A stretch of 64,000 nt of DNA from Pantoea nemavictus (lineage in GTDB: Bacteria; Pseudomonadota; Gammaproteobacteria; Enterobacterales; Enterobacteriaceae): assembly GCF_037479095.1 (NCBI RefSeq), contig NZ_JBBGZW010000001.1:310001-374000 (forward strand). The letters run 5' to 3'. Below are positions 1 to 64,000 of the stretch, in pieces. How positions within the stretch are numbered: position 1 is the first letter of the stretch; each line of letters opens with the position of its first letter. Below the pieces are notes generated by a model. That model was not told the DNA's origin. It did no database searches and was given only the letters and a program-made list of their open reading frames with translations. The position numbers and the translations under genes are program-made.

Positions 1-204
1 CTCTCCACTTATTATTTAATCCATCAAGAGAAATCTTTTAAAACCTGCGCCACCGGAACGGGGTAGCGACAAGGTTGAACCGCATCCAGAGAAAGCGATT
101 TCCCTTAAGGCGCGGTATCCTGCCGCAAAGGTGCGGCGCGCACAATGCATTTAACACAGCTGTCACACCGGTTTCACCTCACTTCGCGTATCGCGTGCTG
201 ATAG

Positions 205-385
205 GTTGCACTTGCTCACAGTTTGAGTTGCACCTTTAGGTAATCAAGAGCCGTCTTGTAGACGCCGGTTGCAACATTGGCGAGCTTCTTGCAGCAAGTT
301 CCATGCCGCTTTTATCGTGTTAACAGATGGAGCGGTTTAAAACGTGCAGCCTGGGTCACATTTAACACGGTTGCACAAAGTTGCA
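205..385 (+). promoter_or_regulatory. putA control region with five GTTGCA motifs
   Basis: Bases 1-444 hold no gene. GTTGCA occurs at 205, 227, 268, 370 and 380. This hexamer is the known recognition sequence of the ribbon-helix-helix domain of PutA, which represses the put genes when proline is scarce. The density of sites is seen directly; autoregulation of putA, and of putP if it lies divergently to the left of the window, is inferred from the family. Confidence 0.7.
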
Positions 386-444
386 ACATGGGTGATATTG
401 CTGCCACGCAAGCGTTGAACCACTATTTCGAGGACGAGGACATC

Positions 445-3400
445 ATGGCAAGTACGACCATGGGGGTGAAGCTGGATGAGGCCACCCGCGACCGCATTAA
501 ACTGGCAGCACAGAAGCTTGACCGCACATCACACTGGCTGATTAAGCAGGCGATTTTTAACTATCTGGAGCAGCTGGAAGCCGGTGAATCCGTGCCAGAA
601 ATTCCGCAACTGCTGATCGATGCCGCCGGTGATGAAGGCGTGCCAGAAGAGGCGCTGCAGCCTTTCCTCGACTTCGCCGAACACATTTTACCGCAGTCGG
701 TGAGCCGCTCGGCGATCACCGCCGCATGGCGTCGTCCGGAAACGGACGCAGTGCCGATGCTGCTGGAACAGGCGCGTCTCCCTGCCCCCCTGGCGGAGAA
801 AACCCATCAGCTGGCTTATAGCCTTGCCGATAAGCTGCGGCATCAGAAAGGTGCAACCGGCCGCGCAGGCATGGTGCAAAGCCTGCTGCAGGAGTTCTCG
901 CTCTCATCACAGGAAGGCGTGGCGCTGATGTGCCTGGCGGAAGCCCTGCTGCGCATCCCGGATAAGCCAACGCGTGACGCGCTGATCCGCGACAAAATCA
1001 GCAACGGTAACTGGCAGTCGCACCTCGGTCGCAGCCCGTCGATGTTTGTCAACGCGGCAACCTGGGGCCTGCTGTTCACCGGTCGTCTGGTGTCCACCCA
1101 TAACGAAGCCAATCTGTCGCGCTCGCTTAACCGCATTATCGGCAAGAGCGGCGAGCCGCTGATCCGTAAAGGCGTGGATATGGCGATGCGCCTGATGGGC
1201 GAACAGTTTGTCACCGGCGAAACCATCGCTGAAGCGCTGGCCAATGCGCGCAAGCTGGAAGAGAAAGGTTTCCGCTACTCCTACGACATGCTGGGTGAAG
1301 CGGCGCTGACCGCTAGCGATGCCAAAGCCTATCTGGTGTCGTATCAGCAGGCGATTCACGCCATCGGCAAAGCCTCCAACGGGCGCGGCATTTATGAAGG
1401 TCCGGGCATCTCGATTAAGCTGTCGGCACTGCATCCGCGCTACAGCCGCGCGCAGTATGAGCGCGTGATGGACGAGCTCTATCCGATCCTTAAATCGTTA
1501 ACCTTGCTGGCGCGCTCCTATGACATCGGTATCAACATCGATGCCGAAGAGGCGGATCGTCTGGAGCTGTCGCTCGATCTGCTGGAGAAGCTGTGCTTCG
1601 AGCCGGAACTGGAAGGCTGGAACGGCATTGGCTTTGTGATTCAGGCCTATCAGAAGCGCTGCCCGTTTGTGATTGACTCGCTGATCGACCTGGCCCAACG
1701 CAGCCGCCGCCGCCTGATGATCCGCCTGGTAAAAGGCGCCTATTGGGATAGCGAAATCAAACGCGCACAGATCGACGGCCTGGAAGGTTATCCGGTCTAT
1801 ACGCGCAAGGTTTACACCGATATCTCCTATCTGGCCTGTGCACGCAAACTGCTGGCGGTGCCAAACCTGATTTACCCGCAGTTTGCCACCCACAACGCGC
1901 ATACGCTGGCGGCGATTTATCAGCTGGCGGGCAACAACTATTATCCTGGCCAGTATGAATTCCAGTGCCTGCACGGCATGGGTGAACCGCTGTATGAGCA
2001 GGTGGTGGGCAAAGTCGCTGACGGCAAACTTAATCGTCCGTGCCGTATCTACGCACCGGTCGGCACCCACGAAACGCTACTCGCCTATCTGGTGCGTCGT
2101 CTGCTGGAGAACGGTGCCAACACCTCATTCGTTAACCGCATCGCCGATAATACCTTGCCGCTGGATGAGCTGGTGGCCGATCCGGTTGCCGCCGTGGAGA
2201 AGATGGGCATTGCCGAAGGCGCTATCGGTTTACCGCATCCGAAAATTCCGCTGCCGCGCGACCTGTATGGCGCGAAGCGTGCCAACTCCGCCGGTCTCGA
2301 TCTGGCCAACGAACATCGTCTGGCATCGCTGTCTAGCGCGCTGCTCAACAGCGCCAGCCAGCCGTGGATCGCGCAGCCGCTGGTCGAAGGTGAATTAGGT
2401 GCAGGCGTTAGCCGCCCGGTACTCAATCCTGCCGCGCCGGCGGATGTGGTGGGCAGCGTACGTGATGCGAGCGAAGCCGAGGTGTCTGACGCGCTGGATG
2501 CGGCAGTGAACGCCGGTCCAATCTGGTTCGCCACGCCACCGCAGGAGCGCGCCGCCATTCTCGAGCGTGCTGCCGAAGCGATGGAAGGCCAGATGCAGCA
2601 GCTAATTGGATTGCTGGTGCGTGAAGCCGGTAAAACCTACAACAACGCCATCGCCGAAGTGCGTGAAGCGGTCGATTTCCTCTACTACTACGCCGGCATG
2701 GTGCGCGATGATTTCGATAATGAAACCCATCGTCCGCTCGGCCCGGTGGTGTGCATCAGCCCGTGGAACTTCCCGCTGGCGATTTTCACCGGACAAATTG
2801 CTGCCGCGCTGGCGGCCGGCAACAGCGTGTTGGCGAAACCGGCCGAGCAGACGCCGTTAATTGCCGCGCAGGCGGTACAAATTATGCTGGATGCTGGCGT
2901 GCCAGCGGGTGTGCTGCAACTGCTGCCGGGCCAGGGCGAAACCGTCGGAGCACAACTGACCGGCGACGAGCGCGTGCGTGGCGTGATGTTTACCGGCTCA
3001 ACCGCCGTCGCCACGCTGCTGCAACGCAATCTGGCCGGTCGTCTGGATCCGCAGGGTCGCCCAACGCCGCTGATCGCCGAAACCGGCGGCATGAACGCGA
3101 TGATCGTCGATTCGTCGGCGCTGACCGAACAGGTGGTGGTGGATATCGTTGCCTCGGCGTTTGATAGCGCCGGTCAACGCTGCTCGGCGCTGCGTCTGCT
3201 GTGCGTGCAGGATGATGTGGCTGACCACACGCTGAAAATGCTGCGTGGCGCGATGGCCGAGTGCCGCATGGGTAATCCGGAACGTCTGTCGACCGACATT
3301 GGTCCGGTGATTGATGCCGAAGCGAAAGCCAATATCGAACGTCACATTCAGGCGCTGCGCAATAAAGGTTTCAACGTCTACCAGGCAGCGCAGGAGAATC

Positions 3401-4389
3401 CACAGGATAGCAAAGAGTGGAACAGCGGCACCTTTATCAAGCCAACCTTGATTGAGCTGGATAAGGTAAGCGATCTGGATAAAGAGGTGTTTGGCCCGGT
3501 GCTGCACGTGGTGCGTTTCTCGCGCAGCACGCTGCCGCAGCTGGTTGAGCAGATTAATGCCTCGGGTTACGGCCTGACGCTCGGCGTACATACGCGCATT
3601 GATGAAACCATCGCGCAGGTGACAGCGAACGCCAAAGTCGGCAACCTCTACGTCAACCGTAATATGGTCGGCGCGGTGGTCGGCGTGCAGCCGTTCGGCG
3701 GCGAAGGCTTGTCCGGTACCGGGCCGAAAGCCGGTGGTCCGCTCTATCTCTATCGCCTGTTGGCCAATCGTCCAGACGGTGCGCTGCGCATCACCTTTGA
3801 TCGCCAGGATGCTGAGCGTCCGGTCGACAGCTCGGTGCGTGCGGAACTGATGCGCGCGCATCAGGCGCTGCAGCAGTGGGCAAAAGATAAACCTGAACTG
3901 CTGGCGCTGTGCCAGCGTTACGACGAGCTGGCGCAGGCCGGCACCGTGCGTCTGCTGCCGGGTCCAACCGGTGAACGCAATACCTTCACCCTGCTGCCGC
4001 GCGAACATGTGCTGTGCATGGCAGATAATGAAGAGGATGCGCTGGTCCAGCTGGCGGCAGTGACCAGCGTCGGCAGCCAGGCGCTATGGCAGGATGATGA
4101 ACTGCATCGTGCGCTGCGCCAGTCGTTACCGGCGGAGGTGCAGGCGCACGTCAAGCTGGTGAAGGATGCGCTGGCGGCCGAGTTTGATGCGGTAATTTAT
4201 CACGGTGATGCCGACCAACTGCGCAGCCTGTGCGAGCAGGTGGCAGCACGCGATGGCGCGATTGTCTCGGTGCAGGGCTTCGCGCGCGGTGAAACCAATC
4301 TGCTGCTGGAGCGTTTGTTGATTGAGCGTTCGCTGAGTGTCAATACCGCCGCAGCGGGCGGTAATGCGAGTTTGATGACTATCGGTTGA
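445..4389 (+). CDS. putA: PutA: proline dehydrogenase / P5C dehydrogenase / put repressor
   Basis: Trifunctional protein of 1314 residues that oxidises proline to glutamate with FAD then NAD, peripherally bound at the inner membrane, and represses put genes when not reduced. The N-terminal ribbon-helix-helix is residues 1-47 (TTMGVKLDEATRDRI), the proline dehydrogenase barrel about 260-570 (VKGAYWDSEIK), and the aldehyde dehydrogenase about 640-1130 with catalytic Glu879 (ETGG) and Cys913 (GQRCS). The reading frame is open further upstream, but the start is placed at ATG 445 because it matches the usual N-terminus and follows AGGACGAGGA at a good distance. Length is close to the E. coli protein (1320). 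Operator motifs lie just upstream. Identity is very secure. Confidence 0.98.
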   Translation: MASTTMGVKLDEATRDRIKLAAQKLDRTSHWLIKQAIFNYLEQLEAGESVPEIPQLLIDAAGDEGVPEEALQPFLDFAEHILPQSVSRSAITAAWRRPETDAVPMLLEQARLPAPLAEKTHQLAYSLADKLRHQKGATGRAGMVQSLLQEFSLSSQEGVALMCLAEALLRIPDKPTRDALIRDKISNGNWQSHLGRSPSMFVNAATWGLLFTGRLVSTHNEANLSRSLNRIIGKSGEPLIRKGVDMAMRLMGEQFVTGETIAEALANARKLEEKGFRYSYDMLGEAALTASDAKAYLVSYQQAIHAIGKASNGRGIYEGPGISIKLSALHPRYSRAQYERVMDELYPILKSLTLLARSYDIGINIDAEEADRLELSLDLLEKLCFEPELEGWNGIGFVIQAYQKRCPFVIDSLIDLAQRSRRRLMIRLVKGAYWDSEIKRAQIDGLEGYPVYTRKVYTDISYLACARKLLAVPNLIYPQFATHNAHTLAAIYQLAGNNYYPGQYEFQCLHGMGEPLYEQVVGKVADGKLNRPCRIYAPVGTHETLLAYLVRRLLENGANTSFVNRIADNTLPLDELVADPVAAVEKMGIAEGAIGLPHPKIPLPRDLYGAKRANSAGLDLANEHRLASLSSALLNSASQPWIAQPLVEGELGAGVSRPVLNPAAPADVVGSVRDASEAEVSDALDAAVNAGPIWFATPPQERAAILERAAEAMEGQMQQLIGLLVREAGKTYNNAIAEVREAVDFLYYYAGMVRDDFDNETHRPLGPVVCISPWNFPLAIFTGQIAAALAAGNSVLAKPAEQTPLIAAQAVQIMLDAGVPAGVLQLLPGQGETVGAQLTGDERVRGVMFTGSTAVATLLQRNLAGRLDPQGRPTPLIAETGGMNAMIVDSSALTEQVVVDIVASAFDSAGQRCSALRLLCVQDDVADHTLKMLRGAMAECRMGNPERLSTDIGPVIDAEAKANIERHIQALRNKGFNVYQAAQENPQDSKEWNSGTFIKPTLIELDKVSDLDKEVFGPVLHVVRFSRSTLPQLVEQINASGYGLTLGVHTRIDETIAQVTANAKVGNLYVNRNMVGAVVGVQPFGGEGLSGTGPKAGGPLYLYRLLANRPDGALRITFDRQDAERPVDSSVRAELMRAHQALQQWAKDKPELLALCQRYDELAQAGTVRLLPGPTGERNTFTLLPREHVLCMADNEEDALVQLAAVTSVGSQALWQDDELHRALRQSLPAEVQAHVKLVKDALAAEFDAVIYHGDADQLRSLCEQVAARDGAIVSVQGFARGETNLLLERLLIERSLSVNTAAAGGNASLMTIG

Positions 4390-4390
4390 T

Positions 4391-4411
4391 AGCGCAATAA
4401 ATTGCGCCGCT
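4391..4411. repeat. Left half of palindromic repeat split by the IS
   Basis: AGCGCAATAAATTGCGCCGCT is one half of the composite palindrome that is intact at 10861-10900. It directly follows the putA stop codon. The other half resumes beyond the IS, after a short spacer starting ACAGTATG. Joining the halves through a shared CT restores the consensus end TTGCGCCGCTAC, so the insertion point is read as the CT at 4410-4411. Confidence 0.75.
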
Positions 4412-4424
4412 TGTATCTTGAATG

Positions 4425-4593
4425 TGTTGCTGGTTAGCTACCAGCAACATGAAACGGAGGCAGCTTTTTGCGCCGCTTAAGACCCGATCTTGCTTCGTAG
4501 CTTTAAGCCCTCCGTTTCTCCTTTCACGCCAGCAACTACTCTGAACGGTAACCAGAAGCTCTGACTTCGTATGTACAAGGCTAGATGGCGTGA
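4425..4593 (+). ncRNA. Putative bridge (seek) RNA of the IS110 element
   Basis: Three consecutive foldable units fill the noncoding left end. First is a perfect hairpin (TGTTGCTGGT / ACCAGCAACA, 4425-4449). Second is a 10 bp stem GAAACGGAGG / CCTCCGTTTC (4451-4460 / 4509-4518) enclosing a 48-base loop. Third is a stem TCACGCC / GGCGTGA (4524-4530 / 4587-4593) enclosing a second loop. Loop one contains TTGCGCCGCTT (4468), identical to the genomic target at 4402, and TCGTAG (4495), complementary to CTACGA of the intact repeat. Loop two contains ACGGTA (4545), matching the right end of the element, and TACAAG (4574), complementary to the left end CTTGTA. This is the layout known for IS621-type bridge RNAs; function is inferred. 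Confidence 0.75.
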
Positions 4594-4619
4594 TGGTTTA
4601 AGTGAAAGGGAGATATCCG

Positions 4620-5603
4620 ATGTTCTGTCTTGGTATTGATGTCAGCAAAAACAAACTCGACCTCTGCCTGTTCCCCGGCAACGGCAAAAAGAAAACGAAA
4701 TCCATCAAAAATCAGGTCGGCGTAGAACGTGACATCTGCGACTGGCTCCAGAAGCAGAAGTGCCCGCCAGAGCAGGTGATGGTGGTGATGGAAGCGACCA
4801 GCGTCTATCACGAAAACGTCGCTTACGGGCTGCACGGGAACACGCCCGTGACGGTCTGTATCGGCAATCCGCAACGGGTCAGGGAGTTTGCCCGCGGAAT
4901 GGGTATCCTGACCAAAAATGACGCGGTCGACGCCTGGGTGCTGGCCCGTTACGGCGAGCTGAAACAGCCCGATGCCTGGGTTCCGCCGCCACCGGAAGTC
5001 CGCAAGCTGAAAGACCTGCTGCGTCTGCGTGACGCCATCGTTGAAGATGTGCAGCGCGCGACGAACAGGCTCGAGAAGGCGAACTCAACCCAGACGGCGG
5101 GCGAGGTGACCGACTCGCTTGAAAGAACAAAAAAATCGCATGAAAAGGAGCTGAAGCGAATAAACGCGCTGATTGACGACCACATGGATAAGAATGATGG
5201 TCTGAAAGATGATCTTAAGCTGCTGGAGTCGATAAAAGGTATCGGCGGCGTAGTGGGAACGACCATGCTGTCGGTGCTGCGTACGTGCCAGTTCCGCAAT
5301 GCGGGTCAGGTAGCGGCGTGGCTGGGCGTGGTGCCGGTCGAGAAGACGTCAGGCAGTTCGGTGAGAGGGCTGGCCCGGATGTCGAAAACCGGTCCCGCCG
5401 ACGTGAGAGCGAAGCTGTATATGGCCGCGATAGTAGCGGCAAGGTGGAATCGCCCCGTAAGAGCGCTGTATGAAAGGCTGATGGCGAAGGGCAAGCCAGC
5501 CAAAGTGGCGCTGGGAGCGGTGATGCGCAAACTGGTCCATCTCTGCTTCGGTGTGCTTAAAACACGAGAGCCGTGGAACGAAAACTACGTAGCTACCGCT
5601 TGA
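4620..5603 (+). CDS. IS110-family DEDD transposase
   Basis: A 327-residue recombinase. The N-terminal RuvC-like DEDD domain shows D7 (GIDVSK), E58 (VMEAT), D101 and D104 (NDAVDAWVLARYGEL). The C-terminal Transposase_20 domain has GIGGVVGTTMLS, then the SGSS segment (244-247) that carries the family's catalytic serine, then LYMAAIVAARW. A coiled stretch lies between (about 140-190). The ATG at 4620 follows GGGAG with 7 bases spacing; an upstream in-frame GTG has no better signal. All catalytic residues are present, so the element may be active. Members of this family are directed by an RNA encoded in the noncoding end of the same element. Confidence 0.93.
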   Translation: MFCLGIDVSKNKLDLCLFPGNGKKKTKSIKNQVGVERDICDWLQKQKCPPEQVMVVMEATSVYHENVAYGLHGNTPVTVCIGNPQRVREFARGMGILTKNDAVDAWVLARYGELKQPDAWVPPPPEVRKLKDLLRLRDAIVEDVQRATNRLEKANSTQTAGEVTDSLERTKKSHEKELKRINALIDDHMDKNDGLKDDLKLLESIKGIGGVVGTTMLSVLRTCQFRNAGQVAAWLGVVPVEKTSGSSVRGLARMSKTGPADVRAKLYMAAIVAARWNRPVRALYERLMAKGKPAKVALGAVMRKLVHLCFGVLKTREPWNENYVATA

Positions 5604-5639
5604 CGTTCAAGACGGTAGCTACAGTATGTGCACGTTTTT

Positions 5640-5662
5640 GTAGCGGCGCGATTCATCACGCG
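5640..5662. repeat. Right half of palindromic repeat split by the IS
   Basis: GTAGCGGCGCGATT followed by CATCACGCG is the partner arm of the composite palindrome, slightly degenerate compared with 10861-10900. A 17-base spacer separates it from the IS core CT. It lies just beyond the 3' end of the acyltransferase gene on the other strand. Confidence 0.7.
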
Positions 5663-5667
5663 AATTT

Positions 5668-6750
5668 CTAAGCCACAGACTTCTTCCGCTTCAAGCCAAT
5701 CAGCGTTGGGAACACAAACAGCGACTGACCCAATCCACGATTAGTAACCTGCCATACCGCGACCGAACACAGCGAGCAGATCCCGACGATCGCCAGCGGA
5801 TAGAAACATGCCCACAGAATCGAGAACCACGCCTGCTCAAACAGGTGATGACGCTGCGCAAACAGAATCGCTGACATGCCGAAGAACTCAATGAAGATGC
5901 GATGAATCACGTAGATTTGCAGCGTGTTGCGCCCTACCCAATTTAAGTAACTCATCTTGAAATGCGCGTTCAGCCAGCGACACGCGGCTACGCTGCCCAG
6001 CACCGCGAGAATGCACAGGAACAGACTCTTATCCAGGCCAAAGATAACGTGCAAACCGGAGAGCGCCGCCAATATGGCCCACGGCACAATGTTTTCGCGA
6101 CGCCATTCGCTCAGGCGCAACATCATTGGGCTCCAGAAAGCGCCCAGCAGGAAGTACAGGAAATACTGCGCCACGCTTTGTGGTCCCCAGAACGGGATAA
6201 TCTTCTCTACCGCCAGATAGTTGAGCGCAATCGCGACGACCAGCAAGGCCACCTTCTGCTGTTTAAAGATTTTCGCGCACAGGAAATAGAGCGCTAAACC
6301 ATAGAGATACCACGAGGTGCTCATGGCGAGGAACGTAAGCTTAAGAAACTCCAGCAGCGAACCGGCGTACGCCGCATTCAGGTTCTGCGAAATACGCTGC
6401 CCGGTGATCTCCGTAGAGATGCCGACAATCGACCACCACTGAATAAAGCCCCACAGAATGTAGAGATAAAACAGATTGGTAATACGGCTGGTAAATACCT
6501 GTTTCCACGGGCGATGCAAAATTCCGTTGGTGGCGAGTAAGCCGGAAACAAAGAAAAATGCCGGCATACGTAGCGGCGATAAAACCGTATTAAACTGCAC
6601 CCATATTTCTGCCGGGATCCACCCAGCCGTCAATAATTTTACCGTCCCTTCGAATCCCGGTAAGACGGTGTGATACAACACCACCAGTAATATGCACGCT
6701 CCTTTTAGAGTATTTATCCATGCAATATCTTCTTTTCTGGCGTTATTCAT
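5668..6750 (-). CDS. YcfT-like membrane acyltransferase (family 3), copy 1
   Basis: A 360-residue polytopic protein of the acyltransferase-3 family with about ten hydrophobic segments. Family traits are WINTLKGACILLVVLYHT at the N-terminus (the His of the first helix), the FRMP-like motif PLRMPAFFFVSG, SWYLYGLALYF, and IYVIHRIFIEF near the C-terminus. It resembles E. coli YcfT throughout. Such proteins acylate envelope glycans; the substrate here is unknown. The start at 6750 is preferred over one 69 bases upstream because it follows GGAG and matches the paralogue's N-terminus. It is a paralogue of the next gene in the same orientation. Confidence 0.85.
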   Translation of the reverse strand: MNNARKEDIAWINTLKGACILLVVLYHTVLPGFEGTVKLLTAGWIPAEIWVQFNTVLSPLRMPAFFFVSGLLATNGILHRPWKQVFTSRITNLFYLYILWGFIQWWSIVGISTEITGQRISQNLNAAYAGSLLEFLKLTFLAMSTSWYLYGLALYFLCAKIFKQQKVALLVVAIALNYLAVEKIIPFWGPQSVAQYFLYFLLGAFWSPMMLRLSEWRRENIVPWAILAALSGLHVIFGLDKSLFLCILAVLGSVAACRWLNAHFKMSYLNWVGRNTLQIYVIHRIFIEFFGMSAILFAQRHHLFEQAWFSILWACFYPLAIVGICSLCSVAVWQVTNRGLGQSLFVFPTLIGLKRKKSVA

Positions 6751-7224
6751 ATGATGACTCCGCTGCTGTTGCTGTGTAGGTCTTAAAGGAGAAGGTTGAG
6801 GAAATAAGCGTTGATGCATTTATGATTATTCAACGATTATTAAACAGCGGGCGAAGGCATGATGTAGCGAAAGTCCTAAATGTTTTTTTGTGGTCCTGAT
6901 ATAACAATACTTTACAGATCCAGACAAAAATAGAATCATGAGCAGGCTAAGGAAATTTGCCTTAATTAGAGTCACTAAAAGGTTTTTAACTAAAATTAAT
7001 GTGAATGGCATCACTCTGGCAAATTAAGAACAATCCACCCATTCGTATGCCAATATATATTCAAATTGCGGAGGGATAATTATTTAATGTGGCAAATGGA
7101 TAAGCGGAAATAATAGCATTGTGGTAGAGGGTGCGCATTTAGCATATCTTATGTTGTAGGGTCGCCATTAATGGCGACCTGCTACCAATGCTATTAGGGC
7201 CAGCGAAGTGGCCCGGCAGGTTTA
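6751..7224. other. Gene-free AT-rich spacer between the two acyltransferase genes
   Basis: No convincing gene. A 62-codon minus-strand frame (6826-7014) lacks a ribosome site and reads as low-complexity hydrophobic sequence. The spacer contains one short palindromic repeat (7156-7185). It presumably holds the promoter of the downstream acyltransferase copy. Confidence 0.6.
7156..7185. repeat. Short palindromic intergenic repeat (GTAGGGTCGCC type)
   Basis: GTAGGGTCGCCATT followed by AATGGCGACC and TGCTAC forms a hairpin with arms GGTCGCCATT / AATGGCGACC. Same family as the copies near 19775, 24708 and 28336. Confidence 0.75.
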
Positions 7225-8313
7225 TTATTGTAGCGGTGCGCTTTTCGTTTCCAGTGTAGATTTGCGCAGCAGGCGCGGATAAAGGAACAGCATGCGGCCC
7301 GGCCCACGGTTGAGCAGCGTCCACACCAGCAGTGAGATGCTGGTACAGAGCGCGACGCCGGTAATCGGCATCAACAGTGCCCAGGCCCAGCTAAAGGCGG
7401 CATTGCCAAACCAGCCGTAATGCAGCGCCAGCGCAATCGCACTCAGCCCCAGTAATTCAATAAAGATGCGATGCAGCACGTAGATTTGCAGCGTGTTACG
7501 CCCAATCCAGTTCAGCCACGCCATATTGAAGCGCTCATTGAGGAAGCGGCACACCACAATGCCAAACACGATGGTCAGCAAGCTGTAGAACGGATTTTTA
7601 TAAATACCGCCGACGTGGTGCAGGATACCGATCAGCGCAATCGCGCCGAGCAGCAGCCAGTGCTGACGCTTCAGTTCGCTAATCTCAATCAATGCCTGAC
7701 TAAAGAACACGCCAATCAGGAAGTAGAGGTAGTTCTGCGCCACGCTGGCAGGTCCCCAGCCGGGAATCAGGCTGAACTGCGCGGCGTAGGTAGCAACCAC
7801 GCCTAACGCCAGCAGCGCCAGCTTCTGGCGGTGGAACAGCTTGGTGAACAGGAAGAAACCGGCCAGCGCGTAGAGGTACCACAGGCTGGTCATTGAGGTC
7901 ATCAGCAGCTTAATGAACTCAAATGGCGTGTCGGCATAGGCGGCGTTTTTAGTGCTGGAAAGCCTCTCCCCCAAATGCGTGGAGATGTAATGAATACTCA
8001 GCCACTGAATCACGCCCCACAGCAGGTAGAGATAAACGATGTTGCTGAACTTCTTGGTGAACACCTCTTTCCAGCTTTTTTTGGTGATCGAGCTCGCCGC
8101 CAGCAAGCCCGAAACAAAGAAGAACGCGGGCATACGCAGCGGCGACAGGTAGGTATTAAATGCCACCCACCAGTGCGCAGGCAGCAGACCGGCGGTGAGA
8201 TGATGCAGCGAAGGGGCGAAGGTGGTGATGATGGAGTGATGTAATACCACCATCAATATACAGCCCCCTTTGAGGGTATTGATCCAGAGGACCTCTTTCC
8301 TGGCAGTTGTCAT
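7225..8313 (-). CDS. YcfT-like membrane acyltransferase (family 3), copy 2
   Basis: A 362-residue paralogue of the preceding gene. The N-terminus LWINTLKGGCILMVVLHHS, the PLRMPAFFFVSG motif, SLWYLYALAGFFL and IYVLHRIFIELL are shared, and about ten membrane helices are visible. As with copy 1 the closest recognised relative is E. coli YcfT (also ELWIN-IKG, NAAYADS and THRI). The conserved early histidines suggest a working acyl-transfer site; donor and acceptor cannot be read from sequence. The tandem arrangement suggests duplication followed by divergence. Confidence 0.85.
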   Translation of the reverse strand: MTTARKEVLWINTLKGGCILMVVLHHSIITTFAPSLHHLTAGLLPAHWWVAFNTYLSPLRMPAFFFVSGLLAASSITKKSWKEVFTKKFSNIVYLYLLWGVIQWLSIHYISTHLGERLSSTKNAAYADTPFEFIKLLMTSMTSLWYLYALAGFFLFTKLFHRQKLALLALGVVATYAAQFSLIPGWGPASVAQNYLYFLIGVFFSQALIEISELKRQHWLLLGAIALIGILHHVGGIYKNPFYSLLTIVFGIVVCRFLNERFNMAWLNWIGRNTLQIYVLHRIFIELLGLSAIALALHYGWFGNAAFSWAWALLMPITGVALCTSISLLVWTLLNRGPGRMLFLYPRLLRKSTLETKSAPLQ

Positions 8314-8518
8314 TGCGATGTCCTAATTGCGCCATGAATTTGTAAAGAATTATTTATATTTACAAAGATGTCTCAATCGGGACTCTCTTAAAAAAGACCT
8401 GGCCTATTGCCTTAGGTTTTTTAAGAATAATGTTTCCATTAAATACATATAGTTATCGCAATGGGGTGAAATTACTTTCAGAAGATACTTAGAGGAGCAA
8501 TGCGCGGGAAATTGAGAC

Positions 8519-8545
8519 AAGCGTCGCCATTTTCTGACGACGCTT
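8519..8545 (-). terminator. Stem-loop after tcyN
   Basis: AAGCGTCG / CGACGCTT arms around an 11-base loop immediately after the tcyN stop codon. The minus-strand tract that follows is only weakly U-rich (TTGTCTCAATTT), so termination strength is uncertain. Confidence 0.4.
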
Positions 8546-8549
8546 ACGA

Positions 8550-9302
8550 TTATTGGTTAAGAAACTTGTCGAGAAATTGCCGGGTACGGGCCTGCTGCGG
8601 ATTGCTGAACAGCGCCTGCGCCGCGCCCTGCTCCACGATGCGTCCCTGATCCATAAAAATGGCGCGATCGGCGACGTCACGCGCAAAGCTCATCTCATGG
8701 GTAACGATCACCATGGTGCGTTTCTCCTGCGCCAGCGCGCGGATGGTGTTGAGTACTTCGCCCACCAGCTCAGGATCGAGCGCCGAGGTCGGTTCATCGA
8801 ACAGGATCACCTCGGGACGCATCGCCAGCGCGCGCGCAATCGCTACGCGCTGCTGCTGTCCGCCGGAGAGACGACGCGGGAAACTCTGCTCCTTGCCGTG
8901 CAAACCGACCTTTTCCAGCAAACTGCGCGCACGTGCGATGGCTTCCGCCTTCGGCTCGCCCTTGACGATCACCGGCCCTTCAATAATGTTCTCCAGTACC
9001 GAACGGTGCGGGAACAGATTGAAGTTCTGGAAGACAAATCCCACCTGCTGACGCAACTGACGCACCAGCTGCTTCTGCTTATTGAGGCCGAGCGCCGCAT
9101 CGATAGCGATATCACCCACTTTGATGCGCCCACTTTCCGGCACTTCCAGCAGATTAATACTGCGCAGCAGCGTGGTTTTACCGGAACCGCTCGGCCCAAT
9201 AATCGCCACCACTTCGCCAGGTGCCACGTCGAGGTCGATGCCGTGCAGCACTGTCTGGCCGTTAAACTGTTTCACCAGCTGACGGACTTCAATTGCACTC
9301 AT
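8550..9302 (-). CDS. tcyN: L-cystine ABC transporter ATPase TcyN
   Basis: A 250-residue ATP-binding subunit (formerly YecC) of the cystine importer. Walker A GPSGSGKTT, signature LSGGQQQR, Walker B VILFDEPTSALD and the switch His in VIVTHE are all present. It works with the TcyL permease and the TcyJ periplasmic binding protein. Its ATG overlaps the tcyL stop by 4 bases, so it is translationally coupled as the last gene of the tcyJLN operon. Very close to E. coli in length and sequence. Confidence 0.96.
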   Translation of the reverse strand: MSAIEVRQLVKQFNGQTVLHGIDLDVAPGEVVAIIGPSGSGKTTLLRSINLLEVPESGRIKVGDIAIDAALGLNKQKQLVRQLRQQVGFVFQNFNLFPHRSVLENIIEGPVIVKGEPKAEAIARARSLLEKVGLHGKEQSFPRRLSGGQQQRVAIARALAMRPEVILFDEPTSALDPELVGEVLNTIRALAQEKRTMVIVTHEMSFARDVADRAIFMDQGRIVEQGAAQALFSNPQQARTRQFLDKFLNQ

Positions 9303-9967
9303 TTGCCCTCCTGATCCTGACGATTTACATGCGCTTCAAGCCGGTTTTGCAACGCCGACAGCACGGTGGCCATCACCCAGTAGATCAGCGATGCCGCCAG
9401 ATACATGGTGAACACTTCCAGCGTACGTGAGGTGATTAACTGCGCCTGACGGAACAGCTCCGGCACCTGAATGGTGGCGGCCAGCGAGGTATCTTTCACC
9501 AGGCTGATAAAGCTGTTGCCCAGCGGCGGCAGCGCGGTGCGCGCGGCCTGTGGCAGGATCACGCGACGCAGCGTTTGCCACGGCGTCATGCCGATGCTGG
9601 CAGCGGCTTCCCACTGTCCACGCTCAATGGCGGCAATCGCGCCACGCAGTGATTCAGAGGCATAGGCGGCGGTATTCAGCGACAGACCAATCATCGCCGA
9701 CGGAATCGGATCCAGCTCAATGCCGAACTGCGGCAGACCGTAATAGATCATAAACAGCTGGGCGATCAGCGGCGTACCGCGAAATATCGACACGTAGATA
9801 CGCGCCAGCCAGTTAATCGGCCAGAAGTGCGACAGGCGCATCAGCGCCAGCACGAAGCCGAGTATCAGGCCGAAGAACATGCCGCCGATACTCAGCTGCA
9901 GCGTGAACAGCGCGCCTTTGAGTAAAAATGGTGCTGAATCCAGCACCAGTTGTAAGCTTTCCTGCAT
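9299..9967 (-). CDS. tcyL: L-cystine ABC transporter permease TcyL
   Basis: A 222-residue inner-membrane permease (formerly YecS) of the polar amino acid HisM family, with about five membrane segments. It carries the cytoplasmic EAA loop (GQWEAAASIGMTPWQTLRRV), which docks the ATPase. Its ATG overlaps the tcyJ stop in a TAATG junction, and it overlaps tcyN by 4 bases, indicating tight translational coupling of the three transporter genes. Confidence 0.96.
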   Translation of the reverse strand: MQESLQLVLDSAPFLLKGALFTLQLSIGGMFFGLILGFVLALMRLSHFWPINWLARIYVSIFRGTPLIAQLFMIYYGLPQFGIELDPIPSAMIGLSLNTAAYASESLRGAIAAIERGQWEAAASIGMTPWQTLRRVILPQAARTALPPLGNSFISLVKDTSLAATIQVPELFRQAQLITSRTLEVFTMYLAASLIYWVMATVLSALQNRLEAHVNRQDQEGK

Positions 9968-10767
9968 TATTTAGTGACGTCCGCGCCGAACCATTTTTCA
10001 GACAGTTTGCTCAGGGAGCCATCTTTCTGCATATCGGCGATGGCCGCGTCGATGGCTTTCAGCAAGGTGTCGTTGCCTTTACGCAGCGCCACGCCGGATT
10101 CCAAACGGGAGAATGCCGGGCCCGCTACCGCCATGGTATCGCCGGTTTTCTTCACCAGATCCAGCGCCGCTAAGCGATCCACCAGAATGGCATCAATACG
10201 TTTAGAACGCAGATCCTGATATTTGGTTGGGTCGTCATCATAGGTGCGGATATCCACGCCTTTAACGTTGTCACGCAGCCACTGCTCGTAGTTGGAACCG
10301 AGGCCGACGCCGACTTTCTTGCCTGACAGATCCTCCGGCTTGGTGATGCCCGCCGCGTTTTGCTTCAGCGTCAGCGCCTGCACGCCAGAAATGGTGTACG
10401 GCGTGGAGAAGTCATACTTCTTCTGACGTTCAGCGGAGATGGTCACCTGATTGATCACCACATCGATACGCTTAGAGTCCAGCGACGCCAGCATGCCGTC
10501 CCATTTGGTCGGACGCAGATCGGCTTTCACGCCGAGGTGCTTTGCCAGCTCCTGTGCGAACTCAACTTCAAAGCCGGTCAGCTGGCCTTTTTCATCCTGG
10601 AAGCTGAACGGCGGATAGGTGCCTTCCAGCCCGACGCGCAGCTCACCTTTGCTCTTTACCTGCGCCAGCAGATCGTCTGCGGCGAAAGATTTCACGTTGA
10701 CGCCCGCGACCAGCGCGACCGCCATCATTCCCATCACCATCTGGCGACGAATCGGAGAGAAAGTCAT
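9967..10767 (-). CDS. tcyJ: Periplasmic L-cystine-binding protein TcyJ (FliY)
   Basis: A 266-residue solute-binding protein of family 3 with a signal peptide ending near VKSFA-AD. Characteristic segments are GLEGTYPPFSFQ, FEVEFAQELAKHLGV, RIDVVINQVTIS and YDDDPTKYQDLR. It delivers cystine and related diaminodicarboxylates to TcyL/TcyN. The start at 10767 gives exactly the E. coli length and follows GGGG; the longer in-frame extension upstream is judged spurious. The fliY name reflects its place in the fliA-Z-Y region, not a flagellar role. Confidence 0.96.
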   Translation of the reverse strand: MTFSPIRRQMVMGMMAVALVAGVNVKSFAADDLLAQVKSKGELRVGLEGTYPPFSFQDEKGQLTGFEVEFAQELAKHLGVKADLRPTKWDGMLASLDSKRIDVVINQVTISAERQKKYDFSTPYTISGVQALTLKQNAAGITKPEDLSGKKVGVGLGSNYEQWLRDNVKGVDIRTYDDDPTKYQDLRSKRIDAILVDRLAALDLVKKTGDTMAVAGPAFSRLESGVALRKGNDTLLKAIDAAIADMQKDGSLSKLSEKWFGADVTK

Positions 10768-10860
10768 GTTTACCCCATTTATTGTGATGTGTTGTGTGCT
10801 TATTTTGCTGCGCATAGATGCGCGCCTTACGACTACCATGATTCAATCACCGCACATTCC

Positions 10861-10900
10861 GTAGCGGCGCGATTTATCGCGCAATAAATTGCGCCGCTAC
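10861..10900. repeat. Intact composite palindrome, GTAGCGGCGC type
   Basis: Two inverted units face each other: GTAGCGGCGCGATTTATCGC followed by GCAATAAATTGCGCCGCTAC, with terminal arms GTAGCGGCGC / GCGCCGCTAC. It is the undisrupted counterpart of the site occupied by the IS110 element, and it carries TTGCGCCGCTACGA at 10889-10902, which fits both guide segments of that element's candidate bridge RNA. Confidence 0.8.
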
Positions 10901-10983
10901 GATACGAGGATGCTGTGATATTGCCACTCATGGCGGCCGTTTGTTAATAACCGCCGGATTATAAACCGTTTTTAAAATCTTTC

Positions 10984-11982
10984 TCAGACCGAAGGGTGAT
11001 AAGCAAATAACGCAGGCGATCCGCCGGTATGCACAAACAGCAGCGGCCCTTCGCGACGGAAGCGGTTTTGCGCAATACCATCTATTAATCCCGCCATCGC
11101 TTTGCCGGTGTACACCGGATCGAGCATGATGCCCTCCAGACGCGCCAGCAGCTTCACCGCCGCCATTCCTTCATCGTTAGGCTCGCCATAGCGCGGCGCG
11201 AAGTAGTCATCCCACAAGGTAATCGGCGCTTTAGCCTGCACTTCCAGCTGTTCAGCCAGCGCGCTGCGGATGCGCTCAACCACCGGCAGCTGCGCGGCGA
11301 CTTTACGTGAAACGGTAACGCCCACCAGCTCGGTTTCCGGCAGCAGCTGCTCCAGACCAATCGCCAGGCCAGCGTGCGTGCCCGCGCTGCCGGACGCCAC
11401 CACCACCGCGGCGAAATCTACTACGCCTTCGCTCTGATGGGCGATCTCCTGCGCGCACTCGACGTAGCCAAGCGCACCCAGCGCATTAGAGCCGCCGACC
11501 GGCACAATATAGGGGCGGAACCCTTGCGCTTCGAGCTGTTCGGCCTGAGCGGCCAGTTGTTCGGTGGGATTGTGCAGCGCATCGACCATGACGATTTCCA
11601 CGTCCATCAGATCGAGCAGCAGGCGGTTGCCGTTGCTGAGGTAGTTTTCAGAGGTGGTGCCAATCGGGTTTTCCAGCAGTGCCACGCACTTCAGGCCGAG
11701 ACGCGCCGCCACCGCTGCGGTTTGCCGCACATGGTTGGATTGGATCGCGCCCGCCGTCAGCAGCACATCCGCGCCTTCGCGCAGCGCATCGGCCGCCAGG
11801 AATTCGAGTTTACGCAGCTTGTTACCGCCCAGCGCTACCGGCGTGAAGTCATCGCGCTTAATAAAGATATCGCGACCCAGATAATCAGAAAGCCGGGGCA
11901 AATGCTCAAGCGGCGTGGGTGCACCGAGTAATTCAAGACGGGGGAACTGGTGCAGAAGATGTAAGGACAATGCAGCCTCCAT
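10984..11982 (-). CDS. dcyD: D-cysteine desulfhydrase DcyD
   Basis: A 332-residue PLP enzyme of the ACC-deaminase/tryptophan synthase beta fold. It breaks D-cysteine into pyruvate, sulfide and ammonia. The PLP lysine lies in [10 protein letters not shown], the phosphate-binding loop in [10 protein letters not shown], and [14 protein letters not shown] is conserved. It sits between fliZ and the cystine importer genes, all in the same orientation, as in E. coli. That linkage suggests imported cystine analogues and D-cysteine are handled together as a sulfur source or for detoxification. Confidence 0.96.
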
Positions 11983-12101
11983 TCGGGCAATGTGCAGTTA
12001 TCCATACAGTGTTGCAGAAGATGAGAAAAGTCGCACCCGGAATTCAACGTGTGCTGCCCTTGTTGCTGTCATGCTCGACAACAACAAGGGTGGGATCACC
12101 C

Positions 12102-12605
12102 TCAGCCCTGCTGCCAGCCTAAAAACTGGTCATATTTACGCAGTGCAATGCGGTAGTTATTGTTACCCGCATCGGGCAAATCGTTCTCCAGACACTCATG
12201 CCAGCTGTTTCCGCGCAAACGATCTGCCGGGAAGTTTTTCGCCTTCAGCATGTCATCAAGCCGACGCAAACGCACCACATACTCACGTATGGTACTGTGG
12301 CTCATCTCGGTCTGCTCAAACAGGTATTGCTTAAACGCCATAATGTCGAAGTAATTCGGATGGGTATTACAAAAAATATCGCTGCAGAAACGACACAACG
12401 CGGTCAATTCTGGCTGGAGTTTCATCCACACCTGATCGTCAATCATTTGGTCCATGCGTGCGATGGCCTCTTTATTGATGATCTGGCCGCGAAAGACTAA
12501 CGCCATACGATCTAAAACTTTGCCACAGTGTGAACAATTGCTTTGGCTGTGCTTATAGTCTTTAAGATAGCGACTTAAAGGTCTGGCTTTAACTTTGGCT
12601 CCCAT
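12102..12605 (-). CDS. fliZ: FliZ flagellar/sigma-S regulator
   Basis: A 167-residue DNA-binding protein with the conserved RPLSRYLKDYKHSQ start, a Cys-rich stretch (CSHCGKVL, CRFCSDIFC) and the integrase-like EYVVRLRRLDDML and NNYRIALRKYDQFL blocks. FliZ antagonises sigma-S-dependent promoters and supports flagellar class 2 expression. It lies 51 bases after fliA and is about 16 residues shorter at the C-terminus than the E. coli protein. Expected to be co-transcribed with fliA. Confidence 0.94.
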   Translation of the reverse strand: MGAKVKARPLSRYLKDYKHSQSNCSHCGKVLDRMALVFRGQIINKEAIARMDQMIDDQVWMKLQPELTALCRFCSDIFCNTHPNYFDIMAFKQYLFEQTEMSHSTIREYVVRLRRLDDMLKAKNFPADRLRGNSWHECLENDLPDAGNNNYRIALRKYDQFLGWQQG

Positions 12606-12656
12606 TGCTGAGTCCCCGGTTTTATTGTTTTTTTCGATCGCCAGGAACTGAGTCTG

Positions 12657-13379
12657 TTAGCGCGCCCCCGATAATCGGGCACGCAGGCGTTTGATCGCCT
12701 GACTGTGCAGTTGACTGACGCGGGATTCCCCCACTTCCAGCACCGCGCCAATCTCCTTCAGGTTCAGTTCTTCCTGGTAGTACAGTGTGAGCACGAGTTT
12801 TTCACGTTCAGGCAACGCCTCAATCGCTTCAATCACGCGGTCACGTAGGTTTCCTTCCAATAACTGATGAAGCGGGTTGGCTTCCTCGTGCCCCTCCGTC
12901 ACCAGCTCCGCACTGTCGCCGTGTTCTTCCCGATACTCGTCGTAAGAGAAGAGTTGGCTGTTGTTGGTATCGAGCAGAATCTGCCGATACTCCTCCAGCG
13001 AAACATTCAGTCGCTCAGCCACTTCCTGCTCAGTAGCCGAGCGCCCCAACGCTTGTTCTACCTGATGCATGGCCCCAGCGACTTCGCGCGCATTTCTGCG
13101 CACGCTGCGTGGCGCCCAGTCGCGACTGCGCAGCTCATCCAGCATTGCGCCCCGGATACGCTGCACGGCGTAGGTGGTAAAGGCGGTGCCCTGCAGCGCA
13201 TCGTAGCGCTCCACGGCATTTAATAAGCCAATGCCACCGGCCTGCAGCAGATCGTCAAGCTCAACGCTGGCTGGCAAACGTACCTGCAAGCGCAGCGCTT
13301 CATGCCGCACCAGAGGAACGTAGCGCTGCCAGAGCGAATGTTTATCCATCACGCCATCGGCGGTATAGAGATCGTTCAC
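12657..13379 (-). CDS. fliA: Flagellar sigma factor FliA (sigma-28)
   Basis: A 240-residue sigma-70 family factor. Region 2 reads VELDDLLQAGGIGLLNAVERYD, region 3 VAERLNVSLEEY, and region 4 LPEREKLVLTLYYQEELNLKEIG with the HTH VGESRVSQLHSQAIKRL. It directs transcription of late flagellar, flagellin and chemotaxis genes once FlgM is exported. A FliA-type promoter lies directly upstream, pointing to autoregulation. Near-identical in length to E. coli FliA (239). Confidence 0.97.
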   Translation of the reverse strand: MNDLYTADGVMDKHSLWQRYVPLVRHEALRLQVRLPASVELDDLLQAGGIGLLNAVERYDALQGTAFTTYAVQRIRGAMLDELRSRDWAPRSVRRNAREVAGAMHQVEQALGRSATEQEVAERLNVSLEEYRQILLDTNNSQLFSYDEYREEHGDSAELVTEGHEEANPLHQLLEGNLRDRVIEAIEALPEREKLVLTLYYQEELNLKEIGAVLEVGESRVSQLHSQAIKRLRARLSGAR

Positions 13380-13403
13380 GTTGACTACCCTGCGTTAATA
13401 AAG

Positions 13404-13430
13404 TTATCGGCATGATTATCCAATTCTGTA
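13404..13430 (-). promoter_or_regulatory. Sigma-28 promoter of fliA
   Basis: On the minus strand the sequence reads TACA, 15 bases, GCCGATAA: a perfect -10 element with near-consensus -35. It ends 25 bases before the fliA start codon. Confidence 0.75.
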
Positions 13431-13522
13431 GGGGTTTTGATTGGCAGAATAGGCGGGCAAAAGCGAGGTTATTTCAAATTTGTTATGGATGGCGGTGGAT
13501 CGCACCGCCGTCCGCGCAGCGA

Positions 13523-14497
13523 CTAGCGCAAGTTACGCAGGCGCTCCCGCGTGCCAGGCGGCACCGCATCCCATAATGCGCAAACTTTGCCCTCAAGTGC
13601 CTGATAAAAAGGCGTAATCAACGCTTCAGTTTCCAGCGCCGGATTAAACAGCACCTGACCGGTTTCGGCGTTGATGCTTATCATTTTGTTGATAAACAGC
13701 CGCTGCAGATCGCTGCGCAGGAACAAACCGTTATCGGCGCTGTTATCGGCCAGAAACCCCTCTTCATTCTCCTGCGTGTCGATGTAACAGGCTTCCACCC
13801 ACGGCCAGCTGTGCCGCTCGGTTAGCTGCGTACCGGTAATGATGCAGGCGCCATAGCGCGCTTTCACCGCCGAGGTGAACTCCGCCTGGCTGGTGCGCTG
13901 CAACACTTTGGCTTTCACCCGTCGCCCCACTTCGGTGCCGGGCATCACGCCGCTCGGCACTTTATATTGCGGCGTGCTCAGTACCACGAGGAATTGGATC
14001 TTGCGCGACAGCGGGAAGCAGGGATGTGCCTGCGCATCAAACAGCTGCCAATACTCCTCCTCTTCGGTTTGACGCATCAACACCAGCTTGTAGCCGCGAC
14101 TGTTCAACAGATTCTGCGCCGCCGCCGAATTGGGATCGAGCATGGCAAACACCTGGGTTTCCCCCACCACTTTCCAGCGCCCTTCTTTGCGCGCTGCATC
14201 GTCACGACGGAAATAGAGAAACGCCTGCTGATTTTTCAAATAGTGTTCAAAGCGGCGCAGATAGTTTTTGCGCTCGTTATCGTCCGAGACAAACAGCAGA
14301 TCCTCAATCGGACTGTTGATCTCCTCTTGCGCAAACAACGCGCGGATCACCAAATTGCGAAAGCTGGTCGACGGGCTCAGCAACCCGCGGGCGGTAAGCT
14401 CTTTCTCGTCAGGATGCTGCTGCGTGTAGCGCAGGGCAATCTCTTCGAAGGTCAGTAGCTCACCCGGTAACAAGTCATAATTGAAGCGCATAGACAC
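13523..14497 (-). CDS. Unknown protein with degenerate HNH_2-like domain
   Basis: A 324-residue protein of unknown function. The C-terminal part follows the HNH_2 endonuclease pattern: RYGACIITGTQL (214-225), VEACYI (234-239), then DNGLFLRSDLQRLFINKMIS (255-274). In active relatives these read EAAHI and LRADLHRLFD; here the metal-binding histidines are replaced by Tyr238 and Gln265 and the following Asp is lost, so nuclease activity is unlikely. The N-terminal 160 residues, starting FNYDLLPGELLTFEEIAL, are not recognised. A sigma-28 promoter lies 52 bases upstream, so it should be expressed with late flagellar genes. The HNH reading is a pattern judgement without a profile search. Confidence 0.7.
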   Translation of the reverse strand: MSMRFNYDLLPGELLTFEEIALRYTQQHPDEKELTARGLLSPSTSFRNLVIRALFAQEEINSPIEDLLFVSDDNERKNYLRRFEHYLKNQQAFLYFRRDDAARKEGRWKVVGETQVFAMLDPNSAAAQNLLNSRGYKLVLMRQTEEEEYWQLFDAQAHPCFPLSRKIQFLVVLSTPQYKVPSGVMPGTEVGRRVKAKVLQRTSQAEFTSAVKARYGACIITGTQLTERHSWPWVEACYIDTQENEEGFLADNSADNGLFLRSDLQRLFINKMISINAETGQVLFNPALETEALITPFYQALEGKVCALWDAVPPGTRERLRNLR

Positions 14498-14548
14498 CCC
14501 AGAAACGGAAAAATGTGGTTCAAAAAATGGGAATGATTCTGAAGGGAG

Positions 14549-14575
14549 TTATCGGCAATTGGCGGGCGGACTGTA
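14549..14575 (-). promoter_or_regulatory. Sigma-28 promoter of the degenerate-HNH gene
   Basis: Minus strand reads TACA, 15 bases, GCCGATAA, the same -35 and -10 as at fliA. The -10 ends 52 bases before the ATG at 14497 with no gene between. Confidence 0.75.
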
Positions 14576-14670
14576 ACAGGTTGGTTACTTTTCTCAGGAT
14601 GTAGGGTATGCGCTAAAATCGTCCTTTGCCCCACACATCAATTTGCTTTAGGTCAGCAGGATTAACGGAC

Positions 14671-14698
14671 AAAAAAGCCCCGGCGGAAAACCGGGGCG
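14671..14698 (-). terminator. Intrinsic terminator after uhpT
   Basis: GCCCCGG / CCGGGGC stem followed on the minus strand by TTTTTT, starting a few bases past the uhpT stop codon. Confidence 0.85.
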
Positions 14699-14703
14699 CA
14701 CCA

Positions 14704-16095
14704 TTACGCTGCTTTTAACCGCTGCAGGCGCTTCTCACGGCGAATCTTACGCTCTTCAAACACTGCCACCAGCGCCATCAGGGCGATACAGCCGATCGCT
14801 GCCGCATCCAGCGCCGCAAAAGTCCCGGCCCATCCGGTTAAGCCAAAGATTGGCGTGCCGTCGGCGATCATCCCCAAGCCTAACTTCGCGAAGCTGTCAC
14901 CGATCAGGTAAGCAAAGGTGCCTTTAATACCATCGGCGGCACCGATGGCTTTTTTCGGTACAAAGCCGACGGCAGCGACACCAATAAGCAGTTGCGGACC
15001 AAACACCAGGAAGCCCAATGCAAACAGCGAGGCCAGATAAACGTATTGATTGCTGGCATGTTGATAGACACCGAGCGTGGCAATAATCAACGCCAACGCC
15101 ACACATGCCACCAGCGCACGACGACCATTCGCCAGATCCGATAACCAGCCCCACAGCAGCGTGCCGACTAACGCGCCGACTTCAAACAGCGTGAAGCCCT
15201 GAATCGCCACCTCTTTCGACAGTTTTAACTCCTGATAGGCATATACCGTCGACCACTGATCGATACCAATACGCACCACATACAGGAAGATGTTGGCGAA
15301 ACACAGCAGCCAAATCACTTTGTTTTTCAGCACGTACTCGACAAAGATCTGCCACTTGGTCATCGCCTGATCTTCAGTTTCTTTGTCCTCCTCGCTGATC
15401 TCTTCACCAAACAGCTCTTCGGCTTTGCCCAAACCGTAAGATTCAGGTGAATCGCTGCCGTAGCGCAGACCGATAAAGCCGACGACCAGGGCGATCAGTG
15501 ACGGAAACACAAACATGCCGACCACATGCCCATCGAACAGGTAATTGGCACCAAACAGCGCCACACCGGCTGCACCCGCGCCGCCGAGGTTATGCGAAAT
15601 ATTCCACATGCCCAGATAGCTGCCGCGTTTGCGGCGCGGCGTCCATTTGGTGATGGTGGAGTAGCTACAGGAGCCGCCGGTACTTTGGAAGAAGCCGCTC
15701 AGCGCATAAAACGCAATCATCAGGAACAAACTCACCGAACCCGCGCCCATGCTGGCACTGAAGCCCAGCATACAGATTGCCGAGAGAATCAGCATAAACG
15801 GCAGGAACTGCTTGGTATTTTTGCCATCGGCGTAGTAGGAAACCAGAGTTTTCCCGACGCCGTAGGTGATGGAGAAGCCGAGCCCAATCATCCCCAACTG
15901 CGTCATGCTCAGTCCGTAGGTGGTGATCATGTCGTTCTGCGCAATGTTGAAGTTTTTGCGGATCAGATACATGGTCAGGTAGCCAATAAAGACCACCAGA
16001 TAGGACTGCATAAAGGGTTTGAACCACATCTTGCGTCGCTCTTCGAGCGACAGATTCAGGGTCGGCTTGCGCACCTGATTTAAGAAAGCCAGCAT
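14704..16095 (-). CDS. uhpT: Hexose-6-phosphate:phosphate antiporter UhpT
   Basis: A 463-residue major facilitator protein with 12 membrane segments, exchanging external sugar phosphates for internal phosphate. It is nearly colinear with E. coli Uhp[44 protein letters not shown] and [12 protein letters not shown]. The ATG at 16095 follows AGGAG and matches the E. coli N-terminus, so the longer in-frame start is rejected. It is the last gene of uhpABC-uhpT and is separated from uhpC by 137 bases, which should hold the UhpA-activated promoter. Confidence 0.97.
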
Positions 16096-16232
16096 GGAGT
16101 GCTCCTGATTAATGACCTGCGTGATGGCAGGCATTGTAAAAATCAGCAGCGGTTTCGGCCTGAGACAACTGCCCGGCGCAACCGGGAAAATTTCTTAGTT
16201 TTGGCGAGGTAAAGGCAAAAAGCGGGGATGCA

Positions 16233-17564
16233 TCACACTTCCTCGCGCTGGCGCGGCGTTTGCGCATGCAGGAATGGCAACAGCAGCAGGGCCGAAATCC
16301 CCGCCGCACAGGCGATGACCGCGAAAAAGCCGCTCCAGTGCCAAACATCGATCACCCGTGCCAGCGGCCAGCCGGAGAGCGACGCGCCCAGATAGGCAAA
16401 CAGGCCAACAAATCCGGTCGCCGCGCCTGCCGCATCTTTGTGCGAACACTCCGCCGCCGCCATACCGATCAACATTTGGGGGCCGAAGACAAAAAAGCCG
16501 ATGGTAAAGAAACACGCTGCCTGCATCACATAGCTGGCAAACGGCATCAGCCACAGCGATCCCACTGACAGCAAAATACCGGCGGCAAAGATCAGGTTCA
16601 TCGGTCCGCGATTGCCGTTGAACAATTTATCCGAGCCCCATCCCGCCACTAACGCACCGCCGAAGCCGCCGAGTTCAAACATGGTGACCGCCGAATTGGC
16701 CGTCACCAGATTCACGCCCAGCGTCTCGGACATGTAGAGATTGCCCCAGTCATTGATGGCGGCACGCACCACATAAACCAGCACATAACATAGCGATAGC
16801 AGCCAGATGTAAGGGTTGAGCAGCACATATTTAGTGAGGATCTCTTTATGACTCAGCCCCGCGCCCTCTTGCTGCTGGGCGATCTCCAGTGCATCGTGGC
16901 GCCAGTCACCTACCGGCGGTAAACCTACGGTTTGCGGGCGATCGCGCAGGCGCCAGCAGAGAAAAATACCGGCGACGATCGCCAGTCCGCCCGCAATCAT
17001 CATGCCGGCACGCCAGCCATAGTGCAGCGCGGCGCCACCGACGATCATCGGGATAAGCGCACCGCCGACGTTCTGTGCCGTATTCCACAGCGCCCACCAG
17101 CCGCCGCGTTCGGTGCGAGAAAACCAGCTGGTCAGCAGACGTGCACACACCGGCGATCCCCATCCCTGGAAAAACGCATTCAGCACCCATAGCAGCGCGA
17201 ACGCCCACAGCGAAGTGGAGAAGCCAAACAGGATGTTGACCACGCCCGTCGCCATCAGCCCAATGCCCATGAAATAGCGCGCATTGGAGCGGTCGCTGAC
17301 GATGCCAGAGAAAAACTTCGACAGGCCGTAAGTGATGTAAAACAGCGTCGCCAGCAGGCCGATGTCTGTGCGCGTCATCACGCCCGCCGCCAGAATTTCC
17401 GGCGAGGCGGCGTTGAAGCTTTTACGGGTGAAATAGAACAGCGCATAGCCGAGCCAGATTGTGATCATGATATGACGCCGCCAGTAGCGATAGCGCGCAT
17501 CAATGGTCGCGTTATCCTCGATCGGCTGCGCGCTGGCTGGGGCGTTGAGAAATCTGAACATCAT
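16233..17564 (-). CDS. uhpC: Sugar-phosphate sensor UhpC
   Basis: A 443-residue paralogue of UhpT that acts as the glucose-6-phosphate receptor and signals to the kinase UhpB in the inner membrane. Twelve membrane segments, IDARYRYWRRHIMITIWLGY at the N-terminus, and WALWNTAQNVGGALIP and LQ-free KYVLLNPYIWLL segments match E. coli UhpC. It starts 7 bases after uhpB, so the two are co-translated. Confidence 0.96.
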   Translation of the reverse strand: MMFRFLNAPASAQPIEDNATIDARYRYWRRHIMITIWLGYALFYFTRKSFNAASPEILAAGVMTRTDIGLLATLFYITYGLSKFFSGIVSDRSNARYFMGIGLMATGVVNILFGFSTSLWAFALLWVLNAFFQGWGSPVCARLLTSWFSRTERGGWWALWNTAQNVGGALIPMIVGGAALHYGWRAGMMIAGGLAIVAGIFLCWRLRDRPQTVGLPPVGDWRHDALEIAQQQEGAGLSHKEILTKYVLLNPYIWLLSLCYVLVYVVRAAINDWGNLYMSETLGVNLVTANSAVTMFELGGFGGALVAGWGSDKLFNGNRGPMNLIFAAGILLSVGSLWLMPFASYVMQAACFFTIGFFVFGPQMLIGMAAAECSHKDAAGAATGFVGLFAYLGASLSGWPLARVIDVWHWSGFFAVIACAAGISALLLLPFLHAQTPRQREEV

Positions 17565-17571
17565 TTTTGGG

Positions 17572-19068
17572 TTATCCCTTGCGCAGCGGTAACGTGACGC
17601 TAACGCGCGTGCCGTGGGTGCAGGCGATCCCCAGCGAGCCGCCTAGCGCCGTCACGCGCTCGCGCATGCCGGCAAGGCCAAAACCTTGCTGCGGGGAACC
17701 CGCCGGCAGGCCGCAGCCGTCGTCTTCAATGACCAGCAGCAACCGCTCGTCCTGCAATGTGCCTTGCAGCGTCACCGCGCGGGCGCTGGCGTGTTTCACC
17801 ACATTATTGAGTCCTTCCTGACAGACACGAAACAGCGTGACGCGTTGCGCTTCACTGAGTCGTGCTTCGTCAATGTGCCAGTCGAGATGGCTGATGATGC
17901 CGTGCCCTTCCAGCTCCATTTCCCGCATCAGCGAGCGAATAGCCTGCTCCAGCGAGAGATCGTCCAACTGGCGCGGACGCAAGCGCCCCAGCAAACGACG
18001 CACGGAGTCGTAAATACCCAGCGACAGCTGCTCAATCAACATGCCACTCTGCTTGACGCCACTTTCCGGGCTGATGCGCTGCATGATCCCGGCCTGGGTG
18101 CGAATCGCGGTGATGGTTTGGCCGATATCATCGTGCAGTTCGCGCGCCACTTCGCGTCGTACGCTCTCTTCGGTCTCCAGCAAGCGTTCCGTCAGGCGGC
18201 GATTACGCAGCAACTCGGTTTGCAGCGACTGATTAAGTTCACGTAAACGCTGAATACCCGCGCCCAGCAGCAGCCCGGTAAGACTTTGCGCCAGCAGGGA
18301 GAGCAGCAGATCGACCGCGTGATCGTGCCAGGTTTGGCTGGCGATCAGGGCGATGGCGTTCATCAGTGTGGCGATTAGCGCGCCCTGCCAGCCGTAATGC
18401 CACGCCAGCGCGATAATCGGCAACGCCAGACAAAATGGCGTGAAGCGCGACAGCTCTGCCGGCAATCCAAGCTGCAACCATAGGCTGACGATAAACAGCA
18501 GCACATAACCAAACAGATGGCGCACGCGCCAGTTAACCGGCTGTCCGACCAGCGAAGGGCCGAGCGGCTGCCAGCGGGTGCTGGTGAGGTAGTGCCAGAT
18601 CACCAAACAGGTGGGTGCCACGGTCAGCGCGCCAGTCAGCGTGAGCAGCACCGCATTCAATGCTGCTGGCTGTGCGATCCACGGCAAGGCTTGCAGTAGC
18701 GCCGCGCACACCATCGCTCCACCCTGCCACAGCAAAGTGTGCCAATCGCGTTGATGACGATAACGGGAGATCAATGCCACCGGCAGCAGTGTTAATAAGC
18801 TTCCGAGCATCAGCAGCGGCAGATGCGCCAGCGCCACTTCGCGGGATAACCCATACAGCATCAACCACTCGGCACCGAGCAGCACCGGCCAATAGGCGCG
18901 TGGGCACTGCAACATCAAACCCAGGCGCAGGCCAAAGGGAAACAGCAACACCGCCAGCTCAGGACGATCCGCCAGATGCAGGCTGATGCTCCACAGGCAA
19001 AACCACGCGGCGGAGAAGATACAAAAACTGGCGATGACGGCAATCAGCCGAGAAAAGAGTGGCTGCAT
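17572..19068 (-). CDS. uhpB: Sensor histidine kinase UhpB
   Basis: A 498-residue inner-membrane kinase. The first 270 residues form a MASE1-like block of about eight membrane helices. The HisKA_3 segment is [12 protein letters not shown] with phospho-accepting His312, and the ATPase domain carries NNVVKHA and DDGCGLP. It phosphorylates UhpA when UhpC senses external sugar phosphate. The uhpA stop and uhpB start share TAATG. Confidence 0.96.
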
Positions 19069-19658
19069 TACCAGCCATCAAACATGCGGCGCGCCAGTTC
19101 AACGTCGTTACTGACATTGAGTTTTTCCAGCAAATTGGCGCGATGAACGTGAACGGTTTTCGGCGACAGGCCGAGTTCGGCAGCGATCTCTTTCACCGCT
19201 AAGCCTTGCGCCAGTTTCTCCGCCACCTGACGTTCGCGTTTGGTAAGCGGATCCTGCCGTGCCGAGGCAAGCTTGATGGCGATATCGGGCGTTAGGTAGC
19301 AGCCGCCTTTGGCCACGGTATACACCGCCGCGATCAGTTCATCGGGGCTGCAACGTTTGGAGAGAAAACCGCGCGCGCCGGCGTTGAGCGCCTGCTCCAC
19401 CAGCGCCGGACTGTCGTGCACCGACAGCATGATGGTCGCCATACCTTTCGGCAGCTGGCTCAATAACTCCAGCCCGGAAATATCCGGCATCGAGATATCG
19501 CAGATGCACACCTGCACGCCGCGCCCCGGTAGTTGATTAAGGGCTTCGCGCCCGGAACCGCATTCGGCAACAACCTGAAAATCCGGTTCCAGCCCGAGTA
19601 ATTGGGCAAAACCTGAACGGACAATCATGTGATCGTCGATGAGCGCGATGGTGGTCAT
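19068..19658 (-). CDS. uhpA: Response regulator UhpA
   Basis: A 196-residue NarL/LuxR-type regulator, identical in length to E. coli UhpA. The receiver domain shows the acidic pair DD (8-9), phospho-Asp54 (CICDISMPD) and the conserved Lys in FLSKRC. The C-terminal HTH is [22 protein letters not shown] followed by [12 protein letters not shown]. When phosphorylated it activates uhpT. Confidence 0.97.
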
Positions 19659-19774
19659 AAGGTTTCCTGGCGGCGAAAAAACGCGCTTACCTTAGCGATA
19701 AGCCGGAGAAGCTTCAAGCGGATTGGGTAGGAATGGTGCAGTAGATTACGCTGCTACAGATGGTGCAGACTTGC

Positions 19775-19798
19775 GGTCGCCATGAATGGCGACCCTAC
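19775..19798. repeat. Short palindromic intergenic repeat
   Basis: GGTCGCCATGAATGGCGACC followed by CTAC, the reverse-orientation form of the GTAGGGTCGCC unit, in the gap between uhpA and the downstream lipoprotein gene. Confidence 0.75.
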
Positions 19799-19817
19799 GA
19801 TGTACCGGCCGTGCGTT

Positions 19818-20183
19818 TCACTTTTGTGGCGCGAAATGTAATACCGGATGCGTTATCAGCCGATGAATTTCCTGGGACGGTGGCTCAGGGAATTGAGCGT
19901 TTTTGGCGGCTTCCATAGCGGCAGTACATAAGCCGATATCGCCGGTTAATACATGGATATCCGTCAGTTGTCCTTTGTCATCCAAATCAAGTCGCACATC
20001 ACACGTTTTGCCTGCAAAGGTATCGACATCAAATAACTGCGTCGTGATGGCATAGTTGATTCCGGCGATATAGCTGTTGAGATCGGTCACAACCGGCGGC
20101 GGTGGCACGACCACATGAGTACGTGGATGTTTTGCGGTGGTACAACCGGATAACAACAGCATAGCGAAGAGGAAAATACGCAT
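19818..20183 (-). CDS. Lipoprotein with TolA C-terminal-like domain
   Basis: A 121-residue predicted lipoprotein. The signal sequence MRIFLFAMLLLSGC has a lipobox at Cys14, followed by a short Pro-rich linker (VVVPPPPVV). A domain resembling TolA domain III follows: INYAITTQLFDVDTFAGKTC, VRLDLDDKGQLTDIHVLTGD, LCTAAMEAAKNAQFPEPP, and a closing LHFAPQK. The two cysteines (in GKTC and GLC) match the disulfide-forming pair of that family. It has no TonB-system partner nearby and lies directly downstream of fliC behind a terminator. The start was chosen for the lipoprotein signal; the frame is open upstream into fliC. Function unknown. Confidence 0.75.
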   Translation of the reverse strand: MRIFLFAMLLLSGCTTAKHPRTHVVVPPPPVVTDLNSYIAGINYAITTQLFDVDTFAGKTCDVRLDLDDKGQLTDIHVLTGDIGLCTAAMEAAKNAQFPEPPSQEIHRLITHPVLHFAPQK

Positions 20184-20246
20184 TAAACACGTCCTGTGAA
20201 GCGGGAGGATGCTGAGTATAACTGCTTGCGCATAATATGCAGATAT

Positions 20247-20273
20247 AAAAAAACCCCGCCGAAGCGGGGTTTG
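20247..20273 (-). terminator. fliC terminator
   Basis: ACCCCGC / GCGGGGT stem with a TTTTTTT tract on the minus strand, 23 bases past the flagellin stop codon. Confidence 0.9.
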
Positions 20274-20295
20274 ATAAGCAAGGAGCTTAGAGCGA

Positions 20296-22104
20296 TTAGC
20301 CCTGCAGCAGAGACAGAACCTGCTGTGGAACCTGGTTAGCTTTAGCCAACACTGAGTTACCCGCCTGCTGGATGATCTGTGCTTTAGACATGTTTGAAAC
20401 TTCAACCGCGTAGTCAGCATCCTGAATACGAGACTGTGCTTCAGACAGGTTAGTGGTGGTGTTGTTCAGGTTAGTTACCGCTGAATCCAGACGGTTCTGG
20501 ATCGCACCCAAGCTTGAACGGAACTTATCGATGCTGCTGATAGCGTCGTCCAGCGCTTTCAGTGGATCTGCAGTGGTTGCTGCAGTGGTTGCTGCATCAG
20601 TGGTGAATTTGCCAGCTGCGTCTTTAAAGATAGCTTTGCCAGAGCCGTTGGTTACAGAACCGTCTTTCTGCAGGAAGATTTCCTGTTCATTGCTGGTTGT
20701 AAGAGTACCGTCGGCTTTAGTGAAAGCAGCACTGAAATTGGTGCCATCGGCAGTAGTTTTAACAGTGCCATTTGCAGCAACTTGAATATCACCGACTGTC
20801 GTAGTAGCACCGTCACCAGCAACATCAATGGTGTAAGCTACACCTTTAGTAGCCGACTGCAGAGCATCAGCGCTGATTCGTGCATTAGTCACAGTAATCG
20901 CACCAGCAACTCCAGTTGCAGGCTCTGTAGCAGCGGCGGTGTCACCAGCTAAATGAATTGTTGCCCCATCTGCAGTAGTAATATCAACAGGAACAGCCAC
21001 AGCAGCGGTTGTAGCGTCAGCAGCAGCACTGTGGTTTTTGGTTAAACCATCTAAGGTTGCCAGATTTGCGTTTGTCAGACCGGCGCTGTTCTGAGTCAGG
21101 TTACCAGTAGAATCGATATACAGAGCGGAGCCATCTTTAGCGGTGATTTTACCATCACTTGCCAGGTTTACATCAACAGAAGAGTTACCAATTTTTACGC
21201 TCAAGCTCGCAGTATCACCCGCTTTAGGCGTCAGGAACGATTGGAGCTTAGCGCTATTGCTTTGCGTTGTAGCATCAGCTGCATTGATTGTTCCAGTATA
21301 GGTAAAGTCATTAGTATCTTTTTGATAGGTATAGCTGTTAGTTGCTACTGAGTCGAAGCCAGTCGTAATAACCGCAGTAGCTTTTGCTCCATCGCTTAAA
21401 CCTGCGAATACATTAGCAACAGTTGATTCTTTCAATCCCGCGCTTACAGTGTACTTAGTAACACCATTTCCATCTTCGGTAGGAGCAGCAATAGTAGCGC
21501 CAGCTGCTGTAGTATCAAGTTGAGCAGCAGTAAGGTCAGCTTTAGTTGCTGCAGTATTCGCTACTGAACCAGAACCGTTTACGTTGAAGCCAGTCAGGCC
21601 CAAAGTAGAAGAATCGATTTTTTTCAGGTCAATAGTGATAGTTTCACCATCGTTAGAACCAACCTGAATTTTCATTGAGCCGTCTTTCGCCAGCACGTTC
21701 ACGCCGTTGAAAGTAGTCTGACCGGATACGCGGTCGATTTCGTCCAGACGGGATTTGATTTCGTCCTGAATTGAGTCCAGGTCAGACTGGCTATTGGTGC
21801 CGTTCTGAGACTGTACGGTCAGTTCACGAACACGTTGTAAGTTGTTGTTGATTTCTGACAGCGCGCCTTCAGTGGTCTGCGCTGCTGAGATGCCGTCGTT
21901 GGCGTTACGCGCTGCCTGAGTCAGGCCGTTGATGTTTGACTGGAAGCGGTTAGCAATGGCCTGGCCCGCTGCGTCATCTTTAGCGCTGTTAATACGAAGA
22001 CCAGAAGACAGACGCTCGATTGAAGAAGACAGAGCAGACTGGTTTTTGTTGATGTTGTTCTGAGTGATCAGCGAGAGGCTGTTGGTATTAATGACTTGGG
22101 CCAT
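20296..22104 (-). CDS. fliC: Flagellin FliC
   Basis: A 602-residue filament subunit exported by the flagellar system. The conserved N-terminal D0/D1 block is AQVINTNSLSLITQNNINKNQ to about residue 175, and the conserved C-terminus starts near residue 505 and ends VPQQVLSLLQG. The roughly 330 residues between are variable surface-exposed D2/D3 sequence, rich in Ala, Thr, Asp and Lys. The long middle makes it larger than typical 500-residue flagellins. The start at 22104 is fixed by the conserved MAQVINTN; an in-frame ATG 21 bases upstream is ignored. Driven by a sigma-28 promoter. Confidence 0.97.
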   Translation of the reverse strand: MAQVINTNSLSLITQNNINKNQSALSSSIERLSSGLRINSAKDDAAGQAIANRFQSNINGLTQAARNANDGISAAQTTEGALSEINNNLQRVRELTVQSQNGTNSQSDLDSIQDEIKSRLDEIDRVSGQTTFNGVNVLAKDGSMKIQVGSNDGETITIDLKKIDSSTLGLTGFNVNGSGSVANTAATKADLTAAQLDTTAAGATIAAPTEDGNGVTKYTVSAGLKESTVANVFAGLSDGAKATAVITTGFDSVATNSYTYQKDTNDFTYTGTINAADATTQSNSAKLQSFLTPKAGDTASLSVKIGNSSVDVNLASDGKITAKDGSALYIDSTGNLTQNSAGLTNANLATLDGLTKNHSAAADATTAAVAVPVDITTADGATIHLAGDTAAATEPATGVAGAITVTNARISADALQSATKGVAYTIDVAGDGATTTVGDIQVAANGTVKTTADGTNFSAAFTKADGTLTTSNEQEIFLQKDGSVTNGSGKAIFKDAAGKFTTDAATTAATTADPLKALDDAISSIDKFRSSLGAIQNRLDSAVTNLNNTTTNLSEAQSRIQDADYAVEVSNMSKAQIIQQAGNSVLAKANQVPQQVLSLLQG

Positions 22105-22180
22105 GATAATTTTCCTGTTAATCAAGTCTTTCGGTTAAGGTGTGGGCTTCAACCCGCCGGCTTCAGCGCCGTCAATGTTG

Positions 22181-22207
22181 TTATCGTCTGCCCTTAAACA
22201 ACCTTTA
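22181..22207 (-). promoter_or_regulatory. Sigma-28 promoter of fliC
   Basis: Minus strand reads TAAA, 15 bases, GACGATAA, one mismatch in the -10 element. It lies 77 bases before the flagellin start. The divergent fliD promoter is about 165 bases away in the same 337-base intergenic region. Confidence 0.75.
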
Positions 22208-22371
22208 GAATTTTTTTAGGACCAGGTGAAAATTTTTCCCTTCAACCTGTCACGCTAATGGTTATCGCCACCCTGCCGCACTTCTTTAGACTTAATTAAC
22301 GAATTTTCTAGCAGTCGAAATACCCTTCTATATAGCGCTTATTTACCTCATTACACTAAGGCAAATAATTC

Positions 22372-22398
22372 TAAACTTTAGTTATTAAAGGCCGATAA
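22372..22398 (+). promoter_or_regulatory. Sigma-28 promoter of fliDST
   Basis: TAAA, 15 bases, GCCGATAA: a perfect FliA consensus 43 bases upstream of fliD. Confidence 0.85.
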
Positions 22399-22441
22399 CC
22401 CAGGTATTCAAAATCCGTGTCGACCATATAAAGGAAAAAGC

Positions 22442-23866
22442 ATGGCTACTATTTCTACCCTCGGTATCGGTTCAGGCCTCGATTTAAGTACCATTCTGGA
22501 TAACTTGAGTACCGCAGAAAAAGCGTCATTAACGCCGATCTCCAATCAGCAGAGCGCCTATACCGCGAAGCTGAGCGCCTACGGCACCTTGTCGAGCGCG
22601 TTAACCACATTTCAGTCTGCTAACACGGCATTAAACAGCGCGGATTTGTTTACCGCCACCAGTGCAGCCAGCAGCACCACTGCATTCAGCGCCACCACGT
22701 CTGGCAGCACCATCGCCGGTAAATACAGCATTAGTGTTACGCAGCTGGCACAGGCGCAGACGCTGACTTCCGGCGTACAGACCAGCAACACCACTGCGCT
22801 GGGTAGCTCCGATGCCAGCCGTACGTTGTCGATCAAACTGGCTGACGGCACCAGCAAAGATATTACGCTAACCAGCGCTCAAACTTCGCTGACCGGCATG
22901 CGTGATGCGATAAATAGCGCCGGAGCGGGTGTAAGCGCCAGTATTATCAAAAGCGGTGATGGTGAATACCGCCTGTCGCTTACCGCGTCAAAAACCGGTG
23001 AAGCCAATGCAGTCTCTTCAATAACTGTAACTGGCGATGACACACTGCAGGGAATTGTCGGTTTTGATAAAGACAAAACCGACGCTGATAATCCGATGGA
23101 CGTCAGCGTTAAGGCGCAAGATGCCGAATTAACAGTTAACAATGTCCCGATTACCAGCAGCAGCAACACCATTAGTGATGCGCTGGAAGGCATTACACTA
23201 AATCTGAATGATGTCACCAGCGGTAATCAGTCGCTGACCATTACCCAGGATTCGTCCAAAGCCACCACCGCCATCACCAACTTTGTTAATGCCTACAATA
23301 CGCTGCTGGACCAGTTCAACAGCCTGACAAAATACACTGCGGTCGATGTGGGTGCGGATACCCAAGACACCAGTAATGGCGCGCTGCTTGGCGACAGTAC
23401 CTTGCGTACCATTCAGACGCAGATCAAGAGCTTGCTGACCAATACTTCCAGCTCATCGAGCTTCAAAACCCTGGCGCAAATTGGTATCACTACCGATCCA
23501 ACAACCGGCGAGCTGTCGTTGGATGCTGATAAGTTAAAAACCCAACTGACCAGCGATCCTTCGGGTGTTAAAGAGATGATTGTGGGAGACGGGAAAACCA
23601 CCGGTATCACCACCAAACTGGCGACCAACCTGACCAGCTGGCTTTCATCTACCGGTAGCATTCAGTCAGCGAAGGATGGTGTCAGCAAGACGCTGAATAA
23701 CCTGACCGAGCAATACAACAACATGAATACGCGCATCAACAATCTGATTGCGCGTTACAAAGCACAGTTTACTCAACTCGACGTCACCATGAGTTCACTG
23801 AACAGCACCAGCGATTACCTGACGCAGCAGTTCGACAATATGACCTCGAGCAGCAGTTCTAAATAG
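22442..23866 (+). CDS. fliD: Filament cap protein FliD (HAP2)
   Basis: A 474-residue hook-associated protein that caps the growing filament and guides flagellin insertion. The N-terminal FliD_N segment is ISTLGIGSGLDLSTILDNL, and the C-terminal coiled segment (GSIQSAKDGVSKTLNNLTEQ, YKAQFTQLDVTMSSLNSTSDYL) is typical. It is Ser/Thr-rich with no signal peptide, as it is exported through the flagellar channel. First gene of fliDST. Confidence 0.96.
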   Translation: MATISTLGIGSGLDLSTILDNLSTAEKASLTPISNQQSAYTAKLSAYGTLSSALTTFQSANTALNSADLFTATSAASSTTAFSATTSGSTIAGKYSISVTQLAQAQTLTSGVQTSNTTALGSSDASRTLSIKLADGTSKDITLTSAQTSLTGMRDAINSAGAGVSASIIKSGDGEYRLSLTASKTGEANAVSSITVTGDDTLQGIVGFDKDKTDADNPMDVSVKAQDAELTVNNVPITSSSNTISDALEGITLNLNDVTSGNQSLTITQDSSKATTAITNFVNAYNTLLDQFNSLTKYTAVDVGADTQDTSNGALLGDSTLRTIQTQIKSLLTNTSSSSSFKTLAQIGITTDPTTGELSLDADKLKTQLTSDPSGVKEMIVGDGKTTGITTKLATNLTSWLSSTGSIQSAKDGVSKTLNNLTEQYNNMNTRINNLIARYKAQFTQLDVTMSSLNSTSDYLTQQFDNMTSSSSSK

Positions 23867-23878
23867 TAAGGAGTGACC

Positions 23879-24286
23879 ATGTATAGCGCTACAGGCACCC
23901 AAGCCTACGCAAAAATCGGGGTGGAGAGCTCAGTGATGAGCGCCAATCAACAGCAGCTGATTACCTTGCTGTTTGACGGTGCGATCAGCGCACTGGTCCG
24001 CGCCCGCCTGTTTATGCAGGACAACAATATCCAGGGAAAAGGTAACTCGATTTCCAAGGCCATTAACATCATCGAAGGCGGACTGAAACAGGGCCTCGAT
24101 GAGCAAGCAGGCGATGACCTTACCGACAACCTGTTAGGCCTTTACGCCTATATGGTTCGCCGTCTGGTTCAGGCTAATCTGCGTAATGATGTCGAAGCCC
24201 TCGAAGAAGTTGAAGGTCTTCTGCGCAATATTGCTGATGCCTGGAAAGAAGTCGTACAACCTCAACACCTTCAGGACGCCGTTTAA
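23879..24286 (+). CDS. fliS: Flagellin chaperone FliS
   Basis: A 135-residue helical chaperone that binds the C-terminus of FliC before export. [21 protein letters not shown] and [20 protein letters not shown] are diagnostic. The ATG at 23879 follows AAGGAG and gives the standard N-terminus; a GTG two codons upstream is not needed. Its stop overlaps the fliT start (TAATG). Confidence 0.96.
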
Positions 24287-24639
24287 TGAACATTGCACCG
24301 CCACTGATCACCGTTTACCAACAGTTACTCGACCTCAGCCATGGAATGCTGCGTTTGGCAGCAGACGGCGAATGGGATGATTTGATTACCAAGGAAGTGG
24401 ATTATGTCAGTGCGGTGCAAAGACTGGCGCAAACAACCGAAGCCGCCGCACCGTCGCGCCAGCTGCAAGAGCAGCTGCGTCCGGTGTTACGCCATATCCT
24501 CGATAATGAGAGCGAAGTGAAGCGTCTGCTGCAACTGCGTATGGATGAGCTGACGCAGCTGGTGGGGCAATCATCGATGCAGAAATCGGTGATGAGCGCG
24601 TACGGTAAGCAAGGTAGCGTGTATTTGCCGCAGGGTTGA
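24286..24639 (+). CDS. fliT: FliD chaperone / FlhDC inhibitor FliT
   Basis: A 117-residue helical protein. It holds FliD for export and, once free, inhibits FlhDC to shut down class 2 transcription. [31 protein letters not shown] matches the family. It is coupled to fliS by a one-base overlap and closed by a strong terminator. Confidence 0.94.
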
Positions 24640-24660
24640 TTAGTTGCGATGTATTGCATG

Positions 24661-24700
24661 AAAAAAGGGTGAGAAGGTTATCTTCTCACCCTTTTTTTCC
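24661..24700 (+). terminator. Terminator after fliT
   Basis: AAGGGTGAGAAG / CTTCTCACCCTT inverted arms followed by TTTTT; the A-run on the left makes it potentially bidirectional and useful to yedD as well. Confidence 0.85.
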
Positions 24701-24707
24701 CGATTTT

Positions 24708-24770
24708 CAGGTCACCATAAATGGCGACCCTACGGGCAGAATATGTAGGGTCGCCATTTATGGTGACCTG
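24708..24770. repeat. Perfect inverted pair of 26-base palindromic units
   Basis: Unit one (24708-24733) begins CAGGTCACCATAAATGGCG and ends ACCCTAC. Unit two (24745-24770) is its exact reverse complement, beginning GTAGGGTCGCCATTTATGG and ending TGACCTG. An 11-base spacer separates them. Each unit is itself an imperfect palindrome, so the region could form a long stem or a cruciform between fliT and yedD. Confidence 0.85.
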
Positions 24771-24774
24771 AGGA

Positions 24775-25248
24775 TTATTGTGCCGGTTTAGACGACACCG
24801 AAACCGGCTGCATAATCTGCGGTTCGATATCCTGAATGACTCGCGCATTCGGATTGGCGGCAACTTCGTCCAGCGCCTGCTGGCACTCAACGGTTGGGCG
24901 ATCCACTTTACGCAGGCGTAAACCGTCGTAACGCAGCTCACCGCTCTCCAGCTTCAGCGGCATCACGCGCACCTGACGCGTCACGTTGACCCAATCATCG
25001 CCCAGGCGCGTTAATTTGCCCGGTTTAGCAATTACGCGCTGCCACTGGCGGCAATCCAGCGTATCGCCTTCGGCACTGATAATCAGGCTGCCCATCGCCT
25101 GCTTGCTGATCAACTTGCTTTGCGGGCCAACGGTTTGCCAGTTGCCCTGCAGTTCCAGCGGTGCCGGGGTTTTCACGGCCTGGTCATAATTGCTGATCTG
25201 CGCACAACCACTCAACGCCAGCGCGGCCAGTATCATCCACTTTTTCAT
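24775..25248 (-). CDS. yedD: YedD-like lipoprotein
   Basis: A 157-residue lipoprotein with lipobox LALSGC (Cys15). The segment LQGNWQTVGPQSKLISKQAMGSLIIS followed by EGDTLDCRQWQRVIAKPGKL and VDRPTVEC matches E. coli YedD. It is about 20 residues longer at the C-terminus. It sits next to fliDST as in E. coli. Function unknown; probably outer-membrane anchored and periplasmic. Confidence 0.88.
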   Translation of the reverse strand: MKKWMILAALALSGCAQISNYDQAVKTPAPLELQGNWQTVGPQSKLISKQAMGSLIISAEGDTLDCRQWQRVIAKPGKLTRLGDDWVNVTRQVRVMPLKLESGELRYDGLRLRKVDRPTVECQQALDEVAANPNARVIQDIEPQIMQPVSVSSKPAQ

Positions 25249-25362
25249 TCTCGTTCCCTACACTCGCATCAATGGCGGCTACGTTATAATTTTTCCCGTC
25301 AGTTGCGCAAGGTATCTGCGGTATGCCGCGCGTTTTTCCCCGCAGCGTACGCCATAAAAAAC

Positions 25363-25389
25363 TCAAGCCGCTCATTAATGCGCCGATAA
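25363..25389 (+). promoter_or_regulatory. Sigma-28 promoter of the chemoreceptor/binding-protein operon
   Basis: TCAA, 15 bases, GCCGATAA with a perfect -10, 79 bases upstream of the chemoreceptor start. Confidence 0.7.
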
Positions 25390-25468
25390 CTCATCCTGGA
25401 GTTAACGGATCTGCACAAAATAATAATTACCCACTACACACTTCATCTTCGTTACGGAGAACACCGTT

Positions 25469-27013
25469 ATGCGATTAACCCTTCGCGCGCGCCTGACATC
25501 GATTGTCGGCCTGCTGTGCATTTTACTGATTGTTGCCGCCATCTGGGGAATCATCGGACTGCGTGCCGCCGACCAGCGGGCGCAAAATGCCTACCAGAAT
25601 GAGCTGTTACCGCTGCAATACTCGTCCCGCCTGTACCGCATGGTGCAGGAACAATCCTCTACCCTGTTTGATGCCCTGCGCTACTGGACCGACAGCAGCG
25701 AAGTGGAGAAACGTCTGGCACGCATTGCGCACTACGGCGAACAGATTGCGAAAGATCGTCAAACCTGGCAGCAACTGTCGTTTGATGCGCAAACCAAGCC
25801 GCTGAGCCAGCAATTTATTACCCACCTCGACGGCTGGCAAATGGCGTTGAAAGAGGCCGGCGAACTGCTGAAAAGCGGCAATCCTTCGGCGGCATTAGTG
25901 GTGATTGAAACCCGCCTGCGCAGCGGCAGCCAGCTGCTGCAGCAGGATATTGACCAGCTGGATGCGCTGATGCGCCAGCACGCAGAACTCACCTATCAGC
26001 AAAGCAACAGCGATTACCAGCTGGCGCGCAATAGCCTGATCGTGATTCTGCTGGTCGGCCTGAGCGTGGCGCTGGTGTTCGGCTGGCTGTTGATCCGCTC
26101 AATTAATCGCTCGATTGGTCAGGCACGCGAACTCGCCGAGTCGATTGCGGCCGGTGAACTGAATCATGATATCGGTACCGTTTCGCGTGATGAGATGGGC
26201 GAACTGATGCAATCGCTCTTGCGCATGGACGTGCGTCTGGCCGAGATCGTGCGCGAAGTGGGCGAAAGCGCCAGCGCGCTCAGCGATGCCGCGCGTCAGA
26301 TGGCCGACGGCAATGATGATCTCTCTGAGCGTACCCATTCGCAGGCCAGTTCGCTGGAGCAAACCGCCGCCAGCATGGAGCAGATGACCGCCACGGTAAA
26401 ACATAACGCCGATAACGCCGCGCAGGCCAACGAACTGGCCACCGATGTGCGTCATCAGGCCGAACGCGGCAGCAGCGTGCTGCGTGATGCGGTCAGCGCG
26501 ATGGAGGAGATTGAATCCTCCAGCAAGCGTATCGCCGATATCAACCGGGTGATCGATGAAATTGCCTTCCAGACCAACCTGCTGGCGCTAAACGCGGCAG
26601 TTGAAGCGGCGCGTGCGGGTGAGCAAGGCCGTGGCTTTGCCGTAGTGGCCGCTGAAGTACGTCAGCTGGCGCAGCGATCTGCCGGTGCCGCGCACGAGAT
26701 TAAAGCGTTGATTGATGCCAGCGTCGGCAAGGTGGAAGCTGGCAGCGCGCTGGTGCAGCGTTCCGGGGCCATGTTGAATGACATCAATCACGGCGTGGCG
26801 CGCGTGGTGGATATCGTCGGCGAAATTGCCGTGGCCAGCCGTCAGCAATCCAGCGGCATTGAACAGGTCAATACTGCGGTGATCCAGATGGACGGCGCTA
26901 CGCAGCAGAACGCCTCGTTGGTGCAGGAAGCCAGCGCCGCCAGCCAAACCGTCAGTGAGCATGCTGGATTGCTGGTGGAGAAGATGGCCTTCTTCCGCCT
27001 GCAACAGCGCTAA
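25469..27013 (+). CDS. Methyl-accepting chemotaxis protein (4HB type), no pentapeptide
   Basis: A 514-residue transducer. It has TM1 near residues 10-30, a periplasmic four-helix-bundle sensor to about 190, TM2 about 190-210, HAMP to about 265 ([16 protein letters not shown]), and a canonical signalling hairpin with [20 protein letters not shown] and [20 protein letters not shown]. It ends FFRLQQR without the CheR-binding NWETF-type tail, so adaptation probably depends on a high-abundance receptor. It is followed 11 bases later by a periplasmic binding protein, suggesting it senses that protein loaded with ligand. Confidence 0.95.
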
Positions 27014-27024
27014 GGAGCGACATC

Positions 27025-28314
27025 ATGCGTAAACTTCTCGCGATGTTACTGGCCACGCCGCTGCTGAGTCAGGCGGCAACCACGCTGAACATCGCCACCA
27101 TCGCCAACGGCGATATGACCATCATGCAGCAGCTCTCTACGCGTTATGAACAGCAACATCCCGACGTCAAACTGCAGTGGCACGTGATGGATGATGGCGC
27201 GCTGCGTCAGGCGGTGCTGTCGGCGATGAACAGCGGCCAGCCGCAGTTTGACGTGATTACCGTTGGCACCTATGAAGCGCCGCTGTGGGGCGAAAAAGGC
27301 TGGCTGGCGCCGCTGAATACGCTGCCGGCGGATTACGTTAGCGATGATCTCATCGCTCCGGTACGCAAAGCGCTGTCGTGGCAGCAAACCCTGTATGCCC
27401 TGCCGTTCTACGGCGAAAGCAGCATGACCTATTACCGCAAAGACCTGTTTGCGGCAAAAGGCCTAACCATGCCCGATAATCCTGACTGGACCGACATCAA
27501 AAACTTCGCCGCGAAGCTGACCAACAAGCAGCAAGGCATTTACGGCCTGTGCTTGCGCGGTCAGCCTGGCTGGGGCGATAACGTTGCGCTCCTCACCACC
27601 ATGGCCAACGCCTATGGCGCGCAGTGGTTCGATGAGAACTGGCAACCCACGCTCAACTCTGCGGAGTGGCGCGAAGCGCTCGGCGATTACTTGCAGATGG
27701 TGAAACAGGACGGGCCGCCGGATACGGTGAACAACAGCTTTGGCCAGATTTTGCGTCTGACAGCACAGGGCAAGTGCGCGATGTGGATCGACAGTACGGT
27801 GGCAGCCGGTCTGCTGGTTAATCCGCAGATTTCATTGGTGGCGGATAAGCTGGCCTTTGCCCCTGCGCCGGGCGGCATCACGCGTAACGGTTCCAACTGG
27901 CTGTGGTCGTGGGCGCTGGCCGTTCCCGCACATACGCCGAATCGCGATGCGGCCATCGCTTTTATCAGCTGGGCGACGTCAAAACAGTATATTCAGCAAG
28001 TGGCGGATACCGTTGGTTGGGGCGCGGTGCCGCCGGGCAGCCGCAATTCAACCTATCAGCAGCCAAGCTATCAGCGCCTGGCACCGTATGCGGCGCAGGT
28101 GCGTGCGGCGATTGAATCGGCCACCGTCGAGCAACCAACGCTTAATCCGGTGCCCTATCAGGGCGTGCAGTACGTGAGTATTCCAGGATTTGATCAGATG
28201 GGTAATGCCGTCGGGCAGAATCTGGCGGATATGCTGAGCGGCAAACTGACGCTGGACGAAACTCTGGCGAAGAATCAACAGGACGTCACGCGCATTTATC
28301 AGCAGTTGCATTGA
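27025..28314 (+). CDS. Orphan periplasmic sugar/polyol-binding protein
   Basis: A 429-residue family 1 extracellular solute-binding protein. The signal peptide is MRKLLAMLLATPLLSQA with cleavage before ATTLNI. ANGDMTIMQQLSTRYEQQHPDVKLQW, FDVITVGTYEAPLW and MTYYRKDLFAAKGL are typical of sugar or polyol ABC receptors of the SmoE/MtlE kind. No permease or ATPase gene is nearby; it is co-transcribed with the chemoreceptor just upstream (ATG 11 bases after its stop). Its role is therefore probably chemosensing rather than, or in addition to, transport. The specific ligand cannot be read from sequence. Confidence 0.85.
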   Translation: MRKLLAMLLATPLLSQAATTLNIATIANGDMTIMQQLSTRYEQQHPDVKLQWHVMDDGALRQAVLSAMNSGQPQFDVITVGTYEAPLWGEKGWLAPLNTLPADYVSDDLIAPVRKALSWQQTLYALPFYGESSMTYYRKDLFAAKGLTMPDNPDWTDIKNFAAKLTNKQQGIYGLCLRGQPGWGDNVALLTTMANAYGAQWFDENWQPTLNSAEWREALGDYLQMVKQDGPPDTVNNSFGQILRLTAQGKCAMWIDSTVAAGLLVNPQISLVADKLAFAPAPGGITRNGSNWLWSWALAVPAHTPNRDAAIAFISWATSKQYIQQVADTVGWGAVPPGSRNSTYQQPSYQRLAPYAAQVRAAIESATVEQPTLNPVPYQGVQYVSIPGFDQMGNAVGQNLADMLSGKLTLDETLAKNQQDVTRIYQQLH

Positions 28315-28335
28315 TCGGTAGCGCATAAGGTGTTT

Positions 28336-28361
28336 GTAGGGTGCGCATTTATGCGCACCTG
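28336..28361. repeat. Short palindromic intergenic repeat, GCGCATTTATGCGC variant
   Basis: GTAGGGTGCGCATTTATGCG followed by CACCTG. Same GTAGGGT start and CACCTG end as the other copies, but with the core changed to GTGCGCATTTATGCGCAC in a compensated way, which supports selection on hairpin form. Confidence 0.75.
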
Positions 28362-28454
28362 GTCGCCATAGATATCGAACCCGAAAGCGTAATCCTGACA
28401 ACGCAGCTTGCGCGCGTTACACTAGCGCGCAAGTTGATACGCAGGAATCCCCGA

Positions 28455-28778
28455 ATGAAAACCCCAGAAGAGTATTACGCTCAGGCGCGTACCATGTTTT
28501 TCGCCGCCCACCCCGATTTTCAGTCTGCACTGGATGAATTCACCGAGAGCGATGCGCGCCAGGCGAACCTGTCGCTGGCCCAATTACGCGCGTGGCACGC
28601 TGAACGCATCTACGCCGCGTTTCTGCGTCAGAAGAAGCTGGATGGCATGCTGTTTTCCATTCAGTTGGCCGAACCGGATAAAGCCGTTGCCGCCGATGCC
28701 ATTGAAAAATATCTGAAATCTCATGCCGAAGCTTTGGGCATGACGTGGGAAGAGTTCTGCATCAAGAACGAGCTTTAA
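28455..28778 (+). CDS. Small conserved hypothetical (DUF6388-like)
   Basis: A 107-residue soluble helical protein starting MKTPEEYYAQARTMFFAAHP, ending TWEEFCIKNEL. The overall look (short, acidic, C-terminal W-EF) recalls small enterobacterial proteins grouped as DUF6388, but that assignment is from memory and weak. The ATG at 28455 follows CAGGAA; the frame is open for 38 codons upstream through a palindromic repeat and is not counted. No functional clue from the neighbours. Confidence 0.6.
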   Translation: MKTPEEYYAQARTMFFAAHPDFQSALDEFTESDARQANLSLAQLRAWHAERIYAAFLRQKKLDGMLFSIQLAEPDKAVAADAIEKYLKSHAEALGMTWEEFCIKNEL

Positions 28779-28841
28779 CGCCCAAGCTGTTGAATATGCA
28801 TCAAGGATACAGCTCCAACCACTCAAAATGATCAGGAAAAA

Positions 28842-28968
28842 GTTGTACAAGTCGTTCTAACTTGTATAACTTACTCATCACGACGTAAGTCGTAGATTGT
28901 CCTTGAACGAATGGTGCTGTTGCACCGCCTCTGGAAGTGTTGCTGGATTTCCACTTCCAGAGGTAATA
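28842..28968 (+). ncRNA. Candidate structured RNA: four consecutive hairpins
   Basis: An otherwise empty 195-base gap holds four hairpins in a row. They are GTTGTACAAGT / ACTTGTATAAC (28842-28870, one G-U pair), ACGAC-GTAA-GTCGT with a GNRA loop (28880-28893), GGTGC-TGTT-GCACC (28913-28926), and a 12 bp stem CCTCTGGAAGTG / CACTTCCAGAGG (28928-28963). The last is followed by TAATATTTTT, which could terminate transcription. It could be an independent sRNA, a 3' UTR of the upstream gene, or the 3' region of the iraP-like gene on the other strand. No named RNA family is recognised. Confidence 0.4.
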
Positions 28969-28973
28969 TTTTT

Positions 28974-29267
28974 CTACCCTTCCCGCTCTATCCCTTTAAT
29001 TTCAATGTAGCTTGCCACCGCCAGCAGACGATTAACGTGTGTGAGCAGCAGATCAACATCCGATTGTAGAAACTCCTGCGATGCACGCGAAGCCGTCACA
29101 ATGGCCTCTTGTACCGTTTCGGAAATGGTCAGCGAGTTGTTCTCTTTAGCCTGAATCAGCAGTGCCGCAATCAGTAATGACTGCGCCTCAACCTGCGCCA
29201 CCAGCTCCTTTGCCTCCACATCCATTTTTGCCATTTTCAGCAAGATATCGATAACCAGTTGGCGCAT
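28974..29267 (-). CDS. iraP: IraP-like anti-adaptor (RpoS stabiliser)
   Basis: A 97-residue helical protein. The N-terminal half, MRQLVIDILLKMAKMDVEAK followed by ELVAQVEAQSLLIAALL, closely parallels E. coli IraP (NLIAELLFKLA, KELCAQVEALEII). The C-terminal half is less alike. IraP binds the adaptor RssB and blocks ClpXP degradation of sigma-S, classically on phosphate starvation. The gene is divergent from a LexA-controlled dinI-like gene and shares the intergenic region with its SOS box. The assignment rests on N-terminal similarity only; moderately sure. Confidence 0.65.
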   Translation of the reverse strand: MRQLVIDILLKMAKMDVEAKELVAQVEAQSLLIAALLIQAKENNSLTISETVQEAIVTASRASQEFLQSDVDLLLTHVNRLLAVASYIEIKGIEREG

Positions 29268-29275
29268 GTTTACCC

Positions 29276-29291
29276 CTGTTTTTATTTACAG
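29276..29291. promoter_or_regulatory. LexA (SOS) box
   Basis: CTGTTTTTATTTACAG, an exact CTGT-N8-ACAG core extended by GTA on the right. It lies 38 bases before the dinI-like start and 9 bases upstream of the iraP-like start on the opposite strand, so LexA could affect both. Confidence 0.85.
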
Positions 29292-29329
29292 TACCATGGC
29301 GCACCCAATCCGCTGAATGGAACGCCCTG

Positions 29330-29569
29330 ATGTTTGTGGAACTGATTTACGATAAGCGCAATGTGGCCGGATTACCGGGCGCACGCGAGATGATTTTGCA
29401 GGAGTTGGAAAAGCGTGTACAGCGCGTCTTTCCCGATATTGAGGTGCGCGTCAAACCAATGGAACGGAACGCGATTGATACCGATATGAGTAAGAACGAT
29501 AAAGCGACGATTGCGCGGATTGTTGAAGAGATGTTCGATGAAGCGGAAATGTGGCTGGTGGCCGATTAG
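29330..29569 (+). CDS. DinI-like SOS protein
   Basis: A 79-residue member of the DinI family: LQELEKRVQRVFPDIEVRVK, then SKNDKATIARIVEEMFDEAE and the final WLVAD, parallel to E. coli DinI (ELSRRIQYAFPD, W-VSE). DinI modulates RecA filaments and slows LexA/UmuD cleavage. A consensus LexA box upstream supports SOS control. Chromosomal DinI copies of this diverged type are often phage-associated; here it adjoins a phage-type repressor region. Confidence 0.87.
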   Translation: MFVELIYDKRNVAGLPGAREMILQELEKRVQRVFPDIEVRVKPMERNAIDTDMSKNDKATIARIVEEMFDEAEMWLVAD

Positions 29570-29589
29570 GCCACCAGTGCATGACAAGC

Positions 29590-29856
29590 TTAGCTTTCCT
29601 GCTCGGCATGGTTGATGGCGATTTCCAGGTCCTGAATCGCCTCATCAATATCATCTAACAGCTTGCCCTGTTTGTTGAGCAAGGTGTCAAAACGTCCCGC
29701 ATACTCCGGGTCTTTGTACTCACCCGCATCAAACGCCAGCCAGTGGGCAGAAAGCGTCTCAGTATTGGTCTGCGCGTAGTGGCGCATCTCTTTAAGCTGG
29801 GAGGTGACATCACGCAAGTAGTCAGTTTTGGTTTTTACAGTTTCTGTATCACTCAT
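29590..29856 (-). CDS. Small helical hypothetical protein
   Basis: An 88-residue acidic, predicted all-helical soluble protein starting MSDTETVKTKTDYLRDVTSQ and ending EIAINHAEQES. No recognised domain. AAGGAAG precedes the start at a good distance. It lies 21 bases from the convergent dinI-like gene and 156 bases downstream of the Ala/Pro-rich gene, in the same orientation as the coiled-coil operon, so it may be its last member or have its own promoter. Confidence 0.65.
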   Translation of the reverse strand: MSDTETVKTKTDYLRDVTSQLKEMRHYAQTNTETLSAHWLAFDAGEYKDPEYAGRFDTLLNKQGKLLDDIDEAIQDLEIAINHAEQES

Positions 29857-30012
29857 GCTATCTTCCTTTTCGCTTAATAAGACGATTTAAATAACGCTTG
29901 AATGATTAAAGGTAGTACAAAATATCGAAGCCGCATTAGGAATAATCGGAAGTGTCTAAAACCTGTTAATTAACAGGGGACATCCCGGTCCCCTTTGGCG
30001 AGTCGTCCTGCA

Positions 30013-30480
30013 TTACAGATACTTCCTCGCCAGTTCAATCAGCTCATCCTTGGCGGCATCCCCCAATTTGATCACCCCCTGCTCGACAAATTTGAACGCC
30101 TGGGCAAAATCTTTCACCCCTTCTGAGAATCCTTCGCTGGCATGACTGGCCTCCTGCGTTGCGGTAGCCGGCGCCGCTGCGGTTGCAACGGGAGTCGCCA
30201 CCTCGGGTGCCGTGGGCGGCACCTCTTCCGCTGGCGCAGCGGTCACCGCCTCCGGTACAGCTTCAGTTGGCGCAACCGCCACAGCTTCAGGCGCAGCAGC
30301 GGGGGCAGCCTCGGTTGAGACGTCAGCCGCAGGCGCTGCCGCCGGAACTGCGGTGACGGCAGCTGCTGGCGTAGCGACTTCGTTGGCAAAATCCTCCGCA
30401 GGTGAAGAAGCCTGGGGAGTGGCTGCGCTAGCGCTTACCGCAGCATTGGTGGTTGGATCGATAACAATTTGATCGCTCAT
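30013..30480 (-). CDS. Ala/Pro-rich low-complexity protein with helical C-terminus
   Basis: A 155-residue protein. Residues 10-110 are Ala/Pro/Val/Thr/Glu-rich and probably disordered. The last 40 residues (FSEGVKDFAQAFKFVEQGVI, then KLGDAAKDELIELARKYL) form an amphipathic helix. ATG 30480 follows AAGGAG. An in-frame ATG at 30552 has an equally strong AAGGAGGGG and would add 24 residues (MRITTWIAASVARLRSLLSQ...), so two products are possible. Follows the two membrane/coiled-coil genes in the same orientation. Function unknown. Confidence 0.65.
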   Translation of the reverse strand: MSDQIVIDPTTNAAVSASAATPQASSPAEDFANEVATPAAAVTAVPAAAPAADVSTEAAPAAAPEAVAVAPTEAVPEAVTAAPAEEVPPTAPEVATPVATAAAPATATQEASHASEGFSEGVKDFAQAFKFVEQGVIKLGDAAKDELIELARKYL

Positions 30481-30562
30481 AACGTTCTCCTTCTGACTTA
30501 ATAAAGACCGCAGTCGGGCAACACTGGCTGCAATCCACGTGGTAATGCGCATGATCCCCTCC

Positions 30563-30892
30563 TTAACGCTTGGGTTGAGGTGGCGACTTCTCTCCTTCAG
30601 CCGGTTTCACTTTCTCAGCCGGTGCGCTGGCCGGATGCTTGTTTATGCCATCGAGTGTGTTCTGCAGCGCCACCAACTGGCTGGTCAACTCCGCCACGCG
30701 GGCTTCACGCCGCTCGGAGATGGTGCGGTACTGTTGCCGGATCTCCTCAACCCGCTGATTAGCGCTGTTACTGACAAACAGGAACAGCACCGTCATCGCC
30801 ACGCACATCAGCGACAGCATCAGTAGAAAGCCGCCGAAAAACAGCTGGCGCCGATGGTTTTTCACTACGTACTCACTGTTTATCTGCGTCAT
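30563..30892 (-). CDS. Small membrane-anchored coiled-coil protein
   Basis: A 109-residue protein with one membrane helix (about 18-42, FFGGFLLMLSLMCVAMTVLF), then a coiled coil (about 45-82, RVEEIRQQYRTISERREARV), then a Lys/Pro/Glu tail. The topology recalls phage spanin-like (Rz) or septum-type proteins, but no motif proves either. Its start lies inside the end of the upstream gene (20-base overlap); GGAGGAG is 7 bases before the ATG. Middle gene of the operon divergent from the phage-type repressor. Confidence 0.65.
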   Translation of the reverse strand: MTQINSEYVVKNHRRQLFFGGFLLMLSLMCVAMTVLFLFVSNSANQRVEEIRQQYRTISERREARVAELTSQLVALQNTLDGINKHPASAPAEKVKPAEGEKSPPQPKR

Positions 30893-31262
30893 CACGACTC
30901 TCCTCCAGAGTGGTAATCAGTTGGTTAACCTGACTGCGAAACTTATCGCTGTGCTCGGCTTCAGTGGTTGCCAGCAAAATGCTTAACGCGTTTTTAATCA
31001 GCCGCAGATCGGTCTCCAGCGAAGAGATACGCCGCAGGTTTTTGTCATGTCGGATGCGCAACTCATCGTTTTCCTGGCGCATCAAGGCATGACCTTCTTT
31101 GAGCAGCATCACCTGTTCTTTGTAGCTGGTGATGATCTCCCCGCCGGCACGATTGCTGGTGACGATAGCGGCAATCCCCGCCATTAACGGTTTCCAGAAC
31201 ACAGCTGCTGCGCCGCCGCCGAGAAGCAACGCACCTACGCTGGTGACTAAACTACTTTCCAT
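30873..31262 (-). CDS. Membrane-anchored coiled-coil protein, first gene of operon
   Basis: A 129-residue protein with a Gly/Ala-rich hydrophobic N-terminus (SVGALLLGGGAAAVFW), then a long heptad-rich region (about 48-120: ITSYKEQVMLLKEGHALMRQ, RRISSLETDLRLIKNALSIL). Predicted inner-membrane anchor with a cytoplasmic or periplasmic coil. It overlaps the next gene, indicating coupling. GAGAGGTG precedes the start. A perfect inverted repeat lies in its leader and a repressor operator pair lies upstream. Function unknown; phage origin is possible. Confidence 0.65.
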   Translation of the reverse strand: MESSLVTSVGALLLGGGAAAVFWKPLMAGIAAIVTSNRAGGEIITSYKEQVMLLKEGHALMRQENDELRIRHDKNLRRISSLETDLRLIKNALSILLATTEAEHSDKFRSQVNQLITTLEESRDDADKQ

Positions 31263-31278
31263 GCTTCACCTCTCACCC

Positions 31279-31323
31279 CTGGCAAGGGTTGCGCCTCAAG
31301 AGCACGCTGACCACCCTTGCCAG
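31279..31323 (-). promoter_or_regulatory. 11 bp inverted repeat in the leader of the coiled-coil operon
   Basis: CTGGCAAGGGT (31279-31289) and ACCCTTGCCAG (31313-31323) are perfect inverted copies 23 bases apart, ending 16 bases before the start codon at 31262. It could be an mRNA hairpin sequestering the ribosome site or two protein half-sites. Which one cannot be told from sequence. Confidence 0.55.
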
Positions 31324-31344
31324 CTTCGCGGTCAACGCCTGAAT

Positions 31345-31382
31345 TTAAGTTTACTTTATCTCATGAATTTAAGTATACTTAA
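31345..31382. promoter_or_regulatory. Tandem palindromic operators between repressor and operon
   Basis: TTAAGTATACTTAA (31369-31382) is a perfect 14 bp palindrome. TTAAGTTTACTTTA (31345-31358) is a near copy 24 bases away. Both are preceded by TGAATT. The second contains TATACT, a good -10 for the repressor gene paired with TTTACT 18 bases upstream inside the first, so bound repressor would cover both divergent promoters. Assignment to the adjacent repressor is inferred. Confidence 0.65.
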
Positions 31383-31406
31383 GCCAATCCTTCAGGAGAT
31401 GTCAAG

Positions 31407-32054
31407 ATGATGAAAAAAGAATCTTCCGGTGAACGCATCCGGGCACGACGTAAAGCACTGCAGTTAACACAGCAGGCGCTGGCTAAAAGTATCGGCGTTT
31501 CGCATGTGGCTGTATCGCAATGGGAAAAAGAGGAAACCGTACCGCGTGGGGAAAACCTGCTGCGGCTGGCGCAGTGGCTGCAATGTACTGCGGCATGGAT
31601 TATTGATGGTGATGGCGAGGTGTTTTCAGCAGCGCCGAGCGCGGTACCTGTTGCGACGGTGCCATTGATCAGTCTGACGCAAGCGGCTGCGTGGTTGGGC
31701 GAACAGCGTTTACTGCTGCAACAACAGGCGACGCGTTTTCTCTACAGTGAAAGCACACTCAGCGATGGCGCCTTAGCGATAACGGTGGAAGATCAATCGA
31801 TGCAGCCCGACTATCGCCCCGGGGACAGCTTAATCTTTGATCCCAATGTTCCGCCGCAGCCTGGCGATGTGGTGCTGGCGCTAGCAAATGGCGTGGCGCT
31901 GGTGCGTATTTATCGTCAGCAAGCTCAGCAATCTGCTGGGCAACATTTCGTCTTACGACCGCTGAACGATGATTTTCCGCAGCTACACTCGGCAGACGCT
32001 GGCCTGCAAATTATCGGCACTTTAATGGAGCTGCGACGTTATCGAAGCGGCTAG
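31407..32054 (+). CDS. Phage-type CI/S24-like repressor, probably non-cleavable
   Basis: A 215-residue transcription regulator. The N-terminal HTH_3 is residues 8-62 (ERIRARRKALQLTQQALAKS). The C-terminal S24 peptidase-like domain runs from about 85. The nucleophile Ser131 is present (DQSMQP), but the position of the general-base lysine reads ALVRIY, with no Lys. The usual Ala-Gly cleavage site (VQAG) is TQAA at 91-94. Autocleavage in response to RecA is therefore doubtful. It resembles lambdoid CI-type proteins and lies divergent from a three-gene membrane operon with tandem operators between them. No phage structural genes are nearby. Confidence 0.85.
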   Translation: MMKKESSGERIRARRKALQLTQQALAKSIGVSHVAVSQWEKEETVPRGENLLRLAQWLQCTAAWIIDGDGEVFSAAPSAVPVATVPLISLTQAAAWLGEQRLLLQQQATRFLYSESTLSDGALAITVEDQSMQPDYRPGDSLIFDPNVPPQPGDVVLALANGVALVRIYRQQAQQSAGQHFVLRPLNDDFPQLHSADAGLQIIGTLMELRRYRSG

Positions 32055-32174
32055 CCGCTTCGCTTAAGCTGTTATTTTGAAAAAAGTTTAGCCTAAGCGC
32101 GGGAAGCTATGGACAGACCCCGCGGTAAGCCTGTTAATGTAGCCGCAAAATAATAATTTCGTCGGACAATCGCC

Positions 32175-33386
32175 ATGCTTACCACAATTCTTTATCGCAG
32201 CCATCTGCACGACCACGTGCCGATTAAAACGCTCGAAGATATGGTTGCTAAAGCCAATAGCAAAAACAAAAACTCGGATGTCACCGGCATCTTACTGTTT
32301 GATGGCCTGCATTTTTTCCAGCTGCTGGAAGGGCCGCGCGATGCGGTGCAGGGCATTTATCAGCGTATTTGCCACGATGCGCGCCATCATAATCTGGTGG
32401 AACTGATGCATGACTTCGCGCCAGAACGCCGTTTTGGCAAGGTCGGCATGGAGTTGTTCGATCTGCGTGAGCACGACAAAGAGAGCGTGCTGCAAGCGGT
32501 GCTGGATAAAGGTACCTCTCGCTACCAGCTCACCTATAAAGATCGTGCGCTGCAGTTTTTACGCACCTTTGTGGTGGCACGGGATAAAGAGAACTACTTT
32601 GAAATCCCGCCAGCCAATACCTGGGAATTTATTCCCGATGTAGCCTGGTTAAATGAGCTGGATGATCTTGATCAGAGCGTGCAGGATTGCCGCTTTGCCT
32701 TTCAACCGATCATCGACCCCTTCGCGCGTCGCGTCACCTCGTTTGAAGCGTTGATCCGCACGCCCACCGGCGGCTCACCGGATGAGTATTTCTCCGCTTT
32801 TGGTGGCGAAGCGGTTTACCACGCGGATATTCGCTCAAAAAAACTGGCGTTTAACGTGGCGAGCAAACTCGGGATTGGCGAGCATCGCTTGTCGATCAAT
32901 CTGCTGCCGATGTCGCTGGTGACGGTGCCGAATGCGGTCGATTTTCTGCTGCAGGAGATCACCGCCAGTGGACTGGTGCCGCAGCAGATCATCGTGGAAG
33001 TTACCGAGAATGAGATCATTTCGCGCTCCGATGAGTTCGCCGCCGAAGTGAGAAAGCTCAAAGCCGCCGGTATCAGTCTGGCGCTGGACGATTTTGGTGC
33101 CGGTTTTGCCGGTTTGTCGCTGTTATCGAAATTCCAGCCGGACAAAATCAAAATCGATCGCGATATTATTCGTGATGTTCACAAAAGCGGTCCGAAGCAG
33201 GCAATTATGCACGCCATTATTAAGTGCTGTGCGTCGCTGGAGATTGCGGTCATTGCTGAAGGTGTGGAGCAAGCCGAAGAGTGGATGTGGCTGGAAGCTG
33301 CCGGTATCAGCCAGTTCCAGGGTTTCCTGTTTGCACATCCGCTGTTAAATGGCTTCCCATCCGTAGCGTGGCCGGAAATTAAATAG
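32175..33386 (+). CDS. bluF: BLUF photoreceptor with EAL domain (BluF/YcgF)
   Basis: A 403-residue blue-light sensor. The FAD-binding BLUF domain (1-95) has the photoactive trio Tyr7, Asn31 and Gln49. A linker is followed by an EAL domain (170-403). Unlike E. coli BluF, whose EAL motif is degenerate, this copy keeps E191 and R195 (EALIR), N242, E275, D305-D306 (DDFGAG), K326, E362 (AEGVE) and Q382, so it could hydrolyse cyclic-di-GMP. The partner regulator bluR is not adjacent. Start MLTTILYRSH matches the family although the ribosome site is weak. Confidence 0.93.
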   Translation: MLTTILYRSHLHDHVPIKTLEDMVAKANSKNKNSDVTGILLFDGLHFFQLLEGPRDAVQGIYQRICHDARHHNLVELMHDFAPERRFGKVGMELFDLREHDKESVLQAVLDKGTSRYQLTYKDRALQFLRTFVVARDKENYFEIPPANTWEFIPDVAWLNELDDLDQSVQDCRFAFQPIIDPFARRVTSFEALIRTPTGGSPDEYFSAFGGEAVYHADIRSKKLAFNVASKLGIGEHRLSINLLPMSLVTVPNAVDFLLQEITASGLVPQQIIVEVTENEIISRSDEFAAEVRKLKAAGISLALDDFGAGFAGLSLLSKFQPDKIKIDRDIIRDVHKSGPKQAIMHAIIKCCASLEIAVIAEGVEQAEEWMWLEAAGISQFQGFLFAHPLLNGFPSVAWPEIK

Positions 33387-33398
33387 CATCAGCCCAAA

Positions 33399-33431
33399 TT
33401 AAAAAACGCCGTCATTGAACGGCGTTTTTTA
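33399..33431. terminator. Bidirectional terminator between bluF and ynfC
   Basis: AAAAAACGCCGTTCA-type stem: AACGCCGT / ACGGCGTT arms with A-run on the left and TTTTTT on the right, serving both convergent genes. Confidence 0.9.
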
Positions 33432-34139
33432 TTAATAATAGCTAACGTCGATTTTGCCATACTGCTTATCAACCACCTTGCCTGCCGCATCGGTGGTAAT
33501 AATGTCGCAGTAATAAGGCACCGCGTTTTTGTATTGGCAGACATTACTCACGGTTTTGATTTGATCATTACGCTTCACCGTGGTGACCACATCCGAAATC
33601 TTTTGCTTATCTTCTGCGCGCACCGCGCTAGCACGCGACACTTCTGTTCCGGCCTGAGTAATACTTAATACCGCCATTTCGCCATCACTGTTATACGCGA
33701 GGTGAAACGCTGCATCGGAGGCGGGAGAGGAAATCTGCTCAACCAAACCCTGCTTGTTATAGGCAATATCTACCGTCATGGTCGGCGTGACTTTCTTCAC
33801 CATGGCGCAGTTTTTATCCAGCGTCACCACCACATCCTGTCCGTTTTCGCTGCCTTTTAATGCATCACCGTCGCGTGAGACTTCAATCACTTCGCCCGCT
33901 TTACCGACAGACTTCACATGCGTGAGGCAGCCGTTGCGGTCAAAATCGGCATTCACCTCGAAGATTTGCTGTCCATCTGCGGTAAACAGCGTTTGATGGG
34001 TGCTTTTGACGTTTCCAGGCAGCGCTTCAAATTGATAGAGGTAAGCGTAGTTTTTCATTTGCGGATAAAACGTCGCAGCATCCTTATCGCATCCTGCAAG
34101 CAGGACGATAGCGCTCCAAAACAGCAGGGTTTTCTTCAC
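33432..34139 (-). CDS. ynfC: YnfC-family lipoprotein
   Basis: A 235-residue lipoprotein with lipobox VLLAGC (Cys17). The later part, including the VCQYKNAVPYYCDIITTD segment and the closing IDVSYY, parallels E. coli YnfC (UPF0257: CEYDSHANPVDC, IDYY). Two further cysteine pairs may form disulfides. Function unknown; the envelope location is inferred from the signal. Its gene converges on bluF. Confidence 0.82.
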   Translation of the reverse strand: MKKTLLFWSAIVLLAGCDKDAATFYPQMKNYAYLYQFEALPGNVKSTHQTLFTADGQQIFEVNADFDRNGCLTHVKSVGKAGEVIEVSRDGDALKGSENGQDVVVTLDKNCAMVKKVTPTMTVDIAYNKQGLVEQISSPASDAAFHLAYNSDGEMAVLSITQAGTEVSRASAVRAEDKQKISDVVTTVKRNDQIKTVSNVCQYKNAVPYYCDIITTDAAGKVVDKQYGKIDVSYY

Positions 34140-34395
34140 GTGAGAATCCTCTTCTCGAAATAATGCAGCGCATAAGGTCGGAAATTGGGCTTAATTCTGG
34201 CAGTCACCTTGCCACTCGCTTCGAACATAATCACCCGGATGAACTATACCCGAAACGACATGCAATTATCCCCTGCTTTAGCGACGCCATTTCCGCGTTT
34301 AATTCGGAAAAACGGAAAAAGTCGCCAGTTGGCGACTTAATAAATAGCGTCTTGATGTCGAAAGGATGATTCAGCCTAATGTTATTGCTTGAAGG

Positions 34396-34764
34396 CTAAA
34401 TTTTATCGGTAGTGATATTGAGATAACGCGTTAAACCTTTGGTCGCACTTTCAGCCGCTAATTGGTTTTGCGCAACCAGACGGAACTTACCACTTTTACC
34501 ATGGCGCTGTTCGTTGGAAGGCAGGACTGAATATTTGACTAAATCTTCGCCACCATCATAAGAGCACTCCATTTCCCATTGATGCGCGGTGCCTTTCGAG
34601 GCCGTGCATTTACCCGGACCGTATGAGTACATTAAAAAGTTATTGGTCGAGTTTTCAGCTTTGATAACGTAATCAGGTTTGTCGTTACTATATGCCATGC
34701 CAGCAAAAGCAACGGTAGCCGTCAGTAATACAGAGGCTCCAACAACAGCAATTTTGATTTTCAC
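34396..34764 (-). CDS. Secreted small hypothetical protein
   Basis: A 122-residue protein with a clear Sec signal peptide (MKIKIAVVGASVLLTATVAFA). The mature part has two cysteines (GPGKCTAS, MECSYDGG) that could pair. No recognised domain. Less GC-rich than the flagellar genes around it, suggesting later acquisition. It stands alone between ynfC and fliE. Confidence 0.65.
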   Translation of the reverse strand: MKIKIAVVGASVLLTATVAFAGMAYSNDKPDYVIKAENSTNNFLMYSYGPGKCTASKGTAHQWEMECSYDGGEDLVKYSVLPSNEQRHGKSGKFRLVAQNQLAAESATKGLTRYLNITTDKI

Positions 34765-35041
34765 CGTAATAATCCATCATTGTAGTAGATGGGCTTATGT
34801 TATAAGAATTGTCTTGGTTTTGCACCAGGAATGTCATTTATTGTTAGCAATTGTATCTTTAGTTGATGTAACGCAAATTTTGTTATGTGTCCAAAATGTT
34901 TGGTGCTGGCCGCTCATTCAAGAAAAGAATTGGTTGATAGCTTAGGAGCATTCCGGGCCAAAACGTAACGAGACTGCCCAACCCTGCCCCATAACAAAGC
35001 GCTCTGATTCACGACTTAGTAATACTTATCCGTCAGAGAAC

Positions 35042-35353
35042 CTATACCTGCATACTCATAATATCGGTGTAAGCCGACACCAGCTTATTGCGCACCTGCA
35101 CGCCCATCTGCATAGAGATAGAAGACTTTTGCAGATCGACCATCACATCGTTTAACTGAATGCCCGGTTTACCCATCTCGAAATCCTGCGCCTGAGTGCG
35201 TGCGGACGTCTGGCTTTCGCTGATCTTATCCAGCGCTGCTTTCATCGTGGCGCTGAAATCCACCTGATTGCCTGACTCAGCCTGCTTACCGCTGGCCTGC
35301 AAAGACGTCATCTGCAGCTGCTGCAACACACCATCAATGGCCTGAATTGACAT
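35042..35353 (-). CDS. fliE: Flagellar hook-basal body protein FliE
   Basis: A 103-residue rod component joining the MS ring to the rod. QVDFSATMKAALDKISESQT and the C-terminal block VMVDLQKSSISMQMGVQVRN, KLVSAYTDIMSMQV are diagnostic. It is transcribed away from fliF, as in E. coli, with the shared control region between. Exported by the flagellar apparatus, so there is no signal peptide. Confidence 0.96.
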   Translation of the reverse strand: MSIQAIDGVLQQLQMTSLQASGKQAESGNQVDFSATMKAALDKISESQTSARTQAQDFEMGKPGIQLNDVMVDLQKSSISMQMGVQVRNKLVSAYTDIMSMQV

Positions 35354-35586
35354 TGCCTGTTCCTCATTAAAGAAGGGATTAAATTTTCACGATGAGAAAG
35401 TTATCACACTGTCAATAGGACAAAGGCGCTAAATGAACGCAAAAAACCCGGCTTATCCAACCATCGAAGTGACACGATTCATCAAATAATGCCCGCATTA
35501 GTTTGGAATTTCATTTTGGACGTATTCAGGGAGTCAGTTTTGTCACAACCACACACCCGGTCAATTATGTCAGGCAGGAAACGGTC

Positions 35587-37311
35587 ATGAATGCGAGTGC
35601 AGCCGCTACACAGGATACAGCAAAGAAAGGCTTCAGTGACCTTCTCGCCCGCCTGCGCGCCAATCCGCGAATTCCCTTAATTATTGCCGCCGCTGCCGTC
35701 ATCGCAGTGGTTTTTGCGTTGGTGCTGTGGGCAAAGGCGCCAGACTATCGCGTCCTTTATAACAACCTCTCCGATGAGGATGGCGGCGCGATCGTCACCC
35801 AGCTGACGCAAATGAACATCCCTTACCAGTTTGCTGACAACGGTGGCGCACTGATGGTGCCCGCCGATAAAGTGCATGAACTGCGTCTGCGTCTGGCCCA
35901 GCAAGGTCTGCCGAAAGGTGGCAACGTGGGCTTCGAGCTGATGGATAAAGAGAAGTTCGGTATCAGCCAGTTTAGCGAGCAGATCAACTACCAGCGTGCG
36001 CTGGAAGGCGAACTGTCGCGCACCATTGAAACGCTCGGACCGGTGAAGAGCGTGCGCGTGCATCTGGCAATGCCAAAACCGACGCTGTTTGTGCGTGAGC
36101 AAAAGTCCCCTTCCGCTTCGGTGACGCTGAATCTGCAGCCGGGTCGTGCATTAGATGAAGGCCAAATTCAGGCCATTCAGCATATGGTTTCCAGCAGCGT
36201 GGCGGGTTTACCGCCGGGCAACGTTACGGTGGTCGATCAGACCGGCCGTCTGCTGACCCGCTCGGATAGCGAAGGCCGCGACCTGAATGATGCTCAGCTG
36301 AAATATGCCTCTGAAGTAGAAGCGCGCTTCCAGCAGCGCATCGAAGCCATCCTTAACCCGATTGTTGGCCAAGGCAATGTGCATGCGCAGGTGACGGCGC
36401 AGATCAACTTTGACCGCAGCGAGCAAACCGACGAGAAATATCAGCCGAACGCCAATCCGAACAACTCCGCGGTGCGTTCACGCCAGACCAGCAACTCCGA
36501 ACAGAACGGCAGCCCGTATCCAGGCGGCGTGCCGGGCGCCTTGTCGAATCAACCGGCGCCAGCCAACACCGCGCCAGTGACCAATCCGCAGAACAATACT
36601 GCTAATGGTCAGAACGCCAACGGTCAAAACGCCAACGCGCAGAACAACGGCACCACTACCACCAGCACGGCGCAAAGTAGCGGCCCAAGCAGCTCCACCC
36701 GTAACGACACCGTTAACTACGAGCTGGATCGCACCATTCGTCATACCAAGCTAAACGTGGGCGATGTGCAGCGTCTCTCCGTTGCCGTGGTCGTCAACTA
36801 TCGCGATGACGGTAAAGGCAAAGCGGTGGCGCTGAACGAGCAACAGATCAAGCAGATTGAAGATTTAACCCGCGAAGCGATGGGCTATTCGCAAACGCGT
36901 GGCGACAGCGTCAACGTGGTGAACTCGCAGTTCAACATGACCGAGCCAAGCGGTGGCGACCTGCCATTCTGGCAGCAGCAAGCGTTCTTCGATCAGCTGA
37001 TGACCGCCGGTCGCTGGCTGCTGGTGGCGCTGGTCGGCTTCATCCTCTATCGCAAGCTGGTACGTCCACAGCTGATGCGTAAGAAAGAGCAAGAGAAAGC
37101 GGCCGCTGAAGCGCTGGCAGCTCGCTCTGCAGCGATGGAAGAGGAAGAAGCCTTTAACGTTCAGCTCAGCAAAGATGAGTTGGATCAGGAGCGTAAATCT
37201 ACTAACCGCATGAGCGCCGAGGTGATGAGCCAGCGTATCCGCGACATGTCTGAAAACGATCCGCGCGTTGTGGCGCTGGTTATCCGCGAATGGATGAGTA
37301 AAGAACTATGA
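35587..37311 (+). CDS. fliF: Flagellar MS-ring protein FliF
   Basis: A 574-residue inner-membrane ring protein with a TM helix near residues 30-50 ([20 protein letters not shown]), two YscJ/FliF ring-building domains, a second TM near 470-490, and a C-terminal FliG-binding tail ending IREWMSKEL. Residues about 295-378 form an Asn/Gln/Thr/Ser-rich insert ([15 protein letters not shown]), longer than the E. coli loop. The ATG at 35587 follows AGGAAACGGTC and matches the family; the upstream in-frame extension is rejected. First gene of fliFGHIJK. Confidence 0.96.
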
Positions 37312-38300
37312 GTCTGACCGGTACAGAAAAAAGCGCCATTCTGATGATGACCATCGGCGAAGAGCGCGCGGCGGAGGTGTTCAAACACCTCAACCAGCGT
37401 GAAGTGCAGCACCTGAGTGCGGCGATGGCGGCAATGCGTCAGGTGTCGCACAAGCAGCTGACGGAAGTGCTGCGTGAGTTTGAAGTTGATGCAGAACAGT
37501 TCGCCGCGCTGAGCCTCAACTCCAATGAATACCTGCGTTCGGTGCTGATCAAAGCGCTGGGCGAAGAGCGCGCCTCAAGCCTGCTGGAAGATATTCTCGA
37601 GAAAAACGAGACCACCAGCGGCATGGAAACGCTCAACTTCATGGAGCCGCAGGCGGCAGCGGATCTTATTCGCGACGAGCATCCGCAGATTATCGCCACC
37701 ATTTTGGTCCACCTCAAACGTGGCCAGGCGGCGGATATTCTGGCGCTGTTCGACGAGCGTCTTCGCCACGATGTGATGCTGCGTATCGCCACCTTCGGTG
37801 GTGTCCAGCCGGCGGCGCTGGCGGAGCTGACCGAAGTGCTCAACGGCCTGCTCGACGGCACCAACCTCAAGCGCGCGAAGATGGGCGGCGTGAGAACCGC
37901 AGCAGAAATTATCAACCTGATGAAAACTCAGCAGGAAGAAGCGGTTATCGAAGCGGTACGCGACTTCGATGGCGAGCTGGCACAGAAGATCATCGACGAG
38001 ATGTTCCTGTTCGAAAACCTGGTGGAAGTGGACGATCGCAGCATCCAGCGTCTGTTGCAGGAAGTGGAATCCGAGCAGTTGCTGGTCGCCCTGAAAGGTG
38101 CCGAGCAGCCGCTGCGCGAGAAGTTCCTCAAGAACATGTCAGCCCGTGCGGCCGATATCCTGCGCGACGATCTGGCCAACCGCGGCCCGGTACGTATGTC
38201 GGCAGTGGAGAACGAACAGAAAGCCATCCTGCTGGTGGTACGTCGCTTAGCAGAATCCGGCGAGATGGTGATTGGTGGTGGCGAGGAAACCTATGTCTGA
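37308..38300 (+). CDS. fliG: Flagellar motor switch protein FliG
   Basis: A 330-residue rotor protein. The N-terminal part binds FliF, the middle binds FliM, and the C-terminal domain carries charged torque residues that face MotA (segments around [20 protein letters not shown] and [13 protein letters not shown] [10 protein letters not shown]). [20 protein letters not shown] is the standard start. It overlaps the fliF stop (ATGA). Confidence 0.97.
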
Positions 38301-38994
38301 TGCCTTTTCCGCCCGCGCGTGGCAGCGCTGGCAGCCTGATGATTTAGGCAGCGCATTTCGCACCGAACCGGAGCCGCAGCCAGAGGAAGCGGAGAGCGAG
38401 GTTGAGCTAAGCGCCGAAGCTGAACAGCAACAACAGCTGGAACGTATGCAGCAGCAGATGCGCAAAGATGCGCAGACGCAGGGCTACAGCGAAGGCTATC
38501 AAAAGGGCTTTGCCGAAGCGCAGCAGAACGGCTATGACGCCGGTTTTCAGCAAGGTTTAGCCGATGCGCAGCAGCAGCAGGCACCGCTGCAGGCGCGTAT
38601 GCAGCAGTTGGTAACCGAGTTCCATCACACGCTTGAAGCACTGGACAGCGTGATTGCCTCGCGCCTGATGCAGCTGGCGTTGGAAGCCGCGCGCACGGTG
38701 ATTGGTCAGGCTACGCAGGTGGATGGCAGCGCCCTGCTGCGCCAGATTCAGCAGCTGATTCAGCAGGAGCCGATGTTCAGCGGCAAACCGCAGCTGCGCG
38801 TGCATCCGGATGATTTGCAGCGCATTGAGCAGACGCTTGGTCCAACGCTGGATCTGCACGGCTGGCGCTTGCTGGCTGACAGCACCCTGCATCCAGGCGG
38901 CTGTAAACTCAGCGCCGAAGATGGCGATCTCGACGCCAGCGTGGCAACACGCTGGCAGGAGCTGTGCCGTCTGGCCGCTCCGGGGACACTGTAA
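38293..38994 (+). CDS. fliH: Flagellar export apparatus protein FliH
   Basis: A 233-residue regulator and stator of the export ATPase FliI. The N-terminus ([18 protein letters not shown]) binds FlhA. A Glu/Gln/Gly-rich heptad stretch ([20 protein letters not shown]) gives the GxxxG helix, and the C-terminal FliI-binding part ends [20 protein letters not shown]. It overlaps fliG by 8 bases and shares TAATG with fliI. Confidence 0.95.
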
Positions 38995-40358
38995 TGACTT
39001 CCTCGCGCCTTTCACGCTGGCTCGGCGCGCTCGACGCCTTCGAAGACCGCATTTCACAGGTGCAAACCGTGCGTCGCTACGGTCGCCTGACGCGCGCCAC
39101 CGGTTTAGTACTGGAGGCCACCGGCCTGCAGCTGCCGCTGGGTGCCACCTGCATTATTGAACGTACCGACGGCAGCAAGATTACCGAAGTTGAAAGTGAA
39201 GTGGTCGGCTTCAATGGGCAGAAACTGTTAATGATGCCGCTGGAAGAAGTGGACGGCATCTTACCCGGCGCCCGCGTGTATGCGCGCGTCAGCGGCGACA
39301 GTGGCCACAGCGGCAAACAGATGCTGCTTGGCCCGGAGCTCCTCGGTCGCGTACTCGATGGTAGCGGCAAACCGCTGGATGGCTTGCCATCGCCGGAAAC
39401 CGGCTATCGGGCCCCGCTGATCACCGCCCCGTTTAACCCGCTACAACGTACGCCAATTGAAGATGTGCTGGATACCGGCGTGCGCGCCATCAACGCACTG
39501 CTGACGGTGGGTCGCGGCCAGCGTATGGGCCTGTTCGCCGGTTCTGGCGTCGGTAAAAGTGTGCTGCTCGGCATGATGGCGCGCTACACCAAAGCCGATG
39601 TCATCGTGGTCGGTTTGATTGGTGAACGTGGTCGCGAAGTCAAAGAGTTCATTGAAAACATCCTTGGCGCTGAAGGTCGCGCGCGTTCGGTGGTGATCGC
39701 CGCGCCCGCAGATGTGTCACCGCTGCTGCGTATGCAGGGTGCGGCCTATGCCACGCGCATCGCCGAAGATTTCCGCGATCGCGGTCAGCATGTGCTGCTG
39801 ATTATGGATTCCCTCACCCGCTACGCCATGGCGCAGCGTGAAATCGCGCTGGCGATCGGTGAGCCGCCGGCCACCAAAGGCTATCCGCCTTCGGTGTTCG
39901 CCAAACTGCCAGCGCTGGTGGAACGTGCCGGTAACGGCACCCACGGCGGCGGATCCATCACCGCGTTTTATACCGTGTTGACCGAAGGTGACGATCAGCA
40001 GGACCCGATTGCTGACTCGGCGCGTGCGATTCTCGACGGCCACATTGTGTTGTCACGTCGCCTGGCGGAAGCCGGTCACTATCCGGCCATTGATATTGAA
40101 GCGTCGATCAGCCGCGCCATGACCTCATTAATTGATGAGACGCACTATGCGCGCGTGCGCCAGTTCAAACAGTTGCTCTCCAGCTTCCAGCGTAACCGCG
40201 ATCTGGTGAGCGTGGGGGCGTATGCCGCAGGCAGCGATCCGATGCTGGACCGAGCCATCAAGCTCTATCCAGAGATGGAAGCCTTTCTGCATCAGGGGAT
40301 TTTCGAACGCAGCGACTACGACGATGCCTGTTTGCATCTGCAGGCGATGTTCGGTTAG
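38994..40358 (+). CDS. fliI: Flagellum-specific ATPase FliI
   Basis: A 454-residue F1-beta-like ATPase energising flagellar export. The P-loop is [15 protein letters not shown], Walker B is [17 protein letters not shown], and the catalytic Glu lies in [14 protein letters not shown]. The hexamer interacts with FliH and FliJ under the export gate. The ATG overlaps the fliH stop. Confidence 0.97.
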
Positions 40359-40377
40359 CGCTAAGCGAGGTTGAACC

Positions 40378-40821
40378 ATGAAAACCACCAGTGCGATCAA
40401 TAAGCTGCGCGATATGGCGGAGCAAGAACTGGAGAGTGCGGTGATTCACCTCGGTGATATGCGCCGCGGCGTGCAGCAGGCCGATGAACAACTCAGCATG
40501 CTGCTGGATTATCAGGATGAGTATCGCAATAAGCTCAATCAGGATATGTCCGGCGGCATCGCCAGCACCCGCTGGACCAATTATCACCAGTTTATTCAGA
40601 CGCTGGAAAAAGCCATCGATCAGCATCGCCAACAGCTCTCACAGTGGAATCAGCGTCTCGATACCGCGCTGAGCAACTGGCGCGAAAAGCATAAGCGACT
40701 CAATGCCTATCAAACGCTGATTACCCGCGCTGAAGAAAATGCATTACGACAAGAAAACCGTCTCGATCAGAAACGGATGGATGAATTTGCCCAACGGGCC
40801 GCATTGAGGAAAGGCGAATGA
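40378..40821 (+). CDS. fliJ: Flagellar export chaperone FliJ
   Basis: A 147-residue coiled-coil protein, the gamma-like stalk in the FliI hexamer that also recycles chaperones. [40 protein letters not shown] and the closing [17 protein letters not shown] match the family. It overlaps fliK by 4 bases. Confidence 0.95.
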
Positions 40822-42083
40822 TTACGCTGCCAACAGTTGCTACGCAAACCTCGGGTTTGGGAGACGCTGACACTTCAGTTTCATCAGATCTGCTGGCGGC
40901 CACGGATACGCTGCCGCAGGGTTTTATTACCGAACTGGGTAACCGCTTGCTGACGCTGGCGAAGCAACAAGCTGTTAACACGCAATCAACTGATCTGCCA
41001 GCAGAAGTTGATGAAAAAGACGCCAGCAAAGCCTCGTTAAGCGCGTTATTGCAGGCGCTGGAGAAACCGGATGCGTTAAACGCACTTTTACAGCCGGAAA
41101 ACACTAAAGCCACGCTGAAATCAGCCGATGATAAAGATAAGCCTGAGGCAAGTTCGTTAACTGCCAGCGACTTACAGAATGTGCAGGCGCTATTTGCCAT
41201 GTTGCCGGTGGCGGTTGAGAACCGCAGCAGTCAGACGGCGGAAACAGAAAGCGTTAGTGCCGGCAAAACCGACACGCGCGCTTCGCTTAATTCAGCACTG
41301 TTAAGTAGTTCGCTGGAAAGTGCAATAAAAGAAGAAGCAACGCAGCCGGATAGCGCAAAGAGTCAAGCCAGCGATGCAGGAACGCGCTTAACGCAAACGG
41401 CTGCCAGCACGCAAACCAGCAGCAGCGTCAGCACATCGACAAACAATAACGGCGCTTTGACGCTGGATGAAAGTTTTAAGCAGGTGCTGAATGCGTTGAG
41501 CAAGCCGGAAGAGCGCAGCGCCGCGCCGGTCAGTGATGACCCGGTTGCGCCGTTGACCAGCGCCCCGCTCAGCAGCAGCAGTTCGCTGGTGACCAGCACC
41601 GCCTCGACCAGCACCACGCCGTCGACACCGATGCTGAATGCGCAGCTCGGCAGCGACGAATGGCAGCAAGCGCTGAGTCAGCAGATTGTGATGTTTAGCC
41701 GCAACGGGCAGCAGAACGCCGAGTTGCGCTTACATCCGCAGGATCTGGGCGCGATTCAGATCAGCCTGAGCCTTGATAAGGATCAGGCACATTTAAGTAT
41801 GGTTTCCAGCCACAGCCAAGTGAGGGCCGCGCTGGAAGCGGCTCTCCCTCAACTGCGTACAGCGCTGGCGGAGAGCGGTATTAACCTGGGACAGAGTAAC
41901 GTCAGCAGCGACGCCTTCGCACAGGGCCAGAGTTATCAGGGCCAACAGGAAGGACGTCGTGACGGACAGCACGGCAGCTTTACCCTCTCCCAGGACAGTG
42001 ACAACGAGATAACGCCTATTGCCGTCCCGGCAGCCCTTCAAGCGCGCGTGGCCGGTAACGGCGCTGTCGATATCTTTGCCTGA
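40818..42083 (+). CDS. fliK: Hook-length control protein FliK
   Basis: A 421-residue secreted ruler. The long Ser/Thr/Ala-rich N-terminal and central part varies between species; the C-terminal Flg_hook domain (about 280-370: [40 protein letters not shown]) flips export specificity from hook to filament substrates through FlhB. It overlaps fliJ (ATGA). Confidence 0.93.
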
Positions 42084-42114
42084 CAGCCGCTAAACGCTGA
42101 AGGTAAGCGTAAAA

Positions 42115-42154
42115 CCCGCGTCTTTTCTTCCCATTGTTTGACTTAAGACGCGGG
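42115..42154. other. Inverted repeat between fliK and fliL
   Basis: CCCGCGTCTT / AAGACGCGGG, 10 bp perfect arms with a 20-base loop in the 130-base gap splitting fliFGHIJK from fliLMNOPQR. No U-run follows on the plus strand (ATAATCTG), so it may be an attenuator or RNA-processing site rather than a terminator. Confidence 0.5.
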
Positions 42155-42213
42155 ATAATCTGTCCAGGTAAGCCGAGAGGCTTGCCCATAATTCACAGGA
42201 AGTAACTGCAAAC

Positions 42214-42699
42214 ATGTCTGATAACGCGAAAGCTAAAGGCCGCAAACGTTCACTACTACTACCGGTGTTACTGATTGTAACGCTGGCCGCTTGCAGCGTG
42301 GCAGGCTATGCAGTCTGGCGAATGATGAATAAACACGAGGGTAGCCAACCGGAAGCGGCGAAAGTCGAGCCACCGGCTGCTCCAGTATTTTTTGCAATGG
42401 ATACGTTTACAGTAAACCTGGTCAATCCTGACAACGATCCTGACCGCGTGCTGTACGTGGGGTTCACCCTGCGTCTGCCCGATGAGGATACCCGTCGTCG
42501 GTTGAATGATTACCTGCCGGAAGTGCGCAGCCGTCTGCTGTTACTGCTGTCGCGTCAAAACGCGACGGCACTGGCAACAGAGCAAGGCAAACAGGCCCTG
42601 GTTGAGCAGATCAAACAGGTGCTGGCGCCGCCGCTGGTAAAAGGTCAACCGGCTCAGGCCGTCAGTGACGTGCTGTTTACCGCCTTCATTTTGAGGTGA
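42214..42699 (+). CDS. fliL: Flagellar basal body protein FliL
   Basis: A 161-residue single-pass inner-membrane protein (TM about 14-34) that supports stator function near the MS ring. [26 protein letters not shown] and [15 protein letters not shown] are diagnostic. First gene of fliLMNOPQR. Confidence 0.96.
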
Positions 42700-42703
42700 T
42701 TTA

Positions 42704-43711
42704 ATGGGCGATAGCATTCTCTCCCAGGCTGAGATTGACGCGCTGCTTAATGGCGACAGTGACAGTGCGGAAGTAGAGAACAGTTCCAAAGGGGCCGATG
42801 GCGATATCCGCCCCTATGATCCCAATACCCAGCGTCGCGTGGTACGTGAGCGTCTGCAGGCGCTGGAGATCATCAACGAGCGCTTTGCCCGTCAATTCCG
42901 TATGGCGCTGTTTAACCTGCTGCGCCGTAGCCCAGATATCAGCGTGGGTGCGATCAAGATTCAGCCGTACCACGAGTTTGCCCGCAACCTGCCGGTGCCA
43001 ACCAACCTGAACCTGATCCACCTGAAGCCGCTGCGCGGTACGGCACTGGTGGTGTTTTCACCGAGCCTGGTATTTATTGCTGTCGATAACCTGTTTGGCG
43101 GCGACGGTCGTTTTCCGACCAAAGTAGAAGGCCGTGAATTTACCCATACCGAACAGCGCGTCATCCGCCGCATGTTGAAGCTGGCGCTGGATGGCTACAG
43201 CGACGCCTGGAAGGCGATTTATCCGCTGGACGTGGAGTATGTGCGTTCAGAGATGCAGGTGAAGTTCACCAACATCACCACTTCCCCGAACGATATCGTG
43301 GTCAACACGCCGTTCCAGGTGGAAATTGGTAACCTGGTGGGTGAATTCAATATCTGTATTCCGTTTTCGATGATTGAGCCGCTGCGCGAGCTGTTGGTCA
43401 ATCCACCGCTGGAAAACTCACGTCAGGAAGATAACCACTGGCGCGACAATCTGGTGAAACAGGTGCAGCACTCGGAGCTGGAGCTGATTGCCCACTTCGC
43501 TGAAACATCGCTGCGTCTGTCACGCATTTTGCAGCTGAAACCTGGTGACGTCCTGCCCATTGAGAAGCCGGACCGCATCATTGCTCACGTTGATGGCGTA
43601 CCGGTACTGACCAGCCAATACGGCACCATTAATGGCCAGTATGCCCTGCGTGTAGAACATTTGATTAACCCGATTTTGAATTCGCTGAACGAGGAACAGC
43701 CCGATGAGTGA
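42704..43711 (+). CDS. fliM: Flagellar motor switch protein FliM
   Basis: A 335-residue C-ring protein. The N-terminal CheY-P-binding segment is ILSQAEIDALLNGDS. The middle CheC-like domain has LRGTALVVFSPSLVF and FGGDGRF. The C-terminal SpoA domain pairs with FliN. It overlaps fliN by 8 bases. Confidence 0.97.
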   Translation: MGDSILSQAEIDALLNGDSDSAEVENSSKGADGDIRPYDPNTQRRVVRERLQALEIINERFARQFRMALFNLLRRSPDISVGAIKIQPYHEFARNLPVPTNLNLIHLKPLRGTALVVFSPSLVFIAVDNLFGGDGRFPTKVEGREFTHTEQRVIRRMLKLALDGYSDAWKAIYPLDVEYVRSEMQVKFTNITTSPNDIVVNTPFQVEIGNLVGEFNICIPFSMIEPLRELLVNPPLENSRQEDNHWRDNLVKQVQHSELELIAHFAETSLRLSRILQLKPGDVLPIEKPDRIIAHVDGVPVLTSQYGTINGQYALRVEHLINPILNSLNEEQPDE

Positions 43712-44114
43712 CAGCAAGAAACCGTCCGATGACGACATCTCCGCGGACGATCTGTGGGCTGCAGCTATGAACGAACAGACCGCGACCAGCGCGCCTGATC
43801 CGACCGAGAATGTGTTCAAATCGTTAGAGAATCCTGGCATCAGCGGTTCGCTGCAGGATATCGATCTGATTATGGACATCCCGGTCAAACTGACCGTGGA
43901 GCTGGGCCGCACCAAGATGACCATCAAAGAGCTGCTGCGTCTGACGCAGGGTTCCGTGGTGGCGCTGGATGGCCTCGCCGGTGAGCCACTGGATATTCTG
44001 ATCAATGGTTATCTGATCGCCCAGGGTGAAGTGGTGGTGGTAAACGACAAATATGGCGTGCGCATCACCGACATCATCACCCCGTCTGAACGTATGCGTC
44101 GTCTGAGCCGTTAA
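43704..44114 (+). CDS. fliN: Flagellar motor switch protein FliN
   Basis: A 136-residue C-ring protein with a SpoA domain (IMDIPVKLTVELGRTKMTIK, LTQGSVVALDGLAGEPLDIL, VVVNDKYGVRITDII). The N-terminal 50 residues are acidic and variable. It builds the base of the switch complex with FliM and docks FliH. Confidence 0.97.
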   Translation: MSDSKKPSDDDISADDLWAAAMNEQTATSAPDPTENVFKSLENPGISGSLQDIDLIMDIPVKLTVELGRTKMTIKELLRLTQGSVVALDGLAGEPLDILINGYLIAQGEVVVVNDKYGVRITDIITPSERMRRLSR

Positions 44115-44116
44115 GC

Positions 44117-44509
44117 ATGTTGAAGAACACGCAAAGCGAACAGCCGGTTCACAGCCAGCCGGTGGTCTCCACCGGTTCGGTGATTGGACAAGTCAGCAGC
44201 GTGCTGGCGGTGATTGTTCTGCTGATTCTGGCCTGCGGCTGGCTGGCTAAACGCCTGGGTTTTGCGCCGAAAACGGTGACTGGCCAGGCGTTAAAAGTCA
44301 GCGCCACCGTGCAGGTCGGCCAGCGTGAGCGCGTGGTGATTGTGGATACCGCCGATGCACGCCTGGTGTTGGGCGTCACCGCGCAGCAAATCACCCATCT
44401 GCACTCTTTGCCACCGCTGCCGCCGGAAGAACAAACCGGTAACAGCGTAGCACCACAAGATTTTCGTCAGCTGTTCCAGAACCTGGTTAAACGTCCCGGA
44501 AAACCCTAA
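44117..44509 (+). CDS. fliO: Flagellar export component FliO
   Basis: A 130-residue single-pass inner-membrane protein (TM about 24-46, [20 protein letters not shown]) that assists assembly of the FliP export-gate core. The cytoplasmic part is [20 protein letters not shown]. It starts 2 bases after fliN and overlaps fliP (TAATG). Confidence 0.93.
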
Positions 44510-45243
44510 TGATGCGTCGATTACTCGCTCTTCTGCCGCTTTTATTGCTGGCACCGGTTGCCCATGCGCAGCTGCCGGGCTTAATCAGCCAACCGCTGGC
44601 TAATGGCGGACAGAGCTGGTCGCTGCCGGTACAGACGCTGGTGTTCATCACTTCGCTGACCTTTATACCGGCGGTGTTGCTGATGATGACCAGCTTCACC
44701 CGCATCATTATTGTGTTTGGTCTGCTGCGTAACGCCCTCGGCACGCCTTCCGCGCCACCGAACCAGGTGCTACTAGGCCTGGCGCTGTTTCTGACCTTCT
44801 TTATCATGGCGCCGACCTTCGACAAGATCTATTCCGACGCCTATTTACCGTTCAGCCAGGACAAAATCAGCATGGCTGACGCCATCGATAAAGGCGCGCA
44901 GCCGCTGCGCGAATTTATGCTGCGTCAAACGCGTGAAGCCGACCTGGCGCTGTTTGCCCGTCTCGCCAATACCGCGCCAATTGAAGGCCCGGAAGCGGTG
45001 CCGATGCGCATTCTGCTGCCGGCTTATGTCACCAGTGAACTGAAAACCGCCTTCCAGATTGGTTTTACCGTGTTCATCCCTTTCCTGATCATCGATCTGG
45101 TGGTCGCCAGCGTGTTAATGGCGCTGGGGATGATGATGGTGCCGCCCGCGACCATCTCCCTGCCGTTCAAGCTGATGCTGTTTGTATTGGTGGATGGCTG
45201 GCAGCTGCTGGTGGGTTCGCTGGCGCAAAGCTTTTACTCTTGA
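44509..45243 (+). CDS. fliP: Flagellar export gate protein FliP
   Basis: A 244-residue export-gate core protein with a cleavable signal peptide ([18 protein letters not shown]) and four membrane helices. Conserved blocks are [40 protein letters not shown] and [20 protein letters not shown]. The start is ATG 44509 or the next codon, 44512. Confidence 0.96.
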
Positions 45244-45283
45244 GTGGCAATCGCCCTCACCTTTCTTTCCTTAGGAGTGCAGC

Positions 45284-45553
45284 ATGACACCTGAATCAGT
45301 GATGGTTATGGGCCAGGAAGCAATGCGTGTCGCCCTGTTGATGGCTGCACCGATGTTGCTGGTCGCGTTAATTAGCGGTTTGATCATTAGCGTGTTGCAA
45401 GCGGCAACCCAGATCAACGAACAAACGCTCTCCTTTATCCCGAAAATTCTGGCCGTTGCGGCCACCGCGGTGATCGCCGGTCCATGGATGCTGAATCTGA
45501 TGCTGGACTATATGCGTACCCTGTTTAACAACCTGCCTTACATCATTGGCTGA
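45284..45553 (+). CDS. fliQ: Flagellar export gate protein FliQ
   Basis: An 89-residue protein with two membrane helices: [49 protein letters not shown]. Part of the FliPQR export pore. TTAGGAGTGCAGC precedes the start; the stop overlaps fliR (TGATG). Confidence 0.96.
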
Positions 45554-46341
45554 TGATTAACCTCGATAGCAGCCAGCTGATTCATTGGGTCGCGCAATTT
45601 TTCTGGCCGATGGTGCGTTTGCTGGCGCTGTTTGCCAGCGCGCCGGTGCTGAGTGAAAAATCGATTCCCAAGCGCGTCAAAATTGGTCTGGCGGTAGTGA
45701 CCACCTGGATCATCATTCCGCTATTGCCGCCGGTTGAAGCCACTCTATTTACCCCTGCAGGCTTTTGGTTACTGTTACAGCAGCTGCTGATTGGCGTAAG
45801 CCTGGGTCTAACGATGCAGTTCGCCTTTGCCGCGGTACGGATGGCGGGTGAAGTGATTGGTTTGCAGATGGGCTTGTCGTTCGCCACCTTCTTTGATCCC
45901 GGTAGCCGGTTAAACATGCCGGTGCTGGCGCGTTTTCTCGATATGCTGGCGATGCTGCTGTTCCTGACCTTCAATGGCCATCTTTGGCTGATCTCGTTGT
46001 TGGTGGACAGTTTTCATACTTTGCCGATCAGCGATCAGCCTCTCAACGCCAACGCCTTTATGGCGTTAGTCAAAGCCGCCGGATTAATTTTCCTTAATGG
46101 CATGATGTTAGCGCTGCCCTTAATAGTTCTGCTCCTCACGCTAAACATGGCACTAGGTTTGTTAAACCGTGTTTCACCACAGCTCTCCATTTTCGCGGTT
46201 GGCTTCCCGATTACCTTAACGGTGGGCATCCTGAGTGTAGGGTTGATGATGCCGCTGCTTGCTCCCTTCTGTGAACATCTGTTCAGCGAAGTCTTTGATT
46301 TACTCGCCCAGTTTATGTCAGAACTTTCCCGCGCTGGTTGA
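45553..46341 (+). CDS. fliR: Flagellar export gate protein FliR
   Basis: A 262-residue polytopic protein completing the FliPQR pore. Conserved segments are [40 protein letters not shown] and [20 protein letters not shown]. Last gene of the operon; no clear intrinsic terminator follows. Confidence 0.95.
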
Positions 46342-46970
46342 TTAACTATTCTGTAGGCGTCCTTAAGTAATAGTTAAGCAATCAAAATCAGTCAGTGCAT
46401 TTTTCGAACCATATTTCTCAGAAATCAACTGAGGAAATTCTGATAAGTGCGCATTTTAGGTGAAAATTATTCTTATTAAACCGCGCTTCGCGTATTTTAG
46501 TCAGACGATTCCTAAGGGGCTAAACCTTGGGAATTGGTTGATTAAATGCTCAAAGGGCTGTTTTTAAACAAAAAAAATTCACAGCGATTTTTCTTGTCTA
46601 AATCCCTTTTTTCCGGCATTGTCAACGCTCGCTAAAGCGTCACACTTTCGCATTACAAATGTTTTTAAGATTTGTCCTATCAGATTTGTCTGTGATCTGC
46701 GCGATAGTGACAGGGCTCTCAAAACAGAGCGAATTAAACACTTAATGCAAATGCTCAGCCATTCCCACTATGGCTGGGTTTAGAGTGACGTGGATGTACT
46801 ATAAAAAATAACTTCGCAGCACGGTTCAGGGAAGAGTCATGATGGCGCATGGATAACTAACGCCAATCTGCTGAGCAGAATAAAAAAGTGTCTTTGGAAA
46901 TTTCTCTCGTACCGCAAACGCGTATTCATCGTTGATTTAAACGGATAACAAATTGGTGAGGGTCGCTATA
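46342..46970 (+). promoter_or_regulatory. Long rcsA upstream region with RcsAB-like box
   Basis: 629 bases without a gene, AT-rich, between fliR and rcsA. TAAGATTTGTCCTA at 46666-46679 matches the RcsAB consensus TAAGAATATTCCTA at 11 of 14 positions, as expected for rcsA autoactivation. The box lies about 290 bases before the start codon, leaving room for a long leader; in E. coli the rcsA upstream region is a target of H-NS silencing and DsrA antisilencing. No further promoter element was assigned with confidence. Confidence 0.55.
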
Positions 46971-47606
46971 ATGCCAACGATTATTATGGATTCATGTAAT
47001 TACACACGCCTCGGATTGTCTGACTATATGGCAGCTAAAGGAGTTAAAAAGAAAAATATTACTCCTGTGTCTGACATTGAACAATTGCAACAAAGATGTG
47101 AGCAAATAAAGCCGGGTGTCGTGTTTATCAACGAAGAGTGCTTTATTCACGAATCTGATTCTAGCGATCGTATTCGTGCCATTATTATGCAGCATCCAGA
47201 TACCTTATTCTTTATATTCATGGCGATCTCGAATATCCATTTTGAGGAATACCTCTACGTTCGTAAGAACCTGATTATTACATCAAAATCGATAAAAACT
47301 TCGACGTTGGATTCCTTATTAGGAACCTACTTGCAAAAGAAACTCAACGCTTCGCCGCGTATTTCTGCCGGGCTCGACGTGCATCCACTGACATTAAGTC
47401 AGACTGAATCGAATATGCTGAAAATGTGGATGTCAGGTCATGACACCATTCAAATTTCAGACCAGATGCAAATTAAAGCCAAAACGGTTTCGTCACACAA
47501 AGGTAATATTAAACGTAAAATTAAAACCCATAATAAGCAGGTAATTTATCATGTGGTACGTTTGACTGATAATGTCACCTCAGGGATTTATGTTAACGTG
47601 CGATAA
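46971..47606 (+). CDS. rcsA: Capsule regulator RcsA
   Basis: A 211-residue LuxR-family co-regulator that pairs with RcsB to activate exopolysaccharide genes and repress motility. The N-terminal half reads [19 protein letters not shown] and [19 protein letters not shown]; the C-terminal HTH is [40 protein letters not shown]. The ATG at 46971 after GGTGAGGG gives the family N-terminus. Noticeably more AT-rich than the fli genes. Usually short-lived through Lon. Confidence 0.96.
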
Positions 47607-47639
47607 TTTCTCAACGTTAATTTACCGGAATAATTTGAG

Positions 47640-47743
47640 CTACAGACAGGCAGCAACGCGGTGAACGCTCGGCGCTTACTAAAATAAGTGACTTGGGTGT
47701 ACACCTGCAGCCAATGCGCCTGCAGCTTGAAGTATGAAGGGGT
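47640..47743. repeat. ERIC (IRU) repeat, diverged
   Basis: The stretch AAATAAGTGACTTGGGTG (47681 onward) followed by CAGCCAATGCGCCTGCAGCTTGAAGTATGA-type sequence matches the right half of the enterobacterial repetitive intergenic consensus (AAGTAAGTGACTGGGGTGAG). The left half GGTGAACGCTCGGCGCTTAC corresponds to its AGGTGAATCCCCAGGAGCTTAC-like arm. Located in the spacer between rcsA and the next chemoreceptor. Confidence 0.75.
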
Positions 47744-47747
47744 GAAG

Positions 47748-47774
47748 GGCCAATCCAATGGATTGGCCTTTTTT
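47748..47774 (+). terminator. Intrinsic terminator after rcsA/ERIC
   Basis: GGCCAATCC-AAT-GGATTGGCC followed by TTTTTT. Confidence 0.85.
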
Positions 47775-47805
47775 CGTTTTGCGGGTTTGATCCCACTTTC
47801 CTGCC

Positions 47806-47832
47806 TAATCCTTTCCCCTCACCTGCCGATGC
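47806..47832 (+). promoter_or_regulatory. Candidate sigma-28 promoter of second chemoreceptor
   Basis: TAAT, 15 bases, GCCGATGC: six of eight -10 bases match, 37 bases before the start. Weaker than the other FliA promoters in the window. Confidence 0.45.
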
Positions 47833-47869
47833 TTACTCTCATAACACCTACCTACATGAGAGCAAGGAT

Positions 47870-49573
47870 ATGAAAACAGCATCGATTGATGAGCAATATA
47901 AGCTCAGCATCTGGCAGAACCTGCGCCTGATGCCTCTGTTCAGTATGATCTTTGGTGGCATTCTGCTGCTTTTTGCCCTGTGCATTGGACTCGCCAGCTA
48001 CTTTTTGATTCAAAGTAATAATTCACTCAATGATGCCACCGAAGAAATTCAAATTCGTATGGGCATCTCTAACAGCTCAAACCATCTGCGCACCGCGCGT
48101 CTGAATGTGCTGCAATCTGGCGCCGCCGCGCGTATTGGCGAGATGGATGGCTATCGTGCCGATTTAGCGCGCACCGAAACACGTATTAAGCAGGCGCGTG
48201 AAGGCTTCAAGCTGTATATGGATCGTAAGGCGAAAACCCCGGCCGACATTGCGCTCGATGAGCCGCTGACGGCCAGCTTTAATGCTTACATCGATAAAGG
48301 CTTGAAGCCGATGATTGAATCGGCCAAACAAGGCAGCTTCGAGGGCATCGTGGCGCAGGAAACGGATGTGACGCGCAAGCTGGATGATGCTTACAACGCG
48401 GTGTTGCTGAAAGCGATTAAGATCCGCACCGACCGCGCAGAAACGATTAACGCCGAAGCCGCCCATCAATCGCGCGTCGGCTTTATTGCCATGGCGATTG
48501 CCTTTGCTGCGGCGCTGGTGCTGGTACTGCTCACCTTTGTATTCCTGCGTCGCGTGGTGATTACACCGCTGCGCCAATCGGTTGATCGTATTGAGCGCAT
48601 CGCGCAAGGCGACTTAACGGCACCGGAGCAGGCCTACGGTCGCAGCGAGATCGGCAGCTTACTGCATAACCTGCAGCTGATGCAGGCGTCGCTGGTGCGC
48701 ACCGTGGGAACGGTGCGTGAAGGTGCGGTGGCGATTTACCAGGGTTCTAGCGAGATCTCGGCCGGCAACACCGATCTCTCCTCGCGCACTGAGGAACAAG
48801 CCTCCGCACTGGAGCAAACTGCCGCCAGCATGGAGCAGTTAACCGCGACGGTGAAGCAGAATGCCGAGAACGCCCATCATGCCAGCCAGCTGGCCGTAGA
48901 TGCCTCAGGTAAAGCACGCAGCGGCGGCGACCTGGTGAGCGGCGTGGTACAGACCATGACCAATATCTCTGGCAGTTCGAAGAAGATTGCGGAGATCACC
49001 AACGTCATCAACAGCATCGCGTTTCAGACCAACATTCTGGCGCTCAACGCCGCCGTAGAAGCGGCGCGTGCGGGTGAACAGGGTCGCGGTTTTGCGGTGG
49101 TTGCCAGCGAAGTACGTAACCTCGCCCAGCGCAGTGCGCAGGCCGCCAAAGAGATTGAAACGCTGATTGCGGAATCGGTGGGATTAATTACCAACGGTTC
49201 GCGCCAGGTCGGTGAAGCCGGTAACACCATGAGTGAAATTGTTGAAGCGGTGCGTCGCGTTACCGACATCATGGCGGAAATTGCTGCCGCCTCAGATGAG
49301 CAGAGCCGTGGCATTCAGCAGGTTAGTCTGGCGGTGACCGAAATGGATAACGTGACGCAGCAGAACGCCTCGCTGGTTGAAGAAGCCTCTTCGGCTGCGG
49401 CCTCGCTGGAAGATCAGGCCGGTAGATTGACGCAGGCGGTGGCGGTGTTCCGCTTGAATGACACGCCGGTGGCGCAGGTTGCTAAAGCCGCCCAGTCCGC
49501 CTTACGCACGCCGAATCTGGCGCCACGTCCGGCGTTGGCGACGTCGGGGAATGATAATTGGGAAACGTTTTAA
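47870..49573 (+). CDS. Methyl-accepting chemotaxis protein with NWETF tail
   Basis: A 567-residue Tar/Tsr-type transducer. TM1 is about 22-52, with a periplasmic four-helix-bundle ligand domain, TM2 about 205-228, HAMP (VDRIERIAQGDLTAPEQ), and a standard signalling tip, [40 protein letters not shown]. It ends in NWETF (563-567), the docking site for CheR and CheB, so it is a self-adapting, high-abundance type of receptor. The ligand is not predictable from sequence. AGAGCAAGGAT precedes the start. Confidence 0.96.
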   Translation: MKTASIDEQYKLSIWQNLRLMPLFSMIFGGILLLFALCIGLASYFLIQSNNSLNDATEEIQIRMGISNSSNHLRTARLNVLQSGAAARIGEMDGYRADLARTETRIKQAREGFKLYMDRKAKTPADIALDEPLTASFNAYIDKGLKPMIESAKQGSFEGIVAQETDVTRKLDDAYNAVLLKAIKIRTDRAETINAEAAHQSRVGFIAMAIAFAAALVLVLLTFVFLRRVVITPLRQSVDRIERIAQGDLTAPEQAYGRSEIGSLLHNLQLMQASLVRTVGTVREGAVAIYQGSSEISAGNTDLSSRTEEQASALEQTAASMEQLTATVKQNAENAHHASQLAVDASGKARSGGDLVSGVVQTMTNISGSSKKIAEITNVINSIAFQTNILALNAAVEAARAGEQGRGFAVVASEVRNLAQRSAQAAKEIETLIAESVGLITNGSRQVGEAGNTMSEIVEAVRRVTDIMAEIAAASDEQSRGIQQVSLAVTEMDNVTQQNASLVEEASSAAASLEDQAGRLTQAVAVFRLNDTPVAQVAKAAQSALRTPNLAPRPALATSGNDNWETF

Positions 49574-49618
49574 TTTGGATCGGGGCGCAGTTTGAGATTT
49601 AGGTGCGGGTTGCCCCGC

Positions 49619-49656
49619 ACTAATTCCCTCTCCCACAAGTGGGAGAGGGAATTAGT
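49619..49656. repeat. Perfect 38-base palindrome
   Basis: Arms ACTAATTCCCTCTCCCAC / GTGGGAGAGGGAATTAGT around AA. It lies between the convergent chemoreceptor and dsrB genes and could act as a bidirectional RNA hairpin; there is no U-run, so it is more like a mobile palindrome. Confidence 0.75.
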
Positions 49657-49675
49657 AGGTAAGGGCAAAAATTAA

Positions 49676-49870
49676 TCAAGCCCCTTCATACGGCTCGACA
49701 AAAACCCCTTCCGCATGGTCGCTTTCATTGAAGAACCAAATCCCCAGCGGGTAATCATCCAACGCCACCAGATACATGGTGCCTTCATTAAATGCTTCCA
49801 CGGCCAGCACCGTACCCACACGGCGCGGGCCGCCATCGGTTTTTACCGTAACGCGGTCATTCACCTTCAT
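49676..49870 (-). CDS. dsrB: DsrB small protein
   Basis: A 64-residue protein. [20 protein letters not shown] followed by [20 protein letters not shown] and LGIWFFNE matches E. coli DsrB, located near rcsA there too. Function unknown; KOW/SH3-like small beta fold is suggested by the alternating pattern. Confidence 0.94.
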
Positions 49871-49938
49871 TGATTACTCTCCACAAATTGTCCTGCGACA
49901 CAGTGTAACGGAAGATAATCATGACCGCCTGATCGCGA

Positions 49939-50097
49939 TCAGCGTCGGGCGATAACCCACACGGCATGCACGATACCTGGAATGTAACCGCACAGCGTTA
50001 GCAAGATATTAAGCCAGAAGGCACCACCAAAACCGACCTGCAGGAATACACCCAGCGGGGGCACTAAAATCGCAATCACAATACGTAAAAAGTCCAT
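49939..50097 (-). CDS. yqaE: YqaE/Pmp3-family membrane protein
   Basis: A 52-residue protein with two membrane helices: MDFLRIVIAILVPPLGVFLQ and LNILLTLCGYIPGIVHAVWV. This is the UPF0057 / Pmp3 proteolipid signature; relatives are induced by osmotic or envelope stress. The start at 50097 is chosen by homology and a GGGAGAG ribosome site; the in-frame ATG 30 bases upstream is rejected. Confidence 0.93.
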   Translation of the reverse strand: MDFLRIVIAILVPPLGVFLQVGFGGAFWLNILLTLCGYIPGIVHAVWVIARR

Positions 50098-50261
50098 ACT
50101 CTCTCCCTGATAACACTTAGCAATCAATCGCTAAGCATAGACGCTGCTACACGCATTGCATTTAAAGGCAGGTAAAAGTTTGTCAGGATGCGACTTTTCA
50201 CTTTCTTAACGTTTCGCAGAGAGACTTTTGACATCGGCTGCTCGTACACTTCTCATTACTG

Positions 50262-50332
50262 CACCAACCCCAAAGGCGCAGTCAACCTAAAAGTAACAAG
50301 GATTTTTGCCCGCGCAGCGCGGGCTTTTTTTT
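50262..50332 (+). ncRNA. Candidate small RNA ending in an orphan terminator
   Basis: A strong intrinsic terminator (GCCCGCG / CGCGGGC then TTTTTTTT, 50308-50332) has no plus-strand gene in front of it; the nearest upstream genes run on the minus strand. A TTGACA hexamer lies at 50227 with an unconvincing -10 (TCATTA) about 18 bases later, giving an RNA of roughly 70 bases beginning near GCACCAACCCC. No named sRNA family is recognised. The 5' end is a guess. Confidence 0.45.
50308..50332 (+). terminator. Orphan intrinsic terminator upstream of yodD
   Basis: GC-rich stem with 8-base U-run, not preceded by a plus-strand gene. Confidence 0.88.
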
Positions 50333-50410
50333 GCCTGCTATTCCGCTTCCCTCCCCCTCTCCAGCACCGTCTATACTGGTAATACATCCGATCGCCTCTG
50401 GGAGGCCGCC

Positions 50411-50644
50411 ATGACGACTGCAAAAGAGTACAGCGAGAATGTGCAGCGCGACGTGAATATTGATGTCGATGCGCTGCTGGAAGCGATTCAGAAGAGAACG
50501 TCGGGCGAGGTGAAAGAGTTTATGGAAGCCGAGCACGCTCATCGCGTTAGGGTAAACGGTGAGGCCTATGACTCCTACACCGAGTTAGCCGAAGCCTTCG
50601 AACTCGACATCCGCGACTTCGCTATCAGCGAAGTGAACCGATGA
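50411..50644 (+). CDS. yodD: YodD stress-induced small protein
   Basis: A 77-residue protein. TTAKEYSENVQRDVNIDVDALL and the closing ELAEAFELDIRDFAISEVNR match E. coli YodD, which is reported as induced by stresses including peroxide and acid. CTGGGAGGCCGCC precedes the start. Function unknown. Confidence 0.93.
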   Translation: MTTAKEYSENVQRDVNIDVDALLEAIQKRTSGEVKEFMEAEHAHRVRVNGEAYDSYTELAEAFELDIRDFAISEVNR

Positions 50645-51003
50645 AATCGATTTCAAAAAAATACCCGGCGGGATGGCCGGGTAAAGTAAATCAGTAAATT
50701 CGTTACACCAGGGAATTCTTAACACCAAGCCAGATTACGCCTTAGCGCACTTAAGACAAGTCTTATCCCTGCATGTAAATTGAACATTTTCGTATAACCA
50801 TTCATCTAAATCGCCGCAGGCACCGCGTCGCTACTGATTATTTGCTGTGCACAAACCGTGCATGGACAAATCTACTGTGAATAGCATTTAAGAATTATCC
50901 TGGTTGTCGCTCGCCTGTCCCCGCGGAAAAGTGTGATCGCGATTCCGCTATTATACTGATTACTCTTCGCTTTACGGATGCCACTGGCGTTAGGAGTGTG
51001 ATG
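50645..51003 (+). promoter_or_regulatory. Spacer before the osmolyte genes, with RcsAB-like box and -10
   Basis: No gene in 359 bases. After yodD comes a weak hairpin (ACCCGGC / GCCGGGT near 50663). TAAGAATTATCCTG at 50889-50902 matches the RcsAB consensus at 11 of 14. CTATTATACT with -10 TATACT at 50952-50957 and no clear -35 is compatible with sigma-S or activator-dependent transcription. The ribosome site AGGAG is at 50992. Confidence 0.45.
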
Positions 51004-51801
51004 ATGCTGAGTCTTAACTCTTCACTGATGGTCGTGACCGATCTTGATGGCTCACTGCTGGATCATCATGACTACAACTGGGATGCCGCCAGCGAATGGC
51101 TGGCGCGTCTGAAACAACATCAAATCCCACTGGTGATTTGTTCCAGCAAAACCGCAGCAGAAATTGTTCCTCTGCAAAAGCGGCTGGGCATTGCCGGTGC
51201 CCCCTTTATTGCGGAAAACGGCGCACGCGTGGTATTCGGCGGCGATCAAATCCTCGCAACGGAGCCTGGCGCAGCCTATCGCACGCTGTGCCAGACGCTG
51301 AAGACTCTGCAAGCGCAGTTCCGCTTCGATGGTTTTCACCAGTTTAGCGACGCCGACGTCGCACGCTTTACCGGATTAACCCTGGCTGAAGCCAGTCAGA
51401 GCCGCTTACGCGAAGCCTCCGAAGTGGTGCTGTGGCGCGACGACGAGCATCGTTTAGCCGCATTCCGTGAGGCGCTGGCCGAGCATCACCTCGCCTTAAC
51501 ACAGGGCGGACGTTTCTGGCACGTCATGCCCGTCGGCACCGGCAAAGGCATTGCGCTGGCGCAAATCCAGCAGCATCTGGCCGAGCAAGAAGGCCAGTCG
51601 CGCATCACTCTCGGATTAGGTGATGGCCCCAATGATGTGCCGATGTTAGAGCGTGTCGACTACGCCGTAGTGATTAAGGGCTTCAGCAAAACGCCGGTAG
51701 AACTGCAACGCACGGATAGCGAGCATGTTTACTACACCGCGCACGTCGGCCCGCAAGGCTGGCGCGAAGGGCTGGACTATTTTCTTGCGCCTAACGATTA
51801 A
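51004..51801 (+). CDS. yedP: Mannosyl/glucosyl-3-phosphoglycerate phosphatase (YedP-like)
   Basis: A 265-residue HAD phosphatase of the MPGP family. Motif I is VTDLDGSLLD, motif II CSSK, and motif IV LGLGDGPNDVPML; GGRFWHVMP is typical of the family. It removes the phosphate from glycosyl-3-phosphoglycerate to give mannosyl- or glucosylglycerate, a compatible solute. Three start codons are stacked (GTG 50998, ATG 51001, ATG 51004); 51004 has the best spacing from AGGAG. Followed 26 bases later by the synthase gene, which gives it a substrate, unlike the solitary E. coli yedP. Confidence 0.9.
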   Translation: MLSLNSSLMVVTDLDGSLLDHHDYNWDAASEWLARLKQHQIPLVICSSKTAAEIVPLQKRLGIAGAPFIAENGARVVFGGDQILATEPGAAYRTLCQTLKTLQAQFRFDGFHQFSDADVARFTGLTLAEASQSRLREASEVVLWRDDEHRLAAFREALAEHHLALTQGGRFWHVMPVGTGKGIALAQIQQHLAEQEGQSRITLGLGDGPNDVPMLERVDYAVVIKGFSKTPVELQRTDSEHVYYTAHVGPQGWREGLDYFLAPND

Positions 51802-51827
51802 CGACCAAAAACCTGAAGGATGAGACG

Positions 51828-53048
51828 ATGAGTGATTTTTACCAGAATGGTGTCATTACTAATTTTCATAATCTCACCCACCGCAGCGTCGAATCGCTGG
51901 AAAAAGAGATGGTGCGCTTCGCGCGCAAACGCAAGATGGGGCTGATTTTGCCCTCGTTGTTCTCGGAACTGGAAGGGCCGGCGCTGGATAATATCGTCAA
52001 TGAACTGGCGAAAGTGCCCTATCTCGACGAGATTGTCATTGGCCTCGATCGCGCCGATCGCGATCAGTTTCTCTTCGCCCGTGAGTTCTTTTCACGCCTG
52101 CCACAGCGCCACCGCATTCTATGGAATGACGGCCCGCGCCTGAAAGCGCTGGACGCCGAGTTGGATAAAGAGGGATTGTCGCCGAGCCAGCCCGGCAAAG
52201 GGCGCAACGTGTGGTTCTGTACCGGTTACACGCTGGCATCCGATCGCACCCAGTGCGTGGCGCTGCACGACTGCGATATCGTTACCTATGAACGCGGCAT
52301 GCTGGCGCGTCTGCTCTATCCGTTGGCCAATCCATCATTTCAGTATGAGTTCTGCAAAGGATTTTATGCGCGCGTGGCCGATGGCAAGCTGAATGGCCGC
52401 GTCGGCCGTTTGCTGGTGGGCCCGCTACTGCGCTCGTTACAGAAAGTTTACGGCCACTCCGAGTATCTCGACTACCTCACCAGCTTCCGCTATCCGCTTT
52501 CCGGCGAGTTCGCCATGCGCACCCACGTGCTCAACGGCATCAAGATTCCTGGCGATTGGGGACTGGAGATTGGCGTGTTGTCGGAGATTTATCGTAATTA
52601 CACCACGCGCCAAACTTGTCAGGTGGAGATCGCCGACAACTACGATCATAAACATCAGCCGCTGGCTGAGGATGACGGAACCGGCGGATTGAAGCGCATG
52701 AGTAATGACATCGTGCAGTCGCTGCTGCGTAAGCTGGCGACCATGGGAGTTCCGCTGACCAGCGATTCATTCCGCGTGCTGAAAGCCACCTACTATCGCA
52801 ATGCGCTGGATATGATGGAGGTCTATAACCATGAAGCCACCATGAACGGCCTCAAGTTTGACCAGCACATTGAAGAAGCGGCGGTGGAGATGTTTACTCA
52901 GGCGATTCTTGATGCCGGACAGGCGTTTATTGAACGTCCCAACGAGAAACCGTTTATTCCAAGCTGGAGTCGCGTGCAATCGGCGTTTCCTGACATCCTG
53001 CAGCGAATTTATCAGGCAGTAGAAGAGGATAATGACGGCAAGGTTTGA
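51828..53048 (+). CDS. gpgS: Glucosyl-3-phosphoglycerate synthase-like GT81
   Basis: A 406-residue glycosyltransferase. VALHDCDIVTYERGMLARLL contains the DxD metal site. EFCKGFYARVADGKLNGRVG, RLLVGPLLRSL, and SGEFAMRTHVLNGIKIPGDW, GLEIGVLSEI match the GpgS/GT81 group. It transfers glucose from a nucleotide sugar to 3-phosphoglycerate; with the upstream phosphatase this makes glucosylglycerate, an osmolyte and nitrogen-limitation solute. A mannosyl specificity (MpgS) cannot be fully excluded from sequence. Cytoplasmic. Confidence 0.85.
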   Translation: MSDFYQNGVITNFHNLTHRSVESLEKEMVRFARKRKMGLILPSLFSELEGPALDNIVNELAKVPYLDEIVIGLDRADRDQFLFAREFFSRLPQRHRILWNDGPRLKALDAELDKEGLSPSQPGKGRNVWFCTGYTLASDRTQCVALHDCDIVTYERGMLARLLYPLANPSFQYEFCKGFYARVADGKLNGRVGRLLVGPLLRSLQKVYGHSEYLDYLTSFRYPLSGEFAMRTHVLNGIKIPGDWGLEIGVLSEIYRNYTTRQTCQVEIADNYDHKHQPLAEDDGTGGLKRMSNDIVQSLLRKLATMGVPLTSDSFRVLKATYYRNALDMMEVYNHEATMNGLKFDQHIEEAAVEMFTQAILDAGQAFIERPNEKPFIPSWSRVQSAFPDILQRIYQAVEEDNDGKV

Positions 53049-53060
53049 CGCGGGGGAACC

Positions 53061-53092
53061 ACATTCGGGACGGCGAGAACCGTCCCGAATGT
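53061..53092. terminator. Bidirectional hairpin between gpgS and yodC
   Basis: 13 bp perfect arms ACATTCGGGACGG / CCGTCCCGAATGT around CGAGAA, placed just past the stops of two convergent genes. The U-run is poor (GTTT). Confidence 0.65.
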
Positions 53093-53094
53093 GT

Positions 53095-53274
53095 TTAACT
53101 GGCCAGCTGTTGCGCGGAAGAGAGGTGACTGAGTTCGTCACTGCGAAACGCCTCACGTCGCACGCTGTAACCATCATACCAACGACATTCGACCATTCCG
53201 CTGGCATAGCCGGTCACCACCATCGTGGGGCCGCCCTGTTTGTGCTGAACTTCGTCACTGATTGCAAAGATCAT
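53095..53274 (-). CDS. yodC: YodC-family small protein
   Basis: A 59-residue protein. ISDEVQHKQGGPTMVVTGYA followed by SGMVECRWYDGYSVRREAF matches E. coli YodC (VSEEVTVKEGGPRMIVTGYS, SGMVECRWYDGYGVKREAF), the DUF2158 family. AAAGGAGGG lies upstream of the ATG. Function unknown. Confidence 0.93.
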   Translation of the reverse strand: MIFAISDEVQHKQGGPTMVVTGYASGMVECRWYDGYSVRREAFRSDELSHLSSAQQLAS

Positions 53275-53399
53275 AACCGCACCCTCCTTTAACCGTTGAA
53301 TGAACGATATTAGGTATAGCAGCGGTGCGCGATATTTTCCTATACGATAAATCTATTAGTGTGACCAAATCAGAATAAGCAGTTAAAAATCCTGTAAAT

Positions 53400-53431
53400 A
53401 AAAAAAGCCGACAAGATTTATTGTCGGCTTT
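53400..53431 (-). terminator. Terminator of the 44-codon gene
   Basis: AGCCGACAA / TTGTCGGCT stem followed on the minus strand by TTTTTT. Confidence 0.88.
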
Positions 53432-53455
53432 GATAACGCGTCCTGGGCAGGAAAA

Positions 53456-53590
53456 TCAGATTTTGCAGCCTTCGCAGTCCGCTTCGTCGCTGATCTCTGC
53501 GGGGACTTCGTTGGCTTTTTCTGCCGCTTTGGCTTCAGCCTGTTCCAGCTGTGCATCGATATCAAATTCAAACATATCGTCATTCATCAT
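53456..53590 (-). CDS. 44-residue acidic protein with CxxC tail
   Basis: A short frame, MMNDDMFEFDIDAQLEQAEA onward, ending EADCEGCKI. It is acidic and helical, with CEGC near the C-terminus that could bind metal or be redox active. A clean ribosome site (CAGGAGAACG) and a strong dedicated terminator support it being a real gene. No homologue recognised with certainty. Either of the two first ATG codons could start it. Confidence 0.7.
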   Translation of the reverse strand: MMNDDMFEFDIDAQLEQAEAKAAEKANEVPAEISDEADCEGCKI

Positions 53591-53634
53591 CGTTCTCCTG
53601 ACCGTGATTAGAAATTTCCTGCGCTTTATAACTG

Positions 53635-54537
53635 CTAGCTACGCAGCTTAGCAATCAGATTTACGCCCAACAGCACGATCGACCCAATGATAAAGCCGAT
53701 CACCAGATTGGCGCCGTTGCTCAGCAGCGTCGAGATAAAGCCGTTGAAACCGGCGCTGTACTCGGTGATGGCGTGATGTAACGGCGTGATGCCGTGCACC
53801 ACAATGCCGCCACCGACCAGGAACATCGCAATGGTGCCCACCAGCGTCAGCACTTTCATCAGCCACGGCGCCAGCGCCAGCAGCACGCCGCCGATCGCCT
53901 GCGCCACGCTGGAGGATTTCTCCTTCAGCCAAAAACCGAGATCGTCAATTTTCACGATCATCGCCACGATGCCATAAACGCCGATGGTCACGACAATCGC
54001 CACGCCGGCCAGGATTAATACCTGATTCAACAGCGGCGCTTCGGAGACAATGCCCAACGTTATCGCCACGATTTCCGCCGAGAGGATAAAGTCGGTGCGC
54101 ACCGCGCCTTTCACTTTATCCTTTTCGAACGCACCTGCGTCCTGCTGCGCCAGTTTGTCGAGACGCTGCTGACGCGCTTCCGGACTCTGCTCTGATTTGT
54201 CGTGATTCAGGCTATGCAGCACTTTTTCTACCCCTTCGTAACAGAGGTAGGCACCACCAATCATCAGCAGCGGCGTAATTAGCCAGGGCGCGAAAGCTGA
54301 GATCAGCAACGCCAGCGGTACCAGGATTAATTTATTTAAAAATGAGCCTTTCGCTACGCTCCAGACGACGGGCAGTTCACGATTGGCTTTGACACCGCTA
54401 ACCTGCTGCGCATTCAGTGACAAATCGTCACCCAATACGCCCGCGGTCTTCTTTGCTGCAACTTTGCCCATTACCGAGATATCGTCAAGCAGCGTCGCAA
54501 TATCATCCAGAAGCGTGAGTAAACTGGTTCCTGCCAA
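53635..54537 (-). CDS. yedI: YedI (DUF808) inner membrane protein
   Basis: A 300-residue membrane protein with about six hydrophobic segments. [40 protein letters not shown] and [18 protein letters not shown] match E. coli YedI. The homologous start corresponds to a TTG at 54537 behind AAGGAAT; the next ATG upstream (54585) lies inside the preceding gene and would add a poorly conserved extension. Function unknown. Confidence 0.9.
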
Positions 54538-54551
54538 AATGGTATTCCTTA

Positions 54552-54824
54552 TTATTCCGGTTGGTGATCCTGACAACAGGGGCAACGCTCAACCGCCGTC
54601 ACTGACATATCGGCGATGCCCGCACAGTCCCATTCGACGCGTAACGGCCCCGTCAGATCGCCGGCGTGCAAATACTTGCTCACCGGACTTTCCGTCATGC
54701 CGCTGATCTCCTCGGTGGCTACCAGCTGGTCGCCAAGATAAATGCGCGCCGTGGCTTGGGTATTCACCATCCGCTCATCGCGGAGTTGATACAGGCGCTT
54801 AACGGTAAGTTTGATGCTGCTCAT
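54552..54824 (-). CDS. Small hypothetical with CPCC motif
   Basis: A 90-residue protein, [20 protein letters not shown] to the C-terminal [12 protein letters not shown]. The regular beta-like pattern ([18 protein letters not shown]) suggests a small soluble fold; the CPCC could bind zinc. It lies 15 bases upstream of yedI and probably shares its transcript. Not recognised. Confidence 0.65.
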
Positions 54825-54894
54825 GGCTCAATTCCGCGTCCCAGAGAAAAGGGAGATCTAAACTGTTATGGTGGCTAAAAGCAACAATCTCGCA

Positions 54895-55371
54895 CTATTC
54901 AACGCGATAGTGATGCAAGCCTTGATGATCGATTTCACTGCTGTCGGTCGCGGCCAACAGCCACTCTTCCAGACGTTCGATAAGCGCGCCATCCGCCAGC
55001 TGCAGTTTGCCGCGCAGCGCGCACTCCCAAACAATCAGAACTTTCCATCCTCCTTCACGCAGTTGCTCTATATAACGCCGATCGCGCTCGACGTTGCTGT
55101 TAATTTTGCCACTCCAGAATTCAGTGCGCGTAGCGGGCATCTTGAATAAATAGCAGTGATGTCGATGCCAGAAACAGCCATGGACGAAGATGATCGCTTT
55201 CTCACTGGGCAGGACAAAATCGGGTCGGCCCGGTAAGGCTTTGTCCTGTACGCGATAAGTAAAACCACGATCTTTCAGAATTAAGGCAATACGCTGTTCA
55301 ATTGCCGTGTCCTGATTGCGAATGGCGCGCATGTTTTTGCTGCGAATAGCTTGCGAATGAACGTCTGCCAT
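54895..55371 (-). CDS. vsr: Very-short-patch repair endonuclease Vsr
   Basis: A 158-residue endonuclease that nicks at T:G mismatches produced by deamination of Dcm-methylated cytosine. Catalytic Asp51 (GRPDFV), His64 (VHGCFW) and His69 (WHRHHC) are all present, as are the zinc-site residues and ECALRG. Start MADVHSQAIRSKNMRAI is standard. Unlike E. coli, where vsr overlaps dcm, here it is on the opposite strand 2.4 kb from dcm with another gene between. Confidence 0.96.
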   Translation of the reverse strand: MADVHSQAIRSKNMRAIRNQDTAIEQRIALILKDRGFTYRVQDKALPGRPDFVLPSEKAIIFVHGCFWHRHHCYLFKMPATRTEFWSGKINSNVERDRRYIEQLREGGWKVLIVWECALRGKLQLADGALIERLEEWLLAATDSSEIDHQGLHHYRVE

Positions 55372-55781
55372 GGCGTTTCCTTGTTTTGGCGCTTCTTCAA
55401 CTTTAGCGGTTTAGGGCAAAAGCGAAAGCACGCGAGACAAAGAGTGTGGCGTGCATCGGCACAGCCGCATTCAGCGGCCACGTTAGCGAAACGCATTAAA
55501 GCGAGCGCGATTCAATTAATCCGTTTGCATAACCGATTGGGCTCATTAACGCTTTGACCGCCGTTTCGTGCCAGTCATGCATAAAATAACGCTGCGATTA
55601 TTCTGTAAAAACACACCCAGCCGCTGCGCTTTATTATCAAAATCATCCACTTCTTTTTTGACTTATAAAGCAGCCAGTAATTTCACTAAATTCAGCAATG
55701 GCACTCACCAACACATTAACAATCAAATAATTATACTGCTGTGGCGCGCTCAATTTACTTTCCAATTTTATAGGATTGACC

Positions 55782-57665
55782 ATGGTAAAAAACCCGGACA
55801 GTGCCAATCTTGATACGCCTACTGGCAGCAGTAATACGCTTCAGGTGCTGGATGCCAATGGCAACCCGCTCTCATTCAGTAAAGTGGTGCTTGAACTGGC
55901 GAATGCCGGTGGCGGCGAAGCGCTTATTCAGCTGCGCGACGTCGCGGCGCTGCGTGCCACCGAGCCGAAAAAAGTCGGTGAGCTCGCTTCCGTACTGGAG
56001 TACACCACCGGTACAGCGATGGGCGGCGGTCTATTCGTTTACGACATTACCGATAAAACCACGCCTGAAGATTATGGGTTGAATATTGTGACCGCCAAAG
56101 GCGCGCGCTGGAAACGAGTGGTTTTTGACTATAACAGCGTCACGGTATTGGATTTTGGTGCGGTGGCGGATGGCAAAACTGATTGCCTTGAAGCCGTAAC
56201 GCGCATGTTTAACTGGTCACAGAAGAATTATCCCGCTACCGGCATTCGTTTTACCGCCGGCAGATTCTTTATCTCAAAATTTGATATTGCCGCGAAGGAA
56301 GTTAACCGCTTTAAACTTTCGGGAGCGCCAGTCAACTTCGGCTATTTTCCCACAACAACACTGCTTTCGGATCGTAAAGATAACGAAGTGATGTTCTCGG
56401 TAAAAGCGCGCTATGTTGAAATCTCCGGCTTTGTCGTCGAAGGCGAAAGCCTGCAAAATTCGCTGCCGGCCAATAGCAAAGGCTTCTTTAAAAATATTAT
56501 TGAAGCCGGTCAGTTCCTGCGCGTCAGCAGCATGGAGTTCCGTTATTTAGGCGGCCGCGGATTGGATCTGCTCGACACGCTCGATTGCAAAATCGACCAA
56601 TGGTATGCCCGCAATTGTCAGAACTCACTGATTCATGCCTATTGGTCGGATAATCCCAACGGCAAATGGGATCACTCCACCGCTATCGAACTCTCCAACT
56701 TTAATATTCAGCGCAACAGCGCGCATCCGGCGATCTATGCACCGCGCTGCACCCAATCGCTGATTCGCAATGGCTGGATTGAACACTCCAGCGATCCTGG
56801 CGATCTCTCTAATGGTCAGTGGATTATTGAGGCGATGAATATCGAAGCCTGCGACTCTCCGCTGAATATGGCCTATTGCCGCACCATCACTTTGCAAAAG
56901 AATATTCAGGGCAGCCACGGCTTTGATTTCACGCCGCGTCCCACCGACAGCGAATGGCTGTCGGAATATGAGCGCGGTTCGATTGAGATTGATAGTAGCG
57001 GCACCATTATCAACGGCTCGCTGAATTATGATTACGTCACGTCGCAGCATGCGATGGATAATCGTAGCGCGAAAGAAGCCTGGTGGTGCGTTGGCGAAAT
57101 TCAGCTGAAGCAGTCGCAGCAGGCGCATATGCGCGTGATTGGCAATGCGCAATACAACAGCATGTCCGGCACCCAGGTTGATTTCAGCGATCGCACCGCC
57201 GAAGGTGTCGGCCACATCTATTTCCAGATGCTGAATAGCCAGATTGCCTGTAGCTGGTATAGCGAAGGTTCATGCCCGATTACCAAAGTCCATATTGAGC
57301 AGATCAAAACCGGCGAGTGTCGTATCTACGTCAAAGTGGCGGTGTATAGCGGCTTTACCAAAGTCCTGCTTGATACCAACAGTGAGGATCGCCATCGCGC
57401 TGGCGTGCATTTCCTCTATCGTAAAGTGTTTACCAAATGCGCGGAGGAAAAAGCCGCCGAGCTGGATGAAGCGGTTAAAACACCGGTGGTGTTTGAGCAG
57501 CACTGGACCGGCAATAAAAGCGTCGGTTTCGGTTATAACAACAACGGTGAATTGCTGCTGCGCGCCGCCAAAGCCAACGCGGCGGAGTACAACGAAACGC
57601 CCGAGCTGGTGAAAGTACGCATCAATGGCGTGGAATACGCGCTGGAAGCGCGCAAGAAGAAGTAA
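55782..57665 (+). CDS. Tailspike-like beta-helix protein (WceF/AmsF-like EPS hydrolase)
   Basis: A 627-residue protein. The N-terminal segment (about 45-115, RDVAALRATEPKKVGELASV onward, then GGGLFVYDITDKTT) resembles phage tailspike linkers. From about 120 (VTVLDFGAVADGKTDCLEAV) a pectate-lyase-like right-handed beta-helix begins. No signal peptide. Overall it recalls the capsule-cluster hydrolases of Pantoea and Erwinia (WceF, AmsF). It probably binds or cuts exopolysaccharide; catalytic residues were not assigned. It sits alone between vsr and dcm behind 400 bases of AT-rich, gene-poor DNA, suggesting insertion. ATG 55782 follows AGGA. Confidence 0.7.
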   Translation: MVKNPDSANLDTPTGSSNTLQVLDANGNPLSFSKVVLELANAGGGEALIQLRDVAALRATEPKKVGELASVLEYTTGTAMGGGLFVYDITDKTTPEDYGLNIVTAKGARWKRVVFDYNSVTVLDFGAVADGKTDCLEAVTRMFNWSQKNYPATGIRFTAGRFFISKFDIAAKEVNRFKLSGAPVNFGYFPTTTLLSDRKDNEVMFSVKARYVEISGFVVEGESLQNSLPANSKGFFKNIIEAGQFLRVSSMEFRYLGGRGLDLLDTLDCKIDQWYARNCQNSLIHAYWSDNPNGKWDHSTAIELSNFNIQRNSAHPAIYAPRCTQSLIRNGWIEHSSDPGDLSNGQWIIEAMNIEACDSPLNMAYCRTITLQKNIQGSHGFDFTPRPTDSEWLSEYERGSIEIDSSGTIINGSLNYDYVTSQHAMDNRSAKEAWWCVGEIQLKQSQQAHMRVIGNAQYNSMSGTQVDFSDRTAEGVGHIYFQMLNSQIACSWYSEGSCPITKVHIEQIKTGECRIYVKVAVYSGFTKVLLDTNSEDRHRAGVHFLYRKVFTKCAEEKAAELDEAVKTPVVFEQHWTGNKSVGFGYNNNGELLLRAAKANAAEYNETPELVKVRINGVEYALEARKKK

Positions 57666-57748
57666 TGCCGATTGGCGGGCACGTCCCGCCAATATCATCA
57701 GCGCCTGAGGAGTGATAGCATAGCCGCTTCACTGTTAAGGAAAAACGC

Positions 57749-59149
57749 ATGCTTGCTATCGACCCCGCCGCGCCCGTCTCGCCCTCCCCGTTAACCACCG
57801 CTCAGGATGACGCGACGTCGCTGTTATTGCAGGTGCTCGATATCTATGCCGCACGTGATGTGGTGATCACACTTAGCGAAGCCGGTGGCCGCGACTGGAA
57901 CGTGCCGCGTTTGAATCGTATTCGTGCCGGTAAAAGTGTTGCTCCGCCGCTCTCCAGCGCTGAAGTGGCCAGCCTGCAAGCGCTGCTGCCTGCACGTCCG
58001 GCGCATTATGACGATGCCCGCTTCCAGTTTGTCGATCTGTTTGCCGGCATTGGCGGCATTCGTCGCGGCTTTGAGCAGATTGGCGGCCAGTGCGTGTTTA
58101 CCAGCGAATGGAATAAAGAAGCGGTGCGCACCTATAAAGCCAATCTGTATAGCGATCCGCAGCAGCATCAGTTTAATAGTGACATCCGCCTGGTCACGCA
58201 GCCGGCAGGCATCAGCGATGAGCAGGAAATTTATCAGCATATCGATCGCACCATTCCCGATCACCAGGTGCTGCTGGCCGGCTTTCCCTGCCAGCCCTTC
58301 TCGCTGGCGGGCGTCAGCAAGAAGAATGCGCTGGGCCGCGCGCACGGATTTGAGTGCGAAGCGCAAGGCACGCTGTTCTTCGACGTGGCGCGCATTCTCG
58401 CGGCCAAAAAGCCACCGTTCTTCGTGCTGGAAAATGTTAAAAATCTGAAGAGCCACGATAAAGGCCGCACTTTCGCCATCATCATGGCAACGCTGGATGA
58501 ACTCGGCTACGACGTAGCGGATGCCAACGACAGCGGCTTGCCGGATGCGAAGATTATTGATGCGCGCCACTTCCTGCCGCAGCATCGTGAACGCATTGTG
58601 TTGGTGGGTATTCGACGCGAAAGCGGACTCAGCAACGGCTTTTCACTGCGCGCCCTGCCAGCGCTCTATCCGCCAAATGTACCGCCGCTGCACAGTCTGC
58701 TGGAAGCGCAGCCGGAGGCGAAATATACGCTGTCGCCCATCTTGTGGAACTATCTGTATCAGTATGCGAAGAAGCATAAAGCTAAAGGCAACGGTTTTGG
58801 TTTTGGCCTGAACGATCCGCGTAATGAGAATATCTGCGTGCGCACCTTATCGGCGCGCTATTACAAAGATGGCTCGGAAATTTTGATCGATCGCGGCTGG
58901 GATCACGCGCAAGGCGAAGCGGATTTCCAGCAGGCCGACAATATGGCGCGCCGCCCGCGCCGGTTAACGCCGCGCGAATGTGCCCGTCTGATGGGGTTTG
59001 AAGCGCCGGGCGAAAGCCAGTTCCGCATTCCTGTATCCGATACCCAAGCTTACAAGCAGTTTGGCAATTCGGTGGTGGTGCCGGTATTTGCTGCGGTGGC
59101 GCAGCTGTTATTGCCGCTGATTGAGCAATACACCACGCAAAAAGCCTAG
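57749..59149 (+). CDS. dcm: DNA-cytosine methyltransferase Dcm
   Basis: A 466-residue C5 methyltransferase that modifies the inner C of CCWGG. Motif I is [16 protein letters not shown], motif [10 protein letters not shown] with catalytic Cys181, motif VI ENVKNL, and motif X near [10 protein letters not shown]. The N-terminal 90-residue extension is typical of Dcm. Vsr, its usual partner, lies upstream on the other strand. CTGTTAAGGAAAAACGC precedes the start. Confidence 0.96.
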
Positions 59150-59273
59150 CTATTCAGGACCACAATTTTATTTAGGGCCGCGCTTTATGCTGTTTTCCGC
59201 TTAATCGCGCCCGCTGTCACCAAACTGTCATGCATGCTGCCAATACTCCTGTTTTATTTTTTGGAGGCGTGTG

Positions 59274-60875
59274 ATGTCACTCCTGTCCGTTTTTTCTCTG
59301 CCGCATCGGCTGCGCGCGCGGTTATCCCTGCGCATACCGCTGTGGCTCACCAGTTTACGTAGCCAGTTTTTGCTGTTCATTCTGCTGTTCTGCCTGCTGC
59401 AATTTGCGGGTGTGTTGCTACTCAACAACCACGTCAAGCAGACGCAAACCTCGCTGCAACAGGCGAATCAACTGCGTGAACGCCTGGCCCTGCTGGATAA
59501 AGCCCGTATCGAACTGCTCACGGCCAGCGATAACAGCCACCGCGCCGGCATCTATTTAATGCAGGACCAGCAAAGTGGCTCGGTGGACAGCTGGAAAAGC
59601 CTCGCCACGGCGGCCGATGATTCGCTGCAACAGGCGCAGCAACAGTTTGCCGCCTACCACGCTAACGCCGAAAGTCCGCTGGCACAGGGTTTCGCTATGC
59701 TAGCGCAAGGATTGCAGGAGCAGTTGAAAGGACTGGCAGCCAACGACATCAACGCCTTTTTCATGGTGCCGATGCAGGCATTCCAGCAGCAGTTTAATGA
59801 TGCCTGGTTCAGTGAAATCGAGCAGGCCAACCAGCAACTGAGCAGCGTTAACCAAAACACACTCAGCACCTTGAAACAGAGCCGCAATATGTCGCTGATG
59901 GTCAGCGCGGTACTGATGGCCTTATTGGTGCTGGCCTCCAGCTTACTGATGCGTGGCGTGCTGTTGCCGCTGCGGCGTGCCAATACGCAGCTGGAACAGA
60001 TCGCTACCGGTGATCTGCTGGCCTGCGATAACACCCCGCGCCGCCAATCCCTGGAAACGCGTCAGTTGTTTTTGTCGATTGATACCATGCGTCGTGGCCT
60101 GCAACAGATCGTTCGCGATATTAATACCGTGGCGGTCAGTGTCGCCGCCGGTGCTGAAGATATGCAGCAGCATAATGAGCAGGTGATGCAGCAACATCAG
60201 AAGCAGAACGCCAGTTTCCATCATCTGTCGCAACGTTTGGATCGCGTCTCAGAAGAGGTGGAAATCGGCGCCCAGTTCTCCCAGCAGGCAACGCAGGAGG
60301 CACAGTCTGCGGATGCGTTAATGCGTAACTGCGCGGTGGAAGTCGATAACATGGAGAATCAGATGCAGCAGATTGTTACTGCTTCCGATGACATCGCCGG
60401 GATTGTGGGCATGCTGGATGATCTGTCCATGCAAACGCGGCTGCTGTCACTCAATGCCGCGATTGAATCCGCTCATGCCGGCGCTTATGGCCGCAGCTTC
60501 TCGGTCGTCGCCAAAGAGATGGGTTTGCTGTCACAGCAAAGTGGCGCATCTACGCGTCAGATCGATGGATTGATTCAACACACGCAGCAGCATGTGCATG
60601 ATGGCTTCAATAAAGTGAAAACGCTCGAGGTACTGTTCGGACAAATCAGCGCTGCGGTTTCCGGCGTGGTGACGCAATTGAATGAGCTGCAGCAAAATAG
60701 CGCCGCGCAAAGTCATCGGGTGAAAAAGATCGCACTAGAAGTGGTGGAGATGAGTGGCCAACTGCAGCAAAACGAGGCGTTGAACGCGCATCAGGTGCAA
60801 TCCGCTGTTCAACTGCGTGAGTTATCGGACCGGCTGGCGCAGCGCGCGCAGCAGTTCCGCATCAGTCATGGTTAA
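59274..60875 (+). CDS. Divergent methyl-accepting chemotaxis-like protein
   Basis: A 533-residue transducer. TM1 is about 32-52, with a periplasmic helical domain to about 205, TM2 about 205-228, then a HAMP-like stretch (RANTQLEQIATGDLLACDN) and a long signalling domain. The tip is aberrant: MQTRLLSLNAAIESAHAGAY, GRSFSVVAKEMGLLSQQ. Relative to Tsr, F373 becomes M386, N376 R389, R388 H401 and E391 A404, while N381 and E385 are kept. No NWETF tail. It may not join standard receptor arrays. A weak sigma-28-like site (CAAA-N14-GCCAATAC) precedes it. GGAGG is 6-7 bases before the ATG. Confidence 0.88.
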   Translation: MSLLSVFSLPHRLRARLSLRIPLWLTSLRSQFLLFILLFCLLQFAGVLLLNNHVKQTQTSLQQANQLRERLALLDKARIELLTASDNSHRAGIYLMQDQQSGSVDSWKSLATAADDSLQQAQQQFAAYHANAESPLAQGFAMLAQGLQEQLKGLAANDINAFFMVPMQAFQQQFNDAWFSEIEQANQQLSSVNQNTLSTLKQSRNMSLMVSAVLMALLVLASSLLMRGVLLPLRRANTQLEQIATGDLLACDNTPRRQSLETRQLFLSIDTMRRGLQQIVRDINTVAVSVAAGAEDMQQHNEQVMQQHQKQNASFHHLSQRLDRVSEEVEIGAQFSQQATQEAQSADALMRNCAVEVDNMENQMQQIVTASDDIAGIVGMLDDLSMQTRLLSLNAAIESAHAGAYGRSFSVVAKEMGLLSQQSGASTRQIDGLIQHTQQHVHDGFNKVKTLEVLFGQISAAVSGVVTQLNELQQNSAAQSHRVKKIALEVVEMSGQLQQNEALNAHQVQSAVQLRELSDRLAQRAQQFRISHG

Positions 60876-60886
60876 AACGCAGCCAC

Positions 60887-60909
60887 AAAAAACCCGTCAT
60901 CTGACGGGT
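60887..60909 (-). terminator. Terminator of the RHH gene
   Basis: ACCCGTCA-TC-TGACGGGT stem followed on the minus strand by TTTTT; may also serve the chemoreceptor ending at 60875. Confidence 0.85.
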
Positions 60910-60916
60910 CTGTGGC

Positions 60917-61171
60917 TTATTTCTTCTTCTTGCCTTTCTTCAGCAGCGTACGTATCTGCTTCAGTTCTGCGGCAGAGAGCTGATCCGATGACGCTTCTTG
61001 CGTATCCAGACTATCAATGGCCGGTTGCGCAACCGCATCTAAACTGGCCTGCAGGCGATTAACGATCTCCTGGCTCATGGAGATTTGGTTATCGGCGGCT
61101 AACTGTTTGATGTGTTCTTTCAGCGCCGGGTCAATTTTAATGGTTAAGTTAACGGTCTCGGTCATTTTCAT
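60917..61171 (-). CDS. Arc-type ribbon-helix-helix regulator
   Basis: An 84-residue protein. TVNLTIKIDPALKEHIKQLA followed by ISMSQEIVNRLQASLD fits the ribbon-helix-helix fold (beta strand VNLTIKI, two helices). The C-terminus is Lys-rich (LLKKGKKKK). Probably a dimeric DNA-binding repressor; no toxin partner is adjacent. AAAAGGGAG precedes the start. Target unknown. Confidence 0.75.
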   Translation of the reverse strand: MKMTETVNLTIKIDPALKEHIKQLAADNQISMSQEIVNRLQASLDAVAQPAIDSLDTQEASSDQLSAAELKQIRTLLKKGKKKK

Positions 61172-61241
61172 ACTCCCTTTTGATTTACAACAACGTAGCG
61201 GAAGCCGACGAAAGTTAACAGAGTGTCATAAAAATTTAATA

Positions 61242-61940
61242 TTAGGAGTGTATGGGACTGAAATCCCTTAACACCGATTCATCGATTGAGGTCAAATTCC
61301 CCTGCAACTCCGCACACAGTTTGCCCATATAGTGCACCAGGAAATCAGCGTTGTGCTCAGCCAACAAGCGCCCGGCTTCGGTTTGCATGGTTTGTGGTAA
61401 TCCCAGCAGCTTTTTCTGGAAGTGATCCAGCGTCCACTTCACATCATCCAGTTCGCGATCCTTGCCCAGTGGATCGTCGCTATCAAACAGCGGTCTTCCT
61501 AACGCACCGGCAGTGTAGAAAACGCGTGCCAGGCCGATAGCACCTAAAGACTCGAGACGATCGGCATCCTGCACAATTTTCGCTTCCAGGGTTTGCGGCG
61601 CGATACGCGCGCTGAAGCTGTGGGCCTGAACCGCATGCGCGACGGCGTCCAGCAATGCGAAGGGAAAGTCAGGGAAATCCTGCTGCAAAATGCGGCGCGT
61701 CTCTTCGGCCGCGTAGGTTGAGGCTAAATGACGCTCAGGATGATTTTTCGGCAGGTTAACCACATCGTGGAAATAGCAGGCGGTCATCACCACCATAGGA
61801 TCGGCGTCGCTGTGCTGCATGATGCGTTTGGCACTCATCCACACGCGGCGCAGATGCGCGATATCATGGGCTTTATCATCATGCAGCCAGTTCAGCTGCA
61901 GCCAGTTCTCGTAGCGTTGTTGCCAGTGAGTAAGTGACAT
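61242..61940 (-). CDS. yedJ: HD-domain phosphohydrolase YedJ
   Basis: A 232-residue HD-superfamily hydrolase. Metal ligands are visible in AHDIAHLRRVW, CYFHDVV and VQDADRLESLGAIGLARVF. The HWQQRYENWL start and the closing part match E. coli YedJ. A nucleotide phosphohydrolase role is likely from the family; the substrate is not known. Confidence 0.93.
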   Translation of the reverse strand: MSLTHWQQRYENWLQLNWLHDDKAHDIAHLRRVWMSAKRIMQHSDADPMVVMTACYFHDVVNLPKNHPERHLASTYAAEETRRILQQDFPDFPFALLDAVAHAVQAHSFSARIAPQTLEAKIVQDADRLESLGAIGLARVFYTAGALGRPLFDSDDPLGKDRELDDVKWTLDHFQKKLLGLPQTMQTEAGRLLAEHNADFLVHYMGKLCAELQGNLTSIDESVLRDFSPIHS

Positions 61941-62510
61941 CGTGCTTCTCCTGTTATTGCTGTTATCTGGGTTCCTCGGGACATCATAGCGGCCTGGTCA
62001 TGACACTTTTTTTACATCCTTCCTGGATGGGCAAAGTGAAAAAATGAGATCCCGATCTTGTTATAGCGCTGTTAATAGCTGTTGCCTAGCATGCGCAGCG
62101 ATTTAGGCATTTCCTTACTGCCGTTTAAGTTAAATAACTCTGTTTAACAGGAGTAATGTATTTCAATAATGTACAAATTTCGCTTAGGCCATTTATTCTA
62201 GTTAAATGTGCTGATTTATCCGCTCCAGGGAGGGCAGATCAACGCGACATAATCTGAAAAGGTTTCCATTATGGGCTTTATAACGTACTGTATCTGGAAA
62301 AATTCTGGCTTCTGAACCTTTAGAAGTCCTTTTCAGCACACATTTTGCTTATGAACCATTTTTAAAACCTAAAATTGCAAGAATAGCCTGATACTAAGGC
62401 GACAAATTATTAAGCAAACTGATTCAAACCCATTATGCTAACGCTCACATCTACGGATGCGAGGGGATTCTTCGCAGTTTTCGGGTTTGTGACACAATAA
62501 GAGGTATGCA
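61941..62510. other. AT-rich intergenic region, possible 33-codon frame
   Basis: 570 bases without a convincing gene between the divergent yedJ and ASCH-like genes. One short plus-strand frame (62156-62257, MYFNNVQISLRPF...) has a strong AACAGGAGTA ribosome site but no recognisable product. The region is markedly AT-rich, as is common around acquired genes. No terminator or RNA gene was identified. Confidence 0.4.
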
Positions 62511-63185
62511 ATGAAAGAACGGCCGATTCTTTTTTCCGAACAGCGGGTGCGCGCCCTGCTGGTTGGCCAGCAGACACAGACCCGGCGCATTATGAAAACT
62601 CAGGCCTTTGGCCCGGGTCAGGATCATCACGAAGGCGTGCATGCCTTTGACGTCAGCGCTAATCATCTGCACGGTTATAAATTAATGTCGATGACCGATG
62701 TCAGCTCGCACTGTCCGTTTGGTCAGGCTGGCGATGGTTTATGGGTGCGTGAAACCTGGCGCGGCCCGATCGTTCCGGAAGCGTTGTTGGCTGAGTATGA
62801 ACGCGATCCGCTGCCGTTCCGTAGTCCGGCATTTTGCCAGTATCGCGCCGACAGCAACGAGCTGGGGCAACTGGATGAGAATTTGCAAAATGCCGAGCAG
62901 TTTGGCTGGCAAACCGCCATTCATATGCCGCGTTGGGCTAGCCGCATCGATCTGCAAATAACCTCGGTACGTGCCGAGAAGATTCAGGATATCAGTGAAG
63001 ATGACATTATGGCGGAAGGCGTGCAGACCGATACGCACTTCCTGAATAACTTCTTTACGATGAATATGAATTCCGAATCGCCGAAAGAAGCCTATCGCAA
63101 AGCGTGGCAAAAACAGTACGGCGCCACAAGTTGGGAAGTGAACCCGTGGGTATGGGTGATTGCGTTCCAGCGTGTTGAACGCTAA
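62511..63185 (+). CDS. Phage-type ASCH-like protein, isolated
   Basis: A 224-residue protein resembling a family common in lambdoid and other enterobacterial prophages: KERPILFSEQRVRALLVGQQ, TQTRR, GDGLWVRETW, AIHMPRWASRIDLQITSVRA, EKIQDISEDDIMAEGV, and the closing NPWVWVIAFQRVER. The family is thought to carry an ASCH-like (RNA-binding-like) fold; its role is not known. No other phage genes lie nearby, so it is a stray or domesticated phage gene. AATAAGAGGTATGCA precedes the start. Confidence 0.75.
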   Translation: MKERPILFSEQRVRALLVGQQTQTRRIMKTQAFGPGQDHHEGVHAFDVSANHLHGYKLMSMTDVSSHCPFGQAGDGLWVRETWRGPIVPEALLAEYERDPLPFRSPAFCQYRADSNELGQLDENLQNAEQFGWQTAIHMPRWASRIDLQITSVRAEKIQDISEDDIMAEGVQTDTHFLNNFFTMNMNSESPKEAYRKAWQKQYGATSWEVNPWVWVIAFQRVER

Positions 63186-63213
63186 CGCGAATCGCTGCAA
63201 CGCACGTACTCGT

Positions 63214-63243
63214 AAGGTCGTCATTCATGACGACCTTTTTATT
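63214..63243. repeat. Short palindrome acting as terminator
   Basis: AAGGTCGTCATTCATGACGA followed by CCTTTTTATTT: perfect arms AAGGTCGTCAT / ATGACGACCTT plus a U-run on the plus strand, downstream of the ASCH-like gene. A variant of the GGTCGCC...GGCGACC family. Confidence 0.75.
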
Positions 63244-63388
63244 TCCTCGCCATTACTTTTCCGCTTTGCCACGCTAATCACAGACAAATCCCCTACTAAC
63301 TGGTTGAATAACCGGCTTTGATTCCGCGCTGGCACTTTCTACTGCGCTGCGCCAGCATACTGTTTTCAGCCAAAGAGTGAGTGACGCA

Positions 63389-64000
63389 ATGTTCAAATGG
63401 CCGTGGCACGCGCAAATAGAGACGTCATTACTGGCGCTACCCTGGCAACAGGCGCTGGCGCAGCCGATCTTTTCCCTGCTCGACCAGGAAGAACAATCCG
63501 CTCTCACTGCGCTGGCTCAGCGCTTCCTGCAGCAGAAAAAAATCTCTCCCCTGCAGGACCTGCAACTTAATGAACTGCTGCTGGCGCGTTTAGCGCTGCT
63601 GTTTTGCCTGCCGGTATTAAAGCTTGGCATTGAGTGGCTCGACGGTTTCCATGAAGTGCTGATCTATCCCGAGCCATTCAACGTTGATGACCGCTGGGAA
63701 GATGATAACGGCCTGGTCCATCACGCACCGGCAGTACACGCCGGACAGAGCTGGACGCAAGGCCCGGTAGTGCTGAATGCGCTAGATATTCAGGACTCTT
63801 TCGACCTCTCCGGCTTCAATCTGGTGATCCATGAAGTGGCACACAAACTTGATGCGCGCGGCAGCGGCTACACCAGCGGTATTCCGGTAATGCCATTGCG
63901 CGATGTCGCCAACTGGGAAAAGGACCTGCAGCACGCGATGGCAGAGATTGAGGCTGAAGTGGAGCTAGTGGGTGAACAGGCAGCCACTATCGATCCCTAC
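63389..64000 (+). CDS. mtfA: MtfA peptidase (Mlc titration factor), partial
   Basis: The first 204 codons of a zinc peptidase of the M90 family that binds and inactivates the glucose repressor Mlc, indirectly raising ptsG expression. [20 protein letters not shown] is the family start. The zinc motif HEVAHKLD (His148, Glu149, His152) is present. [20 protein letters not shown] matches E. coli MtfA. The gene runs off the right edge; about 60 residues including the third zinc ligand are missing from the window. Confidence 0.95.

Follow-up and report, generated by a model that had tools for sequence, protein, structure and literature searches.

An IS110-family element in Pantoea nemavictus with a predicted bridge RNA whose guides match a REP-like host repeat

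Bridge RNAs (or seekRNAs), the targeting of REP sequences by IS110 elements and natural redirection of such elements are already published (PMC11208160; PMC11187229; PMC1525189). For IS621 of Escherichia coli, Durrant et al. report a junction promoter and an RNA of 177 nt (PMC11208160). Titles and abstract openings of 14 papers on IS110, Pantoea and REP contained no description of the element considered here, which lies near the left end of the window (the whole 64,000-nt stretch of DNA that was analysed).

The element occupies positions 4410-5618, 1,209 bp with one CT core counted, and sits in a genome of 5.19 Mb in two contigs. Its neighbours, named from a reading of their open reading frames, are a gene resembling putA, which ends at 4389, and an acyltransferase-like one at 5668. 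Flank DNA from contig 2 has matches in Pantoea plasmids alone (8 of 8 records, the best at 85% over the whole query), which makes Pantoea the probable host. The only gene of the element is the transposase gene (tnp), and the main parts are:

4410 to 5618, + strand: IS110-family element with one core copy, present as ten full copies; ends set by the flanks of all copies and by the unoccupied L006 site
4410 to 4411, + strand: left CT core, from the copy flanks and the single CT in the L006 empty site
4620 to 5603, + strand: IS110 transposase, 327 aa from its ATG, with matches to PF01548, PF02371, NF033542 and the IS621 and ISCro4 chains
5619 to 5620, + strand: right CT core, from the window sequence and the copy flanks

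Both PF01548 and PF02371 are above cut-off in the transposase (Pfam), the NCBIfam model NF033542, 'IS110 family RNA-guided transposase', scores 218 bits against a cut-off of 140, and the PDB sequence matches are IS621 and ISCro4 chains at E values of about 1e-49. Residues D7, E58, D101, D104 and S244 align with D11, E60, D102, D105 and S241 of IS621, which are named as its catalytic residues in PMC11208158; the numbering was mapped by hand. The left end is long, with 208 nt from the core to the tnp start, and carries the RNA, and the right end is short, with 15 nt from the tnp stop to the right core. As in the IS110 group, the core is short, there is no target duplication and the empty site is precise, the last at one site only. 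Elements of the IS1111 group have their RNA downstream of tnp and subterminal repeats of 7-17 bp; the upstream position of the RNA and the right end of 15 nt do not fit that group.

The genome contains ten full copies that are 99-100% identical, together with one 26-bp right-end fragment. The RNA gene is the same in all ten, three other copies match the window copy at every one of 1,203 bp, and tnp is open in all five of the ten copies that were scored. A megablast search of the element against plasmids gave no match. The element is a complete, probably recently active insertion sequence of the IS110 group, and is a fresh member of an established RNA-guided family that is unusually well supported by its own genome. 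We note that there are 14 differences between copy L010 (G000:C2:261846-263048) and the window copy, every one of them inside 5044-5150 in window numbering, a cluster that suggests gene conversion by a divergent element. A 10-bp inverted repeat, GTAGCTACCG/CGGTAGCTAC, at 5589-5598 and 5613-5622 encloses the -35 box described below, and its right arm (5613-5622) runs into the host right target; among five right ends compared, it is partly present in L042-L044 and absent from L051 and L056.

The sequences at the insertion site are as follows:

4402 to 4409, + strand: left target TTGCGCCG in the REP-like host repeat, identical in nine of ten copies and different at the first base in one
5621 to 5626, + strand: right target ACAGTA in the host repeat, from the window sequence and the copy flanks
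5640 to 5651, - strand: opposite arm of the host repeat, TCGCGCCGCTAC, from the genome-wide repeat search

All ten left flanks end in (T/G)TGCGCCG-CT (nine with T, one with G), giving nine sites of the form TTGCGCCG-CT-AC and one of the form GTGCGCCG-CT-AC, and all ten right flanks start with AC, the longer sequence being CTACGA in three, CTACGG in four and CTACAG in three. The alignment of copies with their flanks that an earlier note on this DNA had proposed thus places all ten at the same kind of site, and none at an unrelated one. As judged by eye from 60 printed sites, the insertions lie in arms of an inverted repeat, GCGCAATAAATTGCGCCGCTAC, and an arm often faces one of type GCGCGATAAATCGCGCCGCTAC. 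Sites without the element number 105 for TTGCGCCGCTAC and 103 for TCGCGCCGCTAC, making 208 REP-like arms that by eye often form inverted pairs, and the reversed patterns occur 10 and 9 times. C-type arms contain none of the ten insertions (Fisher p = 0.0018 against the 105 and 103 empty sites), as the T at position -7 of the guide predicts, although a U-G wobble is possible there. GA follows CTAC in only five of 30 examined empty sites (of the 105), and a preference for G at the third base of the right target is not significant (7/10 versus 15/30 examined empty sites, p = 0.46). The host genome amounts to a natural specificity assay: next to the ten insertions it offers 105 empty sites that match and 103 that differ by one base.

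REP elements can have their own Y1 transposase (RAYT, PF01797). There is no match to PF01797 in the genome, and the target is therefore named REP-like only; its description as a classical REP with a resident Y1 transposase is not supported.

A draft genome of the same species, in which a search for full copies of the element found none, has the L006 site unoccupied, with 357 of 360 positions identical in an ungapped alignment and a single CT, so that insertion at this site was precise and without duplication. Among 30 genomes of the genus, 29 gave alignments with the left flank of the window copy, where long matches extend little beyond putA outside its own genome; no empty site of this copy was found, and the repeat is absent behind putA at L123-L126, of which L123 is of the same species. 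The query for an empty site of L001 led to a place that holds a different repeat. In the same species, loci L220 (the place of L001) and L123 (that of the window copy) have another repeat family, of the GTAGGG/GGTGCGC type, which points to turnover of the repeats. At one and the same place, the element's own genome (L011) and a same-species genome with no full copy detected (L229) both have a solo right end, TTGACGTTCAAGACGGTAGCT, which is probably the remnant of an older insertion.

The long left end contains a predicted structured RNA:

4422 to 4604, + strand: predicted bridge RNA, with a model match at 4422-4599, exact 5' and 3' ends predicted and a fold z-score of -3.47
4424 to 4450, + strand: 5' stem-loop of the bridge RNA in the fold, with compensatory change in 6/6 pairs
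4451 to 4518, + strand: target-binding loop with enclosing and inner stems (helices 2-4 of the fold), with compensatory change in 15/16 pairs

The strand at 4423-4604 folds at -63.9 kcal/mol compared with a shuffle mean of -49.1 (none of 200 shuffles is as low), and the predicted fold and the covariance analysis agree on a bridge RNA architecture of a 5' stem-loop and two loops with paired stems. When trained on 21 relatives, with this element and its 64%-identical relative L042 excluded, a covariance model places the RNA at 4422-4599 with 148.5 bits (E = 8e-42); the next and only other match in the 64 kb reaches 7.6 bits (E = 0.6), and the nine other copies score the same as this one. The same model gives only 22-26 bits at three IS621/ISCro4-like loci and no match in the more distant L060, and no Rfam family reaches its gathering score within the window. 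Across 33 aligned elements, this one included and L195 left out beforehand, the structure comprises six helices with 29 pairs; of the 955 pair cells 93.6% are formed, and 28 of the 29 pairs show compensatory change. None of 500 shuffles reaches any of the five structure measures, and sliding the partner leaves pairing at 52% or less. The hairpin and two stem-enclosed loops described in the earlier note are borne out by the fold and by the 28 compensated pairs, and the structure is conserved among relatives, with covariation over the 33 elements. The covariance-model search that the note had suggested finds the RNA with the element itself held out, and together with the Pfam, NCBIfam and PDB matches this upholds its identification of an IS110 element with a readable bridge RNA; every sequence that it quoted is in place in the window.

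Two segments of the first loop can be read as target guides:

4468 to 4477, + strand: left target guide TTGCGCCGCT, matching target and core at 10/10 positions (0/20,000 permutations, 34 elements)
4495 to 4500, + strand: right target guide TCGTAG, with CTAC paired in 10/10 copies and all six positions, wobble included, in 7/10

The sequence TTGCGCCGCTT at 4402-4412 recurs inside loop one, and the identity that had been noted between the guide and the left target at 4402 extends over ten of ten bases, core included. None of the 33 other RNAs reaches 10 for this 8-nt target plus core. The relatives in these comparisons come from 80 candidate loci, of which 58 were used as hand-picked matches that reach the protein start (L189 and L201, which also start at residue 1, were left out), and from 20 further regions, of which 14 entered the tests; those excluded were L056 (match from residue 85), L057, L058, L060 and L061 (distant) and L059 (misoriented). 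L164 and L175 have no left end and L147, L148 and L156 no usable left target, and with an RNA alignment score of 0.85 as the limit the resulting 77 elements, which include the ten own-genome copies, collapse to 34. Seven of the 34 have no right end found within the search and are missing from the donor and promoter counts, and L050, with a doubtful right end 165 bp downstream, is missing from the right-target and handshake counts.

With a probe of the flanking 8 nt plus core, and a scan blind to structure over the RNA minus its first 15 and last 20 nt, the 34 elements match their own left target at a mean of 8.29 of 10 positions, compared with 6.64 under permutation (0/20,000). The best match is at RNA positions 54-63, on the 5' side of the first loop, in 29 of the 34, and lies outside the target loop in L048, L143, L155, L166 and L205, which count against the reading. 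For the right target, core plus four bases match at 5.14 of 6 positions in the own RNA and 4.23 in those of other elements (0/20,000, n = 28, with the scan limited to RNA positions 60-130 and with L168 and L182 added by hand). Rewired right targets are seen in L051, L168 and L182, where a guide of TGAG or AAGAG accompanies a flank of CTCA or CTCTT, and relatives with other targets carry matching guides. Since the RNAs of the 34 elements match their own left targets better than those of others, guides and targets have changed together, and the clade constitutes a set of naturally retargeted guides. As this case shows, raw sequence can be enough for a correct reading of a bridge RNA and its target, which comparison then confirms.

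TCGTAG is present at 4495-4500 as the earlier note had it, but the CTACGA to which it was said to be complementary occurs at only three of the ten copies. The window copy reads CTACAG instead, which matches the guide only at CTAC and by one wobble, with a mismatch, so that the right guide is imperfect for this copy; because of this right target, its best match is elsewhere in the scanned RNA (5/8 at position 125), which is evidence against the reading. Self-avoidance, whereby the guide gene copies the target without the right target and the element would thus be spared by its own RNA, is not separable from structure; the own right-target dinucleotide follows the guide gene in two of 25 elements, L045 and L051, both with CA instead of CT at the core. 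In L200 (Methylomonas fluvii) the DNA just upstream of the left end is the bridge-RNA gene of the element itself, interrupted within the donor loop at GACC-CT, and the right flank starts with the ordinary AC, an arrangement that, going by its sequence, is self-directed or aberrant recombination.

The donor guides and the handshake bases are located as follows:

4501 to 4502, + strand: CT, the target-loop handshake bases, which complement the donor AG before the core
4545 to 4550, + strand: left donor guide ACGGTA, matching 5612-5617, with the next base mismatched
4574 to 4579, + strand: right donor guide TACAAG, complementary to CTTGTA at 4410-4415
5612 to 5618, + strand: left donor ACGGTAG at the right end, from the window sequence and donor comparison

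Loop two therefore holds the two guides that had been read in it, ACGGTA matching the right end and TACAAG complementing the left, and both match the circle junction. That the pairings meet at a CT core is true of the target side, where the left guide runs through the core, but the donor side is not clean: the guide reads ACGGTA-A-CC against a donor of ACGGTA-G-CT, with mismatches at -1 and at the second core base. A mismatch between the left donor guide and the donor base before the core is found in 18 of 25 elements, this one included. In the handshake model set out in PMC11208158, strand exchange is followed by pairing of donor position 7 with the base next after the right-target guide. The target-loop handshake base complements donor -1 in 24 of 25 elements, among them every one of the 18 whose donor guide is mismatched (permuted mean 54%, 0/20,000, a statistic that ignores the kinship of the elements), and 25 of 33 elements have a donor-loop handshake base that is complementary to target -1 (permuted mean 59%, p = 0.0036, with kinship likewise ignored); the left targets of L138 and L186 were shifted by one base by hand for these counts. 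The second handshake positions give no signal (p = 0.14 and 0.98), and in the window element the donor-loop handshake bases are GC (the G at 4580), neither of which pairs with the target base before the core, a point against the reading. The target-loop handshake base can pair with the element's own target in four of 33 elements, that of the window among them with C facing the target G, and pairing of this kind trapped IS621 before exchange (PMC11208158). In many cases, then, it is the handshake base and not the element's own donor guide that agrees with the donor base before the core, which bears on the design of bridge recombinases.

Joining of the right and left ends would bring together two promoter-like boxes:

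5600 to 5605, + strand: TTGACG, -35-like box of the promoter predicted at the circle junction; it overlaps the tnp stop codon
4414 to 4419, + strand: -10-like box TATCTT, 17 bp from TTGACG across the right-left junction

The joined ends would read TTGACG-17-TATCTT, and TTGAC is exactly 17 bp from the -10 box in 21 of 26 relatives. The junction scores 9 of 12, one more than the top pair of either integrated flank (8), and this is not significant alone (239 of 2,000 mononucleotide shuffles reach 9); support for the promoter therefore comes from positional conservation and not from the score. The earlier statement that everything needed is visible in 210 bases passes over the right end, which is the source of the -35 box and of the left donor. 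At seven of the ten copies (L001-L004, L006, L007 and L009) the longest stop-free upstream frame is co-directional with the element and ends 25-102 bp before it, and read-through could thus transcribe the RNA in the integrated state.

The segment between the two loops can pair with a region just upstream of tnp:

4518 to 4527, + strand: linker CTCCTTTCAC between the two loops, of which 4519-4527 can pair with 4602-4610
4602 to 4610, + strand: tnp ribosome-binding region GTGAAAGGG, pairing in silico with 4519-4527 at probabilities of 0.41-0.68

This pairing is possible in all 14 enterobacterial members (grouped by hand), with duplex energies of -12.5 to -16.9 kcal/mol that 0 to 6.7% of 300 linker shuffles each equal, and in folds of the full leader the ribosome-binding bases are paired at a probability of at least 0.5 in 11 members, while the other three, L050, L138 and L186, show 0.12-0.23. 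Covariation of the linker as an anti-ribosome-binding site was rejected, own pairs being no better than swapped ones among the 14 enterobacterial elements (p = 0.99). The other 19 elements give no signal (p = 0.34), the p value of 0.0003 over all elements reflects the difference between the two hand-made groups, and shared descent alone may therefore explain the linker pairing. A tentative and rather unlikely scenario, based on the modelled pairing, is that in the enterobacterial branch the linker doubles as an anti-ribosome-binding site, such that in read-through transcripts 4519-4527 would fold on 4602-4610 and lower tnp translation, and the circle-derived bridge RNA would end before or within the partner and be free to guide; the shorter RNA might also act in trans on tnp mRNA. 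If true, one short RNA would both aim the element and limit it. The leader structure of ISPpu9 likely includes its ribosome-binding site, according to PMC8450116, and a term search of two papers, PMC11208160 and PMC11208158, returned no passage on a translational role of the bridge-RNA linker.

We conclude, with a probability of about 0.94, that this is an IS110-group element with a bridge RNA whose loops pair with the host TTGCGCCG-CT-AC and with the circle junction, and whose transposase recombines the two at CT. The anatomy of the element, the uniformity of its targets, the covariation of guides with targets and of the structure itself, and one empty site are the observations behind this reading. 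An excised circle would join the right and left ends at CT and so form the promoter TTGACG-17 bp-TATCTT, from which a bridge RNA of about 180 nt would be transcribed. The first loop would then pair with both strands of TTGCGCCG-CT-AC, one arm of the REP-like inverted repeat, and the second with the circle junction ACGGTAG-CT-TGTA, and the RuvC-like/serine transposase would recombine target and junction at CT without target duplication. Here the circle, the expression of the RNA, its complex with the protein and the strand chemistry are carried over by analogy from published work on IS621 and ISEc21.

Two other accounts deserve consideration. The transposase protein itself might read the REP-like repeat, with the upstream RNA acting only as a structured leader that regulates tnp translation, much as tnp of the REP-targeting ISPpu9 is regulated by a structure in the 5'-UTR and by two small RNAs (PMC8450116), and the linker described above could indeed pair with the tnp ribosome-binding site. 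However, protein recognition alone does not predict that target and loop covary across 34 elements with different targets, and the guides keep their positions in a loop whose stems are maintained by compensation, so that this explanation is highly improbable. We likewise give very little credence to a decayed element in which RNA and guides are relics and the ten copies spread otherwise, for example by segmental duplication. Older copies have decayed, as the solo right end common to this and the same-species genome indicates, but the ten identical RNA genes, the three copies without difference, the open tnp in five of ten copies scored, the different flanks of the copies and the exact empty site for L006 all argue against decay of the present element.

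Read as a bridge-RNA element, it shares with IS621, as described in PMC11208160 and PMC11208158, a DEDD and serine transposase, a long left end, a 5' stem-loop with two guide loops, a CT core, a REP target, a circle-junction promoter (predicted here) and a handshake base beside the right target guide. It differs in its transposase, which is 38% identical to that of the ISCro4/IS621-like copy L057, in its REP-like target, TTGCGCCG, and in a left donor guide that is mismatched at -1. ISCro4 (PDB 9t56) is the closest solved structure by sequence (E = 7.7e-50), with IS621 practically as near (1.6e-49), and the left target at L057 and L058, the ISCro4-like loci that were examined, is TATC(A/C)GGC-CT. 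The ISEc21 seekRNA system (PMC11187229) is similarly of IS110 type with an upstream noncoding RNA that matches both target strands and a junction promoter (predicted in the present element), and the ISEc21 relative ISMch6 provides a case of natural redirection; ISEc21 targets an IS3-family gene, whereas the element described here targets a REP-like repeat. Its own clade, found in Enterobacterales and other bacteria, has transposases of 49-64% identity in eight nearer aligned examples and shares the RNA architecture and a near-constant donor loop, with members that carry matching guides for targets as different as TATCCACC-CT, AACTATC-CT and CAGACAC-CT.
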